DNA of 64,000 nucleotides from an uncultured bacterium. Lineage in GTDB: Bacteria; Actinomycetota; Actinomycetes; S36-B12; CAIYMF01. Both the position numbers and the translations under genes were made by a program. Shown here in pieces: positions 1-64,000 of the stretch. The DNA lies in the NCBI GenBank assembly GCA_903927265.1, contig CAIYMF010000152.1, positions 1 to 64,000 on the forward strand, read 5' to 3'. Every line of letters begins with the position of its first letter. Positions within the stretch are counted from its first letter, which is position 1. The notes beneath the pieces are model-generated. The model saw only the letters and a list, made by a program, of their open reading frames with translations, was not told the DNA's origin and ran no database searches.

Positions 1-204
1 ACCACGGCCGCTCACAACCTGGTCGTCGGAGACCACATCACGATCTCCGGAAGCGGCTCGCCGTTCGACGGTGACTTCACCGTCACCACGGTGCCGAGCA
101 CCACGACACTCACCTTCGACCTGGCCAGCGTGGCTAGTGCGGCAGCCAGTTCGAGCACCGGAAGCGTCAACGGCGCCTCGCTCTACGTCTCCGCAGGCAA
201 CTGA
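1..204 (+). CDS. C-terminal end of a surface or phage-tail-fibre-like protein (5' partial)
   Basis: Open from the first base to a TGA at 202-204, giving 67 residues of the C-terminus. The fragment is rich in Thr, Ser, Val and Gly and has the pattern TTAHNLVVGD, then ITISGSG, FDGDFTVT and VPSTTTLTF. This is the pattern of a small beta module I associate with phage tail-fibre and bacterial surface proteins (an AH-L-VGD start, an F-G-Y/F-T-V middle and a V-P-T-T-F end). It is probably the last copy of a repeated domain. The full protein and its N-terminal domains lie outside the window, so its function is unknown. A perfect 15-bp hairpin follows the stop codon. Confidence 0.6.
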   Translation, partial: TTAAHNLVVGDHITISGSGSPFDGDFTVTTVPSTTTLTFDLASVASAAASSSTGSVNGASLYVSAGN

Positions 205-222
205 GCCGCATCTAAACCACCG

Positions 223-256
223 ACAGCGCCGTCACCCGTCCGGGTGACGGCGCTGT
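223..256 (+). terminator. Hairpin terminator after the first gene
   Basis: ACAGCGCCGTCACCC at 223-237 pairs perfectly with its complement at 242-256 across a 4-base loop, starting 19 bases after the stop codon. There is no U-tract after the stem, as is common for actinobacterial hairpin terminators. Confidence 0.75.
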
Positions 257-462
257 TGCATGCCGCGACTCCGCTCAGCGGCTATTACTCGATCGTGTGA
301 ACCACTCAGGGTGCCCTTAGTTCCTACCCGCAGTGATCACCTGAATCACTCCAGACACATCAGTCCCGTGTGACTCACGCCACGAGACTCGCGGTCGCAA
401 TGTTCACCCATATGAGTGACTCAGATGGCCCTTCGGCCTTACAGTGAGGCCGTCAGCCTGCC

Positions 463-505
463 GATGCAAAGAGTGGTTGGTGCATCACCCATCGCAGTGA
501 TGGGT
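463..505 (+). promoter_or_regulatory. Two tandem hairpins in the leader of the secreted-protein gene
   Basis: GATGCA at 463-468 pairs with TGCATC at 481-486, and ACCCATC at 487-493 pairs with GATGGGT at 499-505. The hairpins abut each other and end about 27 bases before the ribosome binding site at 532-540. Downstream bases 516-533 include GGTGACGGGAACCGAAGG, which can form a small GGT/ACC helix. The arrangement looks like a folded mRNA leader and could be regulatory. I could not match it to a known riboswitch class: GCAAAG is present as in GEMM-I, but the GNRA hairpin and the GCAAACC element are not. Confidence 0.35.
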
Positions 506-545
506 ACGCCATCTGGGTGACGGGAACCGAAGGTGGTGAGCTCAG

Positions 546-1070
546 ATGACAACTCTGACGCCCACAGCCCCTCTCTTCCCCGGCCGCATTCAGATCCGCC
601 CCGCACACCTACGAATCGCGCTGCCCCTGCTGATGCTGCTGGCCTGCGCGCTCATGCTCGGCCGACTCGCCGGCACCGCGTTTGCCGCTCCTGCGAGCCC
701 TGCCGCCCCCACTCCGGTTTCAATCGCCACCACCGGAAAGCTTGCCGTTGACGGTCTAGCCTCCGGCGGCAGCACGGTGTCGACACTGACGGTCACCAAC
801 AACAGTGCGGCCGCTGTCCGCTGGGCCGCCTACCCCACCACGACGGGCACCACAGGAGTTGCTGACAAGTTGGCGATGCAGGTGTACGTGCCTACCGCAG
901 GTTCGTGCGCAGCTTCAGGAAACCCCGTCAGTCTGCGCACTCCGTCAACTGCTCCCCTGGCGCCAGGTGAATCGGTGTCGGTGTGTGTCGTGCTATCGAT
1001 GCCCACCTCGGCCACCACTCAGGCCGGAACAGTAACCCCCGGTGTTGCCTTCACCGGCACCCCTGCCTAA
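546..1070 (+). CDS. Secreted small beta-sandwich protein, TasA/SipW-substrate-like
   Basis: 174 residues. The start ATG has GGTGGTGAG five bases upstream. Residues about 22-50 form a long hydrophobic stretch ending in an Ala-rich AFAAP segment, consistent with a signal peptide. The mature part has the layout of TasA/camelysin-type extracellular Ig-like proteins: a repeated TVTNN strand, an LAMQVYV strand, GSCAASG, a C-terminal LAPGESVSVCVVL segment and a final VAFTG strand. Two cysteines in the mature part could form a disulfide. Such proteins are fibre or matrix subunits in other Gram-positives; that role here is inference. The gene ends 17 bases before a bidirectional terminator facing clgR. 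Confidence 0.6.
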   Translation: MTTLTPTAPLFPGRIQIRPAHLRIALPLLMLLACALMLGRLAGTAFAAPASPAAPTPVSIATTGKLAVDGLASGGSTVSTLTVTNNSAAAVRWAAYPTTTGTTGVADKLAMQVYVPTAGSCAASGNPVSLRTPSTAPLAPGESVSVCVVLSMPTSATTQAGTVTPGVAFTGTPA

Positions 1071-1086
1071 CTCACCAAAAGCAGAC

Positions 1087-1113
1087 GAAACCCCTTGGTA
1101 TTCAAGGGGTTTC
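1087..1113. terminator. Bidirectional terminator between convergent genes
   Basis: GAAACCCCTTG at 1087-1097 pairs perfectly with CAAGGGGTTTC at 1103-1113 across a 5-base loop. It lies between the stop codons of the plus-strand secreted protein and minus-strand clgR, with A and T runs at the stem ends so that it can serve both directions. Confidence 0.85.
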
Positions 1114-1126
1114 AGTGATGCGTTAG

Positions 1127-1561
1127 TTATGCAGCGACGGTAACGCGTGTAGGCGCGGATGCGGCTTCCACAGCCGCAATGTCATCGCTGACTTCGCGCA
1201 GCAGCTGCGACAACGGCACGCTCAACGCACCGCAGATTGCCGAGAGCAGTTCGCTCGACGCTTCCTTCTGACCTCGCTCAACCTCGCTGAGGTAGCCCAG
1301 TGACACGCGAGCAGCACCGCTGACTTCGCGCAAGGTGCGCTCTTGGCCCAAGCGAATGCTGCGTAGGCGATCGCCGATGACGCGGCGCATGACGATGGGC
1401 GCGACCACTGTCGCCGCGGCAGCGGCGGGTGTGTCGGAAACGGTGGCAAGGCGGGGAATCACTCTCTTACGGTACCCCGAGTCGGCGTGAGACGCGCTGT
1501 GAACACTCCGGGGTTGCGCCGTCTGCGTGTCAGCGCGGGTGCTGCCTATCGATGTCTTCAT
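1127..1561 (-). CDS. clgR: ClgR-type XRE-family transcriptional regulator
   Basis: 144 residues if translation starts at 1561, where ATG overlaps the cinA stop as ATGA, which supports translational coupling. The helix-turn-helix core (about residues 58-130) has [32 protein letters not shown] and KEASSELL, matching actinobacterial ClgR, the activator of Clp protease and related stress genes. The first 57 residues are an unstructured extension rich in Ser, Ala and Thr; family members usually begin right before the HTH, and an internal Met at residue 58 is an alternative start (1390). It is the last gene of the rimO-pgsA-cinA run; in many relatives recA and recX come next, but here the neighbour is an unrelated convergent gene. 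Confidence 0.85.
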
Positions 1562-2037
1562 GAAGTAGGCAACCCCACAGCGCGCAGTACCATTCCCAAC
1601 GCATGCTCGACCGTGCCAGCACGAACCCGCTCGCGATCACCCGCCACGGTCAGATCGTGCACCCGAGTTCCACTCGCGGTCGCCACCGCAATGAATACCT
1701 GGCCGGGCGGCTGACCATCTTGAGGGTCAGGGCCAGCAACACCGGTGCACGCGACACCAATGTCGCTTCCCAGCAACCGAGCCACACCTACCGCCATCTG
1801 CTCGGCCACGTCGGCGTGCACAGCCCCGTGTTCGGCGACGAGGTCTGCATCCACACCGAGAACCGACACCTTCACGTCGGTGGCGTACGCCACGACTCCC
1901 CCGCGCAGCACGGCCGACGCACCCGGGATTTCGGTGATCGCCGCAGCAATGAGCCCACCTGTGAGTGACTCAGCAACGGCAATCGTGAGCCCCCGCTCGG
2001 TGAGCGTATCGACGACCCGTTGCGCAGAATCGGACAT
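1558..2037 (-). CDS. cinA: CinA C-terminal domain protein (nicotinamide-nucleotide amidase, PncC type)
   Basis: 159 residues, the length of the stand-alone CinA-C/PncC domain, which deamidates nicotinamide mononucleotide for NAD recycling. Characteristic segments are [16 protein letters not shown] near the N-terminus, a [11 protein letters not shown] strand, and [15 protein letters not shown] with the glycine-rich PGQVFIA strand after it. The N-terminal molybdopterin-binding half of full-length CinA is absent, as is usual in this actinobacterial operon. The start ATG shares its A with the pgsA stop (TGATG), so it is translated from the same message. Confidence 0.9.
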
Positions 2038-2645
2038 CAGTTCGCCTGACTGCGAAGCGAATCACGCCGCAAGGTCACCGCGCGGACGACATAGTCCAGA
2101 CCGGTGACGATCGTCACCACGACCGCTGCATACATCAGCCACTCGGCTAGGGTGTGCAGCCAGCCGGTGAAAGGCAGCACGTACCCAAGAATCGCGATGT
2201 TTTGCAGCAGAGTCTTCGCCTTGCCGCCACGGCTGGCCGGAATGACTCCATGCCTGATCACCCAGAAGCGCAAGAGGGTCACGCCAATTTCACGAGCGAG
2301 AATCACGATGGTGATCCACCACGGAAGTTCCCCGAGATACGACAACCCGATCAGTGCCATGCCGGTCAATGCCTTATCGGCAATAGGGTCGGCAACCTTG
2401 CCGAAGGTCGTGACGAGGTTGCGGCTTCGCGCGATGGCTCCATCGGCCAGATCAGTGAGAGCAGCTAGGGCGAAGACCGCCGCTGCCGCTACCCGACTGA
2501 CAGTGTCATCGCCATTGTCACGAAGAAGCAGCCAGCCAAACACCGGTACCAGAAGAAGCCTGACCACTGTCAACGCATTAGGAAGGTTCCATACCGACCC
2601 TTCAGTCGCAGGGTCACCCACGTGATCGGGTAGCGCCGGCTTCAT
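2037..2645 (-). CDS. pgsA: CDP-diacylglycerol-glycerol-3-phosphate 3-phosphatidyltransferase
   Basis: 202 residues, an integral membrane CDP-alcohol phosphatidyltransferase that makes phosphatidylglycerol phosphate. The family motif D-x2-DG-x2-AR-x8-G-x3-D-x3-D is complete (DLADGAIAR, then GKVADPIAD). Several hydrophobic helices follow. The N-terminus [17 protein letters not shown] is typical. Its start overlaps the rimO stop by four bases. PgsA homologues sharing this motif include phosphatidylinositol-phosphate synthases, but the rimO-pgsA-cinA order favours the glycerol-phosphate enzyme. Confidence 0.9.
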
Positions 2646-4093
2646 CGCGAGGTTGCCTCAGCGATGAGGTCGATTCCATCGGTGCCCACAACGACTGCGC
2701 TCACGATGTCACCCGGCGCGACTGCGCTATTGAACCCAGTAACAGTGGTGGTGCCGTCGACTTCGGGCCCCTGATGCACTGCACGACCCTCGAGCGATGT
2801 TCCATCGAGTGACTCGACCAGAACCTCGACTATTTCGCCGATTCGATCTTCGGCTCGTTGGGCACTGAGTTCGTCGACCAGGCTCGTGATGAACTCAACG
2901 CGTGCGCGGATTTCGGCCTGATCAAGATGGTGATCAAGAGTCGCTGCTTCGGTGCCATCCTCGTCGGAGTACCCGAAGACGCCAACGGCATCAAGTCGTG
3001 CGGTCGTCAGAAACTCGGCGAGTTCGTCAAGGTCATCCTGCGTCTCGCCCGGGAAGCCCACGATGACGTTGCTGCGCACTCCTGCCAAGGGGCTGGCGGC
3101 CCGAATGCCCTCGAGAAGTGCCAGAAAGTCTTTGGTACCGCCGAATCTGCGCATGCGCCGCAGCACTGAGGCACTGGAGTGTTGGAACGACAGGTCGAAG
3201 TAGTCGGCCACACCTTCGGTCGTAGTGATGGCGCGAATGAGTGTGCCCCGCATTTCCGCAGGTTGCAGGTAGGACACCCGCACCCGTGAAATTCCGTCTA
3301 CTTCGGCAAGCCTAGGAATCAGCGCCTCGAGGAGGCGGAGGTCGCCGAGGTCCTTGCCGTATGACGTGGAATTCTCGCTGACGAGCACCAGTTCGCGTAC
3401 ACCTTCACTCGCCAACCACTGCGCTTCAGCAATGACATCGAGCGCCTCACGCGAGACGAACGATCCGCGAAAACTTGGAATCGCGCAAAAAGCACAGCGT
3501 CGGTCACAGCCAGATGCGAGTTTGAGTGGGGCCACTGGCGAGGAATCAAGTCGGCGGCGCAACACACGTGGTCCACCTGCGAGACCGGGCATACCGGGTA
3601 CCGACGGCGCGTCGACTGCGAATCCTTGCTGACGCTGAGCCGGAGACACCGGCAACAGGAGTCGTCGATCACGTGGCGCATGCGGAACGTGAGGAGTGCC
3701 CTCAACGATGCTCCTCAATCGGGCGGCAATGTCGGGGTAATCATCGAACCCGAGTACTGCGTCGGCCTCAGGAAGTTCAGCGGCCAACTGATCGCCATAC
3801 CGTTCAGCCAGACAGCCCACGGCCACCACCATGGCTCCTGTGCCATTGCTGTCTCGCTCATCGGCGGCTGCGAGCACGGTGTCAATCGAGTCCTTTTTGG
3901 CCGCGTCGACGAATCCGCAGGTGTTGACCACGACGGCATCAGCGTCGGACGCTTCGTCGACGAGTTCCCAACCCTCAGCCGCCAGTCGGGCCGCCATTTC
4001 TTCCGAGTCGACCTCGTTGCGCGCGCAACCAAGGGTGACGAGGGCAACGCGCAGCGGAGTGGACACGTCGTCAGCGTACGGGGTGGGGGTCAA
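2642..4093 (-). CDS. rimO: Ribosomal protein uS12 methylthiotransferase RimO
   Basis: 483 residues. The N-terminal UPF0004 domain starts [16 protein letters not shown] and carries further cysteines ([17 protein letters not shown]) for the second iron-sulfur cluster. The radical-SAM CxxxCxxC motif is [16 protein letters not shown], followed by [10 protein letters not shown] and [10 protein letters not shown] strands. A TRAM domain closes the protein. RimO adds a methylthio group to the conserved aspartate of ribosomal protein S12; assignment to RimO rather than MiaB rests on the N-terminal sequence and the pgsA neighbour. Between residues about 150 and 180 is an Arg/Pro-rich insert just before the radical-SAM domain. 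Confidence 0.9.
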
Positions 4094-4099
4094 CCGTGA

Positions 4100-4501
4100 T
4101 CAGCCGCGAGCCCGCAGGATCAAGGCGATGAACAAGAGCACCACGAGAATGATGACGGCGAAGGCAATCACGCGATTCCAGTTAGGGTCACGAGGAGCAT
4201 CGTCGAACGACCGCCGACCGTTTTCGAAATCGCGTCTCATCGACGTGACCGCCGGAGGACTTGCCGCGCGGTCGGCGTCGAACTCTGCAACTGCAGCATC
4301 CGGATCAATCCCAATCACGGTGGCGATCGAGCGCACATGCCCTCGGGCATATGTGTCGGCACCGCACATGGCGAAGTCGTCGCCTTCCATGGCCGCGAGC
4401 ATGCTTGGCCGAAGCCGGGTGATCGCGCTGACATCTTCAAGACTGAGCCCGGCCGCACGACGGCCCTGCGCCAGGGTGCTACCGATAGTCACCGTCTCCA
4501 C
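4100..4501 (-). CDS. RodZ-like helix-turn-helix membrane protein
   Basis: 133 residues. The N-terminal 70 residues form a RodZ-type HTH (IGSTLAQGRRAAGLSLEDVS, then a MLAAMEGDDF helix and a YARGHVRSIA helix). A charged linker leads to one C-terminal transmembrane helix (VIAFAVIILVVLLFIALIL), with only RARG left outside. RodZ links MreB to the wall machinery in rods; in actinobacteria this short form is common next to ftsK and rimO and its job is not settled. The large periplasmic domain of classical RodZ is missing. It begins 33 bases after the ftsK stop, in the same direction. Confidence 0.75.
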   Translation of the reverse strand: METVTIGSTLAQGRRAAGLSLEDVSAITRLRPSMLAAMEGDDFAMCGADTYARGHVRSIATVIGIDPDAAVAEFDADRAASPPAVTSMRRDFENGRRSFDDAPRDPNWNRVIAFAVIILVVLLFIALILRARG

Positions 4502-4534
4502 ACTCCCCTCGGCGCGCCATGTGCCCCAGATCCA

Positions 4535-7282
4535 TCATGCGCCACCGAGCGATGCAAGTACACCGGGAAGGTCATCGGCGGCGACGAGCACTTCACGCGC
4601 CTTCGATCCTTCACTTGGCCCAACAACACCACGAGTCTCCATCAGGTCCATGAGGCGTCCGGCTTTGGCAAACCCGACGCGCAACTTGCGCTGCAACATT
4701 GACGTACTTCCAAACTGTGTGGTGACGACCAATTCGATGGCCTGCACCAAGAGATCGAAGTCGTCGCCAATTTCCGCGTCGACCTCAGTTCGCGCAGAAC
4801 GAGCGACCGCGATGTCTTCACGGTACTCCGGGTTCATCTGAGCCTTGCAGTGGTTCACCACTGCGCGAATCTCTGCTTCCGGAATGAAGGCACCCTGAAT
4901 GCGTACGGGCTTGTTGGCCCCCATCGGGAGGAATAGCCCGTCACCCTGCCCGACCAGCTTCTCCGCGCCTGGCTGGTCGAGGATGACTCGGCTGTCGGCC
5001 AGGCTCGACGTCGCGAACGACAGTCGGCTGGGAACGTTGGCCTTGATCAAACCAGTGACCACGTCGACACTCGGGCGCTGGGTCGCCAGCACCAGGTGAA
5101 TACCGGCCGCGCGAGCAAGTTGGGTAATGCGAACGACCGAGTCTTCAACATCGCGCGGAGCGACCATCATGAGGTCTGCGAGTTCATCAACGATGACGAG
5201 TAGGTACGGGTACGGCGTGAGTACCCGCTCACTTCCTGCCGGCGGCTTCACCTGGCCGGCGCGCACCGCCTTGTTGAAGTCGTCAATGTGACGGAAGCCG
5301 AAGTGAGCGAGATCGTCGTAACGCTGATCCATCTCCCTGACAACCCACTGCAGCGCTTCGGCAGCCTTCTTGGGATTGGTGATGATCGGCGTGATGAGGT
5401 GCGGAATACCTTCGTACGAGGTGAGTTCAACCCGCTTCGGGTCAACGAGCACCATGCGCACTTCTTCGGGCGTCGAACGCATCAGCACCGACGTGATGAG
5501 CGAATTGATGCAACTGCTCTTACCGGCACCAGTAGCACCCGCGACGAGAATGTGCGGCATCTTCGCGAGGTTGGCGCAGACGAATCCACCTTCGACGTCT
5601 TTCCCGAGCCCGACGAGCATCGGATGCTGGTCGCCGGTCGCCGTACGGCTGGCCAAGACATCGCCGAGACTGACCCATTCGCGGTCAGTGTTCGGAATCT
5701 CGATTCCGATGGCCGACTTGCCAGGAATCGGCGAGAGAATGCGCACTTCCGAACTTGCCACCGCGTACGAAATGTTCTTACTGAGCGCCGTGACGCGCTC
5801 AACCTTGACCGATGGGCCGAGTTCAATTTCGTAACGCGTGACTGTAGGACCACGTTGGAAGCCGGTCACACTCGCGTCGATCCCGAACTGCTCCAGCACC
5901 TCGGTCAGTGCTTCGACCACAGCATCGTTGGCCTTCGACGCCTTCTTGCCAGGCATTCCGGGCTTGAGCAGGTGTGCAGGCGGAAGTGTGTACGCCATCG
6001 AGGGTGACAGTGGCAACTGCACAACGACAGCAGGCGTTGTTGTGCGCGGGGCTCGCGGCCTGGTGGCAACCCGAGCAGATGCTGCCGCTGGAATCTCGAG
6101 CACGACGGTGTGTTGCAGGTCGTCGAGGTCTGTGTCGTCATCGACGTGCTCCGCGTGAACGTCGACGATGTCGGTTTCGTGTACACGCTCGGCCGCAACC
6201 GGCGATACGAAAGGCTGGTCGGCGTCGAAGCCTTCAACCAAAGCAGGCACATCGTGAGCATCAAGACCGAGACGGTGTCGAACCGCTGCGCGGCTGCGCG
6301 CAAGACGTGACGGAGTTGCGGGTTCGACCTCCGCCTCACTCGCGTCGTCGACCGCATCGTCGGCCAACGTTGCGCGCTCACGTTCGGCACGAACGCTCGA
6401 CGGATGACGCGCCTCGGACTTGTCAGCCAGTTCACTGTCTTCTTCTACGGTTTCGTCGGCGGTGCGGGTGAATCGCCCCGTGAGCGACCGAATGCGCGAA
6501 GGAATGGCGTTGACGGGCGTCTTGGTGACCACCAAGAGACCGAATACCAGCAGGATCGTGAGCAACAGCGCCGTCACCACTGTTCCGACAGCGGCCATCA
6601 CAGGAGCGGTCACCAACCAACCGAGCCACCCGCCAGCGTTGCGCATGGCAGCGGCGCCGTCGCTGGGTGTTGCGCCTCCACGCATGAGGTGCCAAAGACC
6701 CGTCACCGCGAGAACGCAGGCCGTTCCGCCGATCAGAATTCGACCGTTCGCCGCCTCTTCATCGGGGTGGCGCATGAGGCGAATCGCGGCGACCAAGAGC
6801 AGCAGCGGCACGATCCAGTCAAGGGCACCGATGGTTCCGGTGACGACAGCGGTCACGAGATTCGAGATTGGTCCTGCGGTTCCCCACCACACGGCAGACG
6901 CCACGACCACGCTCAGGGCGAGTAGCAGCAGCGCCACTCCATCGCGGCGATGCGCGGGATCGAGATCGCGAGCTCCCCGACCTACACGACGCACGAGGCG
7001 ACCGAGGACGAGGGCGAAGGTCGACCAGATCTTGGCCAGCATGCGTAGCAATCCGCTGCCCACGCGAGCAACGGGACCTGGCCGCAGTGATGTCGAGCGG
7101 GGCTTGGGCCGCCCCGTGGGCTTCTTCGCTGCGGTCGATCGGGACGTGGTGGTAGAACGACTGCCACTGCGTGTGCCCTGCGACCCAGCCGTCCTCGAGG
7201 AGGACGATCGGGCCGCCGAGCCGCTCGCGGGGGAAGTCGCCCTAGATCGGGCGCGCGTGGGCGCCGGCGTTCGTGTCGCCAT
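4535..7282 (-). CDS. ftsK: DNA translocase FtsK/SpoIIIE
   Basis: 915 residues from the ATG at 7282, chosen because a TAGTGT -10 element sits 7 bases upstream and the family begins near here. Residues 1-90 are Ser/Thr/Arg-rich, then four transmembrane helices anchor the protein at the septum. A long acidic linker leads to the motor: Walker A GATGAGKSS near residue 582 and Walker B LLVIVDELADL near 694. A winged-helix gamma domain (about 838-910) ends the protein, with LLVQAIELVV and SMLQRKLRVGFAKAGRLMD, which recognises chromosome polarity sequences. FtsK pumps the terminus region through the division septum. Confidence 0.95.
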   Translation of the reverse strand: MATRTPAPTRARSRATSPASGSAARSSSSRTAGSQGTRSGSRSTTTSRSTAAKKPTGRPKPRSTSLRPGPVARVGSGLLRMLAKIWSTFALVLGRLVRRVGRGARDLDPAHRRDGVALLLLALSVVVASAVWWGTAGPISNLVTAVVTGTIGALDWIVPLLLLVAAIRLMRHPDEEAANGRILIGGTACVLAVTGLWHLMRGGATPSDGAAAMRNAGGWLGWLVTAPVMAAVGTVVTALLLTILLVFGLLVVTKTPVNAIPSRIRSLTGRFTRTADETVEEDSELADKSEARHPSSVRAERERATLADDAVDDASEAEVEPATPSRLARSRAAVRHRLGLDAHDVPALVEGFDADQPFVSPVAAERVHETDIVDVHAEHVDDDTDLDDLQHTVVLEIPAAASARVATRPRAPRTTTPAVVVQLPLSPSMAYTLPPAHLLKPGMPGKKASKANDAVVEALTEVLEQFGIDASVTGFQRGPTVTRYEIELGPSVKVERVTALSKNISYAVASSEVRILSPIPGKSAIGIEIPNTDREWVSLGDVLASRTATGDQHPMLVGLGKDVEGGFVCANLAKMPHILVAGATGAGKSSCINSLITSVLMRSTPEEVRMVLVDPKRVELTSYEGIPHLITPIITNPKKAAEALQWVVREMDQRYDDLAHFGFRHIDDFNKAVRAGQVKPPAGSERVLTPYPYLLVIVDELADLMMVAPRDVEDSVVRITQLARAAGIHLVLATQRPSVDVVTGLIKANVPSRLSFATSSLADSRVILDQPGAEKLVGQGDGLFLPMGANKPVRIQGAFIPEAEIRAVVNHCKAQMNPEYREDIAVARSARTEVDAEIGDDFDLLVQAIELVVTTQFGSTSMLQRKLRVGFAKAGRLMDLMETRGVVGPSEGSKAREVLVAADDLPGVLASLGGA

Positions 7283-7289
7283 GAACGCC

Positions 7290-7295
7290 ACACTA
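7290..7295 (-). promoter_or_regulatory. Putative -10 element for leaderless ftsK transcript
   Basis: On the minus strand TAGTGT ends 7 bases before the ftsK ATG, the spacing expected when transcription starts at the A of ATG. A weak -35 candidate, TGTGAA, lies 18 bases further upstream. No ribosome binding site precedes this ATG, which fits a leaderless message. Confidence 0.4.
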
Positions 7296-7436
7296 GACCC
7301 AGCGGTCACACAATTCACATTTTTCTCATCCGACACGCGGATCCCTTTCCCCCCCTCCCCTACCAATTCCGCATGGGGGGACATTAAGCACGCATAGAGG
7401 CAGTTTTCGGTACCCATGCGCACTAGGGATAGGCGG

Positions 7437-8720
7437 TTAGCCGTCGATGGATCCCTCGGCGGTCGGAACCTGCCCGTACCAATCCCCCCCAAATTCGGCG
7501 ATGGTGATGGCCACGGAGTCGAACTCGATCACGAGTTGCTGCGGCGAACGGAACGCCGGGGTCGGTCGCCACTGAACCGGACCACTGATGATGCGGGCCT
7601 TCGGAAGGAGCGGCACCAACTGACGGAAGATCGACACCACCTCCAGAGAGGCAAGCCCACCACCAGTGCAGAAGTGGCTACCCCGACCAAATGCCAGGTG
7701 CTGGCGCTCGTTTCGCCTCACATCGAAAGAATCCGGATCGACAAAGACTCGATCATCACGATTGGCTGAACCGAGAACGAGCGCGACCATGTCACCGGGC
7801 CGGATCGTCACTCCTTGAATTTCGGTCTCCTCTGCCGCTATGCGCGAGATGATCTGCGACGGACTCTCAAAGCGCAACATCTCCTCGACCGCAGAGGTAA
7901 TGAGATCCGGCTCGGCGATGAGCCGCTGGAGTTCTCCCGGATGCTCCAACAGGCAGACGGTTCCGTTGGCAATGAGACTGGTCGTCGTTTCGTGAGCGGC
8001 ATTGATGACCCCGATGAGATTGGCCGTCACTTCGTTGCGCGTCATCTCGCCAGCCGCCAGATTGGCCGCCATGCGCGCGACGTACGTCCCCTCCCCACCG
8101 CTCGGCAGGGCACGCAATTCGTCATCGACGTAGTCAGACATCTGCACCATTGAGTCGACCGCTCGGTGCGTACGTGCTCCAATGTCGCCCGGGCTGTGCG
8201 CGAGCCATAGGTAGAAGTCCTCTGCCCACTCCCGCAGTCTTTGATGATCGCGGGGAGGGAGTCCGAGAACCGACAGAATCACCCGCGATGGGACTGGCAA
8301 CGCAAGGTCGTTCAGAACATCGAGGGTGTCCTGCTCCCGCAAGGAATCGAATGTCTGCCGCACCATGGCGTCGGTGCCTGATGCATACGAACGAACCTTC
8401 GCCGCTGTAAACGCCGATCCAACTTCGCGGCGCAAATCTCGGTGACGGCTTCCGTCGGTCATGACAAGTCTGTCGACCAGCAGGTCAACGAGTCGGGAGA
8501 CGTCAACGTCGTCGGGAACCCGCTTGATGCGGTCAGCGATGCGATTGCTACTAAACCTTGGATCCTTCAGGATTCCGAGCACGTCGTCGTAGCGGGTGAT
8601 GAAGACATGCCCCGTGTGGGGATCGCGCCAGGCAGGTGCACGATCGCGCATCTCCCGGTACGTCGGATACGGGTTGTGAATGAAATCCGGGCCACGCATG
8701 TCGAACTGAGTCGATGACAT
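7437..8720 (-). CDS. Cytochrome P450
   Basis: 427 residues from ATG 8720. This is a soluble bacterial class I P450. The heme-binding loop FGRGSHFCTGG places the axial cysteine at about residue 351. The K-helix ExxR is EMLR, and the I-helix has NAAHETTTS in place of the usual AGxDTT, with Glu next to the threonine. The start MSSTQFDMRGPDFIHNPYP is typical of CYP107-like monooxygenases. No ferredoxin or reductase gene is nearby and the substrate cannot be told. It sits between rnj (start 10467, stop 8788) and ftsK, which are often closer to each other in relatives, so it is probably an inserted accessory gene. Confidence 0.9.
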   Translation of the reverse strand: MSSTQFDMRGPDFIHNPYPTYREMRDRAPAWRDPHTGHVFITRYDDVLGILKDPRFSSNRIADRIKRVPDDVDVSRLVDLLVDRLVMTDGSRHRDLRREVGSAFTAAKVRSYASGTDAMVRQTFDSLREQDTLDVLNDLALPVPSRVILSVLGLPPRDHQRLREWAEDFYLWLAHSPGDIGARTHRAVDSMVQMSDYVDDELRALPSGGEGTYVARMAANLAAGEMTRNEVTANLIGVINAAHETTTSLIANGTVCLLEHPGELQRLIAEPDLITSAVEEMLRFESPSQIISRIAAEETEIQGVTIRPGDMVALVLGSANRDDRVFVDPDSFDVRRNERQHLAFGRGSHFCTGGGLASLEVVSIFRQLVPLLPKARIISGPVQWRPTPAFRSPQQLVIEFDSVAITIAEFGGDWYGQVPTAEGSIDG

Positions 8721-8787
8721 GAACTGCGCCCACCTACCCTCGATCTTGGCCGGACCGACCGGTGCCGGAAAATCAATCGCGCAGCGC

Positions 8788-10467
8788 TTACGCCTCGACG
8801 ACGACCGGCACAATCATGGGCCGACGGCGGTGTTCGCCGCTCACCCATTTGCCGACGACTCGGCGCACGATCTGGGCCAACTGCCGGGTGTCGGTGACAC
8901 CTGCCTGCAGTGCGTCTTCGAGCTCACGGCGCACGATGGGCAGTACCGGGTCGAATACCGCGTCGTCCTCAACAAATCCGCGGGCGTGAATCTCAGGACC
9001 GGCCACCACTTTGCCCTCGACCGCGTCAACCGCGGTGAAGATCGAGATGAACCCCTCCTCGCCCAAGACTCGTCTGTCCTTGAGCGACGCCTCGGTTATT
9101 CCCCCGACCGACGAACCATCAACGAAAACAAACCCGCACGGCACCGCACCGGTGATACGAGCCACCCCGTCGATGAGATCGACCACGACACCGTCGTCGG
9201 CCAACACCACCCGATTGGCAGGCACTCCGGTACGCATCGCAAGTTCGGCATTGGCACGCAGGTGTCGCCACTCTCCATGGACGGGCATCACGTTGCGCGG
9301 CTTGACGATGTTGTAGACGTACAGCAATTCACCTGCGGCCGCGTGGCCCGAGACATGCACCAATGCATTCGACTGATGAATGACGTGGGCACCCAAACGA
9401 GAAAGCCCGTTGATGACCCGGTTAACTGAATTTTCGTTTCCGGGAATGAGTGACGACGCCAACACCACGGTGTCGTCAACGCCAAGCTCAATTGGATGGT
9501 CACGGTTAGCGATGCGAGCAAGTGCCGCCATCGGCTCACCTTGCGAGCCGGTACACACCAACACCGTCTCGTCGTCGGGAAGGTCATTGAGTCCGTCGAT
9601 AGTGACGAGCACATCGCCTGGAACGGTGAGGTATCCGAGTTCGCGCGCAACTGTCATGTTGCGCACCATCGACCGCCCGACGAACGCCACCTTGCGTCCG
9701 TGAAGCACCGCTGTGTCGATCACCTGTTGCACACGGTGAATGTGAGAAGCGAAGCACGCCACGATGATGCGGCCGTCAGCCCTCAAGAAGACACTGTCGA
9801 GCACCGGCATGATGTCGCGCTCAGAGGTCACGAAGCCTGGCACTTCGGCATTCGTTGAATCAACGAGCAGCAGGTCGACACCTTCATCACCCAAACGAGC
9901 AAAGGCGTTGAGATCGGTGACGCGACCATCAAGTGGAAGCTGATCCATCTTGAAATCACCGGTGTGAAGCACACGTCCGGCACCGGTGGTGATGGCAACT
10001 GCCAGTGCATCGGGAATGGAGTGATTCACGGCGACGAATTCGACCGAGAAGGGACCGAAATCGACAGTCTGCCCTTCAGCGACTTCCAACGACTGCGCGT
10101 TGATTCGGTGCTCTCGGAGTTTCGCGGCGAGTAGCGCCAGCGTGAGTCGCGAACCCACCACACGAATATCAGCCCGTTCACGCAACAGATACGGAACTGC
10201 GCCGATGTGGTCTTCGTGTGCGTGCGTCAAGACGATCGCGTCAATGTCATCGAGACGATCGCGCACGTATTCAAAATCCGGAAGAATCAGGTCGACGCCT
10301 GGCTGATTGTCTTCGGGGAACAGGACGCCGCAGTCGACGATGAGCAATCGACCCGCGTACTCGAACACGGTCATATTGCGACCGATCTCACCGAGGCCAC
10401 CGAGGGCGACCACGCGAAGACCTCCCTCAACCAGTTCGGGCGGAGGTCCAAGTTCAGGGTGTGTCAC
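8788..10467 (-). CDS. rnj: Ribonuclease J
   Basis: 559 residues, the usual RNase J length. A metallo-beta-lactamase fold with LGGLGEIGRNM at the N-terminus, the zinc-binding loop THAHEDHIGA, then HTGDFKMD and the beta-CASP segment with FASHIHRVQQ and GSQGEP, and the C-terminal histidine in PVHGEWRHLR. RNase J is a dual 5' exo- and endoribonuclease in rRNA maturation and mRNA decay. The ATG overlaps the dapA stop by four bases; the dapA-rnj pairing is conserved in actinobacteria. Confidence 0.95.
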   Translation of the reverse strand: MTHPELGPPPELVEGGLRVVALGGLGEIGRNMTVFEYAGRLLIVDCGVLFPEDNQPGVDLILPDFEYVRDRLDDIDAIVLTHAHEDHIGAVPYLLRERADIRVVGSRLTLALLAAKLREHRINAQSLEVAEGQTVDFGPFSVEFVAVNHSIPDALAVAITTGAGRVLHTGDFKMDQLPLDGRVTDLNAFARLGDEGVDLLLVDSTNAEVPGFVTSERDIMPVLDSVFLRADGRIIVACFASHIHRVQQVIDTAVLHGRKVAFVGRSMVRNMTVARELGYLTVPGDVLVTIDGLNDLPDDETVLVCTGSQGEPMAALARIANRDHPIELGVDDTVVLASSLIPGNENSVNRVINGLSRLGAHVIHQSNALVHVSGHAAAGELLYVYNIVKPRNVMPVHGEWRHLRANAELAMRTGVPANRVVLADDGVVVDLIDGVARITGAVPCGFVFVDGSSVGGITEASLKDRRVLGEEGFISIFTAVDAVEGKVVAGPEIHARGFVEDDAVFDPVLPIVRRELEDALQAGVTDTRQLAQIVRRVVGKWVSGEHRRRPMIVPVVVEA

Positions 10468-11369
10468 AGGTCAAAGCCCCCAGCACGTAAGTCGTCGCGC
10501 AGCACGGAGCGCTGAGCCTCGTTCGCAGTCACAAGCGGAAGACGCACTGCGCCTCCTCCGGCACGACCGAGTAGGTCAAGTGCCGCTTTCACCATCACTG
10601 TTCCACCAACGCGACTCATGATGCCGTCGGTCACAGGAACAAGCGCGAGGTTGATGTCAGCCGCCTTGGCAACGTCGCCAGCTTGGAACGCCTCAATCAT
10701 GGCCAACAGCCGATCGGCGACGACATGTCCGGTCACACTCACAAAGCCCACCGCCCCCACCGAAAGCAACGGCAGGTTGAGAGCGTCATCACCTGAGTAG
10801 TAGACGAGGTCGCTGCCGTGCATCACTTGCTGGGCCGCCCACAGGTCACCCTTGGCGTCCTTGTTCGCGATGATGCGCGCGTGCTCGGAAAGGCGCAACA
10901 ACGTCTCGGTGGTCAGCGGTACACCTGATCTGGCTGGAATGTCGTACACCATCACCGGAAGATCGCTGGCATCGGCAACGGCCGTGAAGTGAGCGAGCAA
11001 ACCATCCTGGGATGGCTTGCTGTAATACGGGGTTACGACGAGCAGACCGTGCACGCCCGCACGATGGGCGTGTGCCGCCAGATGCAGCGTGTGCCGTGTG
11101 TCGTTGGTACCCACGCCCGCGATGACCCGAGCACGATCGCCCACTGCGTCAAGAACGGTCGTGAGCAGCGTGGATTTCTCTTCATCGCTCGTGGTAGGCG
11201 ACTCACCCGTCGTTCCGTTGACGACGATGCCATCGCAGCCCAAATCGACCAAGTCGTTCGCGACTCTCGCGGCCGCTTCAAAGTCAACGTCACCCTCGGG
11301 GGTGAACGGAGTGACCATCGCCGTCAGAACCCGTCCAAACGGCGCCTCGCGAGTCGCCGCAGCGGTCAT
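10464..11369 (-). CDS. dapA: 4-hydroxy-tetrahydrodipicolinate synthase
   Basis: 301 residues from ATG 11369, which overlaps the thyX stop as ATGA. A TIM-barrel lyase of the NAL family: LTAMVTPF near the start, GTTGESPT for the substrate loop, VTPYYSKPSQ with the catalytic tyrosine, and the Schiff-base lysine in IANKDAKGD. It condenses pyruvate with aspartate semialdehyde, the first committed step to diaminopimelate and lysine. dapB, the next enzyme, lies about 3 kb away at 14451. The order thyX-dapA-rnj is typical for the group. Confidence 0.93.
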   Translation of the reverse strand: MTAAATREAPFGRVLTAMVTPFTPEGDVDFEAAARVANDLVDLGCDGIVVNGTTGESPTTSDEEKSTLLTTVLDAVGDRARVIAGVGTNDTRHTLHLAAHAHRAGVHGLLVVTPYYSKPSQDGLLAHFTAVADASDLPVMVYDIPARSGVPLTTETLLRLSEHARIIANKDAKGDLWAAQQVMHGSDLVYYSGDDALNLPLLSVGAVGFVSVTGHVVADRLLAMIEAFQAGDVAKAADINLALVPVTDGIMSRVGGTVMVKAALDLLGRAGGGAVRLPLVTANEAQRSVLRDDLRAGGFDL

Positions 11370-12094
11370 GGGGCGACCCTTCCGTTGGCCTCGAACGCTG
11401 CATGAGTGAGTGGCATGAGTCGCGTCCACTCCTCCTCATAGCGCTCAGCCACCATCTCGATCTCACGTTGCGGGAACGAGGGGAAGTGCGAGCCTTCGCG
11501 CTTGGTACGCAATGACAGGAAGTTCATCAGCGCGCGCGCGTTCATCGTGACGTAGGCAGAGGAGTAAATGGTGACTGGAAGAACGACGCGCGCCACCTCG
11601 CGCGCGATTCCGGCATCGAGCATGCTGCGGTAGGCCGCGTACGACTGCGTGCAGGATGCGCGCACCGCAGAATCGACCAACTGGTACTGCTCGGACGTTC
11701 CGGGCACGAAGTCGTAGGCTCCCGGCTTGCCTTCTTGGATTAGATTGCGCTCGGGACCAGGAACATAGAACACCGGATCAAGTTCACGGTAGCGACCGCT
11801 CTCTTCGTTGTACGACGTGATGCGGTGACGCATGTGCTCGCGCCACACGAAGATGGGAGCACGAACGAAGAAGGTCAGTGAGTTGTGCTCGAAGGGACTT
11901 CCGTGACGATCGCGCATCAAGTAATTGATGAGCCCGCGCGAACGCTCAGGGTCGGCACTGACATCGTCAAGCGAACTCTCGCCGAGGGTCGATACGCGGG
12001 CTGCGAACACGACGTCAGCGTCGGATGCCGAGGCCTTGACCAGTTCAACGGTCACGTCGCTACGAAACTGGATCTCGGGGGTGTCGTCGGTCAC
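11366..12094 (-). CDS. thyX: FAD-dependent thymidylate synthase ThyX
   Basis: 242 residues from a GTG at 12094 preceded by AAGGAG six bases upstream; an in-frame extension further upstream has no ribosome binding site. The ThyX signature RHRITSYNEESGRY is at residues 89-102. The enzyme makes dTMP using methylene-tetrahydrofolate, FAD and NADPH. Family segments FEHNSLTFFVRAPIFVWRE and LPVTIYSSAYVTMNARALMNFL are intact. It heads the thyX-dapA-rnj operon with overlapping start and stop codons. Confidence 0.95.
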   Translation of the reverse strand: MTDDTPEIQFRSDVTVELVKASASDADVVFAARVSTLGESSLDDVSADPERSRGLINYLMRDRHGSPFEHNSLTFFVRAPIFVWREHMRHRITSYNEESGRYRELDPVFYVPGPERNLIQEGKPGAYDFVPGTSEQYQLVDSAVRASCTQSYAAYRSMLDAGIAREVARVVLPVTIYSSAYVTMNARALMNFLSLRTKREGSHFPSFPQREIEMVAERYEEEWTRLMPLTHAAFEANGRVAP

Positions 12095-12191
12095 GGCTCT
12101 CCTTCGGGTCTGATCCAATCCTAGTGGCCGCACCCGATTGCAGGCTGTTGGCTCACACTTCCCCGGCAAGCCGCCGTCCTCCCGCCCGCAC

Positions 12192-12197
12192 TACCCT
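12192..12197 (+). promoter_or_regulatory. Putative -10 element for the GNAT-azlCD operon
   Basis: TACCCT lies six bases before an ATG at 12204, spacing that would start transcription at or next to that ATG. No good -35 is visible. It is the only promoter-like element in the 140 bases between the divergent thyX and the GNAT gene. Confidence 0.35.
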
Positions 12198-12203
12198 CGG
12201 AGG

Positions 12204-12242
12204 ATGACCACATCGCACCGAGCCGAGTTCCCCCGTGGCTGA
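12204..12242 (+). CDS. Possible 12-codon leader peptide overlapping the GNAT start
   Basis: ATG at 12204 opens a reading frame of 12 codons whose TGA (12240-12242) lies just past the GTG start (12235) of the acetyltransferase. The GTG itself has no ribosome binding site, while the ATG could be read leaderlessly from the TACCCT element. Termination next to the GTG could couple translation of the next gene. This is a structural reading only; nothing shows the peptide is made. Confidence 0.25.
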   Translation: MTTSHRAEFPRG

Positions 12243-12792
12243 CGCTTCCGTGCGTCCGGCGGTACCGGCCGACGCTGATGAGGTGGCCCGACTCCTCCTG
12301 GCTCACTGGATCATGAGCCCTTCGGCGGCAGTCACCGAACGCATCGCGGCCCTCGATTCAGACGAGGTCACCACCTCGTGGCGAGAGGCTATTGCCGCTC
12401 CCCCGAGCACGCGACACCGTGCCCTCACTGCTCTGGCTGGCGATCGCATCATCGGCTTTTTGGCCTCGAGTCCGGCCGCTGACTTTGGCGGCGACCGCGA
12501 CGTTGAATTACTCGAATTGGTCGTCGATCCGGCCTACCGCCGACAGGGCCACGGTTCACGACTGATGGCGGCCTGGGCCGACCTCTCACGTGAATCCGGC
12601 GCCACCGGAGGCGTGATGTGGATCACGGGCTCCGACGACAACGCCCGCGCCTTCCTGGTGGGCGCCGGCTGGGGCCCCGACGGCGCCAGTCGTTCGCTCG
12701 ACATCACCGGCGACGGGCACGAAGTGCTGCGCCAAGTGCGGCTCGTCACTGCGCTGACCGACGTCAGCCCGCCCGGTAGCCTCGGCGCGTGA
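12235..12792 (+). CDS. GNAT-family acetyltransferase
   Basis: 185 residues from GTG 12235, the first possible start because a TGA lies in frame at 12205. The acetyl-CoA-binding core is LLELVVDPAYRRQGHGSRL, with R-x-x-G-x-G/S spacing; the N-terminal SVRPAVPADADEVARLL and C-terminal NARAFLVGAGW are typical GNAT segments. The substrate is unknown. It opens a four-gene operon whose starts and stops all overlap (GTGA with azlC), so its role is probably tied to the AzlCD amino-acid exporter. Confidence 0.75.
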   Translation: MADASVRPAVPADADEVARLLLAHWIMSPSAAVTERIAALDSDEVTTSWREAIAAPPSTRHRALTALAGDRIIGFLASSPAADFGGDRDVELLELVVDPAYRRQGHGSRLMAAWADLSRESGATGGVMWITGSDDNARAFLVGAGWGPDGASRSLDITGDGHEVLRQVRLVTALTDVSPPGSLGA

Positions 12793-13568
12793 CCGCCGCA
12801 GCCACCTGGACCGAGGAACGCCGGTCGGTAGTACGCGATGCCACCGGAGTCGGCATCGCTGTGGGTGCCTACGGCATTGGCTTTGGCGCCCTCAGCGTGG
12901 CATCGGGTCTGACGTTTGCCCAGACAATGGCGCTGTCGCTGCTGATGTTCACCGGGGCGTCCCAGTTCGCATTGGTCGGAGTCATCTCCGCCGGCGGCGG
13001 AAGTATCGCCGCGGGGCTCACCGCGTTGCTGCTCGGAGTCCGCAACACCTTGTATGGCCTGCGCATGGCACCCGTACTTCAGGTCACCGGATTCAAACGC
13101 GCGATCGCCGCGCAGCTCACCATCGACGAGACCACGGCGATGGCGTTGGCACGCGATGAAGACGCGTTCGAAGGACGCTCGGCACGACTTGCGTTTTGGG
13201 CAACGGGCCTGTCGGTGTATGTCTTCTGGAATCTGGCAACCCTCATCGGCGCACTCGGCGCGGGCGCACTCGGCGATCCGCGCGCGTTCGGCCTCGACGC
13301 CGTGATTCCCGCAGCCTTCCTCGCGCTGCTGTGGCCTCGGCTCAAAGGCCGCGACCCGTGGGCCATCGCCATCATCTCGGCGGTCGTCGCACTGGCTCTC
13401 ACCCCGTTCTTGCGCCCCGGACTTCCGGTGCTCGCCGCAGCACTGGTTGCCGTGATCGCTGGCCTGCGTGCCGGGCCTGCACTCGCTCCGATTGCCAGCG
13501 CACCGCGTGATGCGCAAACAGGTGCGCGTGAGGAAGATGGCGCCGCACCGGGCGGAGGACCTGCCTGA
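12789..13568 (+). CDS. azlC: AzlC-family branched-chain amino-acid exporter, large subunit
   Basis: 259 residues, GTG start overlapping the preceding stop as GTGA. AzlC family features: GIAVGAYGIGFGALSVASGL, the conserved LMFTGASQFALVG helix, LGVRNTLYGL, and a TIDETTAMAL loop. Six to eight hydrophobic helices are visible. AzlC with its small partner AzlD exports branched-chain amino acids or analogues across the membrane. The C-terminal 25 residues are a hydrophilic Ala/Gly/Pro tail. Confidence 0.88.
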   Translation: MTAAATWTEERRSVVRDATGVGIAVGAYGIGFGALSVASGLTFAQTMALSLLMFTGASQFALVGVISAGGGSIAAGLTALLLGVRNTLYGLRMAPVLQVTGFKRAIAAQLTIDETTAMALARDEDAFEGRSARLAFWATGLSVYVFWNLATLIGALGAGALGDPRAFGLDAVIPAAFLALLWPRLKGRDPWAIAIISAVVALALTPFLRPGLPVLAAALVAVIAGLRAGPALAPIASAPRDAQTGAREEDGAAPGGGPA

Positions 13569-13872
13569 TGTGGCCCGTTGTTCTGGTGTCGTCTCTGGGG
13601 TGCTTCCTGCTCAAACTCACCGGGCAATCGGTGCCGCAACGCTTACTCGACAACCCGAAGGTGCGACATATCGCGGCGCTTCTGCCTGTGTCGCTGCTGG
13701 CCGCGCTCGTCGCCGTGCAAACCTTCGCCTCCGGGCAGTCGCTCGTTCTCGATGCACGCGTCGCCGGTGTCGCCGCCGGTGCGGTGGCGCTCATTCTGCG
13801 AGCACCGTTCCTTGTCGTGGTCATCGTTGCGGGAGTCGTCGCTGCTGGCCTGAGGTACTGGGGGTTGGCGGC

Positions 13873-13876
<4 letters not shown>
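13568..13876 (+). CDS. azlD: AzlD-family transporter, small subunit
   Basis: 102 residues and almost entirely hydrophobic, with four predicted membrane helices. The segment FLLKLTGQSVPQRLLDNPKV followed by ALLPVSLLAALVAVQ matches AzlD. Its ATG shares a base with the azlC stop (TGATG). It is the partner subunit of the AzlC exporter. Confidence 0.85.
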
Positions 13877-16563
<2,687 letters not shown>

Positions 16564-16569
16564 CACGTT

Positions 16570-18780
16570 CTACTCGGAGTCAGCCGCAGCGGTGTCTTCG
16601 CCCTCGACCACGGGGGTCAGCGAGAGCTTGCCGCGGTTGTCGACCTCGGAGATTTCGACGAGGACCTTGTCGCCAATTTTCACGACATCGTCAACGTTTT
16701 CAACTCGCTTGCCGCCCGCCATCGCCCGCATCTTCGAGATGTGAATCAGGCCGTCCTTGCCGGGAAGCAGCGACACGAAGGCACCAAACGTCGTGGTCTT
16801 GACCACGGTGCCCAGGTAGCGCTCACCGATCTCAGGCATCTGCGGGTTGGCGATCGAGTTGATCGCGAAACGTGCCGCTTCGGCCTTCTCACCATCGACT
16901 GCACCGATATAAATCGTGCCGTCGTCCTGAATGGTGATATCAGCGCCGGTCTCGTCTTGGATCTGGTTGATGATCTTGCCCTTCGGCCCGATCACTTCGC
17001 CGATCTTGTCGACCGGAATCTGAATCGAGATGATGCGCGGCGCGTACGGCGACATTTCGTCGGGTACGTCGATCGCTTCGAGCATCACGTCAAGAATCGC
17101 AAGGCGCGCATTGCGGGCCTGCGTGAGCGCACCAGCGAGCACCGACGCGGGAATGCCGTCGAGCTTGGTGTCGAGCTGCAGGGCCGTGACGAAGTCGCGA
17201 GTACCGGCGACCTTGAAGTCCATGTCACCGAACGCATCTTCGGCACCGAGGATGTCGGTGAGAGCGACGTAGCGTGTCTGCCCGTCGACCTCATCGCTGA
17301 CCAGACCCATGGCGATACCTGCAACCGGCGCCTTCAACGGCACACCGGCGTTGAGCAGTGACATCGTCGAGGCACAGACCGAACCCATCGAGGTCGAACC
17401 GTTCGAACTGAGCGCCTCGGACACCTGACGAATGGCGTAGGGGAACTCCTCCTTGGTCGGCAGCACCGGAAGCAGGGCACGCTCGGCGAGCGCTCCGTGT
17501 CCGATCTCGCGTCGCTTGGGTGAGCCCACGCGGCCGGTCTCGCCGGTGCTGTAGGGCGGGAAGTTGTAGTTGTGCATGTAACGCTTGCGCGTCTCAGGTG
17601 CGAGCGTGTCGAGCTGCTGCTCCATGCGCAGCATATTGAGGGTGGTGATACCCAGAATCTGAGTCTCGCCTCGCTCGAACAACGCCGAACCGTGAACACG
17701 AGGCACCACATCAACCTCGGCCGACAAGGTACGAATGTCGGTGAGTCCACGGCCGTCGATGCGCACCTCGTCGCGCAGAACGCGCTGGCGCACGAGCTTC
17801 TTGGTCAGGGCGCGAAGCGCTCCACCAATTTCCTTTTCGCGACCCTCGAACTGCCCACCCACGCGCTCGATAGCCAGGCCCTTGATGCGGTCGGTCTCGG
17901 CCTCGCGCTCGGCCTTGCTCAAAATCGTCAGTGCCGCAGTGAGTTCATCGGTGACGGCACCGGCCACTGCTTGGTACACGTCGTCTTGGTATTCAAGGAA
18001 CACCGGGAAGTCGGCGGTTTCCTTCGCGGCCTTCGCCGCGAGTTCGGACTGCGCCTCGCAGAGGGTACGAATGAAAACCTTCGAGGCTTCAAGACCCTCG
18101 GCAACAACCTCTTCGGTGGGTGCCTGAGCACCCTCGCTGATCAGGTTGATCGTGCTCGTCGTGGCTTCAGCCTCAACCATCATGATCGCGACATCGTCGC
18201 CCACCACACGACCGGCAACCACCATGTCGAACACGGCGCCTTCCAACTGCTCGTGAGTCGGGAACGCCACCCACTGGCCCTTGATCAAGGCGACTCGTAC
18301 GCCACCGATAGGACCGCTGAACGGCAAGCCGGCCAACTGTGTCGACATCGACGCCGCGTTGATCGCAACAACGTCGTAGAGGTCATTGGGGTTGAGCGCC
18401 ATCACCGTGATGACGACCTGAACCTCGTTGCGCAAACCCTTGACGAAGGTGGGGCGCAGCGGGCGGTCAATCAAACGGCAGGTGAGAATTGCGTCTTCGC
18501 TGGGACGTCCTTCACGACGGAAGAACGAACCGGGGATGCGACCGGCGGCGTACATACGCTCTTCGACGTCGATGGTCAGCGGGAAGAAGTCGAACTGATC
18601 TTTGGGGCTACGACCGGCAGTGGTTGCCGACAGCAGCATGGTCTGGTCATCGAGGTAGGCGACGGCCGAACCGGCAGCCTGACGGGCAAGACGCCCGGTC
18701 TCAAAGCGAATGGTGCGCGTGCCGAACGACCCGTTGTCGATGACGGCAGTAGCGGTGAACACGGAATCGGGACCCTGCAC
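16570..18780 (-). CDS. pnp: Polynucleotide phosphorylase (guanosine pentaphosphate synthetase I type)
   Basis: 736 residues from GTG 18780 with AAGGGAGGG about eight bases upstream. Two RNase PH-like domains: the first with [18 protein letters not shown], the second with [14 protein letters not shown] and a [17 protein letters not shown] active-site region. A KH domain ([17 protein letters not shown]) and an S1 domain ([19 protein letters not shown]) follow. It degrades RNA phosphorolytically and can add 3' tails. The leader carries the Actino-pnp RNA element. Confidence 0.96.
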
Positions 18781-18820
18781 GGGTGCCCTCCCTTGTGATG
18801 AGGGGGGCAGCGCGGGTGGC

Positions 18821-18890
18821 GATCTGCCGGTCTTCGATCGAGGCCCACGGGATATTCCCGGAAGCCACTACCGAGGACCGACTGGAGATC
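18821..18890 (-). ncRNA. Actino-pnp RNA motif in the pnp leader
   Basis: Read on the minus strand, GATCT pairs with AGATC at the outside and CGGTC with GACCG inside. The apex holds CTCGGTAGTGG, a GGGAATATCCC hairpin (18849-18859) and GGGCCTCGATCGAAGACCG. I recognise this as the conserved Actino-pnp element of actinobacterial pnp leaders, in the expected place between rpsO and pnp, about 40 bases before the start codon. Presumed role: control of pnp expression, perhaps by its own nuclease products. Recognition is from memory of the motif, without a covariance-model search. Confidence 0.78.
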
Positions 18891-18996
18891 GCGCTGGCGC
18901 GCTCGCCCCCGGTCTGTGTGGTCAGTTATTGAATTGTGGTGGAACGCCCCCGTCAGGCTGCACCATGCGGCGCAACCTTGGCACGAAGGAAAGTGA

Positions 18997-19266
18997 CTAG
19001 CGACGAAGCCCGAGCCGCTCGATGAGCTCGCGGTAGCGGGTGATGTCGGTCTTCTGCAGGTACTTGAGCAGGCGACGACGACGACCCACCAGAAGCAGCA
19101 GCCCGCGGCGGCTGTGGTGGTCGTGCTTGTGGGTCTTGAGGTGCTCGGTGAGCTGGTTGATTCGGGCGGTCAGAACGGCCACCTGAACCTCGGGGCTACC
19201 GGTGTCGCCCTCAGTGCGGGCGTATTCGGTGATGACGGCCTGCTTGGCCGTGGTGTCGAGCGACAT
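18997..19266 (-). CDS. rpsO: 30S ribosomal protein uS15
   Basis: 89 residues from ATG 19266, the exact family length; an in-frame upstream extension is rejected. Conserved segments: [34 protein letters not shown] and [13 protein letters not shown]15 nucleates assembly of the 30S platform. It precedes pnp with a 216-base spacer, as in most bacteria. AGAGGAT about six bases upstream is the ribosome binding site. Confidence 0.97.
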
Positions 19267-19293
19267 GTTGATAATCCTCTCGGGCGCATCGGC

Positions 19294-19317
19294 CTGAGGC
19301 GGCAGTGGCCGCATCAG
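19294..19317 (-). promoter_or_regulatory. Hairpin in the rpsO leader
   Basis: On the minus strand CTGATGCGGC pairs with GCCGCCTCAG around a CACT loop, 9 of 10 base pairs. It lies 27 bases upstream of the rpsO ATG and 10 bases after the stop of the preceding gene. It may be a terminator remnant for that gene or a site where S15 represses its own synthesis; the sequence does not decide between them. Confidence 0.4.
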
Positions 19318-19327
19318 GGTGTGTTAG

Positions 19328-21496
19328 TCACGAATTGCGGGGCGCCCGCCCCACAACCGTCTCCGACAGAGTATCAGGCTCCTCGGCGGCCTCCCACTCA
19401 CGGGACGCCGTACCGGGCACGAGCATGCGACGGAGCCGACGACCTGGCGTGAGACCGGTCACACACGCGTTCTCGACCTCGCTTGCCAATGCCCACGCAC
19501 GGTCACCTTGCACCTGCTCGGCGGTCTCCGGTGCGTAGAGCACGGGGCTGACTTCGGCTGCGAGAGCCCGGACCGGCTCGGCGATCGGAGGCGGCAGATC
19601 ATCACTGATGGGATCGCGCGGATCACCCACGCGGTCGGGCGAAGCATCCGGGGGCAGTCTCATGCCAGCCTCTGTCAGGCACCGCATCGCCCAATTCCAT
19701 GCTCCGATGACACGCCGTTGCGCTGAGCCTCGACCCAGCCGTGCCCGCTCGCGCCGACGGAGCAGCGCGACCAGAAGGAGCCACAGGCCGACGAGCGCCG
19801 CGAGGGTGACCACCATCAGCAGGGTGCGCAGAAGAGAACTGGACGAGGCTGACCCTTGATTCCCCTCCCCTGTCGGACTCGGCGTCGATGACGATGCCGT
19901 CGAACCGCCCGTTGCTGTGGACGACGGTGAGGCAGTCTCTGCTTGAGGTGCCGTCGGTCGCACGTAAGCCGGTCGCCCTGCCTCGCGATCCTGTGGGGAG
20001 GGCTGGAACGCCACCCAGCCGATTCCCGCGAGGCGCGCCTCAGCCCACACACTGGTGTCCGGCCCATGCACCACGGTTCCCGACACCTTCACCTCGGGCA
20101 GAAATCCGATGCACAGGCGAGTGGGAATTCCCCACGACCTCGCAGTCAGCGCAAAGATGGCGGCGTACTGCTCCTGAAAGCCGGTTCGGTCAGCCAGTAC
20201 TAGGTCGTAGTCGTCAAGCGTGCGCCCCGGCCCTTCCAGACCCATATCGCGCGGCGGGGCCGCGGTGTACTTCTTCGCACGCATTGCCTCGGACAGGGCA
20301 ACCAGCCGCGACCACGTCGACGTGCCTGCATCGGCGGCGACCGTCGTCGCCAGTTTCGCCATCGCTGGCGGCAGGGCAGCCGGAAGTTGGGTTGACGGGT
20401 CTCCGCGGACGAGTGATGGCTTTGCGGTTGCCAGCTGCTTGTCCGTGACGACGGGCACCGCGTAGCGCACTTCGAAGCGCTGACCAATGGGCGTAATCGC
20501 AGAAATGATCACTCCCGACAGCGGCTCGACGCGCACCGGACTCGGACCGAGCACCTGCGTCACTCGCTGCGGCACCGGAACCCAGGGGCCCGGCAGTCCG
20601 GCACCCACTTCCAGTTGAATGCGACCCTTCGACACACGACTCGGCGTTCCACCGGGGTCGGGCGCAACGCCTCCATCGGCACCCCGGTAATAGATCGGCA
20701 CGACCCACCCCTCGCCGTTGTACTGGTGCATCGAAATCCAGATGGGTCGGCTGGCCCTGACCGGTGGCAACAGAGTCATGAGTTCGCGCGTGGCTTCATT
20801 GGGCAGGGTCTGCCAGCGAGTCGCTTCGGTCAGCGGGTCACGCACGTCGAAGGGAACCGGCAGCGGCAGCGGTCGTTGCGCACTGACATCCACCAGACGG
20901 GGTGGTTCGTTCATCAGCGCATCCGCGACTTGGCCGGCAGCGAAGGCCACCAGCCCGACGGTCACGAGCGCGACTCCCGACCAGACCACGGCACCCGCCG
21001 AGGGCAGCACGGCCGCAGATCCGCCTCGCCCAGCACCTGTCCAACTGCCGACTACAAACAGCAAGAGCGCAAGAGAAACGGCAACCCCCACTGCGAGCAC
21101 CAACGATCCATCCGATCCGGCAAGCCCAATAAGCAACACCACCATCAGCGCCAGAATCGGTGGAATCACCGCCAACGCCGGCCGCGGAGATGAAACCAGA
21201 AACTGTCCCGCCCACGCACTCGCGGCAATGAATACGGCGATCACCGAGAGCACTCCCGGTGACACGACCGAGGTCACCACCTGACCGGCCACACCCGCTC
21301 CGAGAACTCCGATGAGGCCCACCCATGCGCCAGCGCTGACACAGATGAGTCCGGTGATGATGGCGGCCGGCACCAACAGCAGAGCAGTCGCGCCGATTCC
21401 GATCGACTGCTGGCAGCCGAATGCCACCAACACCACGGGAATCAACGCAACAAGGTGCACTGCCCACTGTTCACCTGTCTTGGCACGGCCGCCCAT
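19328..21496 (-). CDS. DUF3488/transglutaminase-like membrane protein, catalytic triad apparently lost
   Basis: 722 residues. About seven hydrophobic helices (residues 11-190) form the DUF3488/TgpA-like membrane part, followed by an extracytoplasmic domain and a transglutaminase-like core at about 380-505. One more membrane helix lies near 560-590, followed by a cytoplasmic tail. The core is recognisable (ARSWGIPTRLCIGF, GIGWVAFQPSP). However, the catalytic Cys position is Q441 (GFQEQYA), the His position is S482 (SVWAEARL) and the acid position is Q498. It is probably a non-enzymatic member. Its ATG shares a base with the DUF58 stop (TAATG), and moxR lies upstream in the same operon. Confidence 0.82.
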   Translation of the reverse strand: MGGRAKTGEQWAVHLVALIPVVLVAFGCQQSIGIGATALLLVPAAIITGLICVSAGAWVGLIGVLGAGVAGQVVTSVVSPGVLSVIAVFIAASAWAGQFLVSSPRPALAVIPPILALMVVLLIGLAGSDGSLVLAVGVAVSLALLLFVVGSWTGAGRGGSAAVLPSAGAVVWSGVALVTVGLVAFAAGQVADALMNEPPRLVDVSAQRPLPLPVPFDVRDPLTEATRWQTLPNEATRELMTLLPPVRASRPIWISMHQYNGEGWVVPIYYRGADGGVAPDPGGTPSRVSKGRIQLEVGAGLPGPWVPVPQRVTQVLGPSPVRVEPLSGVIISAITPIGQRFEVRYAVPVVTDKQLATAKPSLVRGDPSTQLPAALPPAMAKLATTVAADAGTSTWSRLVALSEAMRAKKYTAAPPRDMGLEGPGRTLDDYDLVLADRTGFQEQYAAIFALTARSWGIPTRLCIGFLPEVKVSGTVVHGPDTSVWAEARLAGIGWVAFQPSPQDREAGRPAYVRPTAPQAETASPSSTATGGSTASSSTPSPTGEGNQGSASSSSLLRTLLMVVTLAALVGLWLLLVALLRRRERARLGRGSAQRRVIGAWNWAMRCLTEAGMRLPPDASPDRVGDPRDPISDDLPPPIAEPVRALAAEVSPVLYAPETAEQVQGDRAWALASEVENACVTGLTPGRRLRRMLVPGTASREWEAAEEPDTLSETVVGRAPRNS

Positions 21497-22563
21497 TACG
21501 GTGCCGCCACGTCAACGAGTGCCCTCGCGTGCGCCACCTCAATGACGCCGCCCATCGGACGTGCCACACCCGGTGATCCGCCCACTCGAACCGTGGTTCG
21601 TGCGCCCCAGGCCGAGCCTGAGGGCCCTCGACTTCCGGTGACCAGCACGACACTTCCCTCATCGAAACGACGAGTCGAACCAACCTCGCTCACGACCTCG
21701 ACGCGGGACAAGAGATCGAGCACACCCGCATGCCGTCCCCCACCGGCACGGGCGGATTCACCCGCCGTCGTCGTGAGGTCAACAGCGATTCCGGTGAGTG
21801 CCGCTGAGATGGCGACTGAGGCGGCCACATCGACGGCTTCCTCGAAATCGCTTGCACTCGCGTACGACGCTGCCGACACGTCGAGGGCCACGTGAACACC
21901 CGGGCGTCGCGATTCGACGTGCTGCTTGACCATCAAGTTTCCGGCTTTGGCCGACGACCGCCAATGAATGTGTCGCGGCTCGTCACCTACGACGTATTCG
22001 CGCAGAGTCGATACGTCGGTATCACCGGACATCACACTGGCGCGCTGCTCACCTTCGCTTCCCAACAGTGACGCCACACTCACCGGATACACCCGCGGAA
22101 TGACGATCACTTCCACGGGAGGCACGCGGGTCACCACCCGGCGCGCAAGCAACCACGCATCGACCCGCTCAACCGCCCATGGCCCCATGAGCAGCGGACC
22201 TCGGCTGCCGGTAGGAATCGCAATCGCAGCCACCGCGGGTAGACCCGGCCGCAAACGCGGAAGGCCGACGACGTCAGGACCTACTCCCCCATGTCGCCTC
22301 AAAAGCATGCCGCTTAGTGGGCGAGCTCCGTGATCAAGTAGCGCGACATCGAGAGTCGCGGGCACGCCGCGAGGCACTCGCAACGCCTCAGGTGGCGTTA
22401 CTTCGACCCGAGTGCGGAAAGCGACAGACAACACCGAGACCAACAAGAGAAACAGTAATCCGCCGGCAACGGCCACGAGTTCTGGAAGTCGCAGTCCGAT
22501 GGCGGCACCGACGACAAACAGGCAAAGGCCACCGATACCGATGCCCCTCGACGACAGTCGCAT
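21496..22563 (-). CDS. DUF58-family protein
   Basis: 355 residues. Two N-terminal hydrophobic helices, then a domain with the DUF58 signature EPRHIHWRSSAKAGNLMVKQ and a von Willebrand A-like strand GVHVALDVSAASYA. DUF58 proteins occur in a conserved trio with MoxR ATPases and transglutaminase-like membrane proteins; the trio is thought to act in envelope protein assembly or stress, but the molecular task is not established. It follows moxR by four bases. Confidence 0.88.
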   Translation of the reverse strand: MRLSSRGIGIGGLCLFVVGAAIGLRLPELVAVAGGLLFLLLVSVLSVAFRTRVEVTPPEALRVPRGVPATLDVALLDHGARPLSGMLLRRHGGVGPDVVGLPRLRPGLPAVAAIAIPTGSRGPLLMGPWAVERVDAWLLARRVVTRVPPVEVIVIPRVYPVSVASLLGSEGEQRASVMSGDTDVSTLREYVVGDEPRHIHWRSSAKAGNLMVKQHVESRRPGVHVALDVSAASYASASDFEEAVDVAASVAISAALTGIAVDLTTTAGESARAGGGRHAGVLDLLSRVEVVSEVGSTRRFDEGSVVLVTGSRGPSGSAWGARTTVRVGGSPGVARPMGGVIEVAHARALVDVAAP

Positions 22564-22567
22564 GGCC

Positions 22568-23518
22568 TCAGGCCTGGGGTGCGGGTGTCGCCGCCACCAC
22601 CCGGCTGATCACCGCGGCACTGGCTCCGAGACCGGCCTCAACATCGGTCAGCAGCAGTCGGTGGGCCAACACGGGAACGGCAAGTCGCTGCACATCACCG
22701 GGGGTGACGTAGTGGCGCCCTTCGGAAGCAGCGAGCACACGCGAGGACCGCAAGAGGCCGACGCTGCCGCGTGGACTCGCACCGAGGCGCACCCCTGGAA
22801 CCGTTCGGGTCGCCGACGTGAGCCGGACGATGTAATCCATGACCGACACGGCAACGTGCACCGACGCTGCGTTGGCCACCATCGCGGCCACATCGGCCTC
22901 ACTCGCCACTGCGGCGAGCGCATCGAGGCGAACCCCACCGTGCAGGTTGGCGAGCACTTGGGTTTCGGCGGCAAGATCGGGGTACCCGACCGACACCATC
23001 ATCAGGAAGCGATCGACCTGCGCTTCGGGCAACGGGAACGTACCGTCCATCTCGACCGGGTTCTGTGTCGCGATCACCATGAACGGCGAAGGCACGGTGT
23101 ACGACACCCCATCGACGGTGACGGTGCGTTCCTCCATCACCTCTAACAACGCACTTTGGGTGCGCGGCGACGCCCGGTTGATCTCGTCAGCCAACACCAC
23201 GTGCGCAAAAATCGGGCCTGGGTGAAACTCAAAGCGGCCCGCATCCTGGCGGAATACCGAGACACCGGTGACGTCACTGGGCAGCAGGTCGGGCGTGAAC
23301 TGAATGCGGTGCCACGACATTCCCAGCGTGGCCGCGATACTGCGCGCGAGCGACGTCTTTCCTACGCCCGGCACATCTTCGATCAACAGATGACCCTCGG
23401 CCAGCAGACAGACCAGTGAGAGATCGATGACCTCGGCCTTGCCCTGAATGAAACCGGCGATGTTCGTAGCTACGGTGCGAAAGTGCGATTGAAACTGCGC
23501 GGCCTCTTCCGGAGTCAT
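22568..23518 (-). CDS. MoxR-family AAA+ ATPase
   Basis: 316 residues, the usual MoxR size. Walker A is EDVPGVGKTSLA, Walker B is VVLADEINRASP, and sensor 1 is MVIATQNPVEMDGTFPLPEAQ. A C-terminal lid domain follows (RLGASPRGSVGLLRSSRVLAA). MoxR ATPases are chaperone-like partners of DUF58/VWA proteins. It is the first gene of the three-gene operon; near-identical direct repeats lie 58-118 bases upstream of its start. Confidence 0.92.
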   Translation of the reverse strand: MTPEEAAQFQSHFRTVATNIAGFIQGKAEVIDLSLVCLLAEGHLLIEDVPGVGKTSLARSIAATLGMSWHRIQFTPDLLPSDVTGVSVFRQDAGRFEFHPGPIFAHVVLADEINRASPRTQSALLEVMEERTVTVDGVSYTVPSPFMVIATQNPVEMDGTFPLPEAQVDRFLMMVSVGYPDLAAETQVLANLHGGVRLDALAAVASEADVAAMVANAASVHVAVSVMDYIVRLTSATRTVPGVRLGASPRGSVGLLRSSRVLAASEGRHYVTPGDVQRLAVPVLAHRLLLTDVEAGLGASAAVISRVVAATPAPQA

Positions 23519-23575
23519 GCCGTGAATCTACCTGATGGATCGCAGCCAACAGGTGCGCGGAGAGAGCGAGTAGCA

Positions 23576-23636
23576 CTCGTCACTGAGTCCCGCTGCGATG
23601 ATGGGAGCCAGTACCCCTCGTCACTGCGTCCCGCTG
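23576..23636 (-). repeat. Pair of 20-base direct repeats upstream of moxR
   Basis: CTCGTCACTGAGTCCCGCTG at 23576-23595 and the same sequence with one change (C for A at base 11) at 23617-23636, 41 bases apart start to start, about four helical turns. They lie in the 278-base non-coding stretch before the moxR operon, so a binding site for a regulator is possible. I recognise no known operator. Confidence 0.5.
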
Positions 23637-23796
23637 ACGTTTCCTCGGGCTCTGACTCGGATCGTTGCTCGGGCTTTCGCTCCCGCACATGGGACTCGTT
23701 CTGTGAGCAGTAACGACCGGATTCGGGCCCTTTTTGCTCATAGAAAGGACGTGCAGACAGCATCGGAAGGACGGCTCTCAGCAGCGCTCGGAGGTC

Positions 23797-24729
23797 TCAA
23801 TTCGTCAGCAGGGCGCGGGCTTGGGCGACATCGAGCGCCATCTGTTCTATCAGCGCATCGATCGAGTCGAAGGCTTCCATCGAACGAAGGCGCGCAACGA
23901 AGTCAACGGCAACGTCGTGGCCATAGAGGTCAAGATCACCTCCCGCATCAATTGCGTAGGCCTCAACTCGGCGAGGTACCTCATCGAACGTCGGATTGGT
24001 TCCGACCGACACCGCGGCCGGCCAACGCTGAGAGTTCGCGCCGTAAGGATCGGCGATGAGCCACGCGGCATACACGCCGTCGGCGGGAATCGACGGGTTG
24101 CCCGTCAATCCGAGGTTCGCGGTCGGATATCCCAATTCGCGACCTCGGTGCTCACCGTGCACGACGGTTCCTTCAACTCGATGGGGACGAGTGAGCGTCT
24201 GTGCCGCCTCGTCGACATTGCCCTGCGCGAGGAGCGAACGCACCCGCGTTGACGACACCGCTCCGGTGGCATCGGCAGCGAGAGTCACAGGCCGCACAGT
24301 GAACCCTCGCTCCACTCCGAGCGCGGCGAGTTCAGCGACTCCACCGGCTGCCCGGCGGCCGAAGCGGAAGTTTTCGCCCACCACAATGCATTGGGCATGT
24401 TCGCGATCGACCAGTACGTGGTCGACAAACTCCTCAGGGGTGAGGTGCGACAGTGTCTCGTCGAAGGTGAGCACATCAACCCGATCGGCCCCGGCTTCTT
24501 CCAACAGGTGCACTCGTTGGGCAACCGTCGCTAAGGACACCGGAGCGGACTGCGGACGTAGAACCGCCATCGGATGCGGATCGAAGGTCACCACGATCAG
24601 CGGAACCCCGCGCGCATCGGCTTCGGCACGCGCCACGGACAGCACCACGCGATGTCCTCGGTGCACGCCGTCAAAAACGCCGATGCTGACGACTGAGCCG
24701 CCGCTGCTCGGTTCCGTGGACATAAGCAC
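23797..24729 (-). CDS. ribF: Bifunctional riboflavin kinase/FAD synthetase
   Basis: 310 residues. The N-terminal nucleotidyl transferase has SIGVFDGVHRGHR and VVTFDPHP, with VVGENFRFGRRAAG for the FAD synthetase. The C-terminal flavokinase has GRELGYPTANLGL, DGVYAAWL and VSVGTNPTF. Together they make FMN and FAD from riboflavin. It follows truB in the classic infB-rbfA-truB-ribF order. A second Met two codons in (24723) is an alternative start. Confidence 0.94.
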   Translation of the reverse strand: MLMSTEPSSGGSVVSIGVFDGVHRGHRVVLSVARAEADARGVPLIVVTFDPHPMAVLRPQSAPVSLATVAQRVHLLEEAGADRVDVLTFDETLSHLTPEEFVDHVLVDREHAQCIVVGENFRFGRRAAGGVAELAALGVERGFTVRPVTLAADATGAVSSTRVRSLLAQGNVDEAAQTLTRPHRVEGTVVHGEHRGRELGYPTANLGLTGNPSIPADGVYAAWLIADPYGANSQRWPAAVSVGTNPTFDEVPRRVEAYAIDAGGDLDLYGHDVAVDFVARLRSMEAFDSIDALIEQMALDVAQARALLTN

Positions 24730-24749
24730 AGCCTGCCAGAGCCACCCCG

Positions 24750-25646
24750 TTAGTCGGGCAGCACCATCCGGTGCACCAACGTGCCTTCAACCGCGTCACT
24801 TACTGCCAGCAGTCGTCCGTCGGGCGCGAAGACAGCAACGATGCCCGTGAGTTGGGGATCGACTGAGATGCGTACGCCGCTGGCCACGGCCGTGGCCTGA
24901 TTCTCATCAACCTCAAGAACCGCGAATTCAGTGCGCGCCACATCAGCGAACGCCAGCACCCGCGCAGGTTCGGGCGGGTCCGCCAGCAGTGCGTCGAGTG
25001 GTTGCGCCTGCTCAATCGTGTATCGCCCCACCCGAGTACGACGCAGAGCCGTCAGATGCCCGCCCACTCCCAGCGCGATGCCAGCATCGCGCGCGATCGC
25101 CCGAACGTACGTTCCACTGGAACACACAACGCGCACATCGACGTCAGTGACCGCAACCCCATCGACACGACCATGGCGCACGGGCCCGGCCTCAAGAAGC
25201 GACACGTGAACCTCTCGGGCCGCCAATTCAACGTCTTCCCCCGACCTGACCCGCTCGTGTGCCCGGCGCCCGTCGACCTTGATAGCGCTCACGGACGAAG
25301 GTCGCTGCCAGATAGTGCCTCGCTGGGGCGCCAGCGCCGACTCGACAGCCGCGTCATCAAGGAAAGCTCCGACGGCCGACACCACATCGCCGGTCGCATC
25401 ATCGGAATGGGTTGCGATGCCCAACCGAATGGTGGCGATGTATTCCTTGTCAGTCAGCGCCAGCATTCCGAGCAGTCGCGTCGCCCGACCCACGCCACAC
25501 ACCAACACCCCAGTGGCCATCGGATCAAGGGTGCCCGCGTGACCAACCCGGCGAGTAGACAGAACTCGGCGCAGACGCGCTACGACATCATGCGACGTCA
25601 GCCCGACGGGCTTGTCGATGATCACGAGCCCTTCGGCCGTTGGCAT
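24750..25646 (-). CDS. truB: tRNA pseudouridine(55) synthase
   Basis: 298 residues from ATG 25646; an in-frame stretch upstream overlaps rbfA and reads as a repetitive Thr-rich peptide, so it is rejected. Motifs: GLVIIDKPVGLTSHDVV at the N-terminus and the catalytic aspartate in GHAGTLDPMATGVLVCGVG. An actinobacterial TruB C-terminal domain and PUA-like end follow. It makes pseudouridine 55 in the T-loop. It starts 7 bases after rbfA. Confidence 0.95.
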   Translation of the reverse strand: MPTAEGLVIIDKPVGLTSHDVVARLRRVLSTRRVGHAGTLDPMATGVLVCGVGRATRLLGMLALTDKEYIATIRLGIATHSDDATGDVVSAVGAFLDDAAVESALAPQRGTIWQRPSSVSAIKVDGRRAHERVRSGEDVELAAREVHVSLLEAGPVRHGRVDGVAVTDVDVRVVCSSGTYVRAIARDAGIALGVGGHLTALRRTRVGRYTIEQAQPLDALLADPPEPARVLAFADVARTEFAVLEVDENQATAVASGVRISVDPQLTGIVAVFAPDGRLLAVSDAVEGTLVHRMVLPD

Positions 25647-25653
25647 GGGCGAT

Positions 25654-26142
25654 TCAGTTCTCGTCGTCGAACTCGTCAAGCGACTCATCGTCATCGTCGT
25701 CGTCGTCGTCGTCGTCATCGTCGTCTCGAGGCACCCGATACGGGTCGGCCTCCCCGGCCGGTGTCGCTCGAGCGGCTTGCTCATGCACGCGAGCATCGGA
25801 CTCGGCCGCGACTCTCAACAATTCATCGATGTGAGCGGCGGTCTCAGGAACCGCATCAGCAATGAACGCGATGGTGGGCGTGTAGCGCACGCCGGTTTGC
25901 TTTCCGACCTCGCTTCGAATGACGCCGCGCGCCGATTCCAGAGCGACGGCCGTCTCGGCCTTCTCACGGTCGTCACCGAAGACCGTGTAGAAGATGGTGG
26001 CGTCGTGCAGGTCATGCGTGATCCGCACATCGGTGATCGTGACGAAGCCGAGCCGCGGATCCTTGATCCGCCGCTCGAGCATCTCCGCCACGATCACCTG
26101 AATGCGATCTGCAAGCTTGGCCGCACGCTGTTTGTCGCCCAT
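25654..26142 (-). CDS. rbfA: Ribosome-binding factor A with a poly-aspartate tail
   Basis: 162 residues. The KH-like core (residues 1-115) is typical: [27 protein letters not shown], with the C-terminal helix HIDELLRVA. RbfA helps mature the 16S rRNA 5' end and aids cold adaptation. After residue about 135 the protein carries an acidic tail with 13 consecutive aspartates, then [10 protein letters not shown]; this tail is not part of the family fold. Confidence 0.94.
25687..25725 (-). repeat. Trinucleotide repeat encoding 13 Asp in rbfA
   Basis: Thirteen GAC/GAT codons in a row (ten GAC, three GAT) read on the minus strand, with a central run of seven identical GAC codons. Such runs are prone to copy-number change by slippage; length changes in whole codons would keep the frame. 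Confidence 0.9.
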
Positions 26143-26157
26143 GGTCGAACCCTTCGA

Positions 26158-28959
26158 TCAGGCGCGCGGCTTCTCGCGCAATTCATACGTCTCGATTACG
26201 TCATCGACCTTGAGGTCGTTGTAACTTCCGAGACCGATACCGCACTCGTAGCCGTCGCGAACCTCGGTGACATCGTCCTTGAACCGACGCAGTGACTCGA
26301 TCGTTGCGCTCTCGACAACAACCGCACCGTCTCGGATGAGTCGGGCCTTCGAGTTGCGTCGGATCTCGCCGCCACGCACGAGACATCCGGCGATGGTGCC
26401 GAACTTGCTCGACTTGAACACTTCACGAACCTCGGCAGTTCCGAGCTGCACCTCTTCAAACTCGGGCTTGAGCATGCCCTTGAGTGCCGCCTCGATCTCA
26501 TCGAGCGCCTGGTAGATGACCGTGTAGTAACGGATGTCGATACCCTCGCGGTCGGCCAGTTCGCGTACGCGCCCTTCGGCCCGCACGTTGAAGCCGATGA
26601 TGACCGCATCAGAGGCCGCCGCCAACATGACGTTGGTTTCGGTAATGGCACCCACGCCACGGTCGATGACGCGCAAGTCGACTTCCTCGCCCACATCGAT
26701 CTTGAGCAAGGCATCTTCGAGTGCTTCGACTGAACCGGACACGTCGCCCTTGAGGATGAGCTTGAGTTCTTGAACCTGGCCCTTTTCGACCGATGACAGA
26801 AACTCTTCCAGGGTGCGCTTGGGTCGCATCTTCGCCAGTTGAGCATTGCGCTCGCGTGCCTGACGCGACTGGGCGATCTGCCGAGCGACGCGGTCCTCGG
26901 AAACAACAAGGAATGAGTCGCCCGCACCCGGAACTGCTGTCAGCCCCAGCACCTGCACCGCACGCGACGGTCCGGCCGATTCAAGTGCGTCACCGTTTTC
27001 GTCGAGCATGGCGCGAACGCGACCGAAGGCATCACCGGCAACAATGGAATCTCCGGGGTGGAGAGTTCCGCGCTGCACCAGCACCGTGGCCACCGGGCCA
27101 CGACCCCGGTCGAGGTGTGCTTCGATCGCCACACCCTGTGCGTCCTGATGCGGGTTGGCACGCAGGTCGAGGGCAGCATCGGCGGTCAACAACACCGCTT
27201 CAAGCAAGTCCTTGATACCGGTTCCGGCCTTGGCTGACACATCGACGAACATCGTGTCGCCACCGAACTCCTCAGCCACCAATCCGTACTCGGTGAGTTG
27301 CGAACGCACCTTGGTGGGGTCGGCGCCTTCCTTGTCGACCTTGTTGACGGCAACAACGATCGGAACGCCAGCGGCCTGCGCGTGGTTGAGCGCTTCCACC
27401 GTCTGCGGCTTCACCCCGTCGTCTGCTGCCACCACAAGAATGGCGATGTCGGTGACCTGAGCACCACGCGCACGCATGGCGGTGAACGCCTCGTGACCCG
27501 GGGTGTCAATGAAGGTGATGGCACGTTCGATGCCATCGTGAGGTGCGATGACCTGGTAGGCACCGATGTGCTGGGTGATGCCACCGGCTTCGCGTCCCAT
27601 GACGTTGGTGTCACGAATCGCGTCGAGCAGTTTGGTCTTTCCGTGGTCGACGTGACCCATGACGGTGACAACCGGAGGTCGAGCCTCGAGGTCGTCGTCG
27701 TCGCCTTCGTCTTCACCGAACTCAAGATCGAATCGACCGAGCAGTTCGCGGTCTTCTTCCTCAGCCGAGACAACCTGAACGTCGTAGTTCAACTCGGTGC
27801 CGAGCAAGCGCAGTGTGTCGTCGTCAACTGACTGCGTGGCTGTGAGCATTTCGCCGAGCTTGACCATCGCCGCAACCAACGCTGCCGGGTTGGCACCGAT
27901 CTTGTCGGCGAAGTCGGTGAGCGACGCACCACGAGGCAACCGAATGGTCTCGCCGCGACCCACCGGCACATTCATGCCACCCAGGGTCGGTGCCGCCATG
28001 TTGTCGAACTCTTGGCGCTTCGCACGCTTGCTCTTGCGCCCACGGGCAGGACGACCACCAGGACGACCGAATGCACCGGCCGTACCGCCGCGGCCGGGGC
28101 CACCGCCAGGACGACCGCCACCGCCGCCACCAGGACCACCGGGGCCACCAGGACCACCACCGGGAGCGCCGCCACCGGGACGACCGGCGTACCCACCGCC
28201 GCCACCACCGGGACGACCAGCACCACCGCCACCACCAGGACCACCAGGACCACCAGGACGACCACCGCCGCCGGGACCACCAGGACCACCAGGACGACCG
28301 GGCGCCGCCGGCCGCTGGGGCCGAGGCGGCATCATGCCGGGGTTGGGTCGAGGTGCACCGGGAACTCCGCCCGGAGCAGCCGGACGAGGTGCTGACTTAT
28401 CGGTAAAGGGGTTGTTGCCCGGGCGCGCCGTGCTGCGCATTCCGGAACCGCCGCTGAAGGGGTTGTTACCCGGGCGCGGACCGGTGGGGCGCGGAGGTAC
28501 CGTGCCAGGAGTGGGCGTCGCCGTAGCAGCCTCAGCAGCGGCTGCAGCCGCTGCCGCCGCGACAGCGACGGAAGGCTCAGGCTCAACGATGGCCGGGGCC
28601 TGGGATTCGCCACTGGCAGCGGGCGCCTCAGGGGCGGTTGTCACTTCGCTGACGACCGGTGCCGCCACGTCGACGACGGGTACAGGGGGTGCTTCGGATA
28701 CGACCGTCAGCGGCACCTGCTCAACGACCGACACAGAAGCATCGTCGCCTTCAGCGGGCTTGGGCTTGGCTGGCGCCTTCTTGGCCGGCTTGGGGCCGGG
28801 GGCGTCGGGGAAAGCATCACGTAGCTTGCGAACAACAGGAGCCTCGATGGTGGACGACGCCGAACGGACGAACTCCCCCAGTTCCTGGAGCTTGGCTACG
28901 GCCACCTTGCTCTCAATACCGAGCTCTTTGGCGACCTCGTAGACCCGGACCTTGGACAC
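26158..28959 (-). CDS. infB: Translation initiation factor IF-2
   Basis: 933 residues. The N-terminal IF2_N domain starts [16 protein letters not shown] long Ala/Pro then Gly/Pro-rich region follows, ending in a basic [11 protein letters not shown] stretch. The GTPase domain has [22 protein letters not shown] and NKVDKEGA; the C-terminal domains bind fMet-tRNA. IF-2 brings initiator tRNA to the 30S subunit and promotes subunit joining. The rbfA start lies 15 bases after its stop. A 164-base spacer separates it from ylxR, so infB may have its own promoter as well. Confidence 0.96.
28030..28330 (-). repeat. Gly/Pro/Arg low-complexity region in infB
   Basis: About 100 codons made almost only of Gly, Pro, Arg and Ala, with the units GGPGG, GRPGG and GGGGG in irregular tandem. 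At DNA level this is a run of CCACCAGGA and CCGCCACC-like words. Long disordered linkers are normal in actinobacterial IF-2, but the internal repetition is strong. Confidence 0.85.
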
Positions 28960-29123
28960 GTCTCTCTCGTTCCTGGCCCGAGCCTGTTGTCAGGCGGGCC
29001 TACTCGTGGGGCGGCTTCATCGGTGCATGCTCATCGGAGGTTCATTTCCCTGCGCTCCGAACCTTGTCGTCGGGACTTTGGAGTGTGCGGTAGTCGTACC
29101 GTGCGGTCGTGCCATGGTGCTGT

Positions 29124-29450
29124 CTATCCGGCTTCCGAGCCAATCAGCGCGTGCAGCGCAGTCAGATCAAGCGGCCCCGCGACCCGTAAGGCCCGCGGGA
29201 ACGCCCGACGGCGCTCAGCGAGATTGAGACACTCATACCGCGGATGCAGATGCGCACCACGGCCCGGTGCCCGGTGACGGAGGTCGGGTACGAGAACCAC
29301 TTGGTCCCCATCCGCGGCCACTACCACCCTCAGCAGTTCGGACGAAGCAGACCTTTTCCGACAGCCCACACAGGTGCGCACCGGCGTTAAACCGCGCGCG
29401 CCGGTGGGAACCGGACGATCTACCGGTTCAAAGTCTACCCCGTCGGTCAC
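29124..29450 (-). CDS. ylxR: YlxR (DUF448) RNA-binding-type protein
   Basis: 108 residues. The YlxR signature [11 protein letters not shown] is present, followed by LLRVVV and the [26 protein letters not shown] helix. YlxR is a small nucleoid or RNA-binding protein, always between nusA and infB; its function is only partly known. Its ATG overlaps the nusA stop (ATGA), so it is translated with nusA. Confidence 0.93.
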
Positions 29451-30520
29451 TCCTGTCCCGCCTCACCGTCGTCCGGCTCGATCAAGGGCTCGGTCAAGGG
29501 CGCCTCATCGGAGCGAATATCGATGCGCCAGCCCGTCAGGCGGGCGGCGAGTCGTGCATTTTGTCCCTCTTTACCAATCGCCAGCGACAACTGGTAGTCG
29601 GGAACCACTACACGTGCCGACTTCGCTTCGAGATCAACGACCTCAACGGACACCACCCGCGAGGGCGACAGGGCATTTCCGACGTACTCGGCCGGATCGT
29701 CGGACCAGTCAATGATGTCGATCTTTTCGCCGTGCAGTTCGGTCACGACGGCGCGAACGCGGGCTCCGACCGGACCGATACAGGCGCCCTTGGCCGCCAC
29801 GCCGGGATTGTGCGACCGAACGGCAATCTTCGAACGATGACCGGCTTCGCGGGCAATCGAGACGATTTCGACCACGCCGTCGGAGATTTCTGGGACTTCC
29901 AGAGCAAACAAACCCTTGACCAAACCCGGGTGGGTGCGTGACACGGTCACTTGAGGTGCCTTGGTTCCGCGACGCACACTCACAACATGTGCCTTGAGCC
30001 ACGAACCGTGTTCGTAGACCTCACCGGGAACTTGCTCATGTGCAGGCAGGACGGCCTCCACCCGACCGAGATTGACTAGCACCGTGCGCGGGTCATGACC
30101 TTGCTGAATGATTCCGGATACGAGGTCGCCCTCTTTGGCAGCGAACTCAACATAGGCGTTGTCATCTTCTGCCTCGCGCAATCGCTGGGTCAGCACTGAC
30201 CGTGCAGCCGCCATGGCCACTCGTCCGAAATCGTCGGGTGTGGCATCAACTTCGCCGATGGTGCTTCCGTCGTCATCGAGTTCAGGAATGAGCACCCGCA
30301 CCTGACCGGTCTGGCGATCTAGTTCGATGCGGGCAGGCGGAAGTTGAACGTGCACCACAGGTGCGTCGACGGCATGCACCGAACGAGGGGGTGCCGGTTC
30401 GTGACCCAGCGAGCGGTAGTACGCCGAGAGCAGCGCTTCCTCAATCGAGGCAAGCACTCGCTCGAGCGATAATTCACGCTCGATCACCACAGCACGCAGA
30501 GCAGACATGTCTAGTTCCAT
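29447..30520 (-). CDS. nusA: Transcription termination/antitermination factor NusA
   Basis: 357 residues, the shorter actinobacterial form without the C-terminal acidic repeats of E. coli NusA. N-terminal domain [32 protein letters not shown], an S1 domain ([29 protein letters not shown]), then two KH domains ([28 protein letters not shown] and [23 protein letters not shown]). It binds RNA polymerase and affects pausing and termination. It follows rimP by three bases. Confidence 0.96.
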
Positions 30521-30523
30521 CGC

Positions 30524-30994
30524 TCAGTCCTCCTTAGTCCGGACAGCGTTGAACTCGACCTGAACGACAGCGCGCGCAATGTCGGCGAATTCAACCGTGC
30601 GCTCCTTGCTGGCAACGTCGAGGGTGACCGAGGTGTCGTCAGAAGACACCACCCGACCAACGATGGGCGCTCGCTCGACAAGTTCGACCTCAACGAGTCG
30701 ACCTCGAGCGCGACGCCAGTGACGCGCCTCGGTAAGGGGTCGATCAACACCGGGTGAACTGACTTCGAGCGTGTAGGGCGTCTGGCCCATCACTCCCGCT
30801 TCATCGAGAGCTTCGGAAATAGCCCCCGAGATTGAGGCGACCGCGTCCAGAGAAACTCCGTCATCGGAATCGACGATGACTCGCACCAGTGAACGGCGTC
30901 CGGCCGGCCGCACCACGACATCCTCAAGATCGAGTCCCGCGGCCGTTACGAGGGGCGCTACGGCACGACTGATCGCATCGGCGCTGACGGACAT
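30524..30994 (-). CDS. rimP: Ribosome maturation factor RimP
   Basis: 156 residues. Motifs: GLDLEDVVVRPAGRRSLVRVIVDSDDGVSLD and YTLEVSSPGVDRPLTEARHWRRARGRLVEVEL, the RimP N-domain with its conserved SSPGVDRPL. RimP helps assemble the 30S head. It opens the rimP-nusA-ylxR-infB-rbfA-truB-ribF run; the 82-base gap to the divergent lipoprotein gene should hold the promoters of both directions. Confidence 0.95.
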   Translation of the reverse strand: MSVSADAISRAVAPLVTAAGLDLEDVVVRPAGRRSLVRVIVDSDDGVSLDAVASISGAISEALDEAGVMGQTPYTLEVSSPGVDRPLTEARHWRRARGRLVEVELVERAPIVGRVVSSDDTSVTLDVASKERTVEFADIARAVVQVEFNAVRTKED

Positions 30995-31076
30995 GCGGGC
31001 TCCTGACGTCGGACAAGCACGGCGACACGGCCGAGCCGGTCCTCAGCCTATCCGTCCGCCGTGTGACGATGGACCA

Positions 31077-31598
31077 GTGCAGGAACCCTCACGCATCACG
31101 CTGACCCGACGGCATCTGATGACCACCAGTGCTGTGGTCGGTGGGGTCGTGATCGTGGGTGGCGTGGCGGCGTGCAGTTCGGGTCCGGCCGCGGTTGATC
31201 CCAACGCCCCCGACCCCACCGGCAGCGACGATCCCGATCTTGAGTTGCGCACGTCCGTGGTCACAGCCGAAGCCACACTGATCGCCACCTACGACGCATT
31301 CATCGCTGAGTTTCCTGACCTTGCCGATCAACTCACGCCCTTCCGCGCCCATCACGCTGCCCACCTCGCCGCTGTGAACATCGGCCAGGCGATCGCGGTA
31401 CCCACCCCGGCCGCACCCGACATCCCCTCGTCATCGAATGCGGCCCTTCGACAACTTGCTAAGGCAGAAGGCGCGGCCGCGACTGCGCGCGCTGGCGACT
31501 GCCTCAGTGCAAGTCGCTGGCAGTTCTCGCGCGAACTGTCACTGATCGGTGCCTGCGAATCCGCCCATCAATCGCTCATCACACGGGAGCTCGGATGA
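31077..31598 (+). CDS. Tat-type lipoprotein, possibly ferritin-like
   Basis: 173 residues from GTG 31077. Residues 9-16 read LTRRHLMT, a twin-arginine-like motif, then a hydrophobic stretch and a lipobox GGVAAC with the lipid-bearing cysteine at 33. A shorter start at ATG 31119 would lose the two arginines. The mature part begins with an acidic SSGPAAVDPNAPD linker followed by long helices containing the pair FRAHHAAHLAAV. It is co-translated with the DUF4439 gene next to it (ATGA overlap), and the helical pattern hints at a related ferritin-like bundle. Function unknown. Confidence 0.7.
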   Translation: MQEPSRITLTRRHLMTTSAVVGGVVIVGGVAACSSGPAAVDPNAPDPTGSDDPDLELRTSVVTAEATLIATYDAFIAEFPDLADQLTPFRAHHAAHLAAVNIGQAIAVPTPAAPDIPSSSNAALRQLAKAEGAAATARAGDCLSASRWQFSRELSLIGACESAHQSLITRELG

Positions 31599-32053
31599 GC
31601 ATAAGAAACCTTGATGCCTTGCCCAGTGTCACCGCAGCGCTTCAGTCGGTACTCGCGGGTGAGAATGCCTGCGTGTACGCGTACGGACTGATCGGAGCGC
31701 AATTGAGCGATGCCGGGCGAACATTGGCACGACAGCTTCTCGCCGAACACACCGCAAGTCGCGATCGAGTGCGTCAGCGCCTGATTGGGCTCTCCGTTCA
31801 ACCCGAGCCAGCGGCCGCCGCTTACAACCCACCATTTCCGATCACGGGTAAGGCCGCAGCTCAACGACTCGCAGCGCTGATCGAAGATCGCCTCGCGCTG
31901 GTGTGGGCCGACCTCGTTGCCAGCGCACGACTGGCACAGAACGACGAACTCACCAAGGTAGCCGCCGCCGCAGTCGCCACGTGTGCCGTGCGCTCCAGCC
32001 GTTGGAACGGAAAGACACAGGCGTTTCCCGGCCTCCTGTCGGCCAAGGGTTAG
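31595..32053 (+). CDS. DUF4439 ferritin-like domain protein
   Basis: 152 residues. LQSVLAGENACVYAYGLIGAQLSDAGRTLARQLLAEHTASRDRV is the DUF4439 pattern, with a conserved glutamate in AGEN and an EH pair in LLAEHTASRD that could be metal ligands as in ferritin-like bundles. The gene lies divergent to rimP with its lipoprotein partner, a conserved actinobacterial arrangement. No signal peptide. The natural function is not known. Confidence 0.85.
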   Translation: MSIRNLDALPSVTAALQSVLAGENACVYAYGLIGAQLSDAGRTLARQLLAEHTASRDRVRQRLIGLSVQPEPAAAAYNPPFPITGKAAAQRLAALIEDRLALVWADLVASARLAQNDELTKVAAAAVATCAVRSSRWNGKTQAFPGLLSAKG

Positions 32054-32060
32054 TCGTCGA

Positions 32061-32852
32061 TTACCGCAGCGCAACGAGCGACTGAATCAGCAGCACGACA
32101 ATCAGCACGCCGACCACGGCCAGCAAGACGGTTCGCACGAATCCACTCCCCCGGCGCACCGCCGTGCGCGCTCCCAACACACCGCCCGCAAGGTTTCCCG
32201 CGCCCATCAGCAGTCCCAATCCCCAGAGCACATGGCCCGCGATAGCGAACACGATCAGGGCAGCAATGTTCGTGCCGAGGTTGACCACCTTGGCCGTCGC
32301 CGAAGCTCGCAGGAATGAATACCCCAGCAGCCACACCAACACGAAGACCAGGAATGCACCGGTACCCGGTCCGATCAATCCGTCATAACAGCCGATCACA
32401 AAGCCCAGCGTCACCGCGACGACATAGTGCCGACGACGACCACCCCAGCGCAGGTTGTCGCTCTCACCCATCGCAGGGCGCAGCAGCGTCCACACCCACA
32501 CGATCAGCAGTACTGCGGCGACCACCGGACGGAATACTTCCGGCGGTACTCGAGTAGCAGCAGCGGCACCGATCGCTGAACCGATGAACGCGGCACCCGC
32601 CATCGGAAGTGCGGTACGTGGATCAGGAGGAGAGCGGCGCGCGTAGGTCGCGGCGGCAGCACTCGTACCGATCATGGAGGAGAGCTTGTTGGTTCCGAGC
32701 CCGGAGATGACCAGCGACGGCGGCAGCGCCAGCAACATCACGGGCAACTGGATGAGCCCGCCTCCACCGCTGACGGCATCGACCCAACCGGCAGCAAACG
32801 CGGCCACGATCAGAATCGCGATCCACCACAGAGGTAAATCACCGGTCAGCAT
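32061..32852 (-). CDS. TauE/SafE-family membrane permease
   Basis: 263 residues from ATG 32852 (GTG one codon earlier overlaps the HAD stop). About eight membrane helices. Family features: FAAGWVDAVSGGGGLIQLPVML at the N-terminus, GTNKLSSMIGTSAAAATY, and the repeat version GPGTGAFLVFVLVWLLGY with NLGTNIAALIVF. These permeases move sulfonates, sulfite or related anions; the direction and substrate here are unknown. It is last in a proS-HAD-TauE operon. Confidence 0.88.
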   Translation of the reverse strand: MLTGDLPLWWIAILIVAAFAAGWVDAVSGGGGLIQLPVMLLALPPSLVISGLGTNKLSSMIGTSAAAATYARRSPPDPRTALPMAGAAFIGSAIGAAAATRVPPEVFRPVVAAVLLIVWVWTLLRPAMGESDNLRWGGRRRHYVVAVTLGFVIGCYDGLIGPGTGAFLVFVLVWLLGYSFLRASATAKVVNLGTNIAALIVFAIAGHVLWGLGLLMGAGNLAGGVLGARTAVRRGSGFVRTVLLAVVGVLIVVLLIQSLVALR

Positions 32853-33580
32853 CACAGCCAGCTATCAATAACACCGAGCACGTCGGCCAATTCGCTCACC
32901 ACGGCATCGGGCTCTGTCTCAACCGCGACGAGCTCGGATTCAGCAATGCCTCCGTGCGCGAGCAAGATCGCACGCATTCCGAACATCTGGGCGCCGTGCA
33001 CATCGTCGTAGGGGCGGTCACCAACAAACACCGCACTGGCAGGGCTCTCGACACCCACCGCGTCAAGGGCGGCACGGAATGCGTCTGGATGCGGCTTACC
33101 CACGGGCAATTCCGACGTATAGACAGCGCCGTCGATCAAGTGTTGTAGGCCGTCACGCACCAGAACGTCGTCGTGAACACCCACCGGCCACTGAGTGTTG
33201 CTCAGTACACCGATACGCAACCCACGCTCGCGCAGTGCCAGCATCAGCGGGGCCGCCTGCGGATCGGACAGGGTGTAGGGAGTCCACCAGTGGACATACG
33301 CGGCCAGTGCGTAGCGGTGAACCTCCGACTCGGTGTCGATTCCGTGCTCGCTCACGAGTTGGTCGAGGGGCCCGGTGCCAGCGTGCCCCGCAGTACGTCG
33401 CTGCTCTGCCCACCGGGCAATTTCCGCCTTCGCCAGTGCTTGCGCGAGCGGTTCAGCATCGTCGGGACGGACTACACGGGCGTAGGCGCGCCACGAATCG
33501 ACCACATCGATGTCAGCCCACGGGGTAAGGGTGCCACCCCAATCGAAGATGACAACCTCAATCGCCTTCTGGTCGCTCAT
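32852..33580 (-). CDS. HAD-superfamily hydrolase
   Basis: 242 residues. Motif I is FDWGGTLTP, so the nucleophile Asp is present while the position of the second Asp is Gly, as in several HAD branches. Motif II is VLSNTQW, motif III lies in VGKPHPDAF, and motif IV is [19 protein letters not shown] helical cap lies between motifs I and II. The substrate, probably a small phosphorylated metabolite, is unknown. Its ATG overlaps the proS stop by four bases. Confidence 0.85.
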
Positions 33581-35328
33581 CCCCGGCAGAGGGCAATCAG
33601 AGCCGGCGCCGCGTCAGCCAGAGCGAGGTCAGTGCGCTCTCCAGTAGCTCGGTCTTTCACCTCAACCACACCGTCGACGAGGCGCTTACCTACGACCACG
33701 ATCGTGGGCACACCGAGCAGTTCGGAGTCATTGAACTTCACGCCGGGCGAGACGCCACGGCGATCGTCATACAACACCCGCACACCGGCGGCTTCGAGCG
33801 AGGCTGCCAACGATTCGGCCGCTTCGAATACGGCGTCATCCTTTCCGGTGGCGACAAGGTGAATGTCTGCCGGTGCCACCTCCCGCGGCCACACAAGTCC
33901 CTTGTCATCGTGATGTTGCTCTGCGATCGCGGCAACGGCGCGCGACACGCCAATTCCGTACGACCCCATCGTGACCACGCGTGACTTGCCGTTCTCGTCA
34001 AGCACCGTGAGATCGAGAGCTTCAGCGAACTTACGACCGAGTTGGAAGATGTGGCCGATCTCAATACCACGCGCCATCTCGAGTTCGGAACTGCAGACAG
34101 GGCACACATCACCAGCGACAACTTCGGCGGCCTCAATCGTGCCGTCGGCGGTGAAGTCGCGACCCATCACCAGATCAAAGACGTGACGGCCGGGCTGGTT
34201 TGCGCCAGTGATCCAACGGGTGCCATCAACAACACGCGGATCAATCAAGAACCGAATGCCCGACGCAGACTCTTCACCGAGTGACTCGGGACCGATGTAT
34301 CCCTTGACCAACGCCGGATGTGAGGCGAACGTGGCCTCGTCCATGGGAGCGGGCGAGTCGGGGTGCAGCACCGCTTCGAGGCGCTTGAGGTCAACCTCAC
34401 GGTCACCGGGGAGCCCGATCGCCAACGGGTAGGTGGTGCCATCGGGACGAGTGACCGTGAGCACCACATTCTTGAGTGTGTCGGCACCAATCCACGCACG
34501 ATCGTCGCGCGATTGGTGCGCGTTCGCGTGCGCCACCAGCGAGTCGATGGTCGGCGTGTCAGGGGTGTCTTCGACATGGGCCACCGGGAGACCCTCGAGC
34601 GCGATCGCCTCGGGCACTGGCGTTGTCACTGCCTCAACATTGGCGGCGTAATCGCATGACGTGCAGCGCACGTACGTGTCTTCGCCGTGTTCGGCGGTCG
34701 CAAGAAATTCCTCGCTCGCACTTCCGCCCATCGCGCCGGCCATTGCCGACACGATCACGTAATTCAGGGACAATCGGTTGAACGTACTGACGTAGGCATC
34801 GCGGTGTCGCTGGTACGACACGGCCAATCCCGCATCGTCAAGGTCGAACGAGTATGAGTCCTTCATCATGAACTCGCGTCCACGCAAGATTCCCGCGCGC
34901 GGGCGCGCTTCATCGCGGAACTTGGCTTGGATTTGGTAGATCACCAAGGGAAGGTCCTTGTACGACGAGTACTCGCCCTTCACCATCAGCGTGAACATTT
35001 CCTCATGCGTGGGACCGAGCAGGTAGTCGCCCTGTTTGCGGTCGTGGAGGCGGAAGAGGTTGTCGCCGTATTCGGTCCACCGTCCCGTGGTCTCGTACGG
35101 TTCACGCGGCAGCAGCGACGGGAAGTGCACTTCCTGGAATCCTGCGGCGTCCATCTCTTCACGCACGATGCGCTCAACGTTGCGGTAGACGATGTATCCC
35201 AACGGCAACCAACTAAAGACACCCGGAGCAACCCGGCGCACCAACCCCGCGCGAACAAGCAGGCGGTGGCTTGGAACCTCAGCGTCGGCAGGATCCTCGC
35301 GCAGTGTGCGCAGGAACAGCGTTGACAT
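33577..35328 (-). CDS. proS: Proline-tRNA ligase, bacterial type with editing domain
   Basis: 583 residues from ATG 35328. Class II synthetase motifs: motif 2 in [21 protein letters not shown] and motif 3 in [13 protein letters not shown]. The YbaK-like editing insertion lies between, about residues 225-400. The C-terminal anticodon domain has [27 protein letters not shown]. It charges tRNA-Pro. The gene heads an operon with HAD and TauE genes and diverges from the fasciclin gene over a 199-base gap. Confidence 0.96.
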
Positions 35329-35447
35329 GCGAAGCAGCACGGGTGAAACCCTTCGTCGTCGGTGGTCCGAGGATAGTCCGCAGCACTGGGCTCTGCCCGA
35401 CTCGGTGTGCCGAGGTCACACGATGTTGAGAAATGTGCGAGCCGAGT

Positions 35448-35476
35448 GCATCCAACCGTGGCCTCCCCGACGACAA
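35448..35476 (+). promoter_or_regulatory. Possible SigK-type promoter for the fasciclin gene
   Basis: GCATCC (35448-35453) is followed after 17 bases by CGACAA (35471-35476). The mycobacterial SigK consensus, as I recall it, is CCATCC then CCGAAT. The match is partial and lies 52 bases before the start codon, so it is only a candidate. Confidence 0.25.
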
Positions 35477-35527
35477 GGGGAATGAGGATCGCGACAGGGT
35501 GATCCCGCACACCAGAAGGAGACCCCC

Positions 35528-36193
35528 ATGCGTCGCTCACGACTCATCGCCGGGATTACCGGTTCGCTCGCTCTGGCTGCCCTCGCAGCTACCGCGGTCG
35601 CCCCTGCTACGCAAGCCGCGCCCCTAGGCACGGGCTCGTTGGCAACCGTGCTCGGAGTGAACCCCAGCGCTGCGCCTACGTTCGATCACAACTGGTCGAA
35701 CTACAACATTCTGACCGACACCGTGAACGCAATTCTCAAGGCCAAGCCGACTTCGCCGGTGGGCACTCTCGCGCAGGGCAACGTGGCCGCCACGTGCTTC
35801 ATCCCTACCGACAGTGCGTTCCGCAAGTTCGCCATCCAGGCGTTCCCCAAGGCACACGGTTACCCCAACGAGAAGGCTGTCTTCACTGCGTTGGCAACGA
35901 AGACCCCCGGGGGAATCAACACCCTGGAGGCCATCGTTCTCTACCACTGCACCGGCGGCACCATCGATTCAAGCGCTGCATCGAAGGCCAACAACGTGGT
36001 ACTACGCATGCTCAACGGTGGAGCCGTTCGCGTCAAGGTGATGGACGGCCGCATCTACCTGTACGACAAGGGCCTGGCGTACACCAACCCGTGGGTGGTG
36101 CAGGCAGACATCAACAAGGGCAACAAGCAGATCGCGCACGGAATTAGCCGCGTGCTTCTGCCTGCGAACCTTCCCTCGCCCATCGCAGGCTGA
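35528..36193 (+). CDS. Secreted fasciclin (FAS1) domain protein
   Basis: 221 residues, ATG with AGGAGA about six bases upstream. The signal peptide (residues 1-30, cleavage after ATQA) has an RRSR start and a long Ala-rich core. The FAS1 domain follows: ILTDTVNAIL, then TCFIPTDSAFRKFA, a LEAIVLYHCTGG strand and VVQADINKGNKQIAHGISRVLLP. It resembles MPT70/MPT83 of M. tuberculosis, whose genes are controlled by SigK. The neighbouring sigma/anti-sigma genes support the same control here. A role at the cell surface is likely; the ligand is unknown. Confidence 0.88.
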   Translation: MRRSRLIAGITGSLALAALAATAVAPATQAAPLGTGSLATVLGVNPSAAPTFDHNWSNYNILTDTVNAILKAKPTSPVGTLAQGNVAATCFIPTDSAFRKFAIQAFPKAHGYPNEKAVFTALATKTPGGINTLEAIVLYHCTGGTIDSSAASKANNVVLRMLNGGAVRVKVMDGRIYLYDKGLAYTNPWVVQADINKGNKQIAHGISRVLLPANLPSPIAG

Positions 36194-36302
36194 CAGGTAG
36201 CTGGCAATGCTGGTCGAGTCCGCGCCTCCCGTGTGGTTCCCCACGATGGATGGGATCCACCAGGAGTCGCGGGCTCACCGGCGTCCATGTGACACTGCTG
36301 TC

Positions 36303-36851
36303 GTGATCGACTCCGAGCTCCGAGCTCTCGGACAGCGACTCGTCGCTGGTGATGAGGGTGCGCTCGAGGAGATGTACCGACGCTGGAGCCCCCTGGTGTA
36401 TTCGGTGGCATTGCGCTCGCTGCCCTCACCCACCGACGCCGAAGATGTGACTCAAGCGGTGTTCGTGTCGGCGTGGCACTCGCGAACTAGTTTTGATCCC
36501 GAGGCGGGCAACCCGCCCGCATGGCTGATGGGCATCACCCGCCGACGTGTAGCCGACTTCCACCGAGGTAAGGCCAGACAGCCACCTACCTTGGCATTCG
36601 CACTGGAGAACCACGACGTAACGAGCCCTGACCCCACCGTTGACGCCATCAATGAGTTGACGGTAGCCGATGAACTGAATTGCCTTGGTGAGCCAGCCGG
36701 CGCCATCATGAGACTTGCTTTCTACTCAGATCTCACCCACCAGCAGATTTCCGAACGGCTCGGAATACCGCTGGGCACGGTCAAGAGCCATATCCGCCGT
36801 TCATTGCTGAAGATGCGCGACCGATTGGAGATGACCCATGGCGCACTGTGA
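36303..36851 (+). CDS. ECF RNA polymerase sigma factor, SigK-like
   Basis: 182 residues from GTG 36303; upstream in-frame residues do not look like sigma region 2, and no ribosome binding site precedes the GTG. Region 2 spans about residues 20-90 (EEMYRRWSPLVYSVALR, SPTDAEDVTQAVFVSAW) and region 4 about 130-175 (AGAIMRLAFYSDLTHQQISERLGIPLGTVKSHI as two adjoining helices). The C-terminus overlaps the anti-sigma gene by 14 bases, so the two are co-translated. Similarity to SigK is inferred from the RskA-type partner and the fasciclin neighbour. Confidence 0.85.
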   Translation: MIDSELRALGQRLVAGDEGALEEMYRRWSPLVYSVALRSLPSPTDAEDVTQAVFVSAWHSRTSFDPEAGNPPAWLMGITRRRVADFHRGKARQPPTLAFALENHDVTSPDPTVDAINELTVADELNCLGEPAGAIMRLAFYSDLTHQQISERLGIPLGTVKSHIRRSLLKMRDRLEMTHGAL

Positions 36852-37533
36852 CCCCAACGTGCTTGCGCTCGCAGCCCTCGGCGAACCGATCGCCGACGCT
36901 GCAGAGAGAAGTCATCTCGCCGGTTGCGTTGAGTGCAGTGACGAACTCGAGAGCCTTGCCACCACGGTACGAGTAGCTCGCACCGGCCAGGCCGATCTCG
37001 TGCTCCCACCAGACACGGTCTGGCAGGGCGTGCAAGCAACGCTTGCGTCTGAGCCTGCACCGCTACCGATCCCGCTACCGCTGAATCGAAAGCGATCGCG
37101 CTGGCTCGCGGCGGTCTCGGTTGCAGCGGGGTTGCTCGTGATCGCTGGAAGCGTCGCGATCGGCAGAACTCTCGCCCAGGGCCCGACGCCTACTACCGTC
37201 GCTGTCGCCACTCTCACTACCCTGCCAGGCGCCCCCAACAACGCATCAGGAAGCGCCTCACTGCAACAGCGCGGAAGCAGTCGCACCATCGAGGTCGACA
37301 CCGTGGGACTTGCAGACCCCCAAGGCTTCTACGAAGTGTGGCTGATGAGCCCTGACGACAGTGGCCTTGTGTCACTGGGCACGATGTCGGGCGGCCAAAC
37401 TCGCGCCTCATTCCCGGTCCCTGATGGCCTCCCGCTCGCGATCTACTCGAACGTTGACATCTCAGACGAGCCGATCGACGGCAACCCCGCTCACTCGGCA
37501 GTCAGCCTGCTGCGCGGTCAGTTCACTGTGTGA
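36838..37533 (+). CDS. RskA-like membrane anti-sigma factor
   Basis: 231 residues. The cytoplasmic zinc anti-sigma domain has an N-terminal HCD and H26-x3-C30-x2-C33 (HLAGCVEC). One membrane helix lies at about 89-109 (WLAAVSVAAGLLVIAGSVAI), then an outer domain of the RskA type (GSSRTIEVDTVGLADPQGFYEVWLMSPD and LPLAIYSNVDIS). Such proteins hold the sigma factor at the membrane and release it after cleavage by a site-1 and then a site-2 protease. A site-2 protease gene lies 3 kb away at 40482. Confidence 0.87.
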   Translation: MAHCDPNVLALAALGEPIADAAERSHLAGCVECSDELESLATTVRVARTGQADLVLPPDTVWQGVQATLASEPAPLPIPLPLNRKRSRWLAAVSVAAGLLVIAGSVAIGRTLAQGPTPTTVAVATLTTLPGAPNNASGSASLQQRGSSRTIEVDTVGLADPQGFYEVWLMSPDDSGLVSLGTMSGGQTRASFPVPDGLPLAIYSNVDISDEPIDGNPAHSAVSLLRGQFTV

Positions 37534-37569
37534 AAGTCGCTGCGACTCAGCGTGTCGCCGCGCCACTTG

Positions 37570-38421
37570 CTAAAAGAAGATCGTCGCAAACTCGCCTGAC
37601 TGCACGAAACCAACCCGCTCGTACGAGCGCCGAGCAGGCATGTTGAAGTCGTTGACGTAGAGCGACACGGTGGGCGCAATGTCGCGGCGAGCCGCGACCA
37701 CCACGGCAGCCATTCCCGCAATCGATAACCCTTCACCACGCCGATCCTTAGCCACCCACACACCCTGTACCTGACAGGCGGCAGACGTCGCGGCACCGAT
37801 TTCTGCCTTGAACACTACGGCGCCGTTGTCGATGCGCGCAAAAGCACGCCCAGCCCGAATCATCTCGGCGATGCGCGCGCGATAAGCGCTGGACGATCCA
37901 CCCGAAACAGGCGACACACCCACTTCCTCGGTGAACATCTCGATAGCGGCAGGTAGCAACAGATCAATCTCTTCATCGCGCACTCGACGCACCAGTGGAT
38001 CGGGCTCAACACGTGGTGCGCCGTCGATGCGCATCAACGGCTGGCTGAGCCGCGTATCGCGTGGGCGACCCCACGAGTGCTCAAGAAGCGACCACAGGTG
38101 CAACACCTCCTCACGCGAGCCGACGATCGATGAGCAGCGCCGACCTAGGGCGCGAGCCCTGACGGCAAAGGCCTCTCGAGCCTCGACCGTGGTGTGGACT
38201 GGTACGAGGTTGGCACCCGCGTGCAGCAGCGACTCCAGCTGACCGTCGACCTCGTAGCCCCACATCTCGCCCCCCATACGCCAGGTATCCATACCCGACG
38301 CGGCAACACGTGACGACACAAAGCAGTTAGCGACCGGATCACGGTCGAGTAACTCGCGCGTACGCGGCAGATCGTGAGGACCAAGCACTCGGACGCGGCC
38401 CTCAGCGGCCGTGTCCGTCAT
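37570..38421 (-). CDS. DUF4081/GNAT acetyltransferase
   Basis: 283 residues from ATG 38421, which has GGAGG five bases upstream; an ATG 21 bases earlier lacks one. The N-terminal half is DUF4081 (RVLGPHDLPRTRELLDRDPVANCFV). The C-terminal GNAT half has VQGVWVAKDRRGEGLSIAG and SLYVNDFNMPARRSYERVGF. The same gene follows ispG in M. tuberculosis (Rv2867c) and other actinobacteria. The substrate is unknown. It faces the anti-sigma gene with a 36-base gap that holds no clear terminator. Confidence 0.85.
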   Translation of the reverse strand: MTDTAAEGRVRVLGPHDLPRTRELLDRDPVANCFVSSRVAASGMDTWRMGGEMWGYEVDGQLESLLHAGANLVPVHTTVEAREAFAVRARALGRRCSSIVGSREEVLHLWSLLEHSWGRPRDTRLSQPLMRIDGAPRVEPDPLVRRVRDEEIDLLLPAAIEMFTEEVGVSPVSGGSSSAYRARIAEMIRAGRAFARIDNGAVVFKAEIGAATSAACQVQGVWVAKDRRGEGLSIAGMAAVVVAARRDIAPTVSLYVNDFNMPARRSYERVGFVQSGEFATIFF

Positions 38422-38450
38422 GCGTTCCTCCAGATCAGTCATGTGCCAGC

Positions 38451-39608
38451 TCAGCCCACAGTCACAGAGGGCGAACCGGACTCACCGGTGATCTGCTCGG
38501 CGAGTTTCATCGCTTCTTCGATCAACGTCTCAACAATCTGGGCTTCGGGCACAGTCTTGATCACTTCGCCACGAACGAAGATTTGGCCCTTGCCGTTGCC
38601 ACTGGCGACACCGAGGTCGGCCTCGCGCGCTTCGCCTGGGCCGTTGACGACGCACCCCATCACAGCAACGCGAAGCGGTACCTCAAGTCCCTCAAGCCCG
38701 GCAGTGACCTCATCGGCCAGTTTGTATACATCGACCTGAGCCCGACCACACGAGGGACACGACACGATTTCAAGACCGCGTTGGCGCAGGTTAAGCGACT
38801 CAAGAATCCCCATACCGACCTTGACCTCTTCAACGGGAGGTGCAGACAGGGATACGCGAATGGTGTCGCCAATGCCTTGGCTGAGCAATGCGCCAAATGC
38901 AACGGCCGACTTAATCGTTCCTTGGAATGCGGGACCGGCCTCTGTGACACCGAGGTGCAAGGGGTAATCGCACTGAGCGGCCAACAAGCGATACGCCTCA
39001 ACCATCACGACCGGGTCATGGTGCTTGACCGAAATCTTGATATCGCGAAAGTCGTGCTCTTCGAACAGCGAGCACTCCCACAGGGCAGATTCGACGAGCG
39101 CTTCAGGAGTGGCCTTCCCGTACTTCTCGAGCAGACGCTTGTCGAGCGAACCAGCATTCACGCCAATGCGAATCGGAATACCTGCGTCGCGGGCCGCCCG
39201 GGCGATATCGCCGACCTTGTCGTCAAAAGCCTTGATGTTGCCCGGGTTGACCCGCACACCTGCGCACCCGGCCTCAATCGCCGCGAAGACGTACTTGGGC
39301 TGGAAGTGAATATCGGCGATGACGGGGATACCGCTCTTGCGAGCGATCTGCGGAAGAGCATCGGCGTCGTCTTGACTCGGCACGGCCACACGCACGACCT
39401 GACAACCCGCCGCAGTGAGTTCGGCGATCTGCTGGAGGGTGGCATTGACATCAGCCGTCAGCGTGGTGGCCATCGACTGCACACTGACGGGCGCGTCGCC
39501 CCCCACGGTGACCGGATGCGTGGGGTGACGCAGCACGATCGGCCGCGAAACACGACGCGGAGCCAAAACGGGCGCGGGGGCTGCTGGCATTCCAAGGGGG
39601 ACGGTCAC
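38451..39608 (-). CDS. ispG: 4-hydroxy-3-methylbut-2-enyl diphosphate synthase
   Basis: 385 residues from GTG 39608 (ATG at codon 7 is an alternative). The TIM-barrel part includes [21 protein letters not shown] and [10 protein letters not shown]-like IADIHF. The iron-sulfur cysteines are in [13 protein letters not shown] and [13 protein letters not shown]. It converts methylerythritol cyclodiphosphate to HMBPP in the non-mevalonate isoprenoid pathway. dxr, another step of the same pathway, lies at 41796. Confidence 0.95.
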
Positions 39609-39644
39609 CCCACCATTATCCCCGTTGATAGTGACCGCGGCGAC

Positions 39645-40472
39645 TCACGCCACGGGATCGGTCGGTTTGACTCGCGCAAGTCGGTACTCGCGTGCGTATT
39701 CACCGTCGGTGATGAGTTGAGGTACGTCGTCATCGGCGAGGAATTGATCGATGTATTCCTCACCGAGCCCGCCGGCATTACGAATCTCAATCCATCGCAC
39801 CCAATGGAAGGCAAAGCCTTCTGGATAATCGTTGACGCTCATCGTCAGGTCCGCGTGATCGACCTTTTCGGCGAACTTGGCATACGAGCGGGTCGGGTAG
39901 TGCAAGAGGCAGGACTCGATGCCGGTCAACTCGAGCTGGGAGCCTCCGATTCCCTCGTGCCCGGGATTGTCGGCCCTCGCCGTCGACTCCAGATCGACCA
40001 TCACCTTGGTCATGTCCTGCTCGCACCAGCGCAAAGTCAGATCGGGAACGTCGACTGGTACCTCACTGGCGGCCAATGACCGCTCGCCGGTCATGTGAAA
40101 CCGCGGCACGACAACCACGTCAGCCGGCGCCGCACTGGCCTGATCAACGAGTTCGTCGACTCCGCCACTCGGCGTGAAGAGGAACTCATCGGGATCGATG
40201 TAGAGAACCCACCCTTGCCTCCATGTAGCACGGGCGTGCTCGAGCATCGCCTGATTGGTATCGGAGGTCAGCCCACTGAATTCGATCACGTCAACGAAAT
40301 CCCGCCATCGCGGATCGGTAAGGATTTGCAGCGAGCCATCCGCCGATCCGAAATCCATCGCAACAATGCCGGCGACCCCCATCGACCGGTGGTGTTCAAG
40401 CCAGCGAGGCAGCAGGTCGGCGTTGTCCCAGACCCCTGTGATCAGTCGCACTGCTCTGGAAGGGTCGGACAA
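39645..40472 (-). CDS. Family 2/92-like glycosyltransferase
   Basis: 275 residues if it starts at TTG 40472, which has AGGAG six bases upstream overlapping the rseP stop; TTG 40478 and GTG 40451 are alternatives. It begins VRLITGVWDNADLLPRWLEHHRSMGV, typical of the glycosyltransferase family 2 group often named DUF23/GT92-like, followed by an AMDFGSADGSL strand and the metal-binding DPDEFLF. YPTRSYAKFAEKV and FHWVRW are further family segments. The acceptor is unknown. It lies between rseP and ispG, which are usually adjacent, so it looks inserted. Confidence 0.78.
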   Translation of the reverse strand: MSDPSRAVRLITGVWDNADLLPRWLEHHRSMGVAGIVAMDFGSADGSLQILTDPRWRDFVDVIEFSGLTSDTNQAMLEHARATWRQGWVLYIDPDEFLFTPSGGVDELVDQASAAPADVVVVPRFHMTGERSLAASEVPVDVPDLTLRWCEQDMTKVMVDLESTARADNPGHEGIGGSQLELTGIESCLLHYPTRSYAKFAEKVDHADLTMSVNDYPEGFAFHWVRWIEIRNAGGLGEEYIDQFLADDDVPQLITDGEYAREYRLARVKPTDPVA

Positions 40473-40481
40473 CCCCAACTC

Positions 40482-41792
40482 CTAACCGCCGAAGGTGATG
40501 GGATTGAAGATATCGGCGTAGATAACCACGGCCGACACCGCGATCAGCGCTATCGAAACTCCATAGGCGAGCGGAAGGGCCTTGGTGAGGTCGACGGGAC
40601 CGGGATCGGGTCGCCCACGCATCTTGGCGATGCGACGGCGACCGCCCTCGTAGAGGGCACCCGCCACGTGGCCCCCATCGAGCGGCAGGATCGGAAGGAG
40701 GTTGAACAGGAAGAGGAAGAGGTTCAACCCGGCCACCAAGCTCAGGATGAGAGCTGCCTTGGTACGCCACGGCTCATCAATGCTGAGCGCTTCTCCGCCG
40801 AGTCGCGTCACACCCACCACACTGACCGGAGATTCGGGGTCACGCTCTCCGCCGGAAATCAACGTGCGCGTGAGTTCGTACATGCGCACCGGAAGAGAAA
40901 CGAGTGCACTGACCGACCGCGTGGTGATGTCCCACATCTGACCAGGAACAGCGGTGATCGACTGCGGCACGAACTGGGTGGTGGGCCCAACTCCCAAGAA
41001 GGGTTTTTGTTGAATTTCGCCCGTCGGCTTACCGCTGTCGCTGAGGACCGGCCGCGGAACCGTGATGAGCGTGGCATTGAGGGTCGTGGTGACGCCGTCA
41101 CGGTCGACCACGATGGTGGTCGGGCCGGCGCCAGTTGCCGCGATGGCCGCGCTGACGTCATCCCACGTTGAGATCGGAGCACCGCCGACTGACGTGATGG
41201 TGTCGCCTACCTTGAGCCCAGCCGCCGCGGCCGGCGATGCCGGTGAGCCGACACACAACCCGGCCGCGTCGGCACCACCTGTGAGGTTGCTAGCAGTCGG
41301 GGTGCACGGAACGACCGCGCTCGCCGTCGCGGTGAGCGTCGGCAGACCAACGCCCACAACAAGCAAGGTGAAGAAGATGGTGGCGAGAATGAGATTCATG
41401 AACGGTCCGCCGAGCATCACGGCCAGTTTGCGCGGCACAGTGAGGCGGTAGAACGTACGCGCGTCATCGTGGAGGCTGATTTCCTCAGCGTTGGCTTTGC
41501 GTGCTTCGTCAATGAGTGCACTCAGGCGACCGGTACTGCTGGCTCGCACGGTTCCGTCGGCTGCGGGCGGGTACATGCCGATCATGCGGATATAGCCACC
41601 GAGGGGCACCGCCTTGACGCCGTACTCAGTTTCAACGCCCTGGCGCGACCAGATCGTCGGACCGAAACCGACCATGTACTGGGTGACCTGGACGCCGAAG
41701 CGCTTGGCGGGCAGCAGGTGACCCACCTCGTGCAGGCCAATCGACAGGGCGATGAAGGCCAACAGAAGCAGAACTCCGAGTACAAAAAGCAT
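40482..41792 (-). CDS. Site-2 intramembrane metalloprotease (Rip1/RseP type)
   Basis: 436 residues. The zinc motif is GLHEVGHLLPAKRF in the first membrane helix; the third ligand is in LLPILPLDGGHV near residue 370. One PDZ domain lies at about 170-240 (GLKVGDTITSVGGAPISTWDDV). In M. tuberculosis, Rip1 lies between dxr and ispG and cleaves anti-sigma factors including RskA. The same position here and the RskA-like gene nearby suggest the same partnership, by inference. Confidence 0.93.
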   Translation of the reverse strand: MLFVLGVLLLLAFIALSIGLHEVGHLLPAKRFGVQVTQYMVGFGPTIWSRQGVETEYGVKAVPLGGYIRMIGMYPPAADGTVRASSTGRLSALIDEARKANAEEISLHDDARTFYRLTVPRKLAVMLGGPFMNLILATIFFTLLVVGVGLPTLTATASAVVPCTPTASNLTGGADAAGLCVGSPASPAAAAGLKVGDTITSVGGAPISTWDDVSAAIAATGAGPTTIVVDRDGVTTTLNATLITVPRPVLSDSGKPTGEIQQKPFLGVGPTTQFVPQSITAVPGQMWDITTRSVSALVSLPVRMYELTRTLISGGERDPESPVSVVGVTRLGGEALSIDEPWRTKAALILSLVAGLNLFLFLFNLLPILPLDGGHVAGALYEGGRRRIAKMRGRPDPGPVDLTKALPLAYGVSIALIAVSAVVIYADIFNPITFGG

Positions 41793-41795
41793 TCG

Positions 41796-43004
41796 TCACG
41801 TCCCAGCGATCTCGCGGGCCCGAGTACGGGCCCAATCATCAGCAGAAAGAACGTCGTCAATCGTCAGTTCGTTCCCCTGACTGACCGTACCGCTCTCGGT
41901 GTGCTCGGTGAGTACACGCGCCACGGAGTCGACGATGGCCAGGAATGGCAGTCGGCCGCCCAGAAACGCCTCGACACACACCTCATTCGCCGCATTGAGA
42001 ACGGCTGGGGCCGTTCCGCCGATTTCACCGGCCGTGCGCGCCAGACCAAGTGCTGGGAAGGCCTCATGGTCGACGGGCTCAAAGGTCCAGGCGGTGGCGG
42101 TAGTCCAATCGCACGCTGGAACCGCGTCGGCGACCCGGTCGGGCCACCCCAGTCCCAAAGCGATCGGAAGGCGCATGTCTGGCGGGCTGGCCTGAGCCAG
42201 CACAGAGCCATCGGTGAACTCGACCATCGAGTGCACCACTGACTGGGGATGCACCACCACGTCGATGTGGTCGAATGGAATTCCGAAGAGCAGATGCGCC
42301 TCGATGAGTTCCAGACCCTTGTTCATCAGAGTTGCGGAGTTGGTGGTCACCACAGGTCCCATCGCCCACGTCGGGTGAGCGAGTGCCTGTTCGGGAGTAA
42401 CTGTTGCCAGGTCGTCACGTGTTCGCCCGCGGAAGGGACCACCGCTCGCTGTGAGAATCAGCCGACGCACTTCGCGCTCTGATCCGCCGCGCAGACACTG
42501 CGCAAGTGCGCTGTGCTCAGAGTCGACCGGAATGATTTGGCCCGGAGCCGCAATGGCGGTCACCAAAGGCCCACCGACGATGAGTGACTCCTTGTTCGCG
42601 AGCGCCAAGAGTCGGCCCGATTCAAGTGCCGCCAAGGTCGGGGCCAATCCGATCGATCCGGTGATGCCATTGAGGACAACATCGCACTCCCACGCGGCGA
42701 CTTTCGTGGCAGCGTCGGGCCCGGCCAGAATTGCCGGCATCCGGAAGTTACCTGCTTCGTACCCCTGTTCGCGAGCGGCCGCGAAGAGCGCGAGTTGCAA
42801 CTCCTGAGACGCCGTAGCGCTGTGAACGGCGACGACCTCCGCCCGACACCGCACCGCTTGCTCAGCCAACAACCGCACACTCGCATCGGTGCTGCCGCCG
42901 GCCGCCACGCCCACCACAGTGAATAGTTCAGGATTGCGCGAGATCACGTCGAGGGCCTGAGTGCCAATGCTCCCAGTTGACCCAAGGATCACCACGCGAC
43001 GCAT
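41796..43004 (-). CDS. dxr: 1-deoxy-D-xylulose-5-phosphate reductoisomerase
   Basis: 402 residues. The NADPH-binding N-terminus is [18 protein letters not shown]. The metal and substrate segments are [29 protein letters not shown] and [11 protein letters not shown], then [21 protein letters not shown]. It makes methylerythritol phosphate, the first committed compound of the pathway that also needs ispG. It is divergent from the aminotransferase gene with a 41-base gap. Confidence 0.95.
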
Positions 43005-43032
43005 CCCCCCAACCTACTTGCTGCATGGGTTC

Positions 43033-43038
43033 TATGCT
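43033..43038 (+). promoter_or_regulatory. Putative -10 element for a leaderless aminotransferase transcript
   Basis: TATGCT lies 7 bases before the ATG at 43046 and no ribosome binding site is visible, so transcription may begin at the start codon. The gap to the divergent dxr start is only 41 bases. Confidence 0.4.
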
Positions 43039-43045
43039 GATCGCC

Positions 43046-44392
43046 ATGACCGATCACGCGATCACCACCGTCCCCCAAGAGCGCCGACTCGTCACCGAGA
43101 TTCCCGGCCCGCTCAGCCTTGAACTTCAAGCCCGCCGTATCGCGGCCGTCAGCGCCGGCGTTGGTGGAACCATTCCCGCCTTCATCACCGCGGCAGGCGG
43201 CGGCATCCTGGTCGATGTCGATGGAAACCACCTCATCGATCTGGGGGCCGGAATCGCGGTCGTCAACGTTGGAAACTCCGCGCCTCGCGTTGTTGATGCC
43301 GTTACCGAGCAGGTGGCAGCGTTCACACACACGTGCTTCATGGTGACTCCCTACGAGGGTTACGTCGCTGTCTGCGAGGAACTCAACCGACTCACCCCGG
43401 GCGACTTCGCCAAGAAGTCAGCGCTGTTCAATTCAGGCGCCGAGGCCGTCGAGAACGCGATCAAGATCGCCCGGGCCCACACCGGCCGTCAGATGGTGGT
43501 CGTCTTCGAACACGGCTATCACGGCCGTACCAACCTCACGATGGCAATGACCGCCAAGAACATGCCGTACAAAAACTCTTTCGGTCCGTTTGCCCCCGAG
43601 GTCTACCGCATGCCGATGTCGTACCCATTCCACGACGGCGGGCGCAAAGGCCCGGAAGTGGCACTTGATGTGATCTCACGCATCGACAAGGAACTCGGCT
43701 CGCAGAATGTGGCCGCGATCGTCATCGAACCGATCCAGGGCGAAGGCGGCTTCATCGTTCCCGCGCCCGGCTTCCTGGGTGCCCTTCGCGAATTCGCCAC
43801 CGACAACGGCATCGTGTTCATCGCCGACGAAATCCAGACCGGCTTCTGTCGCACGGGCGACTGGTTCGCCTGCGATGACGAGGGAATCGTCCCCGACATG
43901 ATGACCACTGCCAAGGGAATTGCCGGCGGCCTTCCGCTCGCAGCCGTGACGGGCCGCGCTGACATGATGGACAGCGTGCACGTGGGCGGCCTCGGCGGCA
44001 CCTACGGCGGAAACCCGCTTGCCTGCGCCGCAGCACTCGGCGCCATTGCCACCATGACCGAACTTGATCTCAACGCGGCGGCTCGGCGGATTGAATCGAT
44101 CATGCGCACGCGACTCGAGGTGATTGCCGCCGAAACTGGCGTCATTGGAGATATCCGCGGACGAGGAGCCATGATCGCCGTTGAGATTGTGAAACCCAAC
44201 TCCTCAACGGCCGACCCCGATCTCACCAGTCGAGTGGCCAAGGCATGCCACGCTCAGGGCGTCGTGGTGCTCACGGCCGGCACCTACGGCAACGTGCTGC
44301 GTTTCCTGCCGCCCCTTGTGATTGGCGACGACCTCCTCAACGAAGGCCTCGACGTGCTCGAGGCCGCTTTCCGAACGGAGACGGCGCTGTAG
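43046..44392 (+). CDS. gabT: 4-aminobutyrate aminotransferase-like class III PLP aminotransferase
   Basis: 448 residues from ATG 43046. Class III features: LIDLGAGIAVVNVGNSAPRV, ALFNSGAEAVENAIKIAR for PLP phosphate binding, EHGYHGRTNLTMAMTAK, VFIADEIQTGFCRTG with the aspartate that contacts the PLP ring nitrogen, and the Schiff-base lysine in TTAKGIAGGLPLAAVTG. These match GabT, which moves the amino group of GABA to 2-oxoglutarate. Neighbouring polyamine genes fit GABA as the substrate; related enzymes act on beta-alanine, so this gene could also serve the pyrimidine operon downstream. Confidence 0.85.
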   Translation: MTDHAITTVPQERRLVTEIPGPLSLELQARRIAAVSAGVGGTIPAFITAAGGGILVDVDGNHLIDLGAGIAVVNVGNSAPRVVDAVTEQVAAFTHTCFMVTPYEGYVAVCEELNRLTPGDFAKKSALFNSGAEAVENAIKIARAHTGRQMVVVFEHGYHGRTNLTMAMTAKNMPYKNSFGPFAPEVYRMPMSYPFHDGGRKGPEVALDVISRIDKELGSQNVAAIVIEPIQGEGGFIVPAPGFLGALREFATDNGIVFIADEIQTGFCRTGDWFACDDEGIVPDMMTTAKGIAGGLPLAAVTGRADMMDSVHVGGLGGTYGGNPLACAAALGAIATMTELDLNAAARRIESIMRTRLEVIAAETGVIGDIRGRGAMIAVEIVKPNSSTADPDLTSRVAKACHAQGVVVLTAGTYGNVLRFLPPLVIGDDLLNEGLDVLEAAFRTETAL

Positions 44393-44486
44393 CGACCCAC
44401 CGTGGTCCGCTGCGCTCGGTAGTTGAGGTACCCTCAGCAGCACTCCGCCCGCATCGCCGCAAGTGGAGAATCCAAGGAGTTTCCTC

Positions 44487-46370
44487 ATGCGCGGTTCCCG
44501 AAAAGTTCTGATCGCAACCCTCGCGGTTGGACTCAGCGCCACTGTCCTCAGCCCGCAATTCGCATCGGCGAGAACCCCGGGTGAACAACCCCAGCCGGTG
44601 ACATCCAGTCGCGTCACACCACAGGCGATCACTCCCGCCGGGCTCAGCCGCGAACTGCGCGTCGGAGCCAACGGACCAGCCGTCACTCGCATTCAGCAAG
44701 CACTGCTTTCACGCGGCTACGAAATCAAGGGCATGACGATTCGTGGCGGCCCGGCGCGGTTCGGTCACCTCAACGCGGCGACGATGGCAGCGATTGTGAA
44801 GTATAAGAAAGACACAGGACTCGGCAGTGCACCCGTAGTCACCGACAAGGTCTACCAATCCATTCTCAAGGCGACGGATCCGCGCCCGAATTTCATCGTC
44901 ATCCAGACCGACGACATGATCGTTGATGACCTGATGGCGACTCCCGAGATCAAGAGGTTGATCGGCGATGCAGGTGCCACCTTCACACAGGCACTCACGC
45001 CCTTCGCCCTGTGCTGTCCTTCGCGAGCGGCCATGATGACCGGTTGCTACCCCCACAACAACGGCGTGCAGTCGAACTTCCCTCCATCGGGTGGTTACGT
45101 ACCGTGGGAGAAGAACAACGGCACCAGCTTCGGGGCCTACTGGATGCAGAGCGCGGGCTACCACACCGTGCACGTTGGCAAGTACATCAATGGTTATGGC
45201 ATGTACAACCGACCCACCGTGCGCGTTCCTTCGGGTTGGAGTGAATGGCACGGATCAGCCGACCCGTCGACCTATCAGATGTACGGCTACCGCCTCAACG
45301 AGCCAAGTCGTCTCAATCCATTCGGCAGCACCGTGTACGGCGATTTCTACACCGAGGATGCGCAGAAGTACGGCACAGACGTTTACACGGCCAAGGCACT
45401 GCGCGTCATTGATCAACAGGCGCGCCAGCGCGCGCCGTTCCTCATCCAACTCGCCTACCTCGCTCCGCACGTCGAAACCCTGCCTCTCACCGACGGCACA
45501 TGGAAGGACAGCTGGGCCGACGTTGACAAGCCCGCAGCCGGTTCGGGCATTGACATTCAATCGATTCCCCCGCGGGCGGCGCTGCGCCACCAAGCGATGG
45601 ATCTCGACGGCATTGCCCTTCCGCAAGACCCCAGCTTCAATGAGGCCGACCGCTCTGACAAGCAGTCGTTCGTGCGTAACCTGCCGGCCCTGACCTCGGA
45701 CGATATCGAGGAGTTGCGTCTGGACAACATTGCCCGGAAGCGCTCACTCTTCGCCGTCACAGAGGGTGTGGGCGCCATCGTCGCGCGACTCAAGGCTACC
45801 GGCCAACTCGACAACACCTACATCGTCTTCACGGGCGACAACGGTTACATCTTGGGCCAGCACGCCATCACCTACGGCAAATACTTCCCGTACGAACCAG
45901 CGCTCCGTATTCCGATGATGATGCGTGGACCGGGCATCCCAGCCCACACCGTCATCGATGGCATCACGTCGGAAATGGACATCACTCCCACCATTCTCGA
46001 ACTCGCAAAGGTGAAGGCCACTCGTCCGATCGATGGAATCTCACTGCTGGGTGTCATGACGAAGAAGAAGGCCCTTCCGTCGCGAACCATCTTGCTGTCG
46101 AGCGGACCTCAACAGTCGGCCAACGGAACTCCGCTCCCCCTCTTCGATGGAGTGCGAACCGCTGGCTACGCGTGGTGGGTCTACGAGGACGGTTTCGAGG
46201 AGATGTACGACCTCAGCGCCGACCCCTACGAATTGCAATCAGTCGTTCAGAATCCCGCGTACCTCAAAACCAGGCTCGCGTTGATCGCCGAATGGCATCG
46301 AATGAAGGACTGCAAGGGTGCCGTCTGTCAGCGGCCCACGCCCGACATTCCTGACCCGGTCTCGTCGTAA
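44487..46370 (+). CDS. Secreted sulfatase with an N-terminal peptidoglycan-binding-like domain
   Basis: 627 residues from ATG 44487, AAGGAG eight bases upstream. Signal peptide residues 1-28 (cleavage after FASA). Residues 55-128 form a wall-binding-like domain (LRVGANGPAVTRIQQALLSRG, then RFGHLNAATMAAI, VYQSIL). The sulfatase domain follows: IQTDDMIVDD metal ligands, the formylglycine site C176 in CCPSR, VHVGKYINGYG, and FTGDNGYILGQH. A modified-cysteine sulfatase needs a formylglycine-generating enzyme, not seen in this window. The end is a Cys-bearing tail (DCKGAVCQRP). The substrate is unknown, and a phosphonate or phosphate ester hydrolase is also possible. Confidence 0.86.
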   Translation: MRGSRKVLIATLAVGLSATVLSPQFASARTPGEQPQPVTSSRVTPQAITPAGLSRELRVGANGPAVTRIQQALLSRGYEIKGMTIRGGPARFGHLNAATMAAIVKYKKDTGLGSAPVVTDKVYQSILKATDPRPNFIVIQTDDMIVDDLMATPEIKRLIGDAGATFTQALTPFALCCPSRAAMMTGCYPHNNGVQSNFPPSGGYVPWEKNNGTSFGAYWMQSAGYHTVHVGKYINGYGMYNRPTVRVPSGWSEWHGSADPSTYQMYGYRLNEPSRLNPFGSTVYGDFYTEDAQKYGTDVYTAKALRVIDQQARQRAPFLIQLAYLAPHVETLPLTDGTWKDSWADVDKPAAGSGIDIQSIPPRAALRHQAMDLDGIALPQDPSFNEADRSDKQSFVRNLPALTSDDIEELRLDNIARKRSLFAVTEGVGAIVARLKATGQLDNTYIVFTGDNGYILGQHAITYGKYFPYEPALRIPMMMRGPGIPAHTVIDGITSEMDITPTILELAKVKATRPIDGISLLGVMTKKKALPSRTILLSSGPQQSANGTPLPLFDGVRTAGYAWWVYEDGFEEMYDLSADPYELQSVVQNPAYLKTRLALIAEWHRMKDCKGAVCQRPTPDIPDPVSS

Positions 46371-46381
46371 CTGCTGTGAAC

Positions 46382-46412
46382 GCCCGCCTCGTCAGTCACG
46401 TGCGAGGCGGGC
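46382..46412. terminator. Bidirectional terminator after the sulfatase
   Basis: GCCCGCCTCG (46382-46391) pairs with CGAGGCGGGC (46403-46412) around an 11-base loop and is followed by TTT. It lies 12 bases after the sulfatase stop and just before the convergent stop of the dehydrogenase-like gene at 46415. Confidence 0.8.
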
Positions 46413-46414
46413 TT

Positions 46415-47647
46415 TCACAACGGCTGGTGTGTTGCCGGGTCGCGTTCCTGAACGACCCACTGCTGGCCATAACCATCGCGCAGTAGGTCGAGGAACGGCA
46501 CGGCATCGAAGGCCTCGGGACCGAGAACTCCAGAGCCCGACCATGCACCGGTGGCAAGCAACTCAAGGGCCACCACCGGGTTCATCGCGGTCTGCCACAC
46601 GACTGCCTGCGCTCCGTACTCGCGCATCGTCCACTCGTTGTCAGCAACGTGGTAGAGGTACACCTCACGCGGAGATCCATCCTTACCAGTTCCAGTCACC
46701 CACAGACCTGCGCAAGTCTTTCCGCTCATCTTGTCGCCGAGAGTGAGTGGGTCTGGAAGGCACGCCGCGACCACGTCACGCGGACTGACGTCGACTCCCT
46801 TGACCTTGACGGACTCAACACGGTCAAGGCCCAACTTGTTGAGCGTCTTGAGTACCTCGATGAATTCGTCACCGAGACCGAACTTGAACGTGACGCGCTT
46901 GGCATCAATCCAGCGCGGCATCAGCAGCACTTCTTCGTGCTCGACATTGACGCACTCAACGGGGCCAATGCCTTCGGGGAAGTCGAACACCTCGGGCTCA
47001 CTAAATGGGGGCGTCGTGAACCAGCCGCGATCCTTCTCCCAAATCACCGGCGGGTTCAGGCACTCCTCAATGGTGGTCCAGATCGAGAACGACGGCGCGA
47101 ATTCGTAGCCTTCGACGACGAGGTTTGAAGCGTCACGCACACCAAGTTCATCGATTGAGCTAAACAGGTGGTCTGCCGCGTAGCGGCCGAACACGTCGGC
47201 AAGTCCGGGTTCAACGCCCATGCCGACGAGCGCCAGTCGACCAGCAACTTCCCACTCGACGGCGTCGTCGAACTGCGCATCACCGAGTTTGATTCCGACG
47301 TCTTCATAGGGCCGCTCGGCATGCTTGCTCGACAAACTCATCGCCGTATCGAGGTAGTCGGCTCCGGCCAACAGGGCGCCCCGGAAGATCGGCAGCACAA
47401 ATCTCGGATCGACCGCATTGACCACATGTGTGATTCCAAACGCTCTGGCCAGTTCAACGATTGATTCAGACTCCGAGGCATCAATTTCAGCCGCGATAAA
47501 CCGTGAATCGTTGAGCCGCTCGACCAGCGTCTGAGCACGTGCGCGGTCGTAATCGGCAATCACCACCTGCTCGAAGAAGTCGCGCCGCGCCGCAATGAGG
47601 GCCATCGACGAGCCAACTCCGCCTGCACCCACGATGAGGATTCGCAT
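46415..47647 (-). CDS. Saccharopine dehydrogenase-like NAD(P)-dependent enzyme
   Basis: 410 residues from ATG 47647 with GGGAGA about five bases upstream. The N-terminal Rossmann motif is ILIVGAGGVGSSMALIAAR; VVNAVDPRFVLPIFRGALLAGADYLDTAM and LALVGMGVEPGLADVFGRYAADHLF are typical of the saccharopine dehydrogenase/carboxynorspermidine synthase family. These enzymes form or cleave secondary amines. Its place in a polyamine block raises the possibility of a carboxy-polyamine substrate, but sequence alone does not show it. It is divergent from the APC permease gene. Confidence 0.82.
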   Translation of the reverse strand: MRILIVGAGGVGSSMALIAARRDFFEQVVIADYDRARAQTLVERLNDSRFIAAEIDASESESIVELARAFGITHVVNAVDPRFVLPIFRGALLAGADYLDTAMSLSSKHAERPYEDVGIKLGDAQFDDAVEWEVAGRLALVGMGVEPGLADVFGRYAADHLFSSIDELGVRDASNLVVEGYEFAPSFSIWTTIEECLNPPVIWEKDRGWFTTPPFSEPEVFDFPEGIGPVECVNVEHEEVLLMPRWIDAKRVTFKFGLGDEFIEVLKTLNKLGLDRVESVKVKGVDVSPRDVVAACLPDPLTLGDKMSGKTCAGLWVTGTGKDGSPREVYLYHVADNEWTMREYGAQAVVWQTAMNPVVALELLATGAWSGSGVLGPEAFDAVPFLDLLRDGYGQQWVVQERDPATHQPL

Positions 47648-47736
47648 ACCGTCTCCCTGAGTTCGGTTCTGGGGATAGTGTCCCACTATCGGGGCCCTCT
47701 ACCCGGGGGCGGGTGACACAGCGAGGGGAAGTCGAC

Positions 47737-49524
47737 ATGTCGACCACATCGAACGAGGCAACACACGGAAGCGCACCGGGCGAAAAAGGACTCAAAGGCG
47801 GCTCACTCGGCCTCGTGTCGAGCATCGTCGTTGGAATGGCGTCGACGGCGCCCGCGTACTCGCTGGCCGCCAGCCTCGGCCTCGTGGTGGTGGCACTCGG
47901 CCCCGATGGAATGAAAGCGCCGGCCATCATGCTGGTCGCCTTCATCCCGATGTACTTCATTGCGGTCGCGTATCAAGAGATGAACAAGGCAGAGCCAGAC
48001 TGCGGCACCACCTTCACGTGGGCAACCCGCACCTTCGGCCCGTGGGTGGGCTGGATGGGTGGCTGGGGAATCATCGCCGCCGACGTCATCGTCATGGCCA
48101 ACCTCGCCCAAGTCGCCGGTTCGTACAGTTTTTACTTCCTCGGTGAAATTGGGTTTACCAACATCGCTGAACTTGGCGACAGCGTGTTCTGGTCAACAGT
48201 GGCTGGCCTGATCTGGATCGCTGTCATGACCTGGATCTGTTTCCGCGGCATCGAAGTCTCAGCGCGGGTCCAATACGCACTGCTGGGCATCGAAGTGATC
48301 GTGCTGGTTCTGTTCGCGGTCGTGGCCCTCGTCAAGGTCTACACCGGCGACGCCGAGTCGTACTCACTCACTCCTGAACTGTCGTGGTTCTGGCCCGGAG
48401 GCCTCGACATCGGCACGGTCGTGGCGCCGGCACTTCTTGCTGCGGTCTTCATCTATTGGGGCTGGGACACTGCCGTCGCCTGCAACGAAGAAGCCGAAGA
48501 CCCCAGCACCACGCCAGGTCGCGCCGCTGTCATTTCCACTGTGCTGCTGCTCGTGACGTACGCGCTAGTGACTGTTGCCGCAGTTGCATTCGCCGGCATT
48601 GGCACCGAAGGAGTCGGACTGGGCAACCCGGAAAACTCGGCTGACGTCTTCGGGGCTATTGGCCCTGACCTCTTCGGCGACAGTACCCTGGGCAAGATCG
48701 GACTGCTGCTCTTGTCAGCATCGATCCTGACCTCCGCGTCGGCATCGACACAGACCACGATTCTTCCCACCGCACGTACGGCATTGTCGATGGCCGCCTA
48801 CCGGGCCATTCCTCAGAAGTTTGCTCGCATTCACGACAAGTACCTCACCCCCACGTGGGCCACCATCGGCATGGGCGTGGTGTCAGCGGCCTTCTACCTA
48901 CTCTTCACGCTGGTCAGCCAGAACCTGCTGCTGGCCTTGATCAGTTCGGTCGGCCTGATGATCGCGTTCTACTACGGGCTTACCGGATTTGCGTGCGCAT
49001 GGTTCTATCGCAAGACCTTCATGAAGAGCGGCCGCGACTTCGTGATGCGCTTCCTCCTACCGTTGCTCGGAGGCATCATCTTGTTCGTCGCCTTTGTCTA
49101 CGCGCTCAAGGTGTATGCCGACCCCGCGTGGATCACTGACGAGAACGATGAGCCCATCACCATCTTCGGAATTGGAGCCGTGGCCGTCGTCGGTATTGGC
49201 GCCCTGATCCTGGGGGTCATTCTGATGGTGTGGCAGCGCGTCACCACACCTGCATTCTTCAAGGGCGAAACGCTACCCATGAAGAGTCACGACCTCATCC
49301 TCGTTCCCGCCGGCAACGAGCCCCTCTTTGAAGGGTCGCCGCAGCCCGACTCCGCACTCGTTCCCACGGTGCTCGCACCCGACCTGTCGAACTTGCCCGA
49401 GGGTGCTCAGGTCTACGACCCGGTTGCCGACCGCATTCTGTCTGAAGAGGAAGTTGAGGCAATCGAGGAGGAAGCCGAAGCTCCGCCCCAGTCGGCAGGC
49501 GAAAAGCCCGAGGGTGACGACTAG
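47737..49524 (+). CDS. APC-family amino acid/polyamine permease
   Basis: 595 residues from ATG 47737, GAGGGG eight bases upstream. About twelve membrane helices; the N-terminal GGSLGLVSSIVVGMASTAPAYS and the EPDCGTTFTWATRTFGPWVGW segment are typical of the amino-acid permease (APC) family. The C-terminal 95 residues are hydrophilic with an acidic tail (EEEVEAIEEEAE). Substrate likely an amino acid or polyamine given the neighbours. The stop lies in a CTAG shared with the convergent agmatinase-like gene. Confidence 0.86.
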   Translation: MSTTSNEATHGSAPGEKGLKGGSLGLVSSIVVGMASTAPAYSLAASLGLVVVALGPDGMKAPAIMLVAFIPMYFIAVAYQEMNKAEPDCGTTFTWATRTFGPWVGWMGGWGIIAADVIVMANLAQVAGSYSFYFLGEIGFTNIAELGDSVFWSTVAGLIWIAVMTWICFRGIEVSARVQYALLGIEVIVLVLFAVVALVKVYTGDAESYSLTPELSWFWPGGLDIGTVVAPALLAAVFIYWGWDTAVACNEEAEDPSTTPGRAAVISTVLLLVTYALVTVAAVAFAGIGTEGVGLGNPENSADVFGAIGPDLFGDSTLGKIGLLLLSASILTSASASTQTTILPTARTALSMAAYRAIPQKFARIHDKYLTPTWATIGMGVVSAAFYLLFTLVSQNLLLALISSVGLMIAFYYGLTGFACAWFYRKTFMKSGRDFVMRFLLPLLGGIILFVAFVYALKVYADPAWITDENDEPITIFGIGAVAVVGIGALILGVILMVWQRVTTPAFFKGETLPMKSHDLILVPAGNEPLFEGSPQPDSALVPTVLAPDLSNLPEGAQVYDPVADRILSEEEVEAIEEEAEAPPQSAGEKPEGDD

Positions 49525-50537
49525 CGCCCGTCCAGCAAGGGCTGGCTCGGATCCCACGTCGATCCTTCACGTAGATCGCGCTGGCGGCGCGACATGGCCG
49601 AGAGGGCTTCCAGTACGACGCGGTTGCCCAGCACGGCGGTGATGTCGGCGTGGTCGTAGGGGGGCGACACTTCAACGACGTCCATACCGAGGATGGGTAG
49701 CTCGTACGCAATGCGTCGTACCGCGTCGAGCAGTTGACGCGACGACAGTCCACCTGGCTCAGGAGTTCCCGTTCCAGGCGCATGCGCTGGATCGGCAACG
49801 TCGATGTCAACGCTCAGAAAGATGCCGTCGCACTCATCGAGGGCGATTGCGAATGCCTCCGTCAGACACTCATCGAGGCCTCGGGCGACGATCTCGGTCA
49901 TCTCGTATGAACGCATGCCCTGCTGCGCCATCCATTCAAGGATGTCGGGCGGCGGCCAGTAACCACGCAAACCAATCTGTAGGAAGCGATCACCACGGGC
50001 GGCTCCACTCTCAATGAGTCGACGCATGGGCTGCCCGTGCCCGATCAACGAGCCGAACTCGATGTCGCCCGTGTCGGCGTGGGCATCGAAATGCAGAACA
50101 GCGACGCGGCCCCACTTGTCTGAACCGCGAGCTACTCCGGTGACGTCGGGCCAGGTAATCGTGTGGTCACCTCCCAGGATGAGCGGAATCTTTCCGGCCG
50201 CAGCCACCGTCTCGACAGCCTTCTCAAGATCGGCGCACGATCGGGCAGCGTCACCCGAGTACATCTCCACATCGCCGGCGTCCATCACCGCGAGGTCAAC
50301 TAATCCGTCTGTGCGCATCGCCATCGACGGCCGCGATCCATCGTGCGAATTGTTGTCGGTCTCGCGCATCGCCTTCGGGCCGAATCGTGCTCCGGCGCGA
50401 TAGGAGGTTCCGCCATCAAAGGGTGCCCCGAGAATCACGACCTGCGCATCGGCCCACGTCTCCGGCTCATCGAGAGTGCATCGTGGCACTCCCAGAAAGG
50501 TGATGTCAGGGCCGAACTGAGTTCCATAACGGGGCAT
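49521..50537 (-). CDS. speB: Agmatinase-type ureohydrolase
   Basis: 338 residues from ATG 50537; the Arg-rich in-frame extension upstream is rejected. All manganese-binding motifs are present: GGDHTITW, HFDAHADTGD and SVDIDVADPAHAPGTGTPEPGG. The N-terminal QVVILGAPFDGGTSYRAGARFGP is typical of bacterial agmatinases and guanidinobutyrases. It hydrolyses agmatine (or 4-guanidinobutyrate) to putrescine (or GABA) plus urea. Either product fits the neighbouring genes. No urease genes are seen. Confidence 0.85.
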   Translation of the reverse strand: MPRYGTQFGPDITFLGVPRCTLDEPETWADAQVVILGAPFDGGTSYRAGARFGPKAMRETDNNSHDGSRPSMAMRTDGLVDLAVMDAGDVEMYSGDAARSCADLEKAVETVAAAGKIPLILGGDHTITWPDVTGVARGSDKWGRVAVLHFDAHADTGDIEFGSLIGHGQPMRRLIESGAARGDRFLQIGLRGYWPPPDILEWMAQQGMRSYEMTEIVARGLDECLTEAFAIALDECDGIFLSVDIDVADPAHAPGTGTPEPGGLSSRQLLDAVRRIAYELPILGMDVVEVSPPYDHADITAVLGNRVVLEALSAMSRRQRDLREGSTWDPSQPLLDGR

Positions 50538-50676
50538 GACCGTCAGACTAGCCAGCCGCGCACTCGCCCGTCTCCACCTTCCCCTTCCCCCGCCCCCACT
50601 TCTCCGCGCATTCATCGGTGAGTGAGGATATTCGCCGCCTTTAAGACCACTGCGTGATGAACTCGCGCGAACATGT

Positions 50677-50708
50677 CGAGTCCGAACCCGGGCTCGGGTT
50701 CAGGCTCG
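50677..50708 (-). terminator. Hairpin after the transglycosylase-like gene
   Basis: CGAG-TCC-GAACCCG (50677-50690) pairs with CGGGTTC-AGG-CTCG (50695-50708) around GGCT, with a three-base internal mismatch. It lies 12 bases after the stop codon of the gene at 50720, so it probably ends the rpf-like operon. No U-tract is present. Confidence 0.6.
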
Positions 50709-50719
50709 GGCACCGGGGG

Positions 50720-51505
50720 TCAGTACCAGCCACCCCACCATTGGGTGGGGTCTTGACCGTCCTGCCACGCGCCCTGCGCCTTCCAGAACGCCCATGCCTT
50801 GCAAGGACTGCCGTAGCGGTCACGGATGTAGCGCAGCCCCACCTCGACCTGAACTTCAGGAGCGTTTCGGTAGGCCGACTCGCTGTAGCCGTAATCGTTC
50901 GCCACGCCGATGGTGGTCTGCGGAATCCCGACGTACTTGCCGGTGATCTCGCGGTACTGCCAGTGCGACTCGCCAATCCACATGGGCCGTAAACAGGCCA
51001 TCTGTTGGGCAGCATTCCAGCCGTAAGCACTCATCCGGCGGCTTGCGTACCACTTGGCATACGACGGAGAACTCCACGAATAGGGGGAAGCCGCTCGCAC
51101 CTTCGACCACTTTGAGCCCGAACTGGCGCCCGCACTTGATCCCGACTGCCAACCCGTGATTGCGGCGTAGGTCTTGGGGCCCACCGCACGACTGGGACCG
51201 AGATCGTGCGATGCCTTGAATCGCATGATCGTCGCCATCGTCGCAGCGCCAAGGAAACCAAATCTCGATCCGGAACTACTGGTCGTCAGACCCGAGATGC
51301 GGTAGCCCTTGCTCAACAGACCCTTTTGCACTGCGACAACGGCAGCGCCCTTTGAGCCAACGATCAGATTGCCAGGGAATGCCGGAACAGACGCGCGAGC
51401 GACGGCTCCCGCCGCAGGAGCGGCACCGGCAGCCGTCACAGAAGTGAGCGGGCTAGCCGCAATGATGAGCGCCACCAGAGAGACGCCCAGAGTTCGAGTG
51501 CGCAT
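50720..51505 (-). CDS. Secreted lytic transglycosylase-like protein with wall-binding-like domain
   Basis: 261 residues. Signal peptide about 1-26. Residues 43-118 are the same domain as in the two neighbours (LIVGSKGAAVVAVQKGLLSKG, RFGFLGAATMATI, KTYAAITG). The C-terminal domain (about 150-261) resembles the SLT-like transglycosylases of actinobacteria, with WIGESHW (probable catalytic E179), YVGIPQTTIG and GLRYIRDRYGSPCKAWAFWKAQG. It probably cleaves peptidoglycan glycan strands. Its ATG follows the Rpf-like stop by three bases, so both are in one operon. Confidence 0.82.
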   Translation of the reverse strand: MRTRTLGVSLVALIIAASPLTSVTAAGAAPAAGAVARASVPAFPGNLIVGSKGAAVVAVQKGLLSKGYRISGLTTSSSGSRFGFLGAATMATIMRFKASHDLGPSRAVGPKTYAAITGWQSGSSAGASSGSKWSKVRAASPYSWSSPSYAKWYASRRMSAYGWNAAQQMACLRPMWIGESHWQYREITGKYVGIPQTTIGVANDYGYSESAYRNAPEVQVEVGLRYIRDRYGSPCKAWAFWKAQGAWQDGQDPTQWWGGWY

Positions 51506-51508
51506 CGG

Positions 51509-52270
51509 TTAGTACGCCGTCGTCCAGGGTTCCCAGCCGCGGTCTCGCCAGTTGCGGTAGGCGATCACGTCCTGCTGGGCGCACGTGGCGAGGTTCGGGC
51601 GAGCAGCAAACGCCAGCCCGCCGTAATTCGGCCACTCCCACATGTCCAGTTGCCACTTGCCCATGTACTTCCCGGACGGATTCGACACCGAACAGTCGCC
51701 ACCGGACTCGCGCACAGTGACCTTGCAACCCATGCGCGAATGTACGAAGGCAGTCAGGCTCACGGCTGCCCGCGCCGAGCGGCTACTCGCCGTCACAGTG
51801 GGATCGGAGAGGCTCGAGCACTGGTCAACGCTGGTGTAGTGAGGCGAACTCGAGGGAGCAGACGTCGTGGGTGCCGGCTTGGAAAGCCCATAGCCTGTGA
51901 TGGCCGCATAAGTCTTCGGTCCCACCGCGCGACTCGGGCCAAGGTTGTGTGAGGCCTTGAAACGCATGATTGTCGCCATGGTGGCGCTCGTGAGGTACCC
52001 GAACCGCGCACGTGAACTGCGCAGTGAGATTCCGGGAATGCGGTAACCCTTGCTCAGCAGCCCTCGTTGCACTGCTGCCACAGCCGTCCCGCGCGATCCG
52101 ACGACAAGATTGCCCGGGAATGGCGGGTTGGAGGTGCGCACGATGCTGGAGACGGAGGTTGGCGCCGGAGACGCTGTCGCCGTCGCTGCTGCCCCAAGGA
52201 GGGCACCTGCCACCATGGATAGCCCCACAGAGGCGGTCGCAAGGCGACGAAGCGGAAGTCCGGACTGCAT
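51509..52270 (-). CDS. Rpf-like secreted protein with wall-binding-like domain
   Basis: 253 residues. Signal peptide about 1-34. Residues 51-126 are nearly identical in pattern to the domain of the downstream gene. A Ser/Pro linker follows, then a C-terminal Rpf/transglycosylase-like domain (about 183-253): VRESGGDCSVSNPSG with probable catalytic E188, KYMGKWQLDMWEWPNYGG, and a final QDVIAYRNWRDRGWEPW. Resuscitation-promoting factors cleave peptidoglycan and stimulate growth. Four cysteines in the mature part suggest disulfides. A CRP-type palindrome lies 87 bases upstream of the start. Confidence 0.82.
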   Translation of the reverse strand: MQSGLPLRRLATASVGLSMVAGALLGAAATATASPAPTSVSSIVRTSNPPFPGNLVVGSRGTAVAAVQRGLLSKGYRIPGISLRSSRARFGYLTSATMATIMRFKASHNLGPSRAVGPKTYAAITGYGLSKPAPTTSAPSSSPHYTSVDQCSSLSDPTVTASSRSARAAVSLTAFVHSRMGCKVTVRESGGDCSVSNPSGKYMGKWQLDMWEWPNYGGLAFAARPNLATCAQQDVIAYRNWRDRGWEPWTTAY

Positions 52271-52356
52271 GGCTTGACGCTAATGGCCACTACGGCGACA
52301 GTGTCAGGCCCAACTGTCCGGATAGTGACCGTCCTCGGGGGTTTGAGGGCCTCATC

Positions 52357-52372
52357 TGTGACCCACGTCACA
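52357..52372. promoter_or_regulatory. CRP/GlxR-type operator upstream of the Rpf-like gene
   Basis: TGTGACCCACGTCACA is a perfect match to the CRP-family consensus TGTGA-N6-TCACA, in a non-coding 149-base stretch upstream of the rpf-like operon (start 52270). In M. tuberculosis the CRP protein Rv3676 controls rpfA, so the association makes biological sense. No CRP gene is in the window. Confidence 0.65.
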
Positions 52373-52419
52373 TGCCAATTCCCGCATAGTGACAATCCAG
52401 ACCTGCGGCCACGGTCAAC

Positions 52420-53838
52420 CTACGAGTCGAAACCCAACCCGAGCCGGTCGAGCGACCGCAGCCAAAGGTTCCGCTTTCCATCGAAACGATCGGCACGGTC
52501 AAGAGATGCCCGGGTCCACGAAATACCGACCGAACGCAAGGGCTCGGGAGGGAATGGCAGTGGCTTCGAGCGCACCATCTCAAGGCGGGTGCGTTCGGTA
52601 TCGCGTGATTCGAGGTGATCGAGCATGACCTCGGCACCAAATCGTGACGCGGCGACACCGAGCCCGGTGAACCCGACGACGTACGACAGTCTGCCGCCGA
52701 ATGCCCTCCCCCAGTAGGCGCAGAAGCGCGAGCAGGTATCGATGGCACCGCCCCACGCGTGCGTAAATCGAATGCCGCGTAACTGCGGGAAGGTGTCGAA
52801 GAAGTGCGTCGCTAACCGCAAGTACGACTCGTGGTCGTTCTCGAGATGCGGCCCAAACCCGTTATTCCAGTGGTATTCGGCGTCGTATCCTCCCCACAGA
52901 ATCCGGCCGTCTGCGGTGAGGCGGTAGTAGTGGAACTGGTTGCCGGCATCGCCGATGCCTTGCTCGCCGTGCCACCCGATGGCATCCCGTTGCTCACGGG
53001 TCAGCGGTTCGGTGACAAGCACGTAGTCGTACACGGGCACCACGTATTGACGAATACGTCGCAGCAACGGCGGGAACGCGTTAGTCGCGAGTGCGACCTG
53101 TGCAGCACGCACTGAACCGGCAGCCGTGGTCAGGCGCATGCCAGTGCCATCCTCGTCGACAGCGGTAACGGCAGTGCCTTCGTGAATACGCACCCCACGG
53201 TCAAGGCAGGCCTGACGCAGTCCCCACGCTAGCCGCGCGGGATTGACCAGCGCCGTTCCTCGACGATCGAGCACACCCGCGAGGTACGTCGGCGAATCGA
53301 CGAGCGACCGCACGGCATCGCGATCGAGAAACTCCAGGCCGAGGCCGAGACCATTTCCAAGTTCGACCGCCTCGCGCAGATCGTCTACTTGATGCCGGTC
53401 AACTGCCACATCGAGGCCACCTGACCTGCGGAAGTCGCAGTCGATGGAGTGCTCGTTGATTGTGTTTTCAATGGCGTCGAGATTGGCCTGCCCCATCGAC
53501 AGCAAGGTCGGCATCTGCTCGGGCCACCGCGATATTCCATTGCCAAGTCCGTGGGTCAACGAGTCGGCCATGAAACCGCCATTGCGGCCACTGGCCCCCT
53601 GCGCCACGCAATCACCCTCAACCAGCAGCACATCTCGTCGTGAGTCACGCTCGGCGGCCAGCAGGGCCGTCCAGAGACCCGTGAAGCCGCCCCCGACCAC
53701 GACCAGGTCTGCCGTGACGTCTCCCTCAAGCGCCACCGTCGGCTCAGGGCGTCTGGGGTCGTCGAGCCAAAAAGGCGTCAGAGCAGCATCGCCCAACGAA
53801 TTGGCATCGCGTGGTCGACCGTGACGTGCAAATGGCAT
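52420..53838 (-). CDS. FAD-dependent amine oxidoreductase (PuuB/DAO type)
   Basis: 472 residues. The N-terminal FAD motif is DLVVVGGGFTGLWTALLAAER, followed by LVEGDCVAQGASGRNGGFM. Later segments are ILWGGYDAEYHW and the C-terminal YVVGFTGLGVAASRFGAEVMLD with the second FAD contact. It resembles PuuB (gamma-glutamylputrescine oxidase) and related glycine/D-amino acid oxidases. The potABCD genes, separated by 3 bases, and an aldehyde dehydrogenase suggest that it oxidises putrescine or a derivative. No gamma-glutamylputrescine synthetase is seen in the window. Confidence 0.85.
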   Translation of the reverse strand: MPFARHGRPRDANSLGDAALTPFWLDDPRRPEPTVALEGDVTADLVVVGGGFTGLWTALLAAERDSRRDVLLVEGDCVAQGASGRNGGFMADSLTHGLGNGISRWPEQMPTLLSMGQANLDAIENTINEHSIDCDFRRSGGLDVAVDRHQVDDLREAVELGNGLGLGLEFLDRDAVRSLVDSPTYLAGVLDRRGTALVNPARLAWGLRQACLDRGVRIHEGTAVTAVDEDGTGMRLTTAAGSVRAAQVALATNAFPPLLRRIRQYVVPVYDYVLVTEPLTREQRDAIGWHGEQGIGDAGNQFHYYRLTADGRILWGGYDAEYHWNNGFGPHLENDHESYLRLATHFFDTFPQLRGIRFTHAWGGAIDTCSRFCAYWGRAFGGRLSYVVGFTGLGVAASRFGAEVMLDHLESRDTERTRLEMVRSKPLPFPPEPLRSVGISWTRASLDRADRFDGKRNLWLRSLDRLGLGFDS

Positions 53839-53841
53839 TGC

Positions 53842-54687
53842 TCAGCCCTTACGTCGAGCCCGGCCAACCAGCTGGGCAATCAGCACGATGGCCAAGGAAA
53901 TGATGAACATCGCCGAGGCAATGACATTGGCCTGCGGCGGAATTCCACGGTTTGCCGAAACGTAGACGAACTTCGGGAAGGTGTTGACCTGCCCTGAGTT
54001 GAAGTTCGTGATGATGAAGTCATCGAAACTCAAGGAGAACGCCAACAGTGCGGCCGCCGCGATTCCCGGAGCCAACAGGGGCAACGTGATGCGACGGAAT
54101 GCCTCACGCTCGTTGGCGTACAAGTCCATCGCGGCCTGTTCAAGTCGCGGATCAAGACTCGCCAACCGAGCTTTCACGGTGACGACCACGAAACTGATGC
54201 AGAACATGATGTGGGCGACCACGATCGTCCAGAAACCGAGCGGCACAAACAGGTTGAGGAACAACGCGAGGAGGGATGATCCGAGGACAACTTCGGGAGT
54301 CGCCATCGGCAGGAAGATCAGCAGGTTAGTACTTGCCCGGCCGCGGAAGCGATAGCGCACCAACGACAGCGCGATGAGGGTTCCGAGAGCTGTCGCCACC
54401 GCCGTGGCGATGAGACCGATCGCAAGCGAGTTGACGAGCGACCCGCATACTTCGGGAGCCCCACATGGATTGAGCCAGTTGTCGAGCGTGAATCCTCGCC
54501 AGACCAGGTTGCTCTTACCAGCGTCATTGAACGAGAACGCGAACGTGTACACAACCGGGAGCAGCAGGTAGGCGAAGGCAATCACTGCGTACAGTCGCAG
54601 CACATTGGAACCGAACCAACGCCATACGCGCGTGGGCGCGGACAACGTCCGCTGCGCGGGGGTGGGACTCTCAACAACCGCGCTCAC
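53842..54687 (-). CDS. potC: Spermidine/putrescine ABC transporter permease PotC
   Basis: 281 residues with six membrane helices. The permease loop EAFRRITLPLLAPGIAAAALLAFSLS (EAA-type) contacts the ATPase, and SFDDFIITNFNSGQVNTFPKFVY is the PotC-specific region. The ATG overlaps the potB stop by four bases. Confidence 0.93.
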   Translation of the reverse strand: MSAVVESPTPAQRTLSAPTRVWRWFGSNVLRLYAVIAFAYLLLPVVYTFAFSFNDAGKSNLVWRGFTLDNWLNPCGAPEVCGSLVNSLAIGLIATAVATALGTLIALSLVRYRFRGRASTNLLIFLPMATPEVVLGSSLLALFLNLFVPLGFWTIVVAHIMFCISFVVVTVKARLASLDPRLEQAAMDLYANEREAFRRITLPLLAPGIAAAALLAFSLSFDDFIITNFNSGQVNTFPKFVYVSANRGIPPQANVIASAMFIISLAIVLIAQLVGRARRKG

Positions 54688-55607
54688 AGCAGGTCCTCCG
54701 TTCCCACGCGGCGCACGTAGACGAGCACCACAGCGAGAATGCAGGCCATCAGCACGAACGACAGCACAGCAGCAGTCGGATAGTCATTGGTGTTGAGGAA
54801 TGCGTAGTCAATGCGGTTACCGATCATGGTGTTCTTGGAGTTTCCGAGTAGGGCTGCGTTGACATAGTCACCGGTGGCCGGAATAAACGTCAGCAAGGTT
54901 CCTGCCACGACTCCTGGCATCGAGAGCGGCAGGGTCACTTTGCGGAAACCGGTGAAGCCCGGCGCGTAGAGGTCGCCCGCGGCTTCAACAAGTTTGGGAT
55001 CAACGCGTTCGAGGCTGGCATAAATTGGCAACGTCATGAACGGCAGGAAGTTGTACGTGAGACCCAGCACTACAGCAATCGCGGACGGATAAATGCCGCC
55101 AATGCCGTCACTAAAGAAGCCCGCCCACTTCATGGCCGCAACGACCGGGCCTTCATCGGCCAGAATCTGGCGCCACGCAATGGTGCGCAGGATGAAGGAC
55201 ACGAAGAACGGTGCGATCACCATGATCAGAAAAAGGTTGCGGAACCGACCCGACTTGAAGGCAATGAAATAAGCCAGAGGGTAACCAATCAGCAATGCCA
55301 GCACCGTGGCACATGCTGCGTAGATGAATGATCGGAACAGCGGCGTGTAATACGACGGGTCAGTGAGCACATCAACGTAGTTGGCGAAGTGGAAGGTTTG
55401 CTCGTACTCACCGATCTCACCGCCGGGCACCGCTGTCTGAAGCGACATCATGAACAGCGTGACTAGCGGAACCACGAAGAAGACACCGAGCCACAGCAGG
55501 CCGGGCAGCATCAGCAGATACGGCACGAAGTGTCCACGACGCTGCGGCTGAGGTGAGCCTTGCAGGTTGTCGCGCTGGACATCGCCCAGAGCCGCAGCGA
55601 TCGACAT
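54684..55607 (-). CDS. potB: Spermidine/putrescine ABC transporter permease PotB
   Basis: 307 residues with six membrane helices. The EAA-type loop AAGDLYAPGFTGFRKVTLPLSMPGVVAG and a TFIPATGDYVNAALLGN segment match PotB. It forms the inner-membrane channel with PotC. The ATG shares its A with the potA stop. Confidence 0.93.
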   Translation of the reverse strand: MSIAAALGDVQRDNLQGSPQPQRRGHFVPYLLMLPGLLWLGVFFVVPLVTLFMMSLQTAVPGGEIGEYEQTFHFANYVDVLTDPSYYTPLFRSFIYAACATVLALLIGYPLAYFIAFKSGRFRNLFLIMVIAPFFVSFILRTIAWRQILADEGPVVAAMKWAGFFSDGIGGIYPSAIAVVLGLTYNFLPFMTLPIYASLERVDPKLVEAAGDLYAPGFTGFRKVTLPLSMPGVVAGTLLTFIPATGDYVNAALLGNSKNTMIGNRIDYAFLNTNDYPTAAVLSFVLMACILAVVLVYVRRVGTEDLL

Positions 55608-56779
55608 TAGTCAGCCGCCTCGTCGTCGAGGAGGGCTCCGGCGTTGGGGTCCTCACTGCCGTCGAGGATGAACGCAAATCCTGCGTCCCAGCTCAGCCGC
55701 ACTGCCGTACCCGGATCGAAAACAGCTCCGGGGCGAAGGTTCTGCACGAAGACGCCGATAACGTCTCCGCCTCGGGTCGCCACCTCATACTGCGTCGAGA
55801 CACCTGTGAACAGTGCGCTGGCGACCGTGCCCTCGACAAAGTTGCCATGCGATGGCGCGTCTCCGGCGACGGTGAGCAGTTCGGCATGGATCTTCTCGGG
55901 ACGCACACCGACAAGAACTCGGCGCCCGGTGCCAACATCAACACCCGGCGCCACTCGCGCACGCGGTACTCGGAATGCGCCATCGGCATCGCTCAGCAAC
56001 ACATCATCGCCGTCGGCGCCGGTCACGGTGGCAGGCAGCAGATTGGATTGACCGAGGAAGTTGGCCACAAACGCGGTGTTGGGAGATTCGTACAGGTCGA
56101 TGGGAGAACCCATCTGCTCGATCACACCGGCATTCATCACCGCGACCGTGTCGGCCATGGTCATGGCCTCTTCCTGGTCGTGAGTCACGTGAATGAATGT
56201 GATTCCGACTTCGGTTTGGATGCGCTTGAGTTCGAGTTGCATTTGGCGACGCAATTTCAAGTCAAGCGCGCCAAGCGGCTCATCAAGAAGCAGCACTGCC
56301 GGACGGTTGACGATGGCCCGCGCGAGTGCGATGCGCTGCTGCTGCCCACCCGATAACTGACCGGGCTTACGTCGCATGACGTGCTGCAACTCAACGAGTT
56401 CGAGCGCTTCCTTCACCTTGCGATCGACATCGCCGTCCTTGCGTCGACGCAGTCCGAACGCGACGTTTTCGTAGATGTCGAGGTGTGGGAACAAGGCGTA
56501 GTTCTGAAACACGGTGTTGACGGGTCGTTGGTAGGGCCGGCTGAAGGTAATGTCGGCGTCTCCAATGGCGATGGAACCCGCAGTTGGTTCCTCAAGACCT
56601 GCAACCATGCGTAGCGTCGTGGTCTTGCCGCATCCGCTCGGACCCAGCAGAGCGAAGAACGAGCCCTGAGGCACGTTGAGGTCAAGATCGTCCACCGCAG
56701 TGAAATCACCGAAGCGCTTGGTGAGATGGGTGATTGTCAGGTCACCGTCGACCTGGGTGACGTCAGAACTGCGCGCCAT
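55607..56779 (-). CDS. potA: Spermidine/putrescine ABC transporter ATPase PotA
   Basis: 390 residues. Walker A LLGPSGCGKTTTLRM, signature LSGGQQQRIALARAI, Walker B VLLLDEPLGALD, then a TOBE-type C-terminal domain (about residues 270-370). It powers the polyamine importer. The ATG lies 6 bases after the potD stop. Confidence 0.94.
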   Translation of the reverse strand: MARSSDVTQVDGDLTITHLTKRFGDFTAVDDLDLNVPQGSFFALLGPSGCGKTTTLRMVAGLEEPTAGSIAIGDADITFSRPYQRPVNTVFQNYALFPHLDIYENVAFGLRRRKDGDVDRKVKEALELVELQHVMRRKPGQLSGGQQQRIALARAIVNRPAVLLLDEPLGALDLKLRRQMQLELKRIQTEVGITFIHVTHDQEEAMTMADTVAVMNAGVIEQMGSPIDLYESPNTAFVANFLGQSNLLPATVTGADGDDVLLSDADGAFRVPRARVAPGVDVGTGRRVLVGVRPEKIHAELLTVAGDAPSHGNFVEGTVASALFTGVSTQYEVATRGGDVIGVFVQNLRPGAVFDPGTAVRLSWDAGFAFILDGSEDPNAGALLDDEAAD

Positions 56780-56785
56780 CCCCGA

Positions 56786-58024
56786 TCAGCCCTGGATTAC
56801 CTTGCCGAATGCCTCCGAGTATTCCTGTTCTTCCTTCGGAGTGAGCGGTCGGAACACCTGGGTTTTTGCAAGAGTCGCATCGGTCGGGAAGATGAATTCG
56901 CTGGCGGCCAGCTTGGGGTCAATCTTCGCCATCGCTTCCTTGGCTCCCTTAACCGGACAGATGTAGTTAACGTACGCGGCGACGATTGCAGCGACCTCAG
57001 GCTGGTAGTAGTAGTTCATCAATTCTTCGGCGTTCTTCTTGTGCGTTGAGGTTGCCGGAATCAACAGGTTGTCAGACCACAAGACGCCGTCGGTGTCAGG
57101 CAACGCAAACCCCCACTTATCACCGTTCTCAGCGTTGATCTGGAAGATGTCACCGCTCCAGCCAATGGCCGCGTAAGCCTGGCCGTTGATGAGGTCTTCC
57201 TTGTAGGAGTTGCCCTTAACCTGCTTGATTTGGCCACTGTCGACCTGCTGCTGCAATACGGCGAGTGCCGCATTGAACTGATCATTGGTGAAGGGCCCAT
57301 CAATGCGTACGCCTTGACTCATCATGATCAGCCCGATGGTGTCGCGCATTTCCGACAGCACCACAACCTTGCCCTTGAGTTCAGGAGCCCATAGGTCGTT
57401 GACTGACTTCAGACCGTTGGGAAGCTTCTCCTTGTTCCACACCAGACCAGAAAAACCCGACTGCCACGTCAGTGAGTACTTACGACCGGGGTCGAAACCC
57501 ACGTTGTTCAAGGTGTCGAGGATGTTGGCCTTGTTAGGAACGTTCGCCTCATCAATCGGCGCGGCAAAGCCCTGCCGGATCCAGCGGCCGGCCATCCAGT
57601 CGGTGGGCGTGACGAGGTCGTAGCCGATGTCCTGCCCATTGCCGAGCTGTCCGCTGACCTTGCCGTAGAAGGTCGCGTTGTCTTCGATGTCTTCCTTGTA
57701 CTCGACCTTGATTCCGGTCTTCTCCTCGAACGCAACGAGGGAGGGGTAAACCTTCTTCTCTTCGTCGTAGTCAAGGTAAAGAGTCCAGTTCGCCCACACC
57801 AGTGACTTGTCCGAGTCGGACTTGTCACTCGGTGTCGCCACTGGAGCCGCATTGCCACTCGAGGCCGCAGCAGATCCCGAGGACGAGGACGACCCCCCCT
57901 TACTACCCGTACCGCACGCCGCAAGAGCTGCAGCGGCGCCTACTGCCCCAGTGGCTCCGAGGAAGCCTCGACGCGACATGGCTTGGCGGAGCATTTCCAG
58001 TCGAGGGTCATTCATCGGGTCCAC
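56786..58024 (-). CDS. potD: Spermidine/putrescine-binding lipoprotein PotD
   Basis: 412 residues from GTG 58024, AAGGAG about six bases upstream. Residues 16-22 are MSRRGFL, a twin-arginine motif, followed by a hydrophobic stretch and a lipobox ending at Cys37 (LAACGTG); a Ser-rich linker leads to the binding domain. NWTLYLDYDEEKKVYPSLVAFEEKTG and DLVTPTDWMAGRW are PotD/PotF segments. As a lipoprotein it sits outside the membrane and delivers polyamines to PotBC. It is the first gene of potDABC-oxidoreductase; the 105-base gap upstream should hold the promoter. Confidence 0.93.
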   Translation of the reverse strand: MDPMNDPRLEMLRQAMSRRGFLGATGAVGAAAALAACGTGSKGGSSSSSGSAAASSGNAAPVATPSDKSDSDKSLVWANWTLYLDYDEEKKVYPSLVAFEEKTGIKVEYKEDIEDNATFYGKVSGQLGNGQDIGYDLVTPTDWMAGRWIRQGFAAPIDEANVPNKANILDTLNNVGFDPGRKYSLTWQSGFSGLVWNKEKLPNGLKSVNDLWAPELKGKVVVLSEMRDTIGLIMMSQGVRIDGPFTNDQFNAALAVLQQQVDSGQIKQVKGNSYKEDLINGQAYAAIGWSGDIFQINAENGDKWGFALPDTDGVLWSDNLLIPATSTHKKNAEELMNYYYQPEVAAIVAAYVNYICPVKGAKEAMAKIDPKLAASEFIFPTDATLAKTQVFRPLTPKEEQEYSEAFGKVIQG

Positions 58025-58129
58025 AGGATTCTCCTTGTTGATTCGTGCTCGCGGAGGCGAACGTGTTCGACTATGGCGTCACCCTACGCCCGTAATAGTC
58101 ACGTGGGTGGCATCGTGCGCTACTCAATG

Positions 58130-59623
58130 TCACCTGTCGCCGAAAATAGTCCGGTGCCAGTCCTTGCGTGCCACTCCGGCCGTGTCAATTGAGACGTGCT
58201 TGATGATCGTGTACTCCTCAAAGGAGTAGGGACTCATGTCCTTTCCAAAGCCTGACGCTTTGACTCCCCCATGGGGCATTTCCGAAACAATTGGAATGTG
58301 ATCGTTAATCCACACACACCCCGCCGTGATCTCGCGACTGGCCCGTAGCGCCCGAACCACGTCGGTTGTCCACGCAGAAGCCGCCAGACCGTAGGGAGTG
58401 TCGTTGGCGAGGTTCAACCCCTCGTCATCGCTGTCAAAGGGCAGGGCGACCAATACCGGCCCGAAGACCTCGCTTTGAACGATCTCGGAATTCTGCCGGG
58501 CATCAATGATCAAGGTCGGCTCGAAGTAGGCACCGGCTTCGGGGGTAGTGGCAGGAATGCGGCCACCGGTTGCGACCCGCGCGCCATCGGCAACCGCGCG
58601 TTCGATGAAGTCCCTGACTCGCTCCTGCTGACGCTTACTGATGAGGGGTCCAAGATCGGTGTGCTCGTTGAGCGGATCGCCAAGGCGTACCGAGGCCATC
58701 AACTCGGCAACCCCTGCGATGAAAGCATCGTAGAGCGGACGCTGCACATAGGCCCGCGTGGCAGCCGTGCAGTCCTGACCGCCGTTGATGACACTCGCAG
58801 CAACCGCACCGTGCACGGCCGCTTCGAGGTCGGCGTCGTCAAACACCACGAAGGGTGCCTTTCCACCCAGTTCCATGTGCACTCTCTTGAGCCCGTCGAT
58901 CGCCAGACTGGCAACACGTCGGCCCACGGGTGTCGACCCCGTGAACGACACCATTCCAACCTTCGGATGCGATACCAGCGCCTCACCCGCAACGGGTCCG
59001 GCACCGGTGATGACGTTGACCACACCGGCCGGAATACCTGCAGCAAGGCAATCATCCGCGAGCATCAATGTGGTGAGCGGTGTCATCTCCGATGGCTTGA
59101 GAACGATGGCGTTACCTGCAGCAATAGCCGGCAGAATCTTCCACATGGCCATCTGCAGCGGGTAGTTCCATGGCGCGATAGAACCGACCACGCCCACTGG
59201 CTCACGACGAATCATTGACGTGTGCGCGCCATCCCACTCAGCAGCGGCGGAACCCTGCAGGTGCCTGGCTGCTCCCGCAAAGTACGCCACGTTGTCAATC
59301 GATCCGGGTACATCGAACTCACGGCTGAGCTTGATCGGCTTTCCCGTTTGAAGGGTCTCAGTCTGCGCGTACTGCTCAGCCTTCGCTTCGAGAATGCCCG
59401 CGAGTCGATGCAGTGCTGCCGAGCGCTCGGCCGGAGTGGCGCTTCCCCACTCCTTCTGCGCCTGCACGGCCGCTTCGACGGCGGCGTCAACATCGACAGG
59501 CGAGGCCAACTCGAGGGTGGCAACCACCGATCCGTCGGCGGGGTTGACGACATGAAAGTCGTCGCCCGAGGTGCCGTCGGCGGCGACCCCACCGATTCGC
59601 TGGGCGGCGATTCGCTCGGCCAT
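58130..59623 (-). CDS. Gamma-aminobutyraldehyde-type aldehyde dehydrogenase
   Basis: 497 residues. The NAD(P)-binding and active-site motifs are intact: VGSIAPWNYPLQMAMWKI, VSFTGSTPVGRR, ELGGKAPFVV with the catalytic glutamate, and NGGQDCTAATR with the catalytic cysteine. The NGGQDC sequence and the neighbours match PatD/PuuC-type 4-aminobutanal dehydrogenases, which form GABA from putrescine. A related betaine-aldehyde function cannot be excluded. Confidence 0.88.
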   Translation of the reverse strand: MAERIAAQRIGGVAADGTSGDDFHVVNPADGSVVATLELASPVDVDAAVEAAVQAQKEWGSATPAERSAALHRLAGILEAKAEQYAQTETLQTGKPIKLSREFDVPGSIDNVAYFAGAARHLQGSAAAEWDGAHTSMIRREPVGVVGSIAPWNYPLQMAMWKILPAIAAGNAIVLKPSEMTPLTTLMLADDCLAAGIPAGVVNVITGAGPVAGEALVSHPKVGMVSFTGSTPVGRRVASLAIDGLKRVHMELGGKAPFVVFDDADLEAAVHGAVAASVINGGQDCTAATRAYVQRPLYDAFIAGVAELMASVRLGDPLNEHTDLGPLISKRQQERVRDFIERAVADGARVATGGRIPATTPEAGAYFEPTLIIDARQNSEIVQSEVFGPVLVALPFDSDDEGLNLANDTPYGLAASAWTTDVVRALRASREITAGCVWINDHIPIVSEMPHGGVKASGFGKDMSPYSFEEYTIIKHVSIDTAGVARKDWHRTIFGDR

Positions 59624-59699
59624 GTCTACTCCTGTCGGTCAACTCACTGTTGTCGCGATGGTGTCATGGGGACGGGAAGGCAAACAAGGACGGGCGGCG

Positions 59700-61031
59700 C
59701 TACACCGCGTGAGACGGTCGAGCCGGAAGGGCCGCCGCCGCGAGGCACTCGGCCACATGCTCCGCCCCCGATGAGATCAGGCCGACAGTGACGCGCACGT
59801 GAGCACCCGTGAGTCCCGATAAGGCGAATGGGGAACCCGGAGCAACACCAATGCCAGCCGCGGCTGCCCGAACAAGTGCCAACCGCTCGTCAACCACCGG
59901 CACCCACTGATTGATGCCGTCGCCAGCAGAGAGCAACAGCCCACACGATGCGAGCGCATCAGCGAGTTCACGTTGCCGCCCCGCGTAGGTGCGGCGTGCC
60001 TGCGCCACGACATCGATCGAGTCAGGATCGGTGAGCAACTCCACGAGAAGCGACTGCACCATCCGGCTCGTCCACCCAGGACCGAGCAATCGTCGCTCGA
60101 CCAGTCGATCGACGACTTCGACCGGCCCACCCACTGCAGCGATGCGTAAGTCGGGCCCGTGGGACTTCGAAAAGCTGCGGATGTGAATCACGCGGTTGTC
60201 GAGATAGCGACCCAGACTCACATCGACGGCCATGGAAATATCGCCACAGTGATCGTCCTCAACAACGGTCACCTGATGATCCTGCAGCAGGATCGCAAGT
60301 TCACGGGCCCGCTGCTCACTCATGCTGATTCCCGTGGGGTTATGCGCCCTCGGCTGTAAGAAGAGAGTTGACGGTCGCAGTTGCAATGCGTTGATCAGCG
60401 CGCTCGGAACAATGCCTTCACTGTCGAGTGGAAGTGCGATCAGTTCGGCACCCTGACGCTCGAGCAGGTCGATGAGCGGAGGAAATGCGGGGTTCTCGAT
60501 AAGCACCCGATCTCCGAAACCGACGATCAGGTCAGCCACCCGCGACAGTGCATCGAGTGCGCCGTCGACAACGGTGAAACCACCCGGCGCGAAAGGCCAC
60601 GAGGCGACCAGCAATTCCTCCAACTGAGGCAGCACCGGCCGATCCAGATAGCTTCCCGACAATGCCTTGCCCCCTACGCGGCGAAGAAGTGGCCCCAGTT
60701 CTGGAAGCAGGGCGGGGTCGGGGATGCCAGTGGAGAGATCCAGAGCGAACGCACCACCGCCGGACGCCAAGCTGCGATACCGCTGAGCCGGGCCAGCCGT
60801 GCGTAGTGCGTAGGTGCCGGCCCGCCCTCGGGCCTCAATGGCCCCCACCACCGTGAGCATCCGCCACGCCTCTGCGACGGTGCCTGGACTGACTCCTAAC
60901 TCACGTGCAAGATCTCTCACCGTTGGAAGGCGTTCGCCGGCCGCAATGTCCCCCGAACCGATCAGCCGTCCAATCGCGGCGGCGATTCCCTGCGGCGAAC
61001 GGTCACCAATGGATGCAGCAATGCGCTCCAT
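59700..61031 (-). CDS. MocR-type GntR/aminotransferase-fold transcriptional regulator
   Basis: 443 residues from ATG 61031, which has a GGAGGAGGAG stretch about five bases upstream; the longer in-frame form is rejected. Residues 1-75 form a winged helix of the GntR family (GRLIGSGDIAAGERLPTVRDLARELGVSPGTV as the recognition part). The remainder is an aspartate-aminotransferase fold with YLDRPVLPQLEELL, LQPRAHNPTGISMS and the PLP lysine in IRSFSKSHGPDLRI. MocR proteins sense PLP-linked compounds such as GABA or an amine. It may control the divergent amidase-hydantoinase operon, the polyamine operon, or both. Confidence 0.9.
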   Translation of the reverse strand: MERIAASIGDRSPQGIAAAIGRLIGSGDIAAGERLPTVRDLARELGVSPGTVAEAWRMLTVVGAIEARGRAGTYALRTAGPAQRYRSLASGGGAFALDLSTGIPDPALLPELGPLLRRVGGKALSGSYLDRPVLPQLEELLVASWPFAPGGFTVVDGALDALSRVADLIVGFGDRVLIENPAFPPLIDLLERQGAELIALPLDSEGIVPSALINALQLRPSTLFLQPRAHNPTGISMSEQRARELAILLQDHQVTVVEDDHCGDISMAVDVSLGRYLDNRVIHIRSFSKSHGPDLRIAAVGGPVEVVDRLVERRLLGPGWTSRMVQSLLVELLTDPDSIDVVAQARRTYAGRQRELADALASCGLLLSAGDGINQWVPVVDERLALVRAAAAGIGVAPGSPFALSGLTGAHVRVTVGLISSGAEHVAECLAAAALPARPSHAV

Positions 61032-61269
61032 CGGCTCCTCCTCCCCTCGGGACACAGCCCAACCGCACCCACATCGCGTAGCTCCACTACCCCAAGCTGT
61101 GACCTGCCCGAAACAATGTTCAAATCGCTGCGTAACGTATCGCGTGTTGCCTAGGGTGTGGGTCACAAAGTGAGAAGATCCACCACGAGATACACGATCG
61201 ACACCAGGAACGAAATTCACTGCGAGCCTGCCGAACACTCGGCCGGCCTGAGCGGAAGTGAGGACGGCA
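61032..61269. promoter_or_regulatory. Divergent promoter region between the MocR gene and the amidase operon
   Basis: This 238-base stretch holds TGTGACC (61098-61104) and its inverted copy GGTCACA (61161-61167), 56 bases apart. A further imperfect palindrome, AACAATGTT, lies at 61112-61120. Two different operons start from here, so a binding site for the MocR regulator is expected, but I cannot assign it to a particular repeat. Confidence 0.4.
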
Positions 61270-62106
61270 ATGCCGATTGTCAGGGCAGCTCTCCTGCAGA
61301 CCCCATGGACCGGGGACAAGGAGTCAATGATCCAGGTACACGAGCAGAAGGCCAGAGAGGCCGCCGCTCAAGGTGCTCAGGTGATGTGTTTCCAGGAACT
61401 CTTCTACGGCCCCTACTTCTGCCAGGTGCAAGACAAGGCCTACTACGAATACGCCGAGTCGATTCCCGGCCCTACTACCGAACGCTTCCAGGCTCTGGCC
61501 AAGGAACTCAACATGGTGATGGTTCTTCCCATGTACGAGCTCGACGGCCCCGGCTTCCTCTACAACACCGCTGCGGTGGTCGACGCCGATGGAAGCTACC
61601 TCGGCAAGTACCGCAAGCAGCACATTCCTCACGTGAATGGCTTCTGGGAGAAGTTCTACTTCCGTCCCGGCAACGGCGGGTACCCGGTGTTCGACACCGC
61701 GGTCGGCAAAGTCGGCGTCTACATTTGTTACGACCGCCACTTCCCCGAAGGGTGGCGCGCCCTTGGCCTCAACGGAGCCCAGATCGTGTTCAACCCGTCG
61801 GCAACATCGCGCGGACTGTCGCAGTATCTCTGGAGCATCGAGCAGCCCGCGGCCGCGGTTGCGAACGAGTACTTTGTCGGCGCGATCAACCGCGTCGGCA
61901 TCGAGGACCTCGGTGACGACGACTTCTACGGCCAGTCGTACTTCGTCGACCCCGAGGGTTCCTACGTCGGCGAAAAGGGCGACCCCTACAAGGAAGAGCT
62001 CATCATTCGCGACCTAGACCTTGACCTGCTCTTTGAGGTGCGCGAACGTTGGGCGTTCTATCGCGACCGTCGTCCCGACGCCTACGACGACCTTGTTCGT
62101 CCCTGA
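61270..62106 (+). CDS. Beta-ureidopropionase/N-carbamoylputrescine amidase-like nitrilase
   Basis: 278 residues from ATG 61270 with GTGAGGA five bases upstream. The nitrilase triad is E in MCFQELFY, K in GKYRKQHIPH and C in YICYDRHFPEGW. The sequence resembles beta-ureidopropionase and N-carbamoylputrescine amidase. Hydantoinase and malonate-semialdehyde dehydrogenase genes downstream favour beta-ureidopropionase (beta-alanine release), while the polyamine block favours the other reading. Confidence 0.88.
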   Translation: MPIVRAALLQTPWTGDKESMIQVHEQKAREAAAQGAQVMCFQELFYGPYFCQVQDKAYYEYAESIPGPTTERFQALAKELNMVMVLPMYELDGPGFLYNTAAVVDADGSYLGKYRKQHIPHVNGFWEKFYFRPGNGGYPVFDTAVGKVGVYICYDRHFPEGWRALGLNGAQIVFNPSATSRGLSQYLWSIEQPAAAVANEYFVGAINRVGIEDLGDDDFYGQSYFVDPEGSYVGEKGDPYKEELIIRDLDLDLLFEVRERWAFYRDRRPDAYDDLVRP

Positions 62107-62127
62107 CTACCTGACACGGAGGCTGAC

Positions 62128-63546
62128 GTGACCATCCTCATTAAGAACGGAACCGTCGTGTCGCCCACGGGGCGAACGCAGGCAGACGTGCTGGTTGACG
62201 GCGAAAAGATCGTGGCACTGGTCACCCCGGGCGATACGTCGCTCGGGGTTGACCTCGCCGCCACGGCAGACACGGTGATCGATGCCGCCGGCAAGTACGT
62301 CATTCCTGGTGGCATCGACTGTCATACGCACATGGAGTTGCCTTTTGGCGGCACCTTCGCGTCTGACACGTTCGAAACAGGAACGCGTGCCGCCGCGTGG
62401 GGTGGCACCACCACGATCATCGACTTCGCCGTGCAAGTTCAAGGGGCGAGAGTTCAAGACGGTTTGGCGGCGTGGCATGAGAAAGCCCGCGGCAATTGTG
62501 CAATCGACTACGCGTTCCACCAGATCATCGGAGGCGTCGACGACGATTCGCTCAAGGCGATGGATGAACTTGTCGCCGAGGGCATCACGAGTTTCAAACT
62601 CTTCATGGCCTACCCCGGAGTCTTCTACTCCGATGACGGCCAGATCCTCAAGGCCATGCAGAAGGCTTCCGACAACGGCGCCATGATCATGATGCACGCA
62701 GAAAACGGCATCGCGATCGACGTACTGGTGGCGCAAGCACTCGCACGCGGCGAGACCGACCCCGTCTACCACGGACTCACACGCCCGTGGGAAACCGAGG
62801 AAGAAGCCACGCACCGTGCCATCATGCTGGCACGGCTCACCGGTGCACCTCTCTACATCGTGCACATGAGCGCCAAACAGGCGGTCGGAACTCTCGCTGC
62901 TGCGCGTAACGAAGGCTGGAACGTCTTCGGTGAAACCTGCCCGCAGTACCTCTACCTCTCTCTTGAGGAGAACCTCGCGGCGCCAGGATTCGAAGGCGCC
63001 AAGTGGGTGTGCTCGACTCCGCTTCGTTCACGCGCCGAAGGTCACCAAGACGAATTGTGGAAGTACTTGGCCACCAACGACCTGTCGGTTGTCAGCACCG
63101 ACCACTGCCCCTTCTGTTTCAAGGAGCAGAAAGAACTGGGCGTCGGCAACTTCTCCAAGATTCCCAATGGCATCGGCTCAGTTGAGCACCGCATGGATCT
63201 GATCTACCAAGGTGTTGTCGAAGGTCGCGTCTCATTCGAGCGTTGGGTCGAGTTGTGTTCGACGACGCCTGCACGCATGTTCGGCCTTTACGGTCGCAAG
63301 GGAGTCATCGCACCCGGTGCTGACGCCGACATCGTGATCTACGACCCCGACGGTCACACCAGCATCGGGCTCGAGAAGACCCACCACATGAACATGGATC
63401 ACAGCGCGTGGGAGGGTTACGAGATCGACGGCAAGGTCGACACCGTCATTTCCCGTGGCTTGATCGTGGTTGCCGATGATGAGTTCCGTGGCCACGCCGG
63501 CCACGGCCAGTACATTCCGCGCGGCCTGTCCCAGTACCTGATCTAG
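62128..63546 (+). CDS. hydA: Dihydropyrimidinase/hydantoinase
   Basis: 472 residues from GTG 62128 with GGAG about eight bases upstream. Amidohydrolase metal ligands: GGIDCHTHME, the carboxylated lysine in FKLFMAY, MMHAENG, IVHMSA and STDHCPF. It opens the dihydropyrimidine ring in reductive uracil and thymine breakdown, making N-carbamoyl-beta-alanine, which the preceding enzyme would hydrolyse. It follows that gene by 21 bases. The family also includes D-hydantoinases. Confidence 0.93.
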   Translation: MTILIKNGTVVSPTGRTQADVLVDGEKIVALVTPGDTSLGVDLAATADTVIDAAGKYVIPGGIDCHTHMELPFGGTFASDTFETGTRAAAWGGTTTIIDFAVQVQGARVQDGLAAWHEKARGNCAIDYAFHQIIGGVDDDSLKAMDELVAEGITSFKLFMAYPGVFYSDDGQILKAMQKASDNGAMIMMHAENGIAIDVLVAQALARGETDPVYHGLTRPWETEEEATHRAIMLARLTGAPLYIVHMSAKQAVGTLAAARNEGWNVFGETCPQYLYLSLEENLAAPGFEGAKWVCSTPLRSRAEGHQDELWKYLATNDLSVVSTDHCPFCFKEQKELGVGNFSKIPNGIGSVEHRMDLIYQGVVEGRVSFERWVELCSTTPARMFGLYGRKGVIAPGADADIVIYDPDGHTSIGLEKTHHMNMDHSAWEGYEIDGKVDTVISRGLIVVADDEFRGHAGHGQYIPRGLSQYLI

Positions 63547-63577
63547 TATCACCGCACCTAAGTCGAGGAGACACTCA

Positions 63578-64000
63578 ATGCGCACCATCACCCACTGGAT
63601 CGACGGGGCCTCAAGCCCCTCTGAGTCGGGTCGCACATCCCCCGTCTACAACCCGGCAACCGGTGAGGTGCAGGCCGAAGTCGCACTCGCCAGCGTCGAC
63701 GAGGTTGACGCAGCAGTCGCGTCAGCTCTGGCGGCCTTCCAGTCGTGGCGCTCGGCATCGGTGTCACGCCGTACCGAGGTGATGTTCAAGTTCCGCCAGA
63801 TCGTCGACTCGCGACGGGCTGAGATTGCTGAACTCGTCAGCATTGAACATGGCAAGGTTCCCTCCGATGCCGCCGGTGAGTTGGCTCGCGGAATCGAGAA
63901 CATTGAGTTCGCCTGCGGCATCGCACCCCTACTCAAGGGTGGATACAGCGAGCAGGTGTCGGGCGGAGTTGACGTCTACTCGATTCGTCAGCCACTCGGC
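63578..64000 (+). CDS. mmsA: Methylmalonate/malonate-semialdehyde dehydrogenase (3' partial)
   Basis: The first 141 codons are present, ATG 63578 with AGGAG eight bases upstream; the gene runs off the window. HWIDGASSPSESGRTSPVYNPATGEVQ, then AVASALAAFQSW and IVDSRRAEIAELVSIEHGKVPSDAAGEL, match CoA-acylating methylmalonate-semialdehyde dehydrogenase. It converts malonate or methylmalonate semialdehyde to acetyl- or propionyl-CoA. That would finish uracil or thymine degradation after a beta-alanine aminotransferase, which could be the class III aminotransferase at 43046 or a gene beyond the window. Confidence 0.88.
   Translation, partial: MRTITHWIDGASSPSESGRTSPVYNPATGEVQAEVALASVDEVDAAVASALAAFQSWRSASVSRRTEVMFKFRQIVDSRRAEIAELVSIEHGKVPSDAAGELARGIENIEFACGIAPLLKGGYSEQVSGGVDVYSIRQPLG

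Follow-up and report, generated by a model that had tools for sequence, protein, structure and literature searches.

A predicted catalytically inactive yet conserved TgpA-type transglutaminase domain in a MoxR-DUF58 gene trio of an uncultured member of Candidatus Nanopelagicales

The DNA window analyzed (the whole stretch of 64,000 nucleotides) contains a moxR gene, a DUF58 gene, and a gene coding for a transglutaminase-fold membrane protein, adjacent and in one direction, and this locus raises the question of what the third protein does when all three catalytic positions of its transglutaminase domain are replaced. The source genome was assembled from a metagenome and belongs to the order Candidatus Nanopelagicales. 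Its closest relatives with a name are assemblies of freshwater actinobacteria, one from Lac Pavin ranking first (85% protein identity). The third gene is an open reading frame (ORF) of 722 amino acids that runs from ATG to stop codon with no internal stops. Its start codon shares one base with the stop codon of the DUF58 gene (TAATG), and moxR ends four bases upstream of the latter gene, so that the initial annotation was right in describing the third gene as intact, in frame, and coupled to DUF58 and moxR. Pfam assigned AAA_3 to the first protein, DUF58 to the second, and Transglut_core to the third. The order moxR, DUF58, third gene was the same in all orthologues with enough flanking sequence. 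The features of the trio are listed in Table 1.

Table 1. Features of the MoxR-DUF58 trio, with positions in the window and the basis of each assignment.
Feature	Position	Strand	Basis
Third gene, 722-amino-acid membrane protein with a predicted catalytically dead TgpA-type transglutaminase domain (Q441/S482/Q498)	19328..21496	-	ORF, Pfam, alignment, model
Bundle of transmembrane helices at the N-terminus (residues 7-195; seven helices modelled)	20912..21478	-	Model, low to moderate confidence
Extracytoplasmic TgpA-like region, residues 218-509, transglutaminase core included	19970..20845	-	Model, TgpA profile and fold matches
Codon of Q441 (catalytic Cys position; start of helix 441-454)	20174..20176	-	Alignment, model
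Codon of S482 (catalytic His position)	20051..20053	-	Alignment, model
Codon of Q498 (catalytic acid position)	20003..20005	-	Alignment, model
Pro/Ser/Thr-rich disordered linker, residues 510-551	19844..19969	-	pLDDT below 50 over residues 516-554
Last transmembrane helix, starting at residue 552, and helical C-terminal domain in the cytoplasm, ending near residue 692	19421..19843	-	Model
DUF58 protein, second gene of the trio; Asp at the MIDAS position kept (DVSAA)	21496..22563	-	Pfam, motif reading
First gene of the trio, coding for a MoxR-type AAA+ ATPase with intact Walker A, Walker B, and sensor 1 motifs	22568..23518	-	Pfam, motif reading

Transglut_core (Pfam PF01841) matched residues 426-499 of the window protein above the cut-off (E 8e-11). 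Alignment with a live paralogue encoded by the same genome placed GFQEQYA, DTSVWAE, and FQPSP of the window protein opposite GYCEQFA, DAHAWPE, and FEPTP, respectively. Together with other relatives possessing Cys, His, and Glu (C/H/E), this alignment bears out the earlier assignment of the catalytic Cys, His, and acid positions to Q441, S482, and Q498. One of the closest known systems is TgpA of Pseudomonas aeruginosa (PDB 6g49 and 6g4h; PMC3507681), a membrane protein composed of TgpA_N and Transglut_core that is active as a transglutaminase in vitro (PMC3507681). When the orthologues were combined into a profile, it matched TgpA (6g49; 7.5e-11) with the same three columns opposite its Cys, His, and Asp. 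In an AlphaFold2 model of the window protein, the core reached a pLDDT of 90-97; Q441 is the first residue of the nucleophile-carrying helix of the fold, S482 lies in the His-carrying strand (481-489), and Q498 directly follows strand 493-497. TgpA (6g4h) was the sole significant PDB match of this model (Foldseek E 1.8e-9; Z 22.3, rmsd 3.2 over 258 residues), indicating that the fold has been kept, as anticipated from the sequence, and a second, independent model of a Leifsonia relative gave the same TgpA fold match. Furthermore, TgpA and the window protein have the extracytoplasmic fold in common, follow the same layout from membrane bundle through periplasmic domain and last helix to cytoplasmic tail, and are each encoded by the third gene of a co-transcribed set of three, but TgpA keeps Cys-His-Asp, of which the window protein has none. 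The window protein would thus be a relative of the TgpA-type transglutaminase family rather than an enzyme of that family. The label DUF3488/transglutaminase needs one correction: Pfam detected TgpA_N (DUF3488) not in the window protein itself but in some relatives (2e-11 in G018 and 5e-11 in one Bifidobacteriaceae copy). No NCBIfam family was found for any third protein. The C-terminal helical domain (residues 552-692) weakly resembled HEPN-type four-helix bundles in both models, which may be chance, as the score of the window model (Z about 6) is no higher than helical bundles can reach by chance.

Two trivial explanations of the missing triad were rejected. A sequencing error does not account for it, since the same Q/S/Q combination was retrieved in the other species of the genus (86% identity), where the initial annotation had proposed to look for it, and since 18 of the 166 genomes of the order, belonging to three families, contain an orthologue (more than 470 bits), all of them lacking the triad. 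Similarly, a pseudogene is not supported, given the intact ORF and the strong selection on the core. As for a relocated active site, which according to the annotation could involve C462 or C28 together with H477, C462 and H477 are a feature of this genus only, and C28 falls within the first transmembrane helix, so that neither combination holds. Across nine orthologues, there was no invariant Cys or His column. In addition, 50 of 57 inactive relatives have no Cys at all in the extracytoplasmic region of approximately 330 residues, and all 15 live relatives have exactly one. Residues such as G439, Q443, A445, R453, R460, W494, and F497 are nevertheless invariant among the dead cores despite an identity of about 25%. 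Between the window gene and that of the sister species, the core (residues 401-510) had a dN/dS of 0.029, against 0.19 for the rest (membrane bundle, 0.146; remaining extracytoplasmic region, 0.15; C-terminal part, 0.25) and 0.163 for the gene as a whole. The core had a lower dN/dS than the rest in five of five dead pairs, namely the window pair and four further pairs of relatives, the values of the latter being rough, with many synonymous changes in some. The absence of the triad from the orthologues, the absence of any extracytoplasmic Cys from most of them, the strongest constraint on the core, and the unchanged fold together support the view that the domain is catalytically dead yet kept.

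The source genome encodes three MoxR-DUF58 trios: one with a live C/H/E protein, the dead one of the window, and one without a transglutaminase domain. The live trio (contig 166) consists of MoxR, DUF58, and a TgpA-type protein matching both TgpA_N (9e-56) and Transglut_core (8e-29). The domain-less trio (contig 194; L034:4188-7533) consists of MoxR, DUF58, and a third protein of 406 amino acids that displays the membrane bundle, a Thr/Pro-rich linker, the last membrane helix, and the cytoplasmic tail; third proteins with this architecture are also present in the sister species and in a different family of the order (L035 and L043). A profile of the C-terminal region of the dead lineage (residues 560-722) matched the domain-less third proteins (2e-12 and 7e-12), and the live paralogue at 0.001 only. 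In all three kinds of trio, the Walker A, Walker B, and sensor motifs of MoxR are intact, so the ATPase is presumably active in each of them. The DUF58 proteins differ: the Asp at the MIDAS position is kept in 37 of 38 live trios versus 12 of 31 dead ones (lost in 19 of 31). This suggests that DUF58 and the enzyme domain have both drifted from the ancestral chemistry in the dead trios, and that a DUF58 protein lacking this Asp may no longer be a metal-dependent adaptor.

The history of the inactivation was followed in trees of the third protein and of its partners. With the triad columns masked, a tree of 103 third proteins separated 58 live from 45 dead ones by a single change, along a weakly supported dividing branch (46), and taken alone it may leave room for a few independent losses. 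Single-gene trees of MoxR and of DUF58 each separated the live trios from all others with a support of 100. In a combined MoxR and DUF58 tree that included 20 live trios of other Actinomycetota classes, the dead and domain-less trios grouped into a single clade (SH-aLRT 100) embedded in live trios of several classes of the phylum, and the domain-less trios fell inside the dead clade at 97. These partner trees were built without the third gene, and the supports of all trees are SH-aLRT values from short searches; one live Bifidobacteriaceae locus (L202), which formed a long branch with the distant outgroup in the first MoxR-DUF58 tree, was omitted from the later ones. Such a topology is most simply explained by one inactivation in a duplicated trio, before the carrier groups diverged, after which the TgpA-type domain would have been kept as a noncatalytic module and later deleted as a whole in one nested lineage. 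The dead clade takes in Microbacteriaceae and the bifidobacterial PFNA trios with their tgm gene as well, so the dead type, occurring across the order, Microbacteriaceae, and Bifidobacteriaceae, is no lineage-specific oddity.

Taken together, sequences and models point to a dedicated MoxR-DUF58 trio, the third protein of which probably lost transglutaminase catalysis long ago and retained the domain as a noncatalytic binding module outside the membrane. A binding or scaffold task, presumed in the initial annotation, would be in line with this. The ligand of the dead domain, possibly a secreted or cell-wall partner, would be bound at the former substrate face or at a conserved region beside it. 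The cytoplasmic C-terminal domain would dock DUF58 and MoxR, and ATP-driven remodelling by MoxR would act on the dead-domain receptor or on its cargo. The system may hence be an assembly or export chaperone rather than a crosslinking or proteolytic enzyme. Still, the domain-less trios show that at least one descendant lineage can do without the domain, and this makes an essential receptor less likely. They also give some ground to a different, rather unlikely explanation, namely that the third protein acts mainly via its membrane part and its cytoplasmic C-terminal domain, anchoring and regulating MoxR-DUF58, and that the dead domain is a spacer or stabilizer kept only for folding and in the course of being lost. 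Indeed, third proteins with membrane helices and a related C-terminal domain but no transglutaminase domain have MoxR-DUF58 operons of their own, in this genome and in another family, and these nest inside the dead clade. However, a mere spacer is not expected to be the most constrained part of its gene (core dN/dS of 0.029), nor to retain invariant residues, such as those listed above, at such low overall identity.

The residues that replace the triad bear on another explanation, which we regard as improbable: that the domain carries out chemistry without a Cys-His-acid triad, for instance with a bound metal or with the side chain of a Gln, Glu, Ser, or Thr. Within the order, the combinations at the Cys, His, and acid positions were Q/S/Q, Q/N/Q, Q/N/H, E/L/A, Q/L/A, Q/I/A, and E/I/A; the remaining matches in the order that were read were C/H/E, except for one R/V/D form (L125/L197). 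In Microbacteriaceae, Cys is replaced by Gln or Glu, His mostly by Thr, and the acid by various residues. In favour of such chemistry, a polar residue (Q, E, S, or D) almost always occupies the Cys position, and some dead lineages keep His (A/H/E, S/H/E, and D/H/D forms). Against this, closely related families differ in their replacements and Leu, Ile, Ala, or Phe have come to stand at the His and acid positions, unlike in a re-invented active site, and the orthologues of the window protein have no invariant Cys or His column. Finally, relaxed decay, either towards a pseudogene or as the recent loss of a paralogue made redundant by the live C/H/E enzyme of this genome, is scarcely credible for a gene that has an undisrupted frame, has stayed coupled, is shared across the genus and several families, shows a dN/dS of 0.16 overall and far less in the core, and belongs to an old inactive lineage. 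Two other cases deviate in their own manner. In a branch of large-genome actinobacteria (L149 and L154-L156), only the Cys is replaced (by Ser or Ala), with His and Glu kept, which is possibly an intermediate stage of inactivation. The R/V/D protein of L197, belonging to Nanopelagicales family f4, is a very divergent third protein in a MoxR-DUF58 trio.

It had been suggested at the outset that the locus bears on what MoxR-DUF58-transglutaminase trios do. This holds in that the trio has a dead member that has been kept; it does not extend to trios in general working without catalysis. In a class-wide survey anchored on DUF58 (120 regions), 39 regions had a transglutaminase fold downstream, comprising 35 C/H/E and four dead ones, the latter being a lower bound, as the survey covered the best-matching DUF58 proteins listed and the DUF58 proteins of dead trios are divergent. 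Given that live trios are common and that the same genome has one, the dead form is a separate, ancient, and specialized paralogous trio and not a general rule. MoxR-DUF58-transglutaminase trios are widespread, and the occurrence of dead, intact, and domain-less versions in one genome separates the needs of the ATPase system from the role of the enzyme and makes the task of the trio testable by simple domain deletions.

Several precedents exist for a degenerate enzyme domain retained for binding. The C39-like domain of HlyB is a dead peptidase domain kept for cargo recognition (PMC8277102). Like the window domain, it is degenerate and part of an ATP-driven membrane machine, in which this papain-like cysteine-peptidase domain has become a cargo-binding, chaperoning unit; yet it is cytoplasmic, belongs to an ABC transporter, and has no family-level homology to the window protein, so that the comparison is an analogy only. 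Similarly, inactive peptidase domains in MoxR-vWA ternary systems have been proposed to be peptide binders (PMC7159879). Erythrocyte protein 4.2 (EPB42) and Rad4 are inactive transglutaminase-fold proteins (PMC10318531) that share the fold without catalysis, protein 4.2 being among the fold matches of the model (Z 6.4), but they are eukaryotic, soluble or peripheral, and not associated with a MoxR system.

The dead trio also has relatives in Bifidobacteriaceae, the genomes of which were recognized with CATCCGGCATTACCACCC, presumably a Bifidobacterium 16S genus probe; it gave ten matches, one of them in another family. A large membrane Transglut_core copy was readable in 14 of 15 Bifidobacteriaceae genomes, and in all 14 copies (among loci L165-L182 and L199-L203) Cys is replaced by Ser, His by Thr, Glu, Gln, or Ala, and the acid by Tyr or His; Cys and His are kept in other proteins with a transglutaminase fold from these genomes. 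One locus was read whole. It encodes a kinase, a Big_9/fn3 protein, MoxR, and DUF58, followed by the dead transglutaminase, an ORF resembling a phosphatase, an LRV protein, and an FHA protein, and its gene order is that published for PFNA. The PFNA operon has been described as pkb2-fn3-aaa-duf58-tgm, its Tgm being called a transglutaminase and presumably a cysteine protease (PMC8430577, PMC6803598). That reading has to be corrected, as Tgm lacks all three catalytic residues in every copy read; no report of inactive transglutaminases in MoxR or PFNA operons was found in the open-licence literature. Tgm and the window protein fall in the same inactive MoxR-DUF58-third gene clade and both lack the triad. 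However, the PFNA trio is preceded by a kinase and an Fn3 protein and followed by a phosphatase and an FHA protein, neighbours that the window trio lacks; the upstream neighbours of the latter are RibF and TruB instead of a Ser/Thr kinase and a fibronectin type III gene. The window trio is therefore a relative of the PFNA core and not a PFNA operon. As a tentative generalization, there may be two kinds of actinobacterial MoxR-DUF58 machine, one driving a live extracytoplasmic transglutaminase and another, anciently diverged, driving the same membrane scaffold, in which the domain is dead and acts as a transmembrane binding module powered by ATP; one branch would have dropped this domain altogether. 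PFNA would belong to the second kind, in which case the transglutaminase signalling role proposed for it would be wrong.

The dead type is also present in Microbacteriaceae, at 40-odd loci including those of Leifsonia, Plantibacter, Mycetocola, Salinibacterium, Microcella, and Okibacterium; the scan of named genomes behind this number required Gln or Glu at the Cys site and reflects presence, not frequency. These loci have an Fn3-type protein upstream and often an FHA protein downstream. In six of them (L063, L073, L090, L091, L093, and L095), the dead trio is followed by an FHA-containing ORF of approximately 1,070-1,500 amino acids, which resembles FtsK/EssC, the ATPase of type VII-like secretion systems.

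Follow-up and report, generated by a model that had tools for sequence, protein, structure and literature searches.

The PG_binding_1 family (PF01471) is ordinary and widespread; its domains have two DGxxGxxTxxxPho repeats, and Phe487 and Thr503 of ExeA are treated as critical residues (PMC12547810). In the order to which the genome studied here belongs, Rpf homologues from many genera in several families have an ordinary PG_binding_1-like stretch, in one or two copies, ahead of the Rpf domain, and two relatives of the aggregation-promoting factor (APF) type in the same family carry such a stretch as well, in both cases as judged by eye from the sequences. Because these ordinary versions occur in the same order, fusions of PG_binding_1 to Rpf or APF domains are conventional. 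Two of the proteins described below match them in domain order and in the kinds of catalytic domain, but the domains of the order's fusions (L105, L107, L098, L026, L082) are short and lack a long loop, and some are present in two copies. Only the long loop and a fusion to a sulfatase are unusual at this locus. Literature searches on such fusions returned few or no papers, and none on the fusion of a long-loop domain to a sulfatase.

A domain common to a sulfatase and two hydrolases

The window, the whole 64,000-nucleotide stretch that was analysed, encodes three predicted secreted proteins with a common N-terminal domain. The sulfatase gene is read on the forward strand from a GTG at 44463 to 46370 (635 aa; PF00884 134 bits and PF16347 57 bits, both above cut-off), although an in-frame ATG at 44487, directly before a signal-peptide-like stretch, is the likelier start. 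On the reverse strand, the first hydrolase gene (50720..51505; 261 aa) joins an N-terminal PG-binding-like domain to a transglycosylase-like APF C-terminal domain (NF052397, 50765..51004; 60.1 bits against a cut-off of 40). The second (51509..52270, also reverse; 253 aa) encodes an Rpf-type transglycosylase, in which the N-terminal PG-binding-like domain is followed by PF06737 (51515..51721; 44.7 bits against a cut-off of 27) and which matches solved RpfB structures.

The first-pass annotation had proposed that all three open reading frames share one domain, and all three do. The domain spans about 73 residues (44652..44870 on the forward strand in the sulfatase; 51152..51370 and 51893..52111 on the reverse strand in the APF-type and Rpf-type proteins), and the copies align without gaps, with 30 of the 73 columns invariant. 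When the Rpf copy was used as a query against the whole genome, it recovered the APF copy (78% identity, E = 1e-32), an M23 peptidase on another contig (66%, 1e-26) and the sulfatase (46%, 5e-15), followed by four weaker matches, two on NlpC/P60 proteins and two on other secreted proteins. The resemblance is well above chance. A tripeptide, FPG, directly precedes the 73 residues in the M23 (L011), APF, Rpf and C18 (L013) copies, and ITGW directly follows them in the M23, APF and C18 copies; the sulfatase has neither motif.

The two hydrolases had been described as almost identical over the domain, with DNA that is similar as well. Their identity is 78% at the protein level, against 44-46% between either hydrolase and the sulfatase, and the DNA is indeed similar (68%). 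However, only 36% of third codon positions agree (dN 0.15). Because these positions are saturated, we attribute the DNA likeness to protein constraint and not to recent copying; the domain pair is old. The saturated third positions of the domain, and the presence of the pair in both this genome and its sister genome, also led us to reject the possibility that the two hydrolases were recently duplicated in tandem or homogenized by gene conversion.

The domain belongs to the PG_binding_1 fold class

Against PF01471, for which the curated Pfam cut-off is 23 bits, the window copies scored 19.5 bits (APF, profile positions 2-57), 18.9 bits (Rpf, positions 1-57) and 13.0 bits (sulfatase), each below cut-off and the first two over the full length of the profile. 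We therefore label these copies PG_binding_1-like by profile. Paralogues of the wider clade in the same genome scored 29-36 bits, above cut-off.

An AlphaFold model of the domain, built from seven copies, had a pLDDT of 91 and the three-helix PG-binding fold (helices 9-20, 42-55 and 65-72). Its best Foldseek matches in the PDB, with TM scores of 0.72-0.76, were the PG-binding domains of AP3 endolysin, phiKZ gp144, SleC, SleB and L,D-transpeptidases; E-values for this 73-residue model reached 7e-3 at best, and the top matches are proteins that carry a PG-binding domain. Matches to CtpB and EpsAB, both given as carriers of the domain (PMC12547810), were also recovered. Searching the PDB with the sequence profile of the domain retrieved PG-binding proteins at 4e-6, several of them the same as the fold matches, and across the phylum the profile aligned end to end with ordinary PG_binding_1 domains. 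The full-length Pfam alignment, the fold matches and the end-to-end profile alignment together bear out the earlier view of the module as a divergent form of PG_binding_1 that carries additional loop residues. The module is a lineage-specific, long-loop variant of ordinary PG_binding_1, and not a new kind of module.

The likeness to the family extends to a G-x-x-G-x-x-V-x-x-(L/V)-Q-x-x-L start and to an N-terminal place on secreted wall enzymes. Where the module differs is in length, being about 8 residues longer before the first repeat. The first-pass annotation had placed the conserved RFG motif inside the insertion. Alignment to ordinary PG_binding_1 domains ruled this out: D-G-V-F-G of the ordinary domains aligns with F-G-V-L-G here, so that RFG sits on the first canonical DGxxGxxTxxxPho repeat, with F in place of D, and the ordinary domains are about 8 residues shorter just upstream. 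In the Rpf copy, the extra residues are SLRSSRAR (52004..52027, reverse strand; domain positions 29-36, edges uncertain by 1-2 residues), between GYxIxG and the FGxL repeat; they fall in the gap of the profile alignment and are reflected in the spacing between a conserved Q and T, which is 29 in the window group, 26-27 in the looser paralogues and mostly 21 in those ordinary domains of relatives that the pattern caught.

The repeats are only partly kept. The first reads FGFLGAATMATI in the APF copy and FGVLGTATMATI in the M23 copy, which keep GxxGxxTxxxPho and lose only the D; the Rpf and sulfatase copies additionally lack the second G. In the hydrolases the second repeat retains GxxT, as GPKT; its sulfatase counterpart has degenerated to TDKV (T to V at position 67, G to T). 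DG is thus altered in both canonical repeats, to FG in the first and to SR, or in some copies SP, in the second. By position relative to the repeats, ExeA Phe487 and Thr503 would correspond to F/Y51 and T67 of the domain; F/Y51 is kept in all four copies, T67 in the hydrolases, with V in the sulfatase.

Distribution of the long-loop form and its host proteins

Of the 395 genomes sampled from the class, a strict profile of the four hosts (Rpf, APF-type, M23 and sulfatase) found the long-loop form in 2, which belong to a single genus out of 138; these figures depend on which genomes were sampled. With a looser profile, a single additional protein, from G098 in another family of the order, proved to have a comparable loop. 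Among the sampled genomes, therefore, the strict form is confined to one genus. The first-pass annotation had reasoned that a widely distributed PG_binding_1 domain of normal length would make the module ordinary; this holds for the family, but not for the long-loop form, which exceeds the normal length and, in this sample, is not widespread. The genus also has ordinary PG_binding_1 domains. A tree built from 29 domains united the four strict copies, on the Rpf, APF, M23 and sulfatase proteins, in one clade (support 98/97) and placed all long-loop copies together with G098 at a moderate 83/93. A phage origin of the module was considered and set aside, as phage records contained no match.

One module does stand before different catalytic domains, as had been proposed: strict copies lie on the Rpf-type, APF-type, M23 and sulfatase proteins, and looser paralogues occur on further secreted proteins, NlpC/P60 among them. 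Two adjacent NlpC/P60 proteins (C117 of this genome, 3092-4667, L015 and L016; see also L070) each carry a long-loop copy, and L015 and L016 continue after it into a second conserved, repeat-like C-terminal region that ends in AGFRV; the C18 protein ends in AGFTV.

We compared the sulfatase with its orthologues outside the genus. None of the nine in the alignment (52-66% identity) has the domain; in each, only a short linker separates the sulfatase part from a signal-peptide-like stretch, judged by eye. Since these orthologues lack it, the fusion is most simply read as a gain in this genus.

The genes between the sulfatase and the hydrolases are presumably, as we name them by eye from sequence, saccharopine-dehydrogenase-like, amino-acid-permease-like and agmatinase-like. 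With such genes in between, and with copies of the domain on four other contigs as well, the proximity of the three genes looks incidental, and we rejected a wall-related gene cluster on the same grounds. When positions 41796-54687 were compared with the sister genome (L068), third-position identity was 0.97 in the permease gene (47737-49524), 0.88 in the gene preceding it and about 0.65 in most flanking genes; the sharp change around the permease gene looks like a recombination tract.

The sulfatase retains its active-site residues

The formylglycine-type signature CCPSR (residues 184-188; 45012..45026, forward strand) and the metal-site and catalytic residues DD 150-151, DNG 459-461 and K473 are invariant in 15 aligned sequences. 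The full-length model (pLDDT 68 overall, with a poor N-terminus) was used for fold class alone and not for packing; the folds closest to it are those of S1 carbohydrate sulfatases, led by BT4656. The window protein shares the fold, the CCPSR signature and the metal-site residues of BT4656 (an S1_11-type GlcNAc-6-sulfatase, PDB 5g2v), but adds the N-terminal wall-binding-like domain, and identity of about 22% is too low to name a substrate.

Maturation of the sulfatase in this genome is uncertain. A radical-SAM maturase scored above cut-off in the draft sister genome (G001); this genome, also a draft (G000), gave only a partial FGE-like match (L125, contig C203) and no radical-SAM match. Four more genomes from the order that encode orthologues of the sulfatase (G048, G054, G104, G125) gave no match to an FGE-type or radical-SAM maturase, an absence that is uncertain in drafts.

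Discussion

Judging by the fold, the host proteins and the placement of the domain behind the secretion signal, its most likely role is to anchor exported enzymes in the wall of the cell that makes them. In the account that we consider probable, the long-loop form would have arisen from ordinary PG_binding_1 in or near this genus and been copied between genes within it. After secretion, this non-catalytic domain with its 8-residue longer loop would tether whichever enzyme it is joined to within the peptidoglycan of the same cell; Rpf-, APF- and M23-type enzymes would thereby act on the wall, and the sulfatase would stay at the surface. Most proteins that carry the module belong to wall-enzyme types (Rpf, APF-type, M23, NlpC/P60), which counts in favor of such an anchor. 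Several points count against it: the PF01471 scores below cut-off, the altered DG repeats, the modest Foldseek E-values, the 83/93 support of the long-loop clade and, in the sulfatase copy, V67 in place of the second-repeat threonine, the putative equivalent of a critical residue of ExeA.

This last point bears on the reading that the sulfatase copy alone is a relic or spacer that does not bind, left by a chance fusion, which would be compatible with anchoring by the other copies. Its degenerate second repeat (T to V, G to T), its 13 bits against PF01471 and the orthologues that manage without the domain all fit, but both genomes have retained the domain, their copies being 89% identical in protein sequence, and a dN of 0.06 against a dS of 0.47 shows that it is under constraint. 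Moreover, Pseudomonas SltB2, likewise without that threonine, has such a domain reported to bind peptidoglycan (PMC12547810), and we consider a relic unlikely.

Alternatively, the extended loop and the changed DG motifs could have redirected the domain toward a wall component particular to the lineage, a ligand of the kind that the first-pass annotation had raised as possible; a modified glycan strand and a secondary wall polymer are examples. The strict form is found in one genus only, the Q-to-T length rises from 21 through 26-27 to 29 in related copies, and the RFG repeat is conserved across host genes and across both genomes, as such a ligand would lead one to expect. The genus nevertheless retains ordinary PG_binding_1 domains, and the extra loop varies between host proteins, so such a redirection seems rather improbable. 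The fuller proposal, in which the enlarged loop confers a genus-specific wall ligand and domain shuffling has directed a surface sulfatase as well as wall-remodelling activity to one lineage-specific site in the wall, strikes us as slightly more doubtful still. Least probable is that the domain chiefly regulates its enzyme, as a pro-domain or a docking surface on the catalytic domain, with wall binding not its main role: PG_binding_1 packs against other enzyme domains in SltB2 and SltB3 (PMC12547810) and proMMP structures are among the weak fold matches, but the same module precedes unrelated catalytic domains, through variable low-complexity linkers in the hydrolases, which disfavors any one specific interface.

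The module itself is a limited surprise. The locus offers a clean, small example of domain shuffling, in which an ordinary wall-binding domain acquired a lengthened loop within one lineage and was afterwards put on enzymes that are without it elsewhere, a sulfatase among them. The domain-free orthologues of that sulfatase make the effect of an anchor directly testable, and, if the sulfatase is anchored in the wall, the genus would keep the breakdown of sulfated glycans at its own surface.
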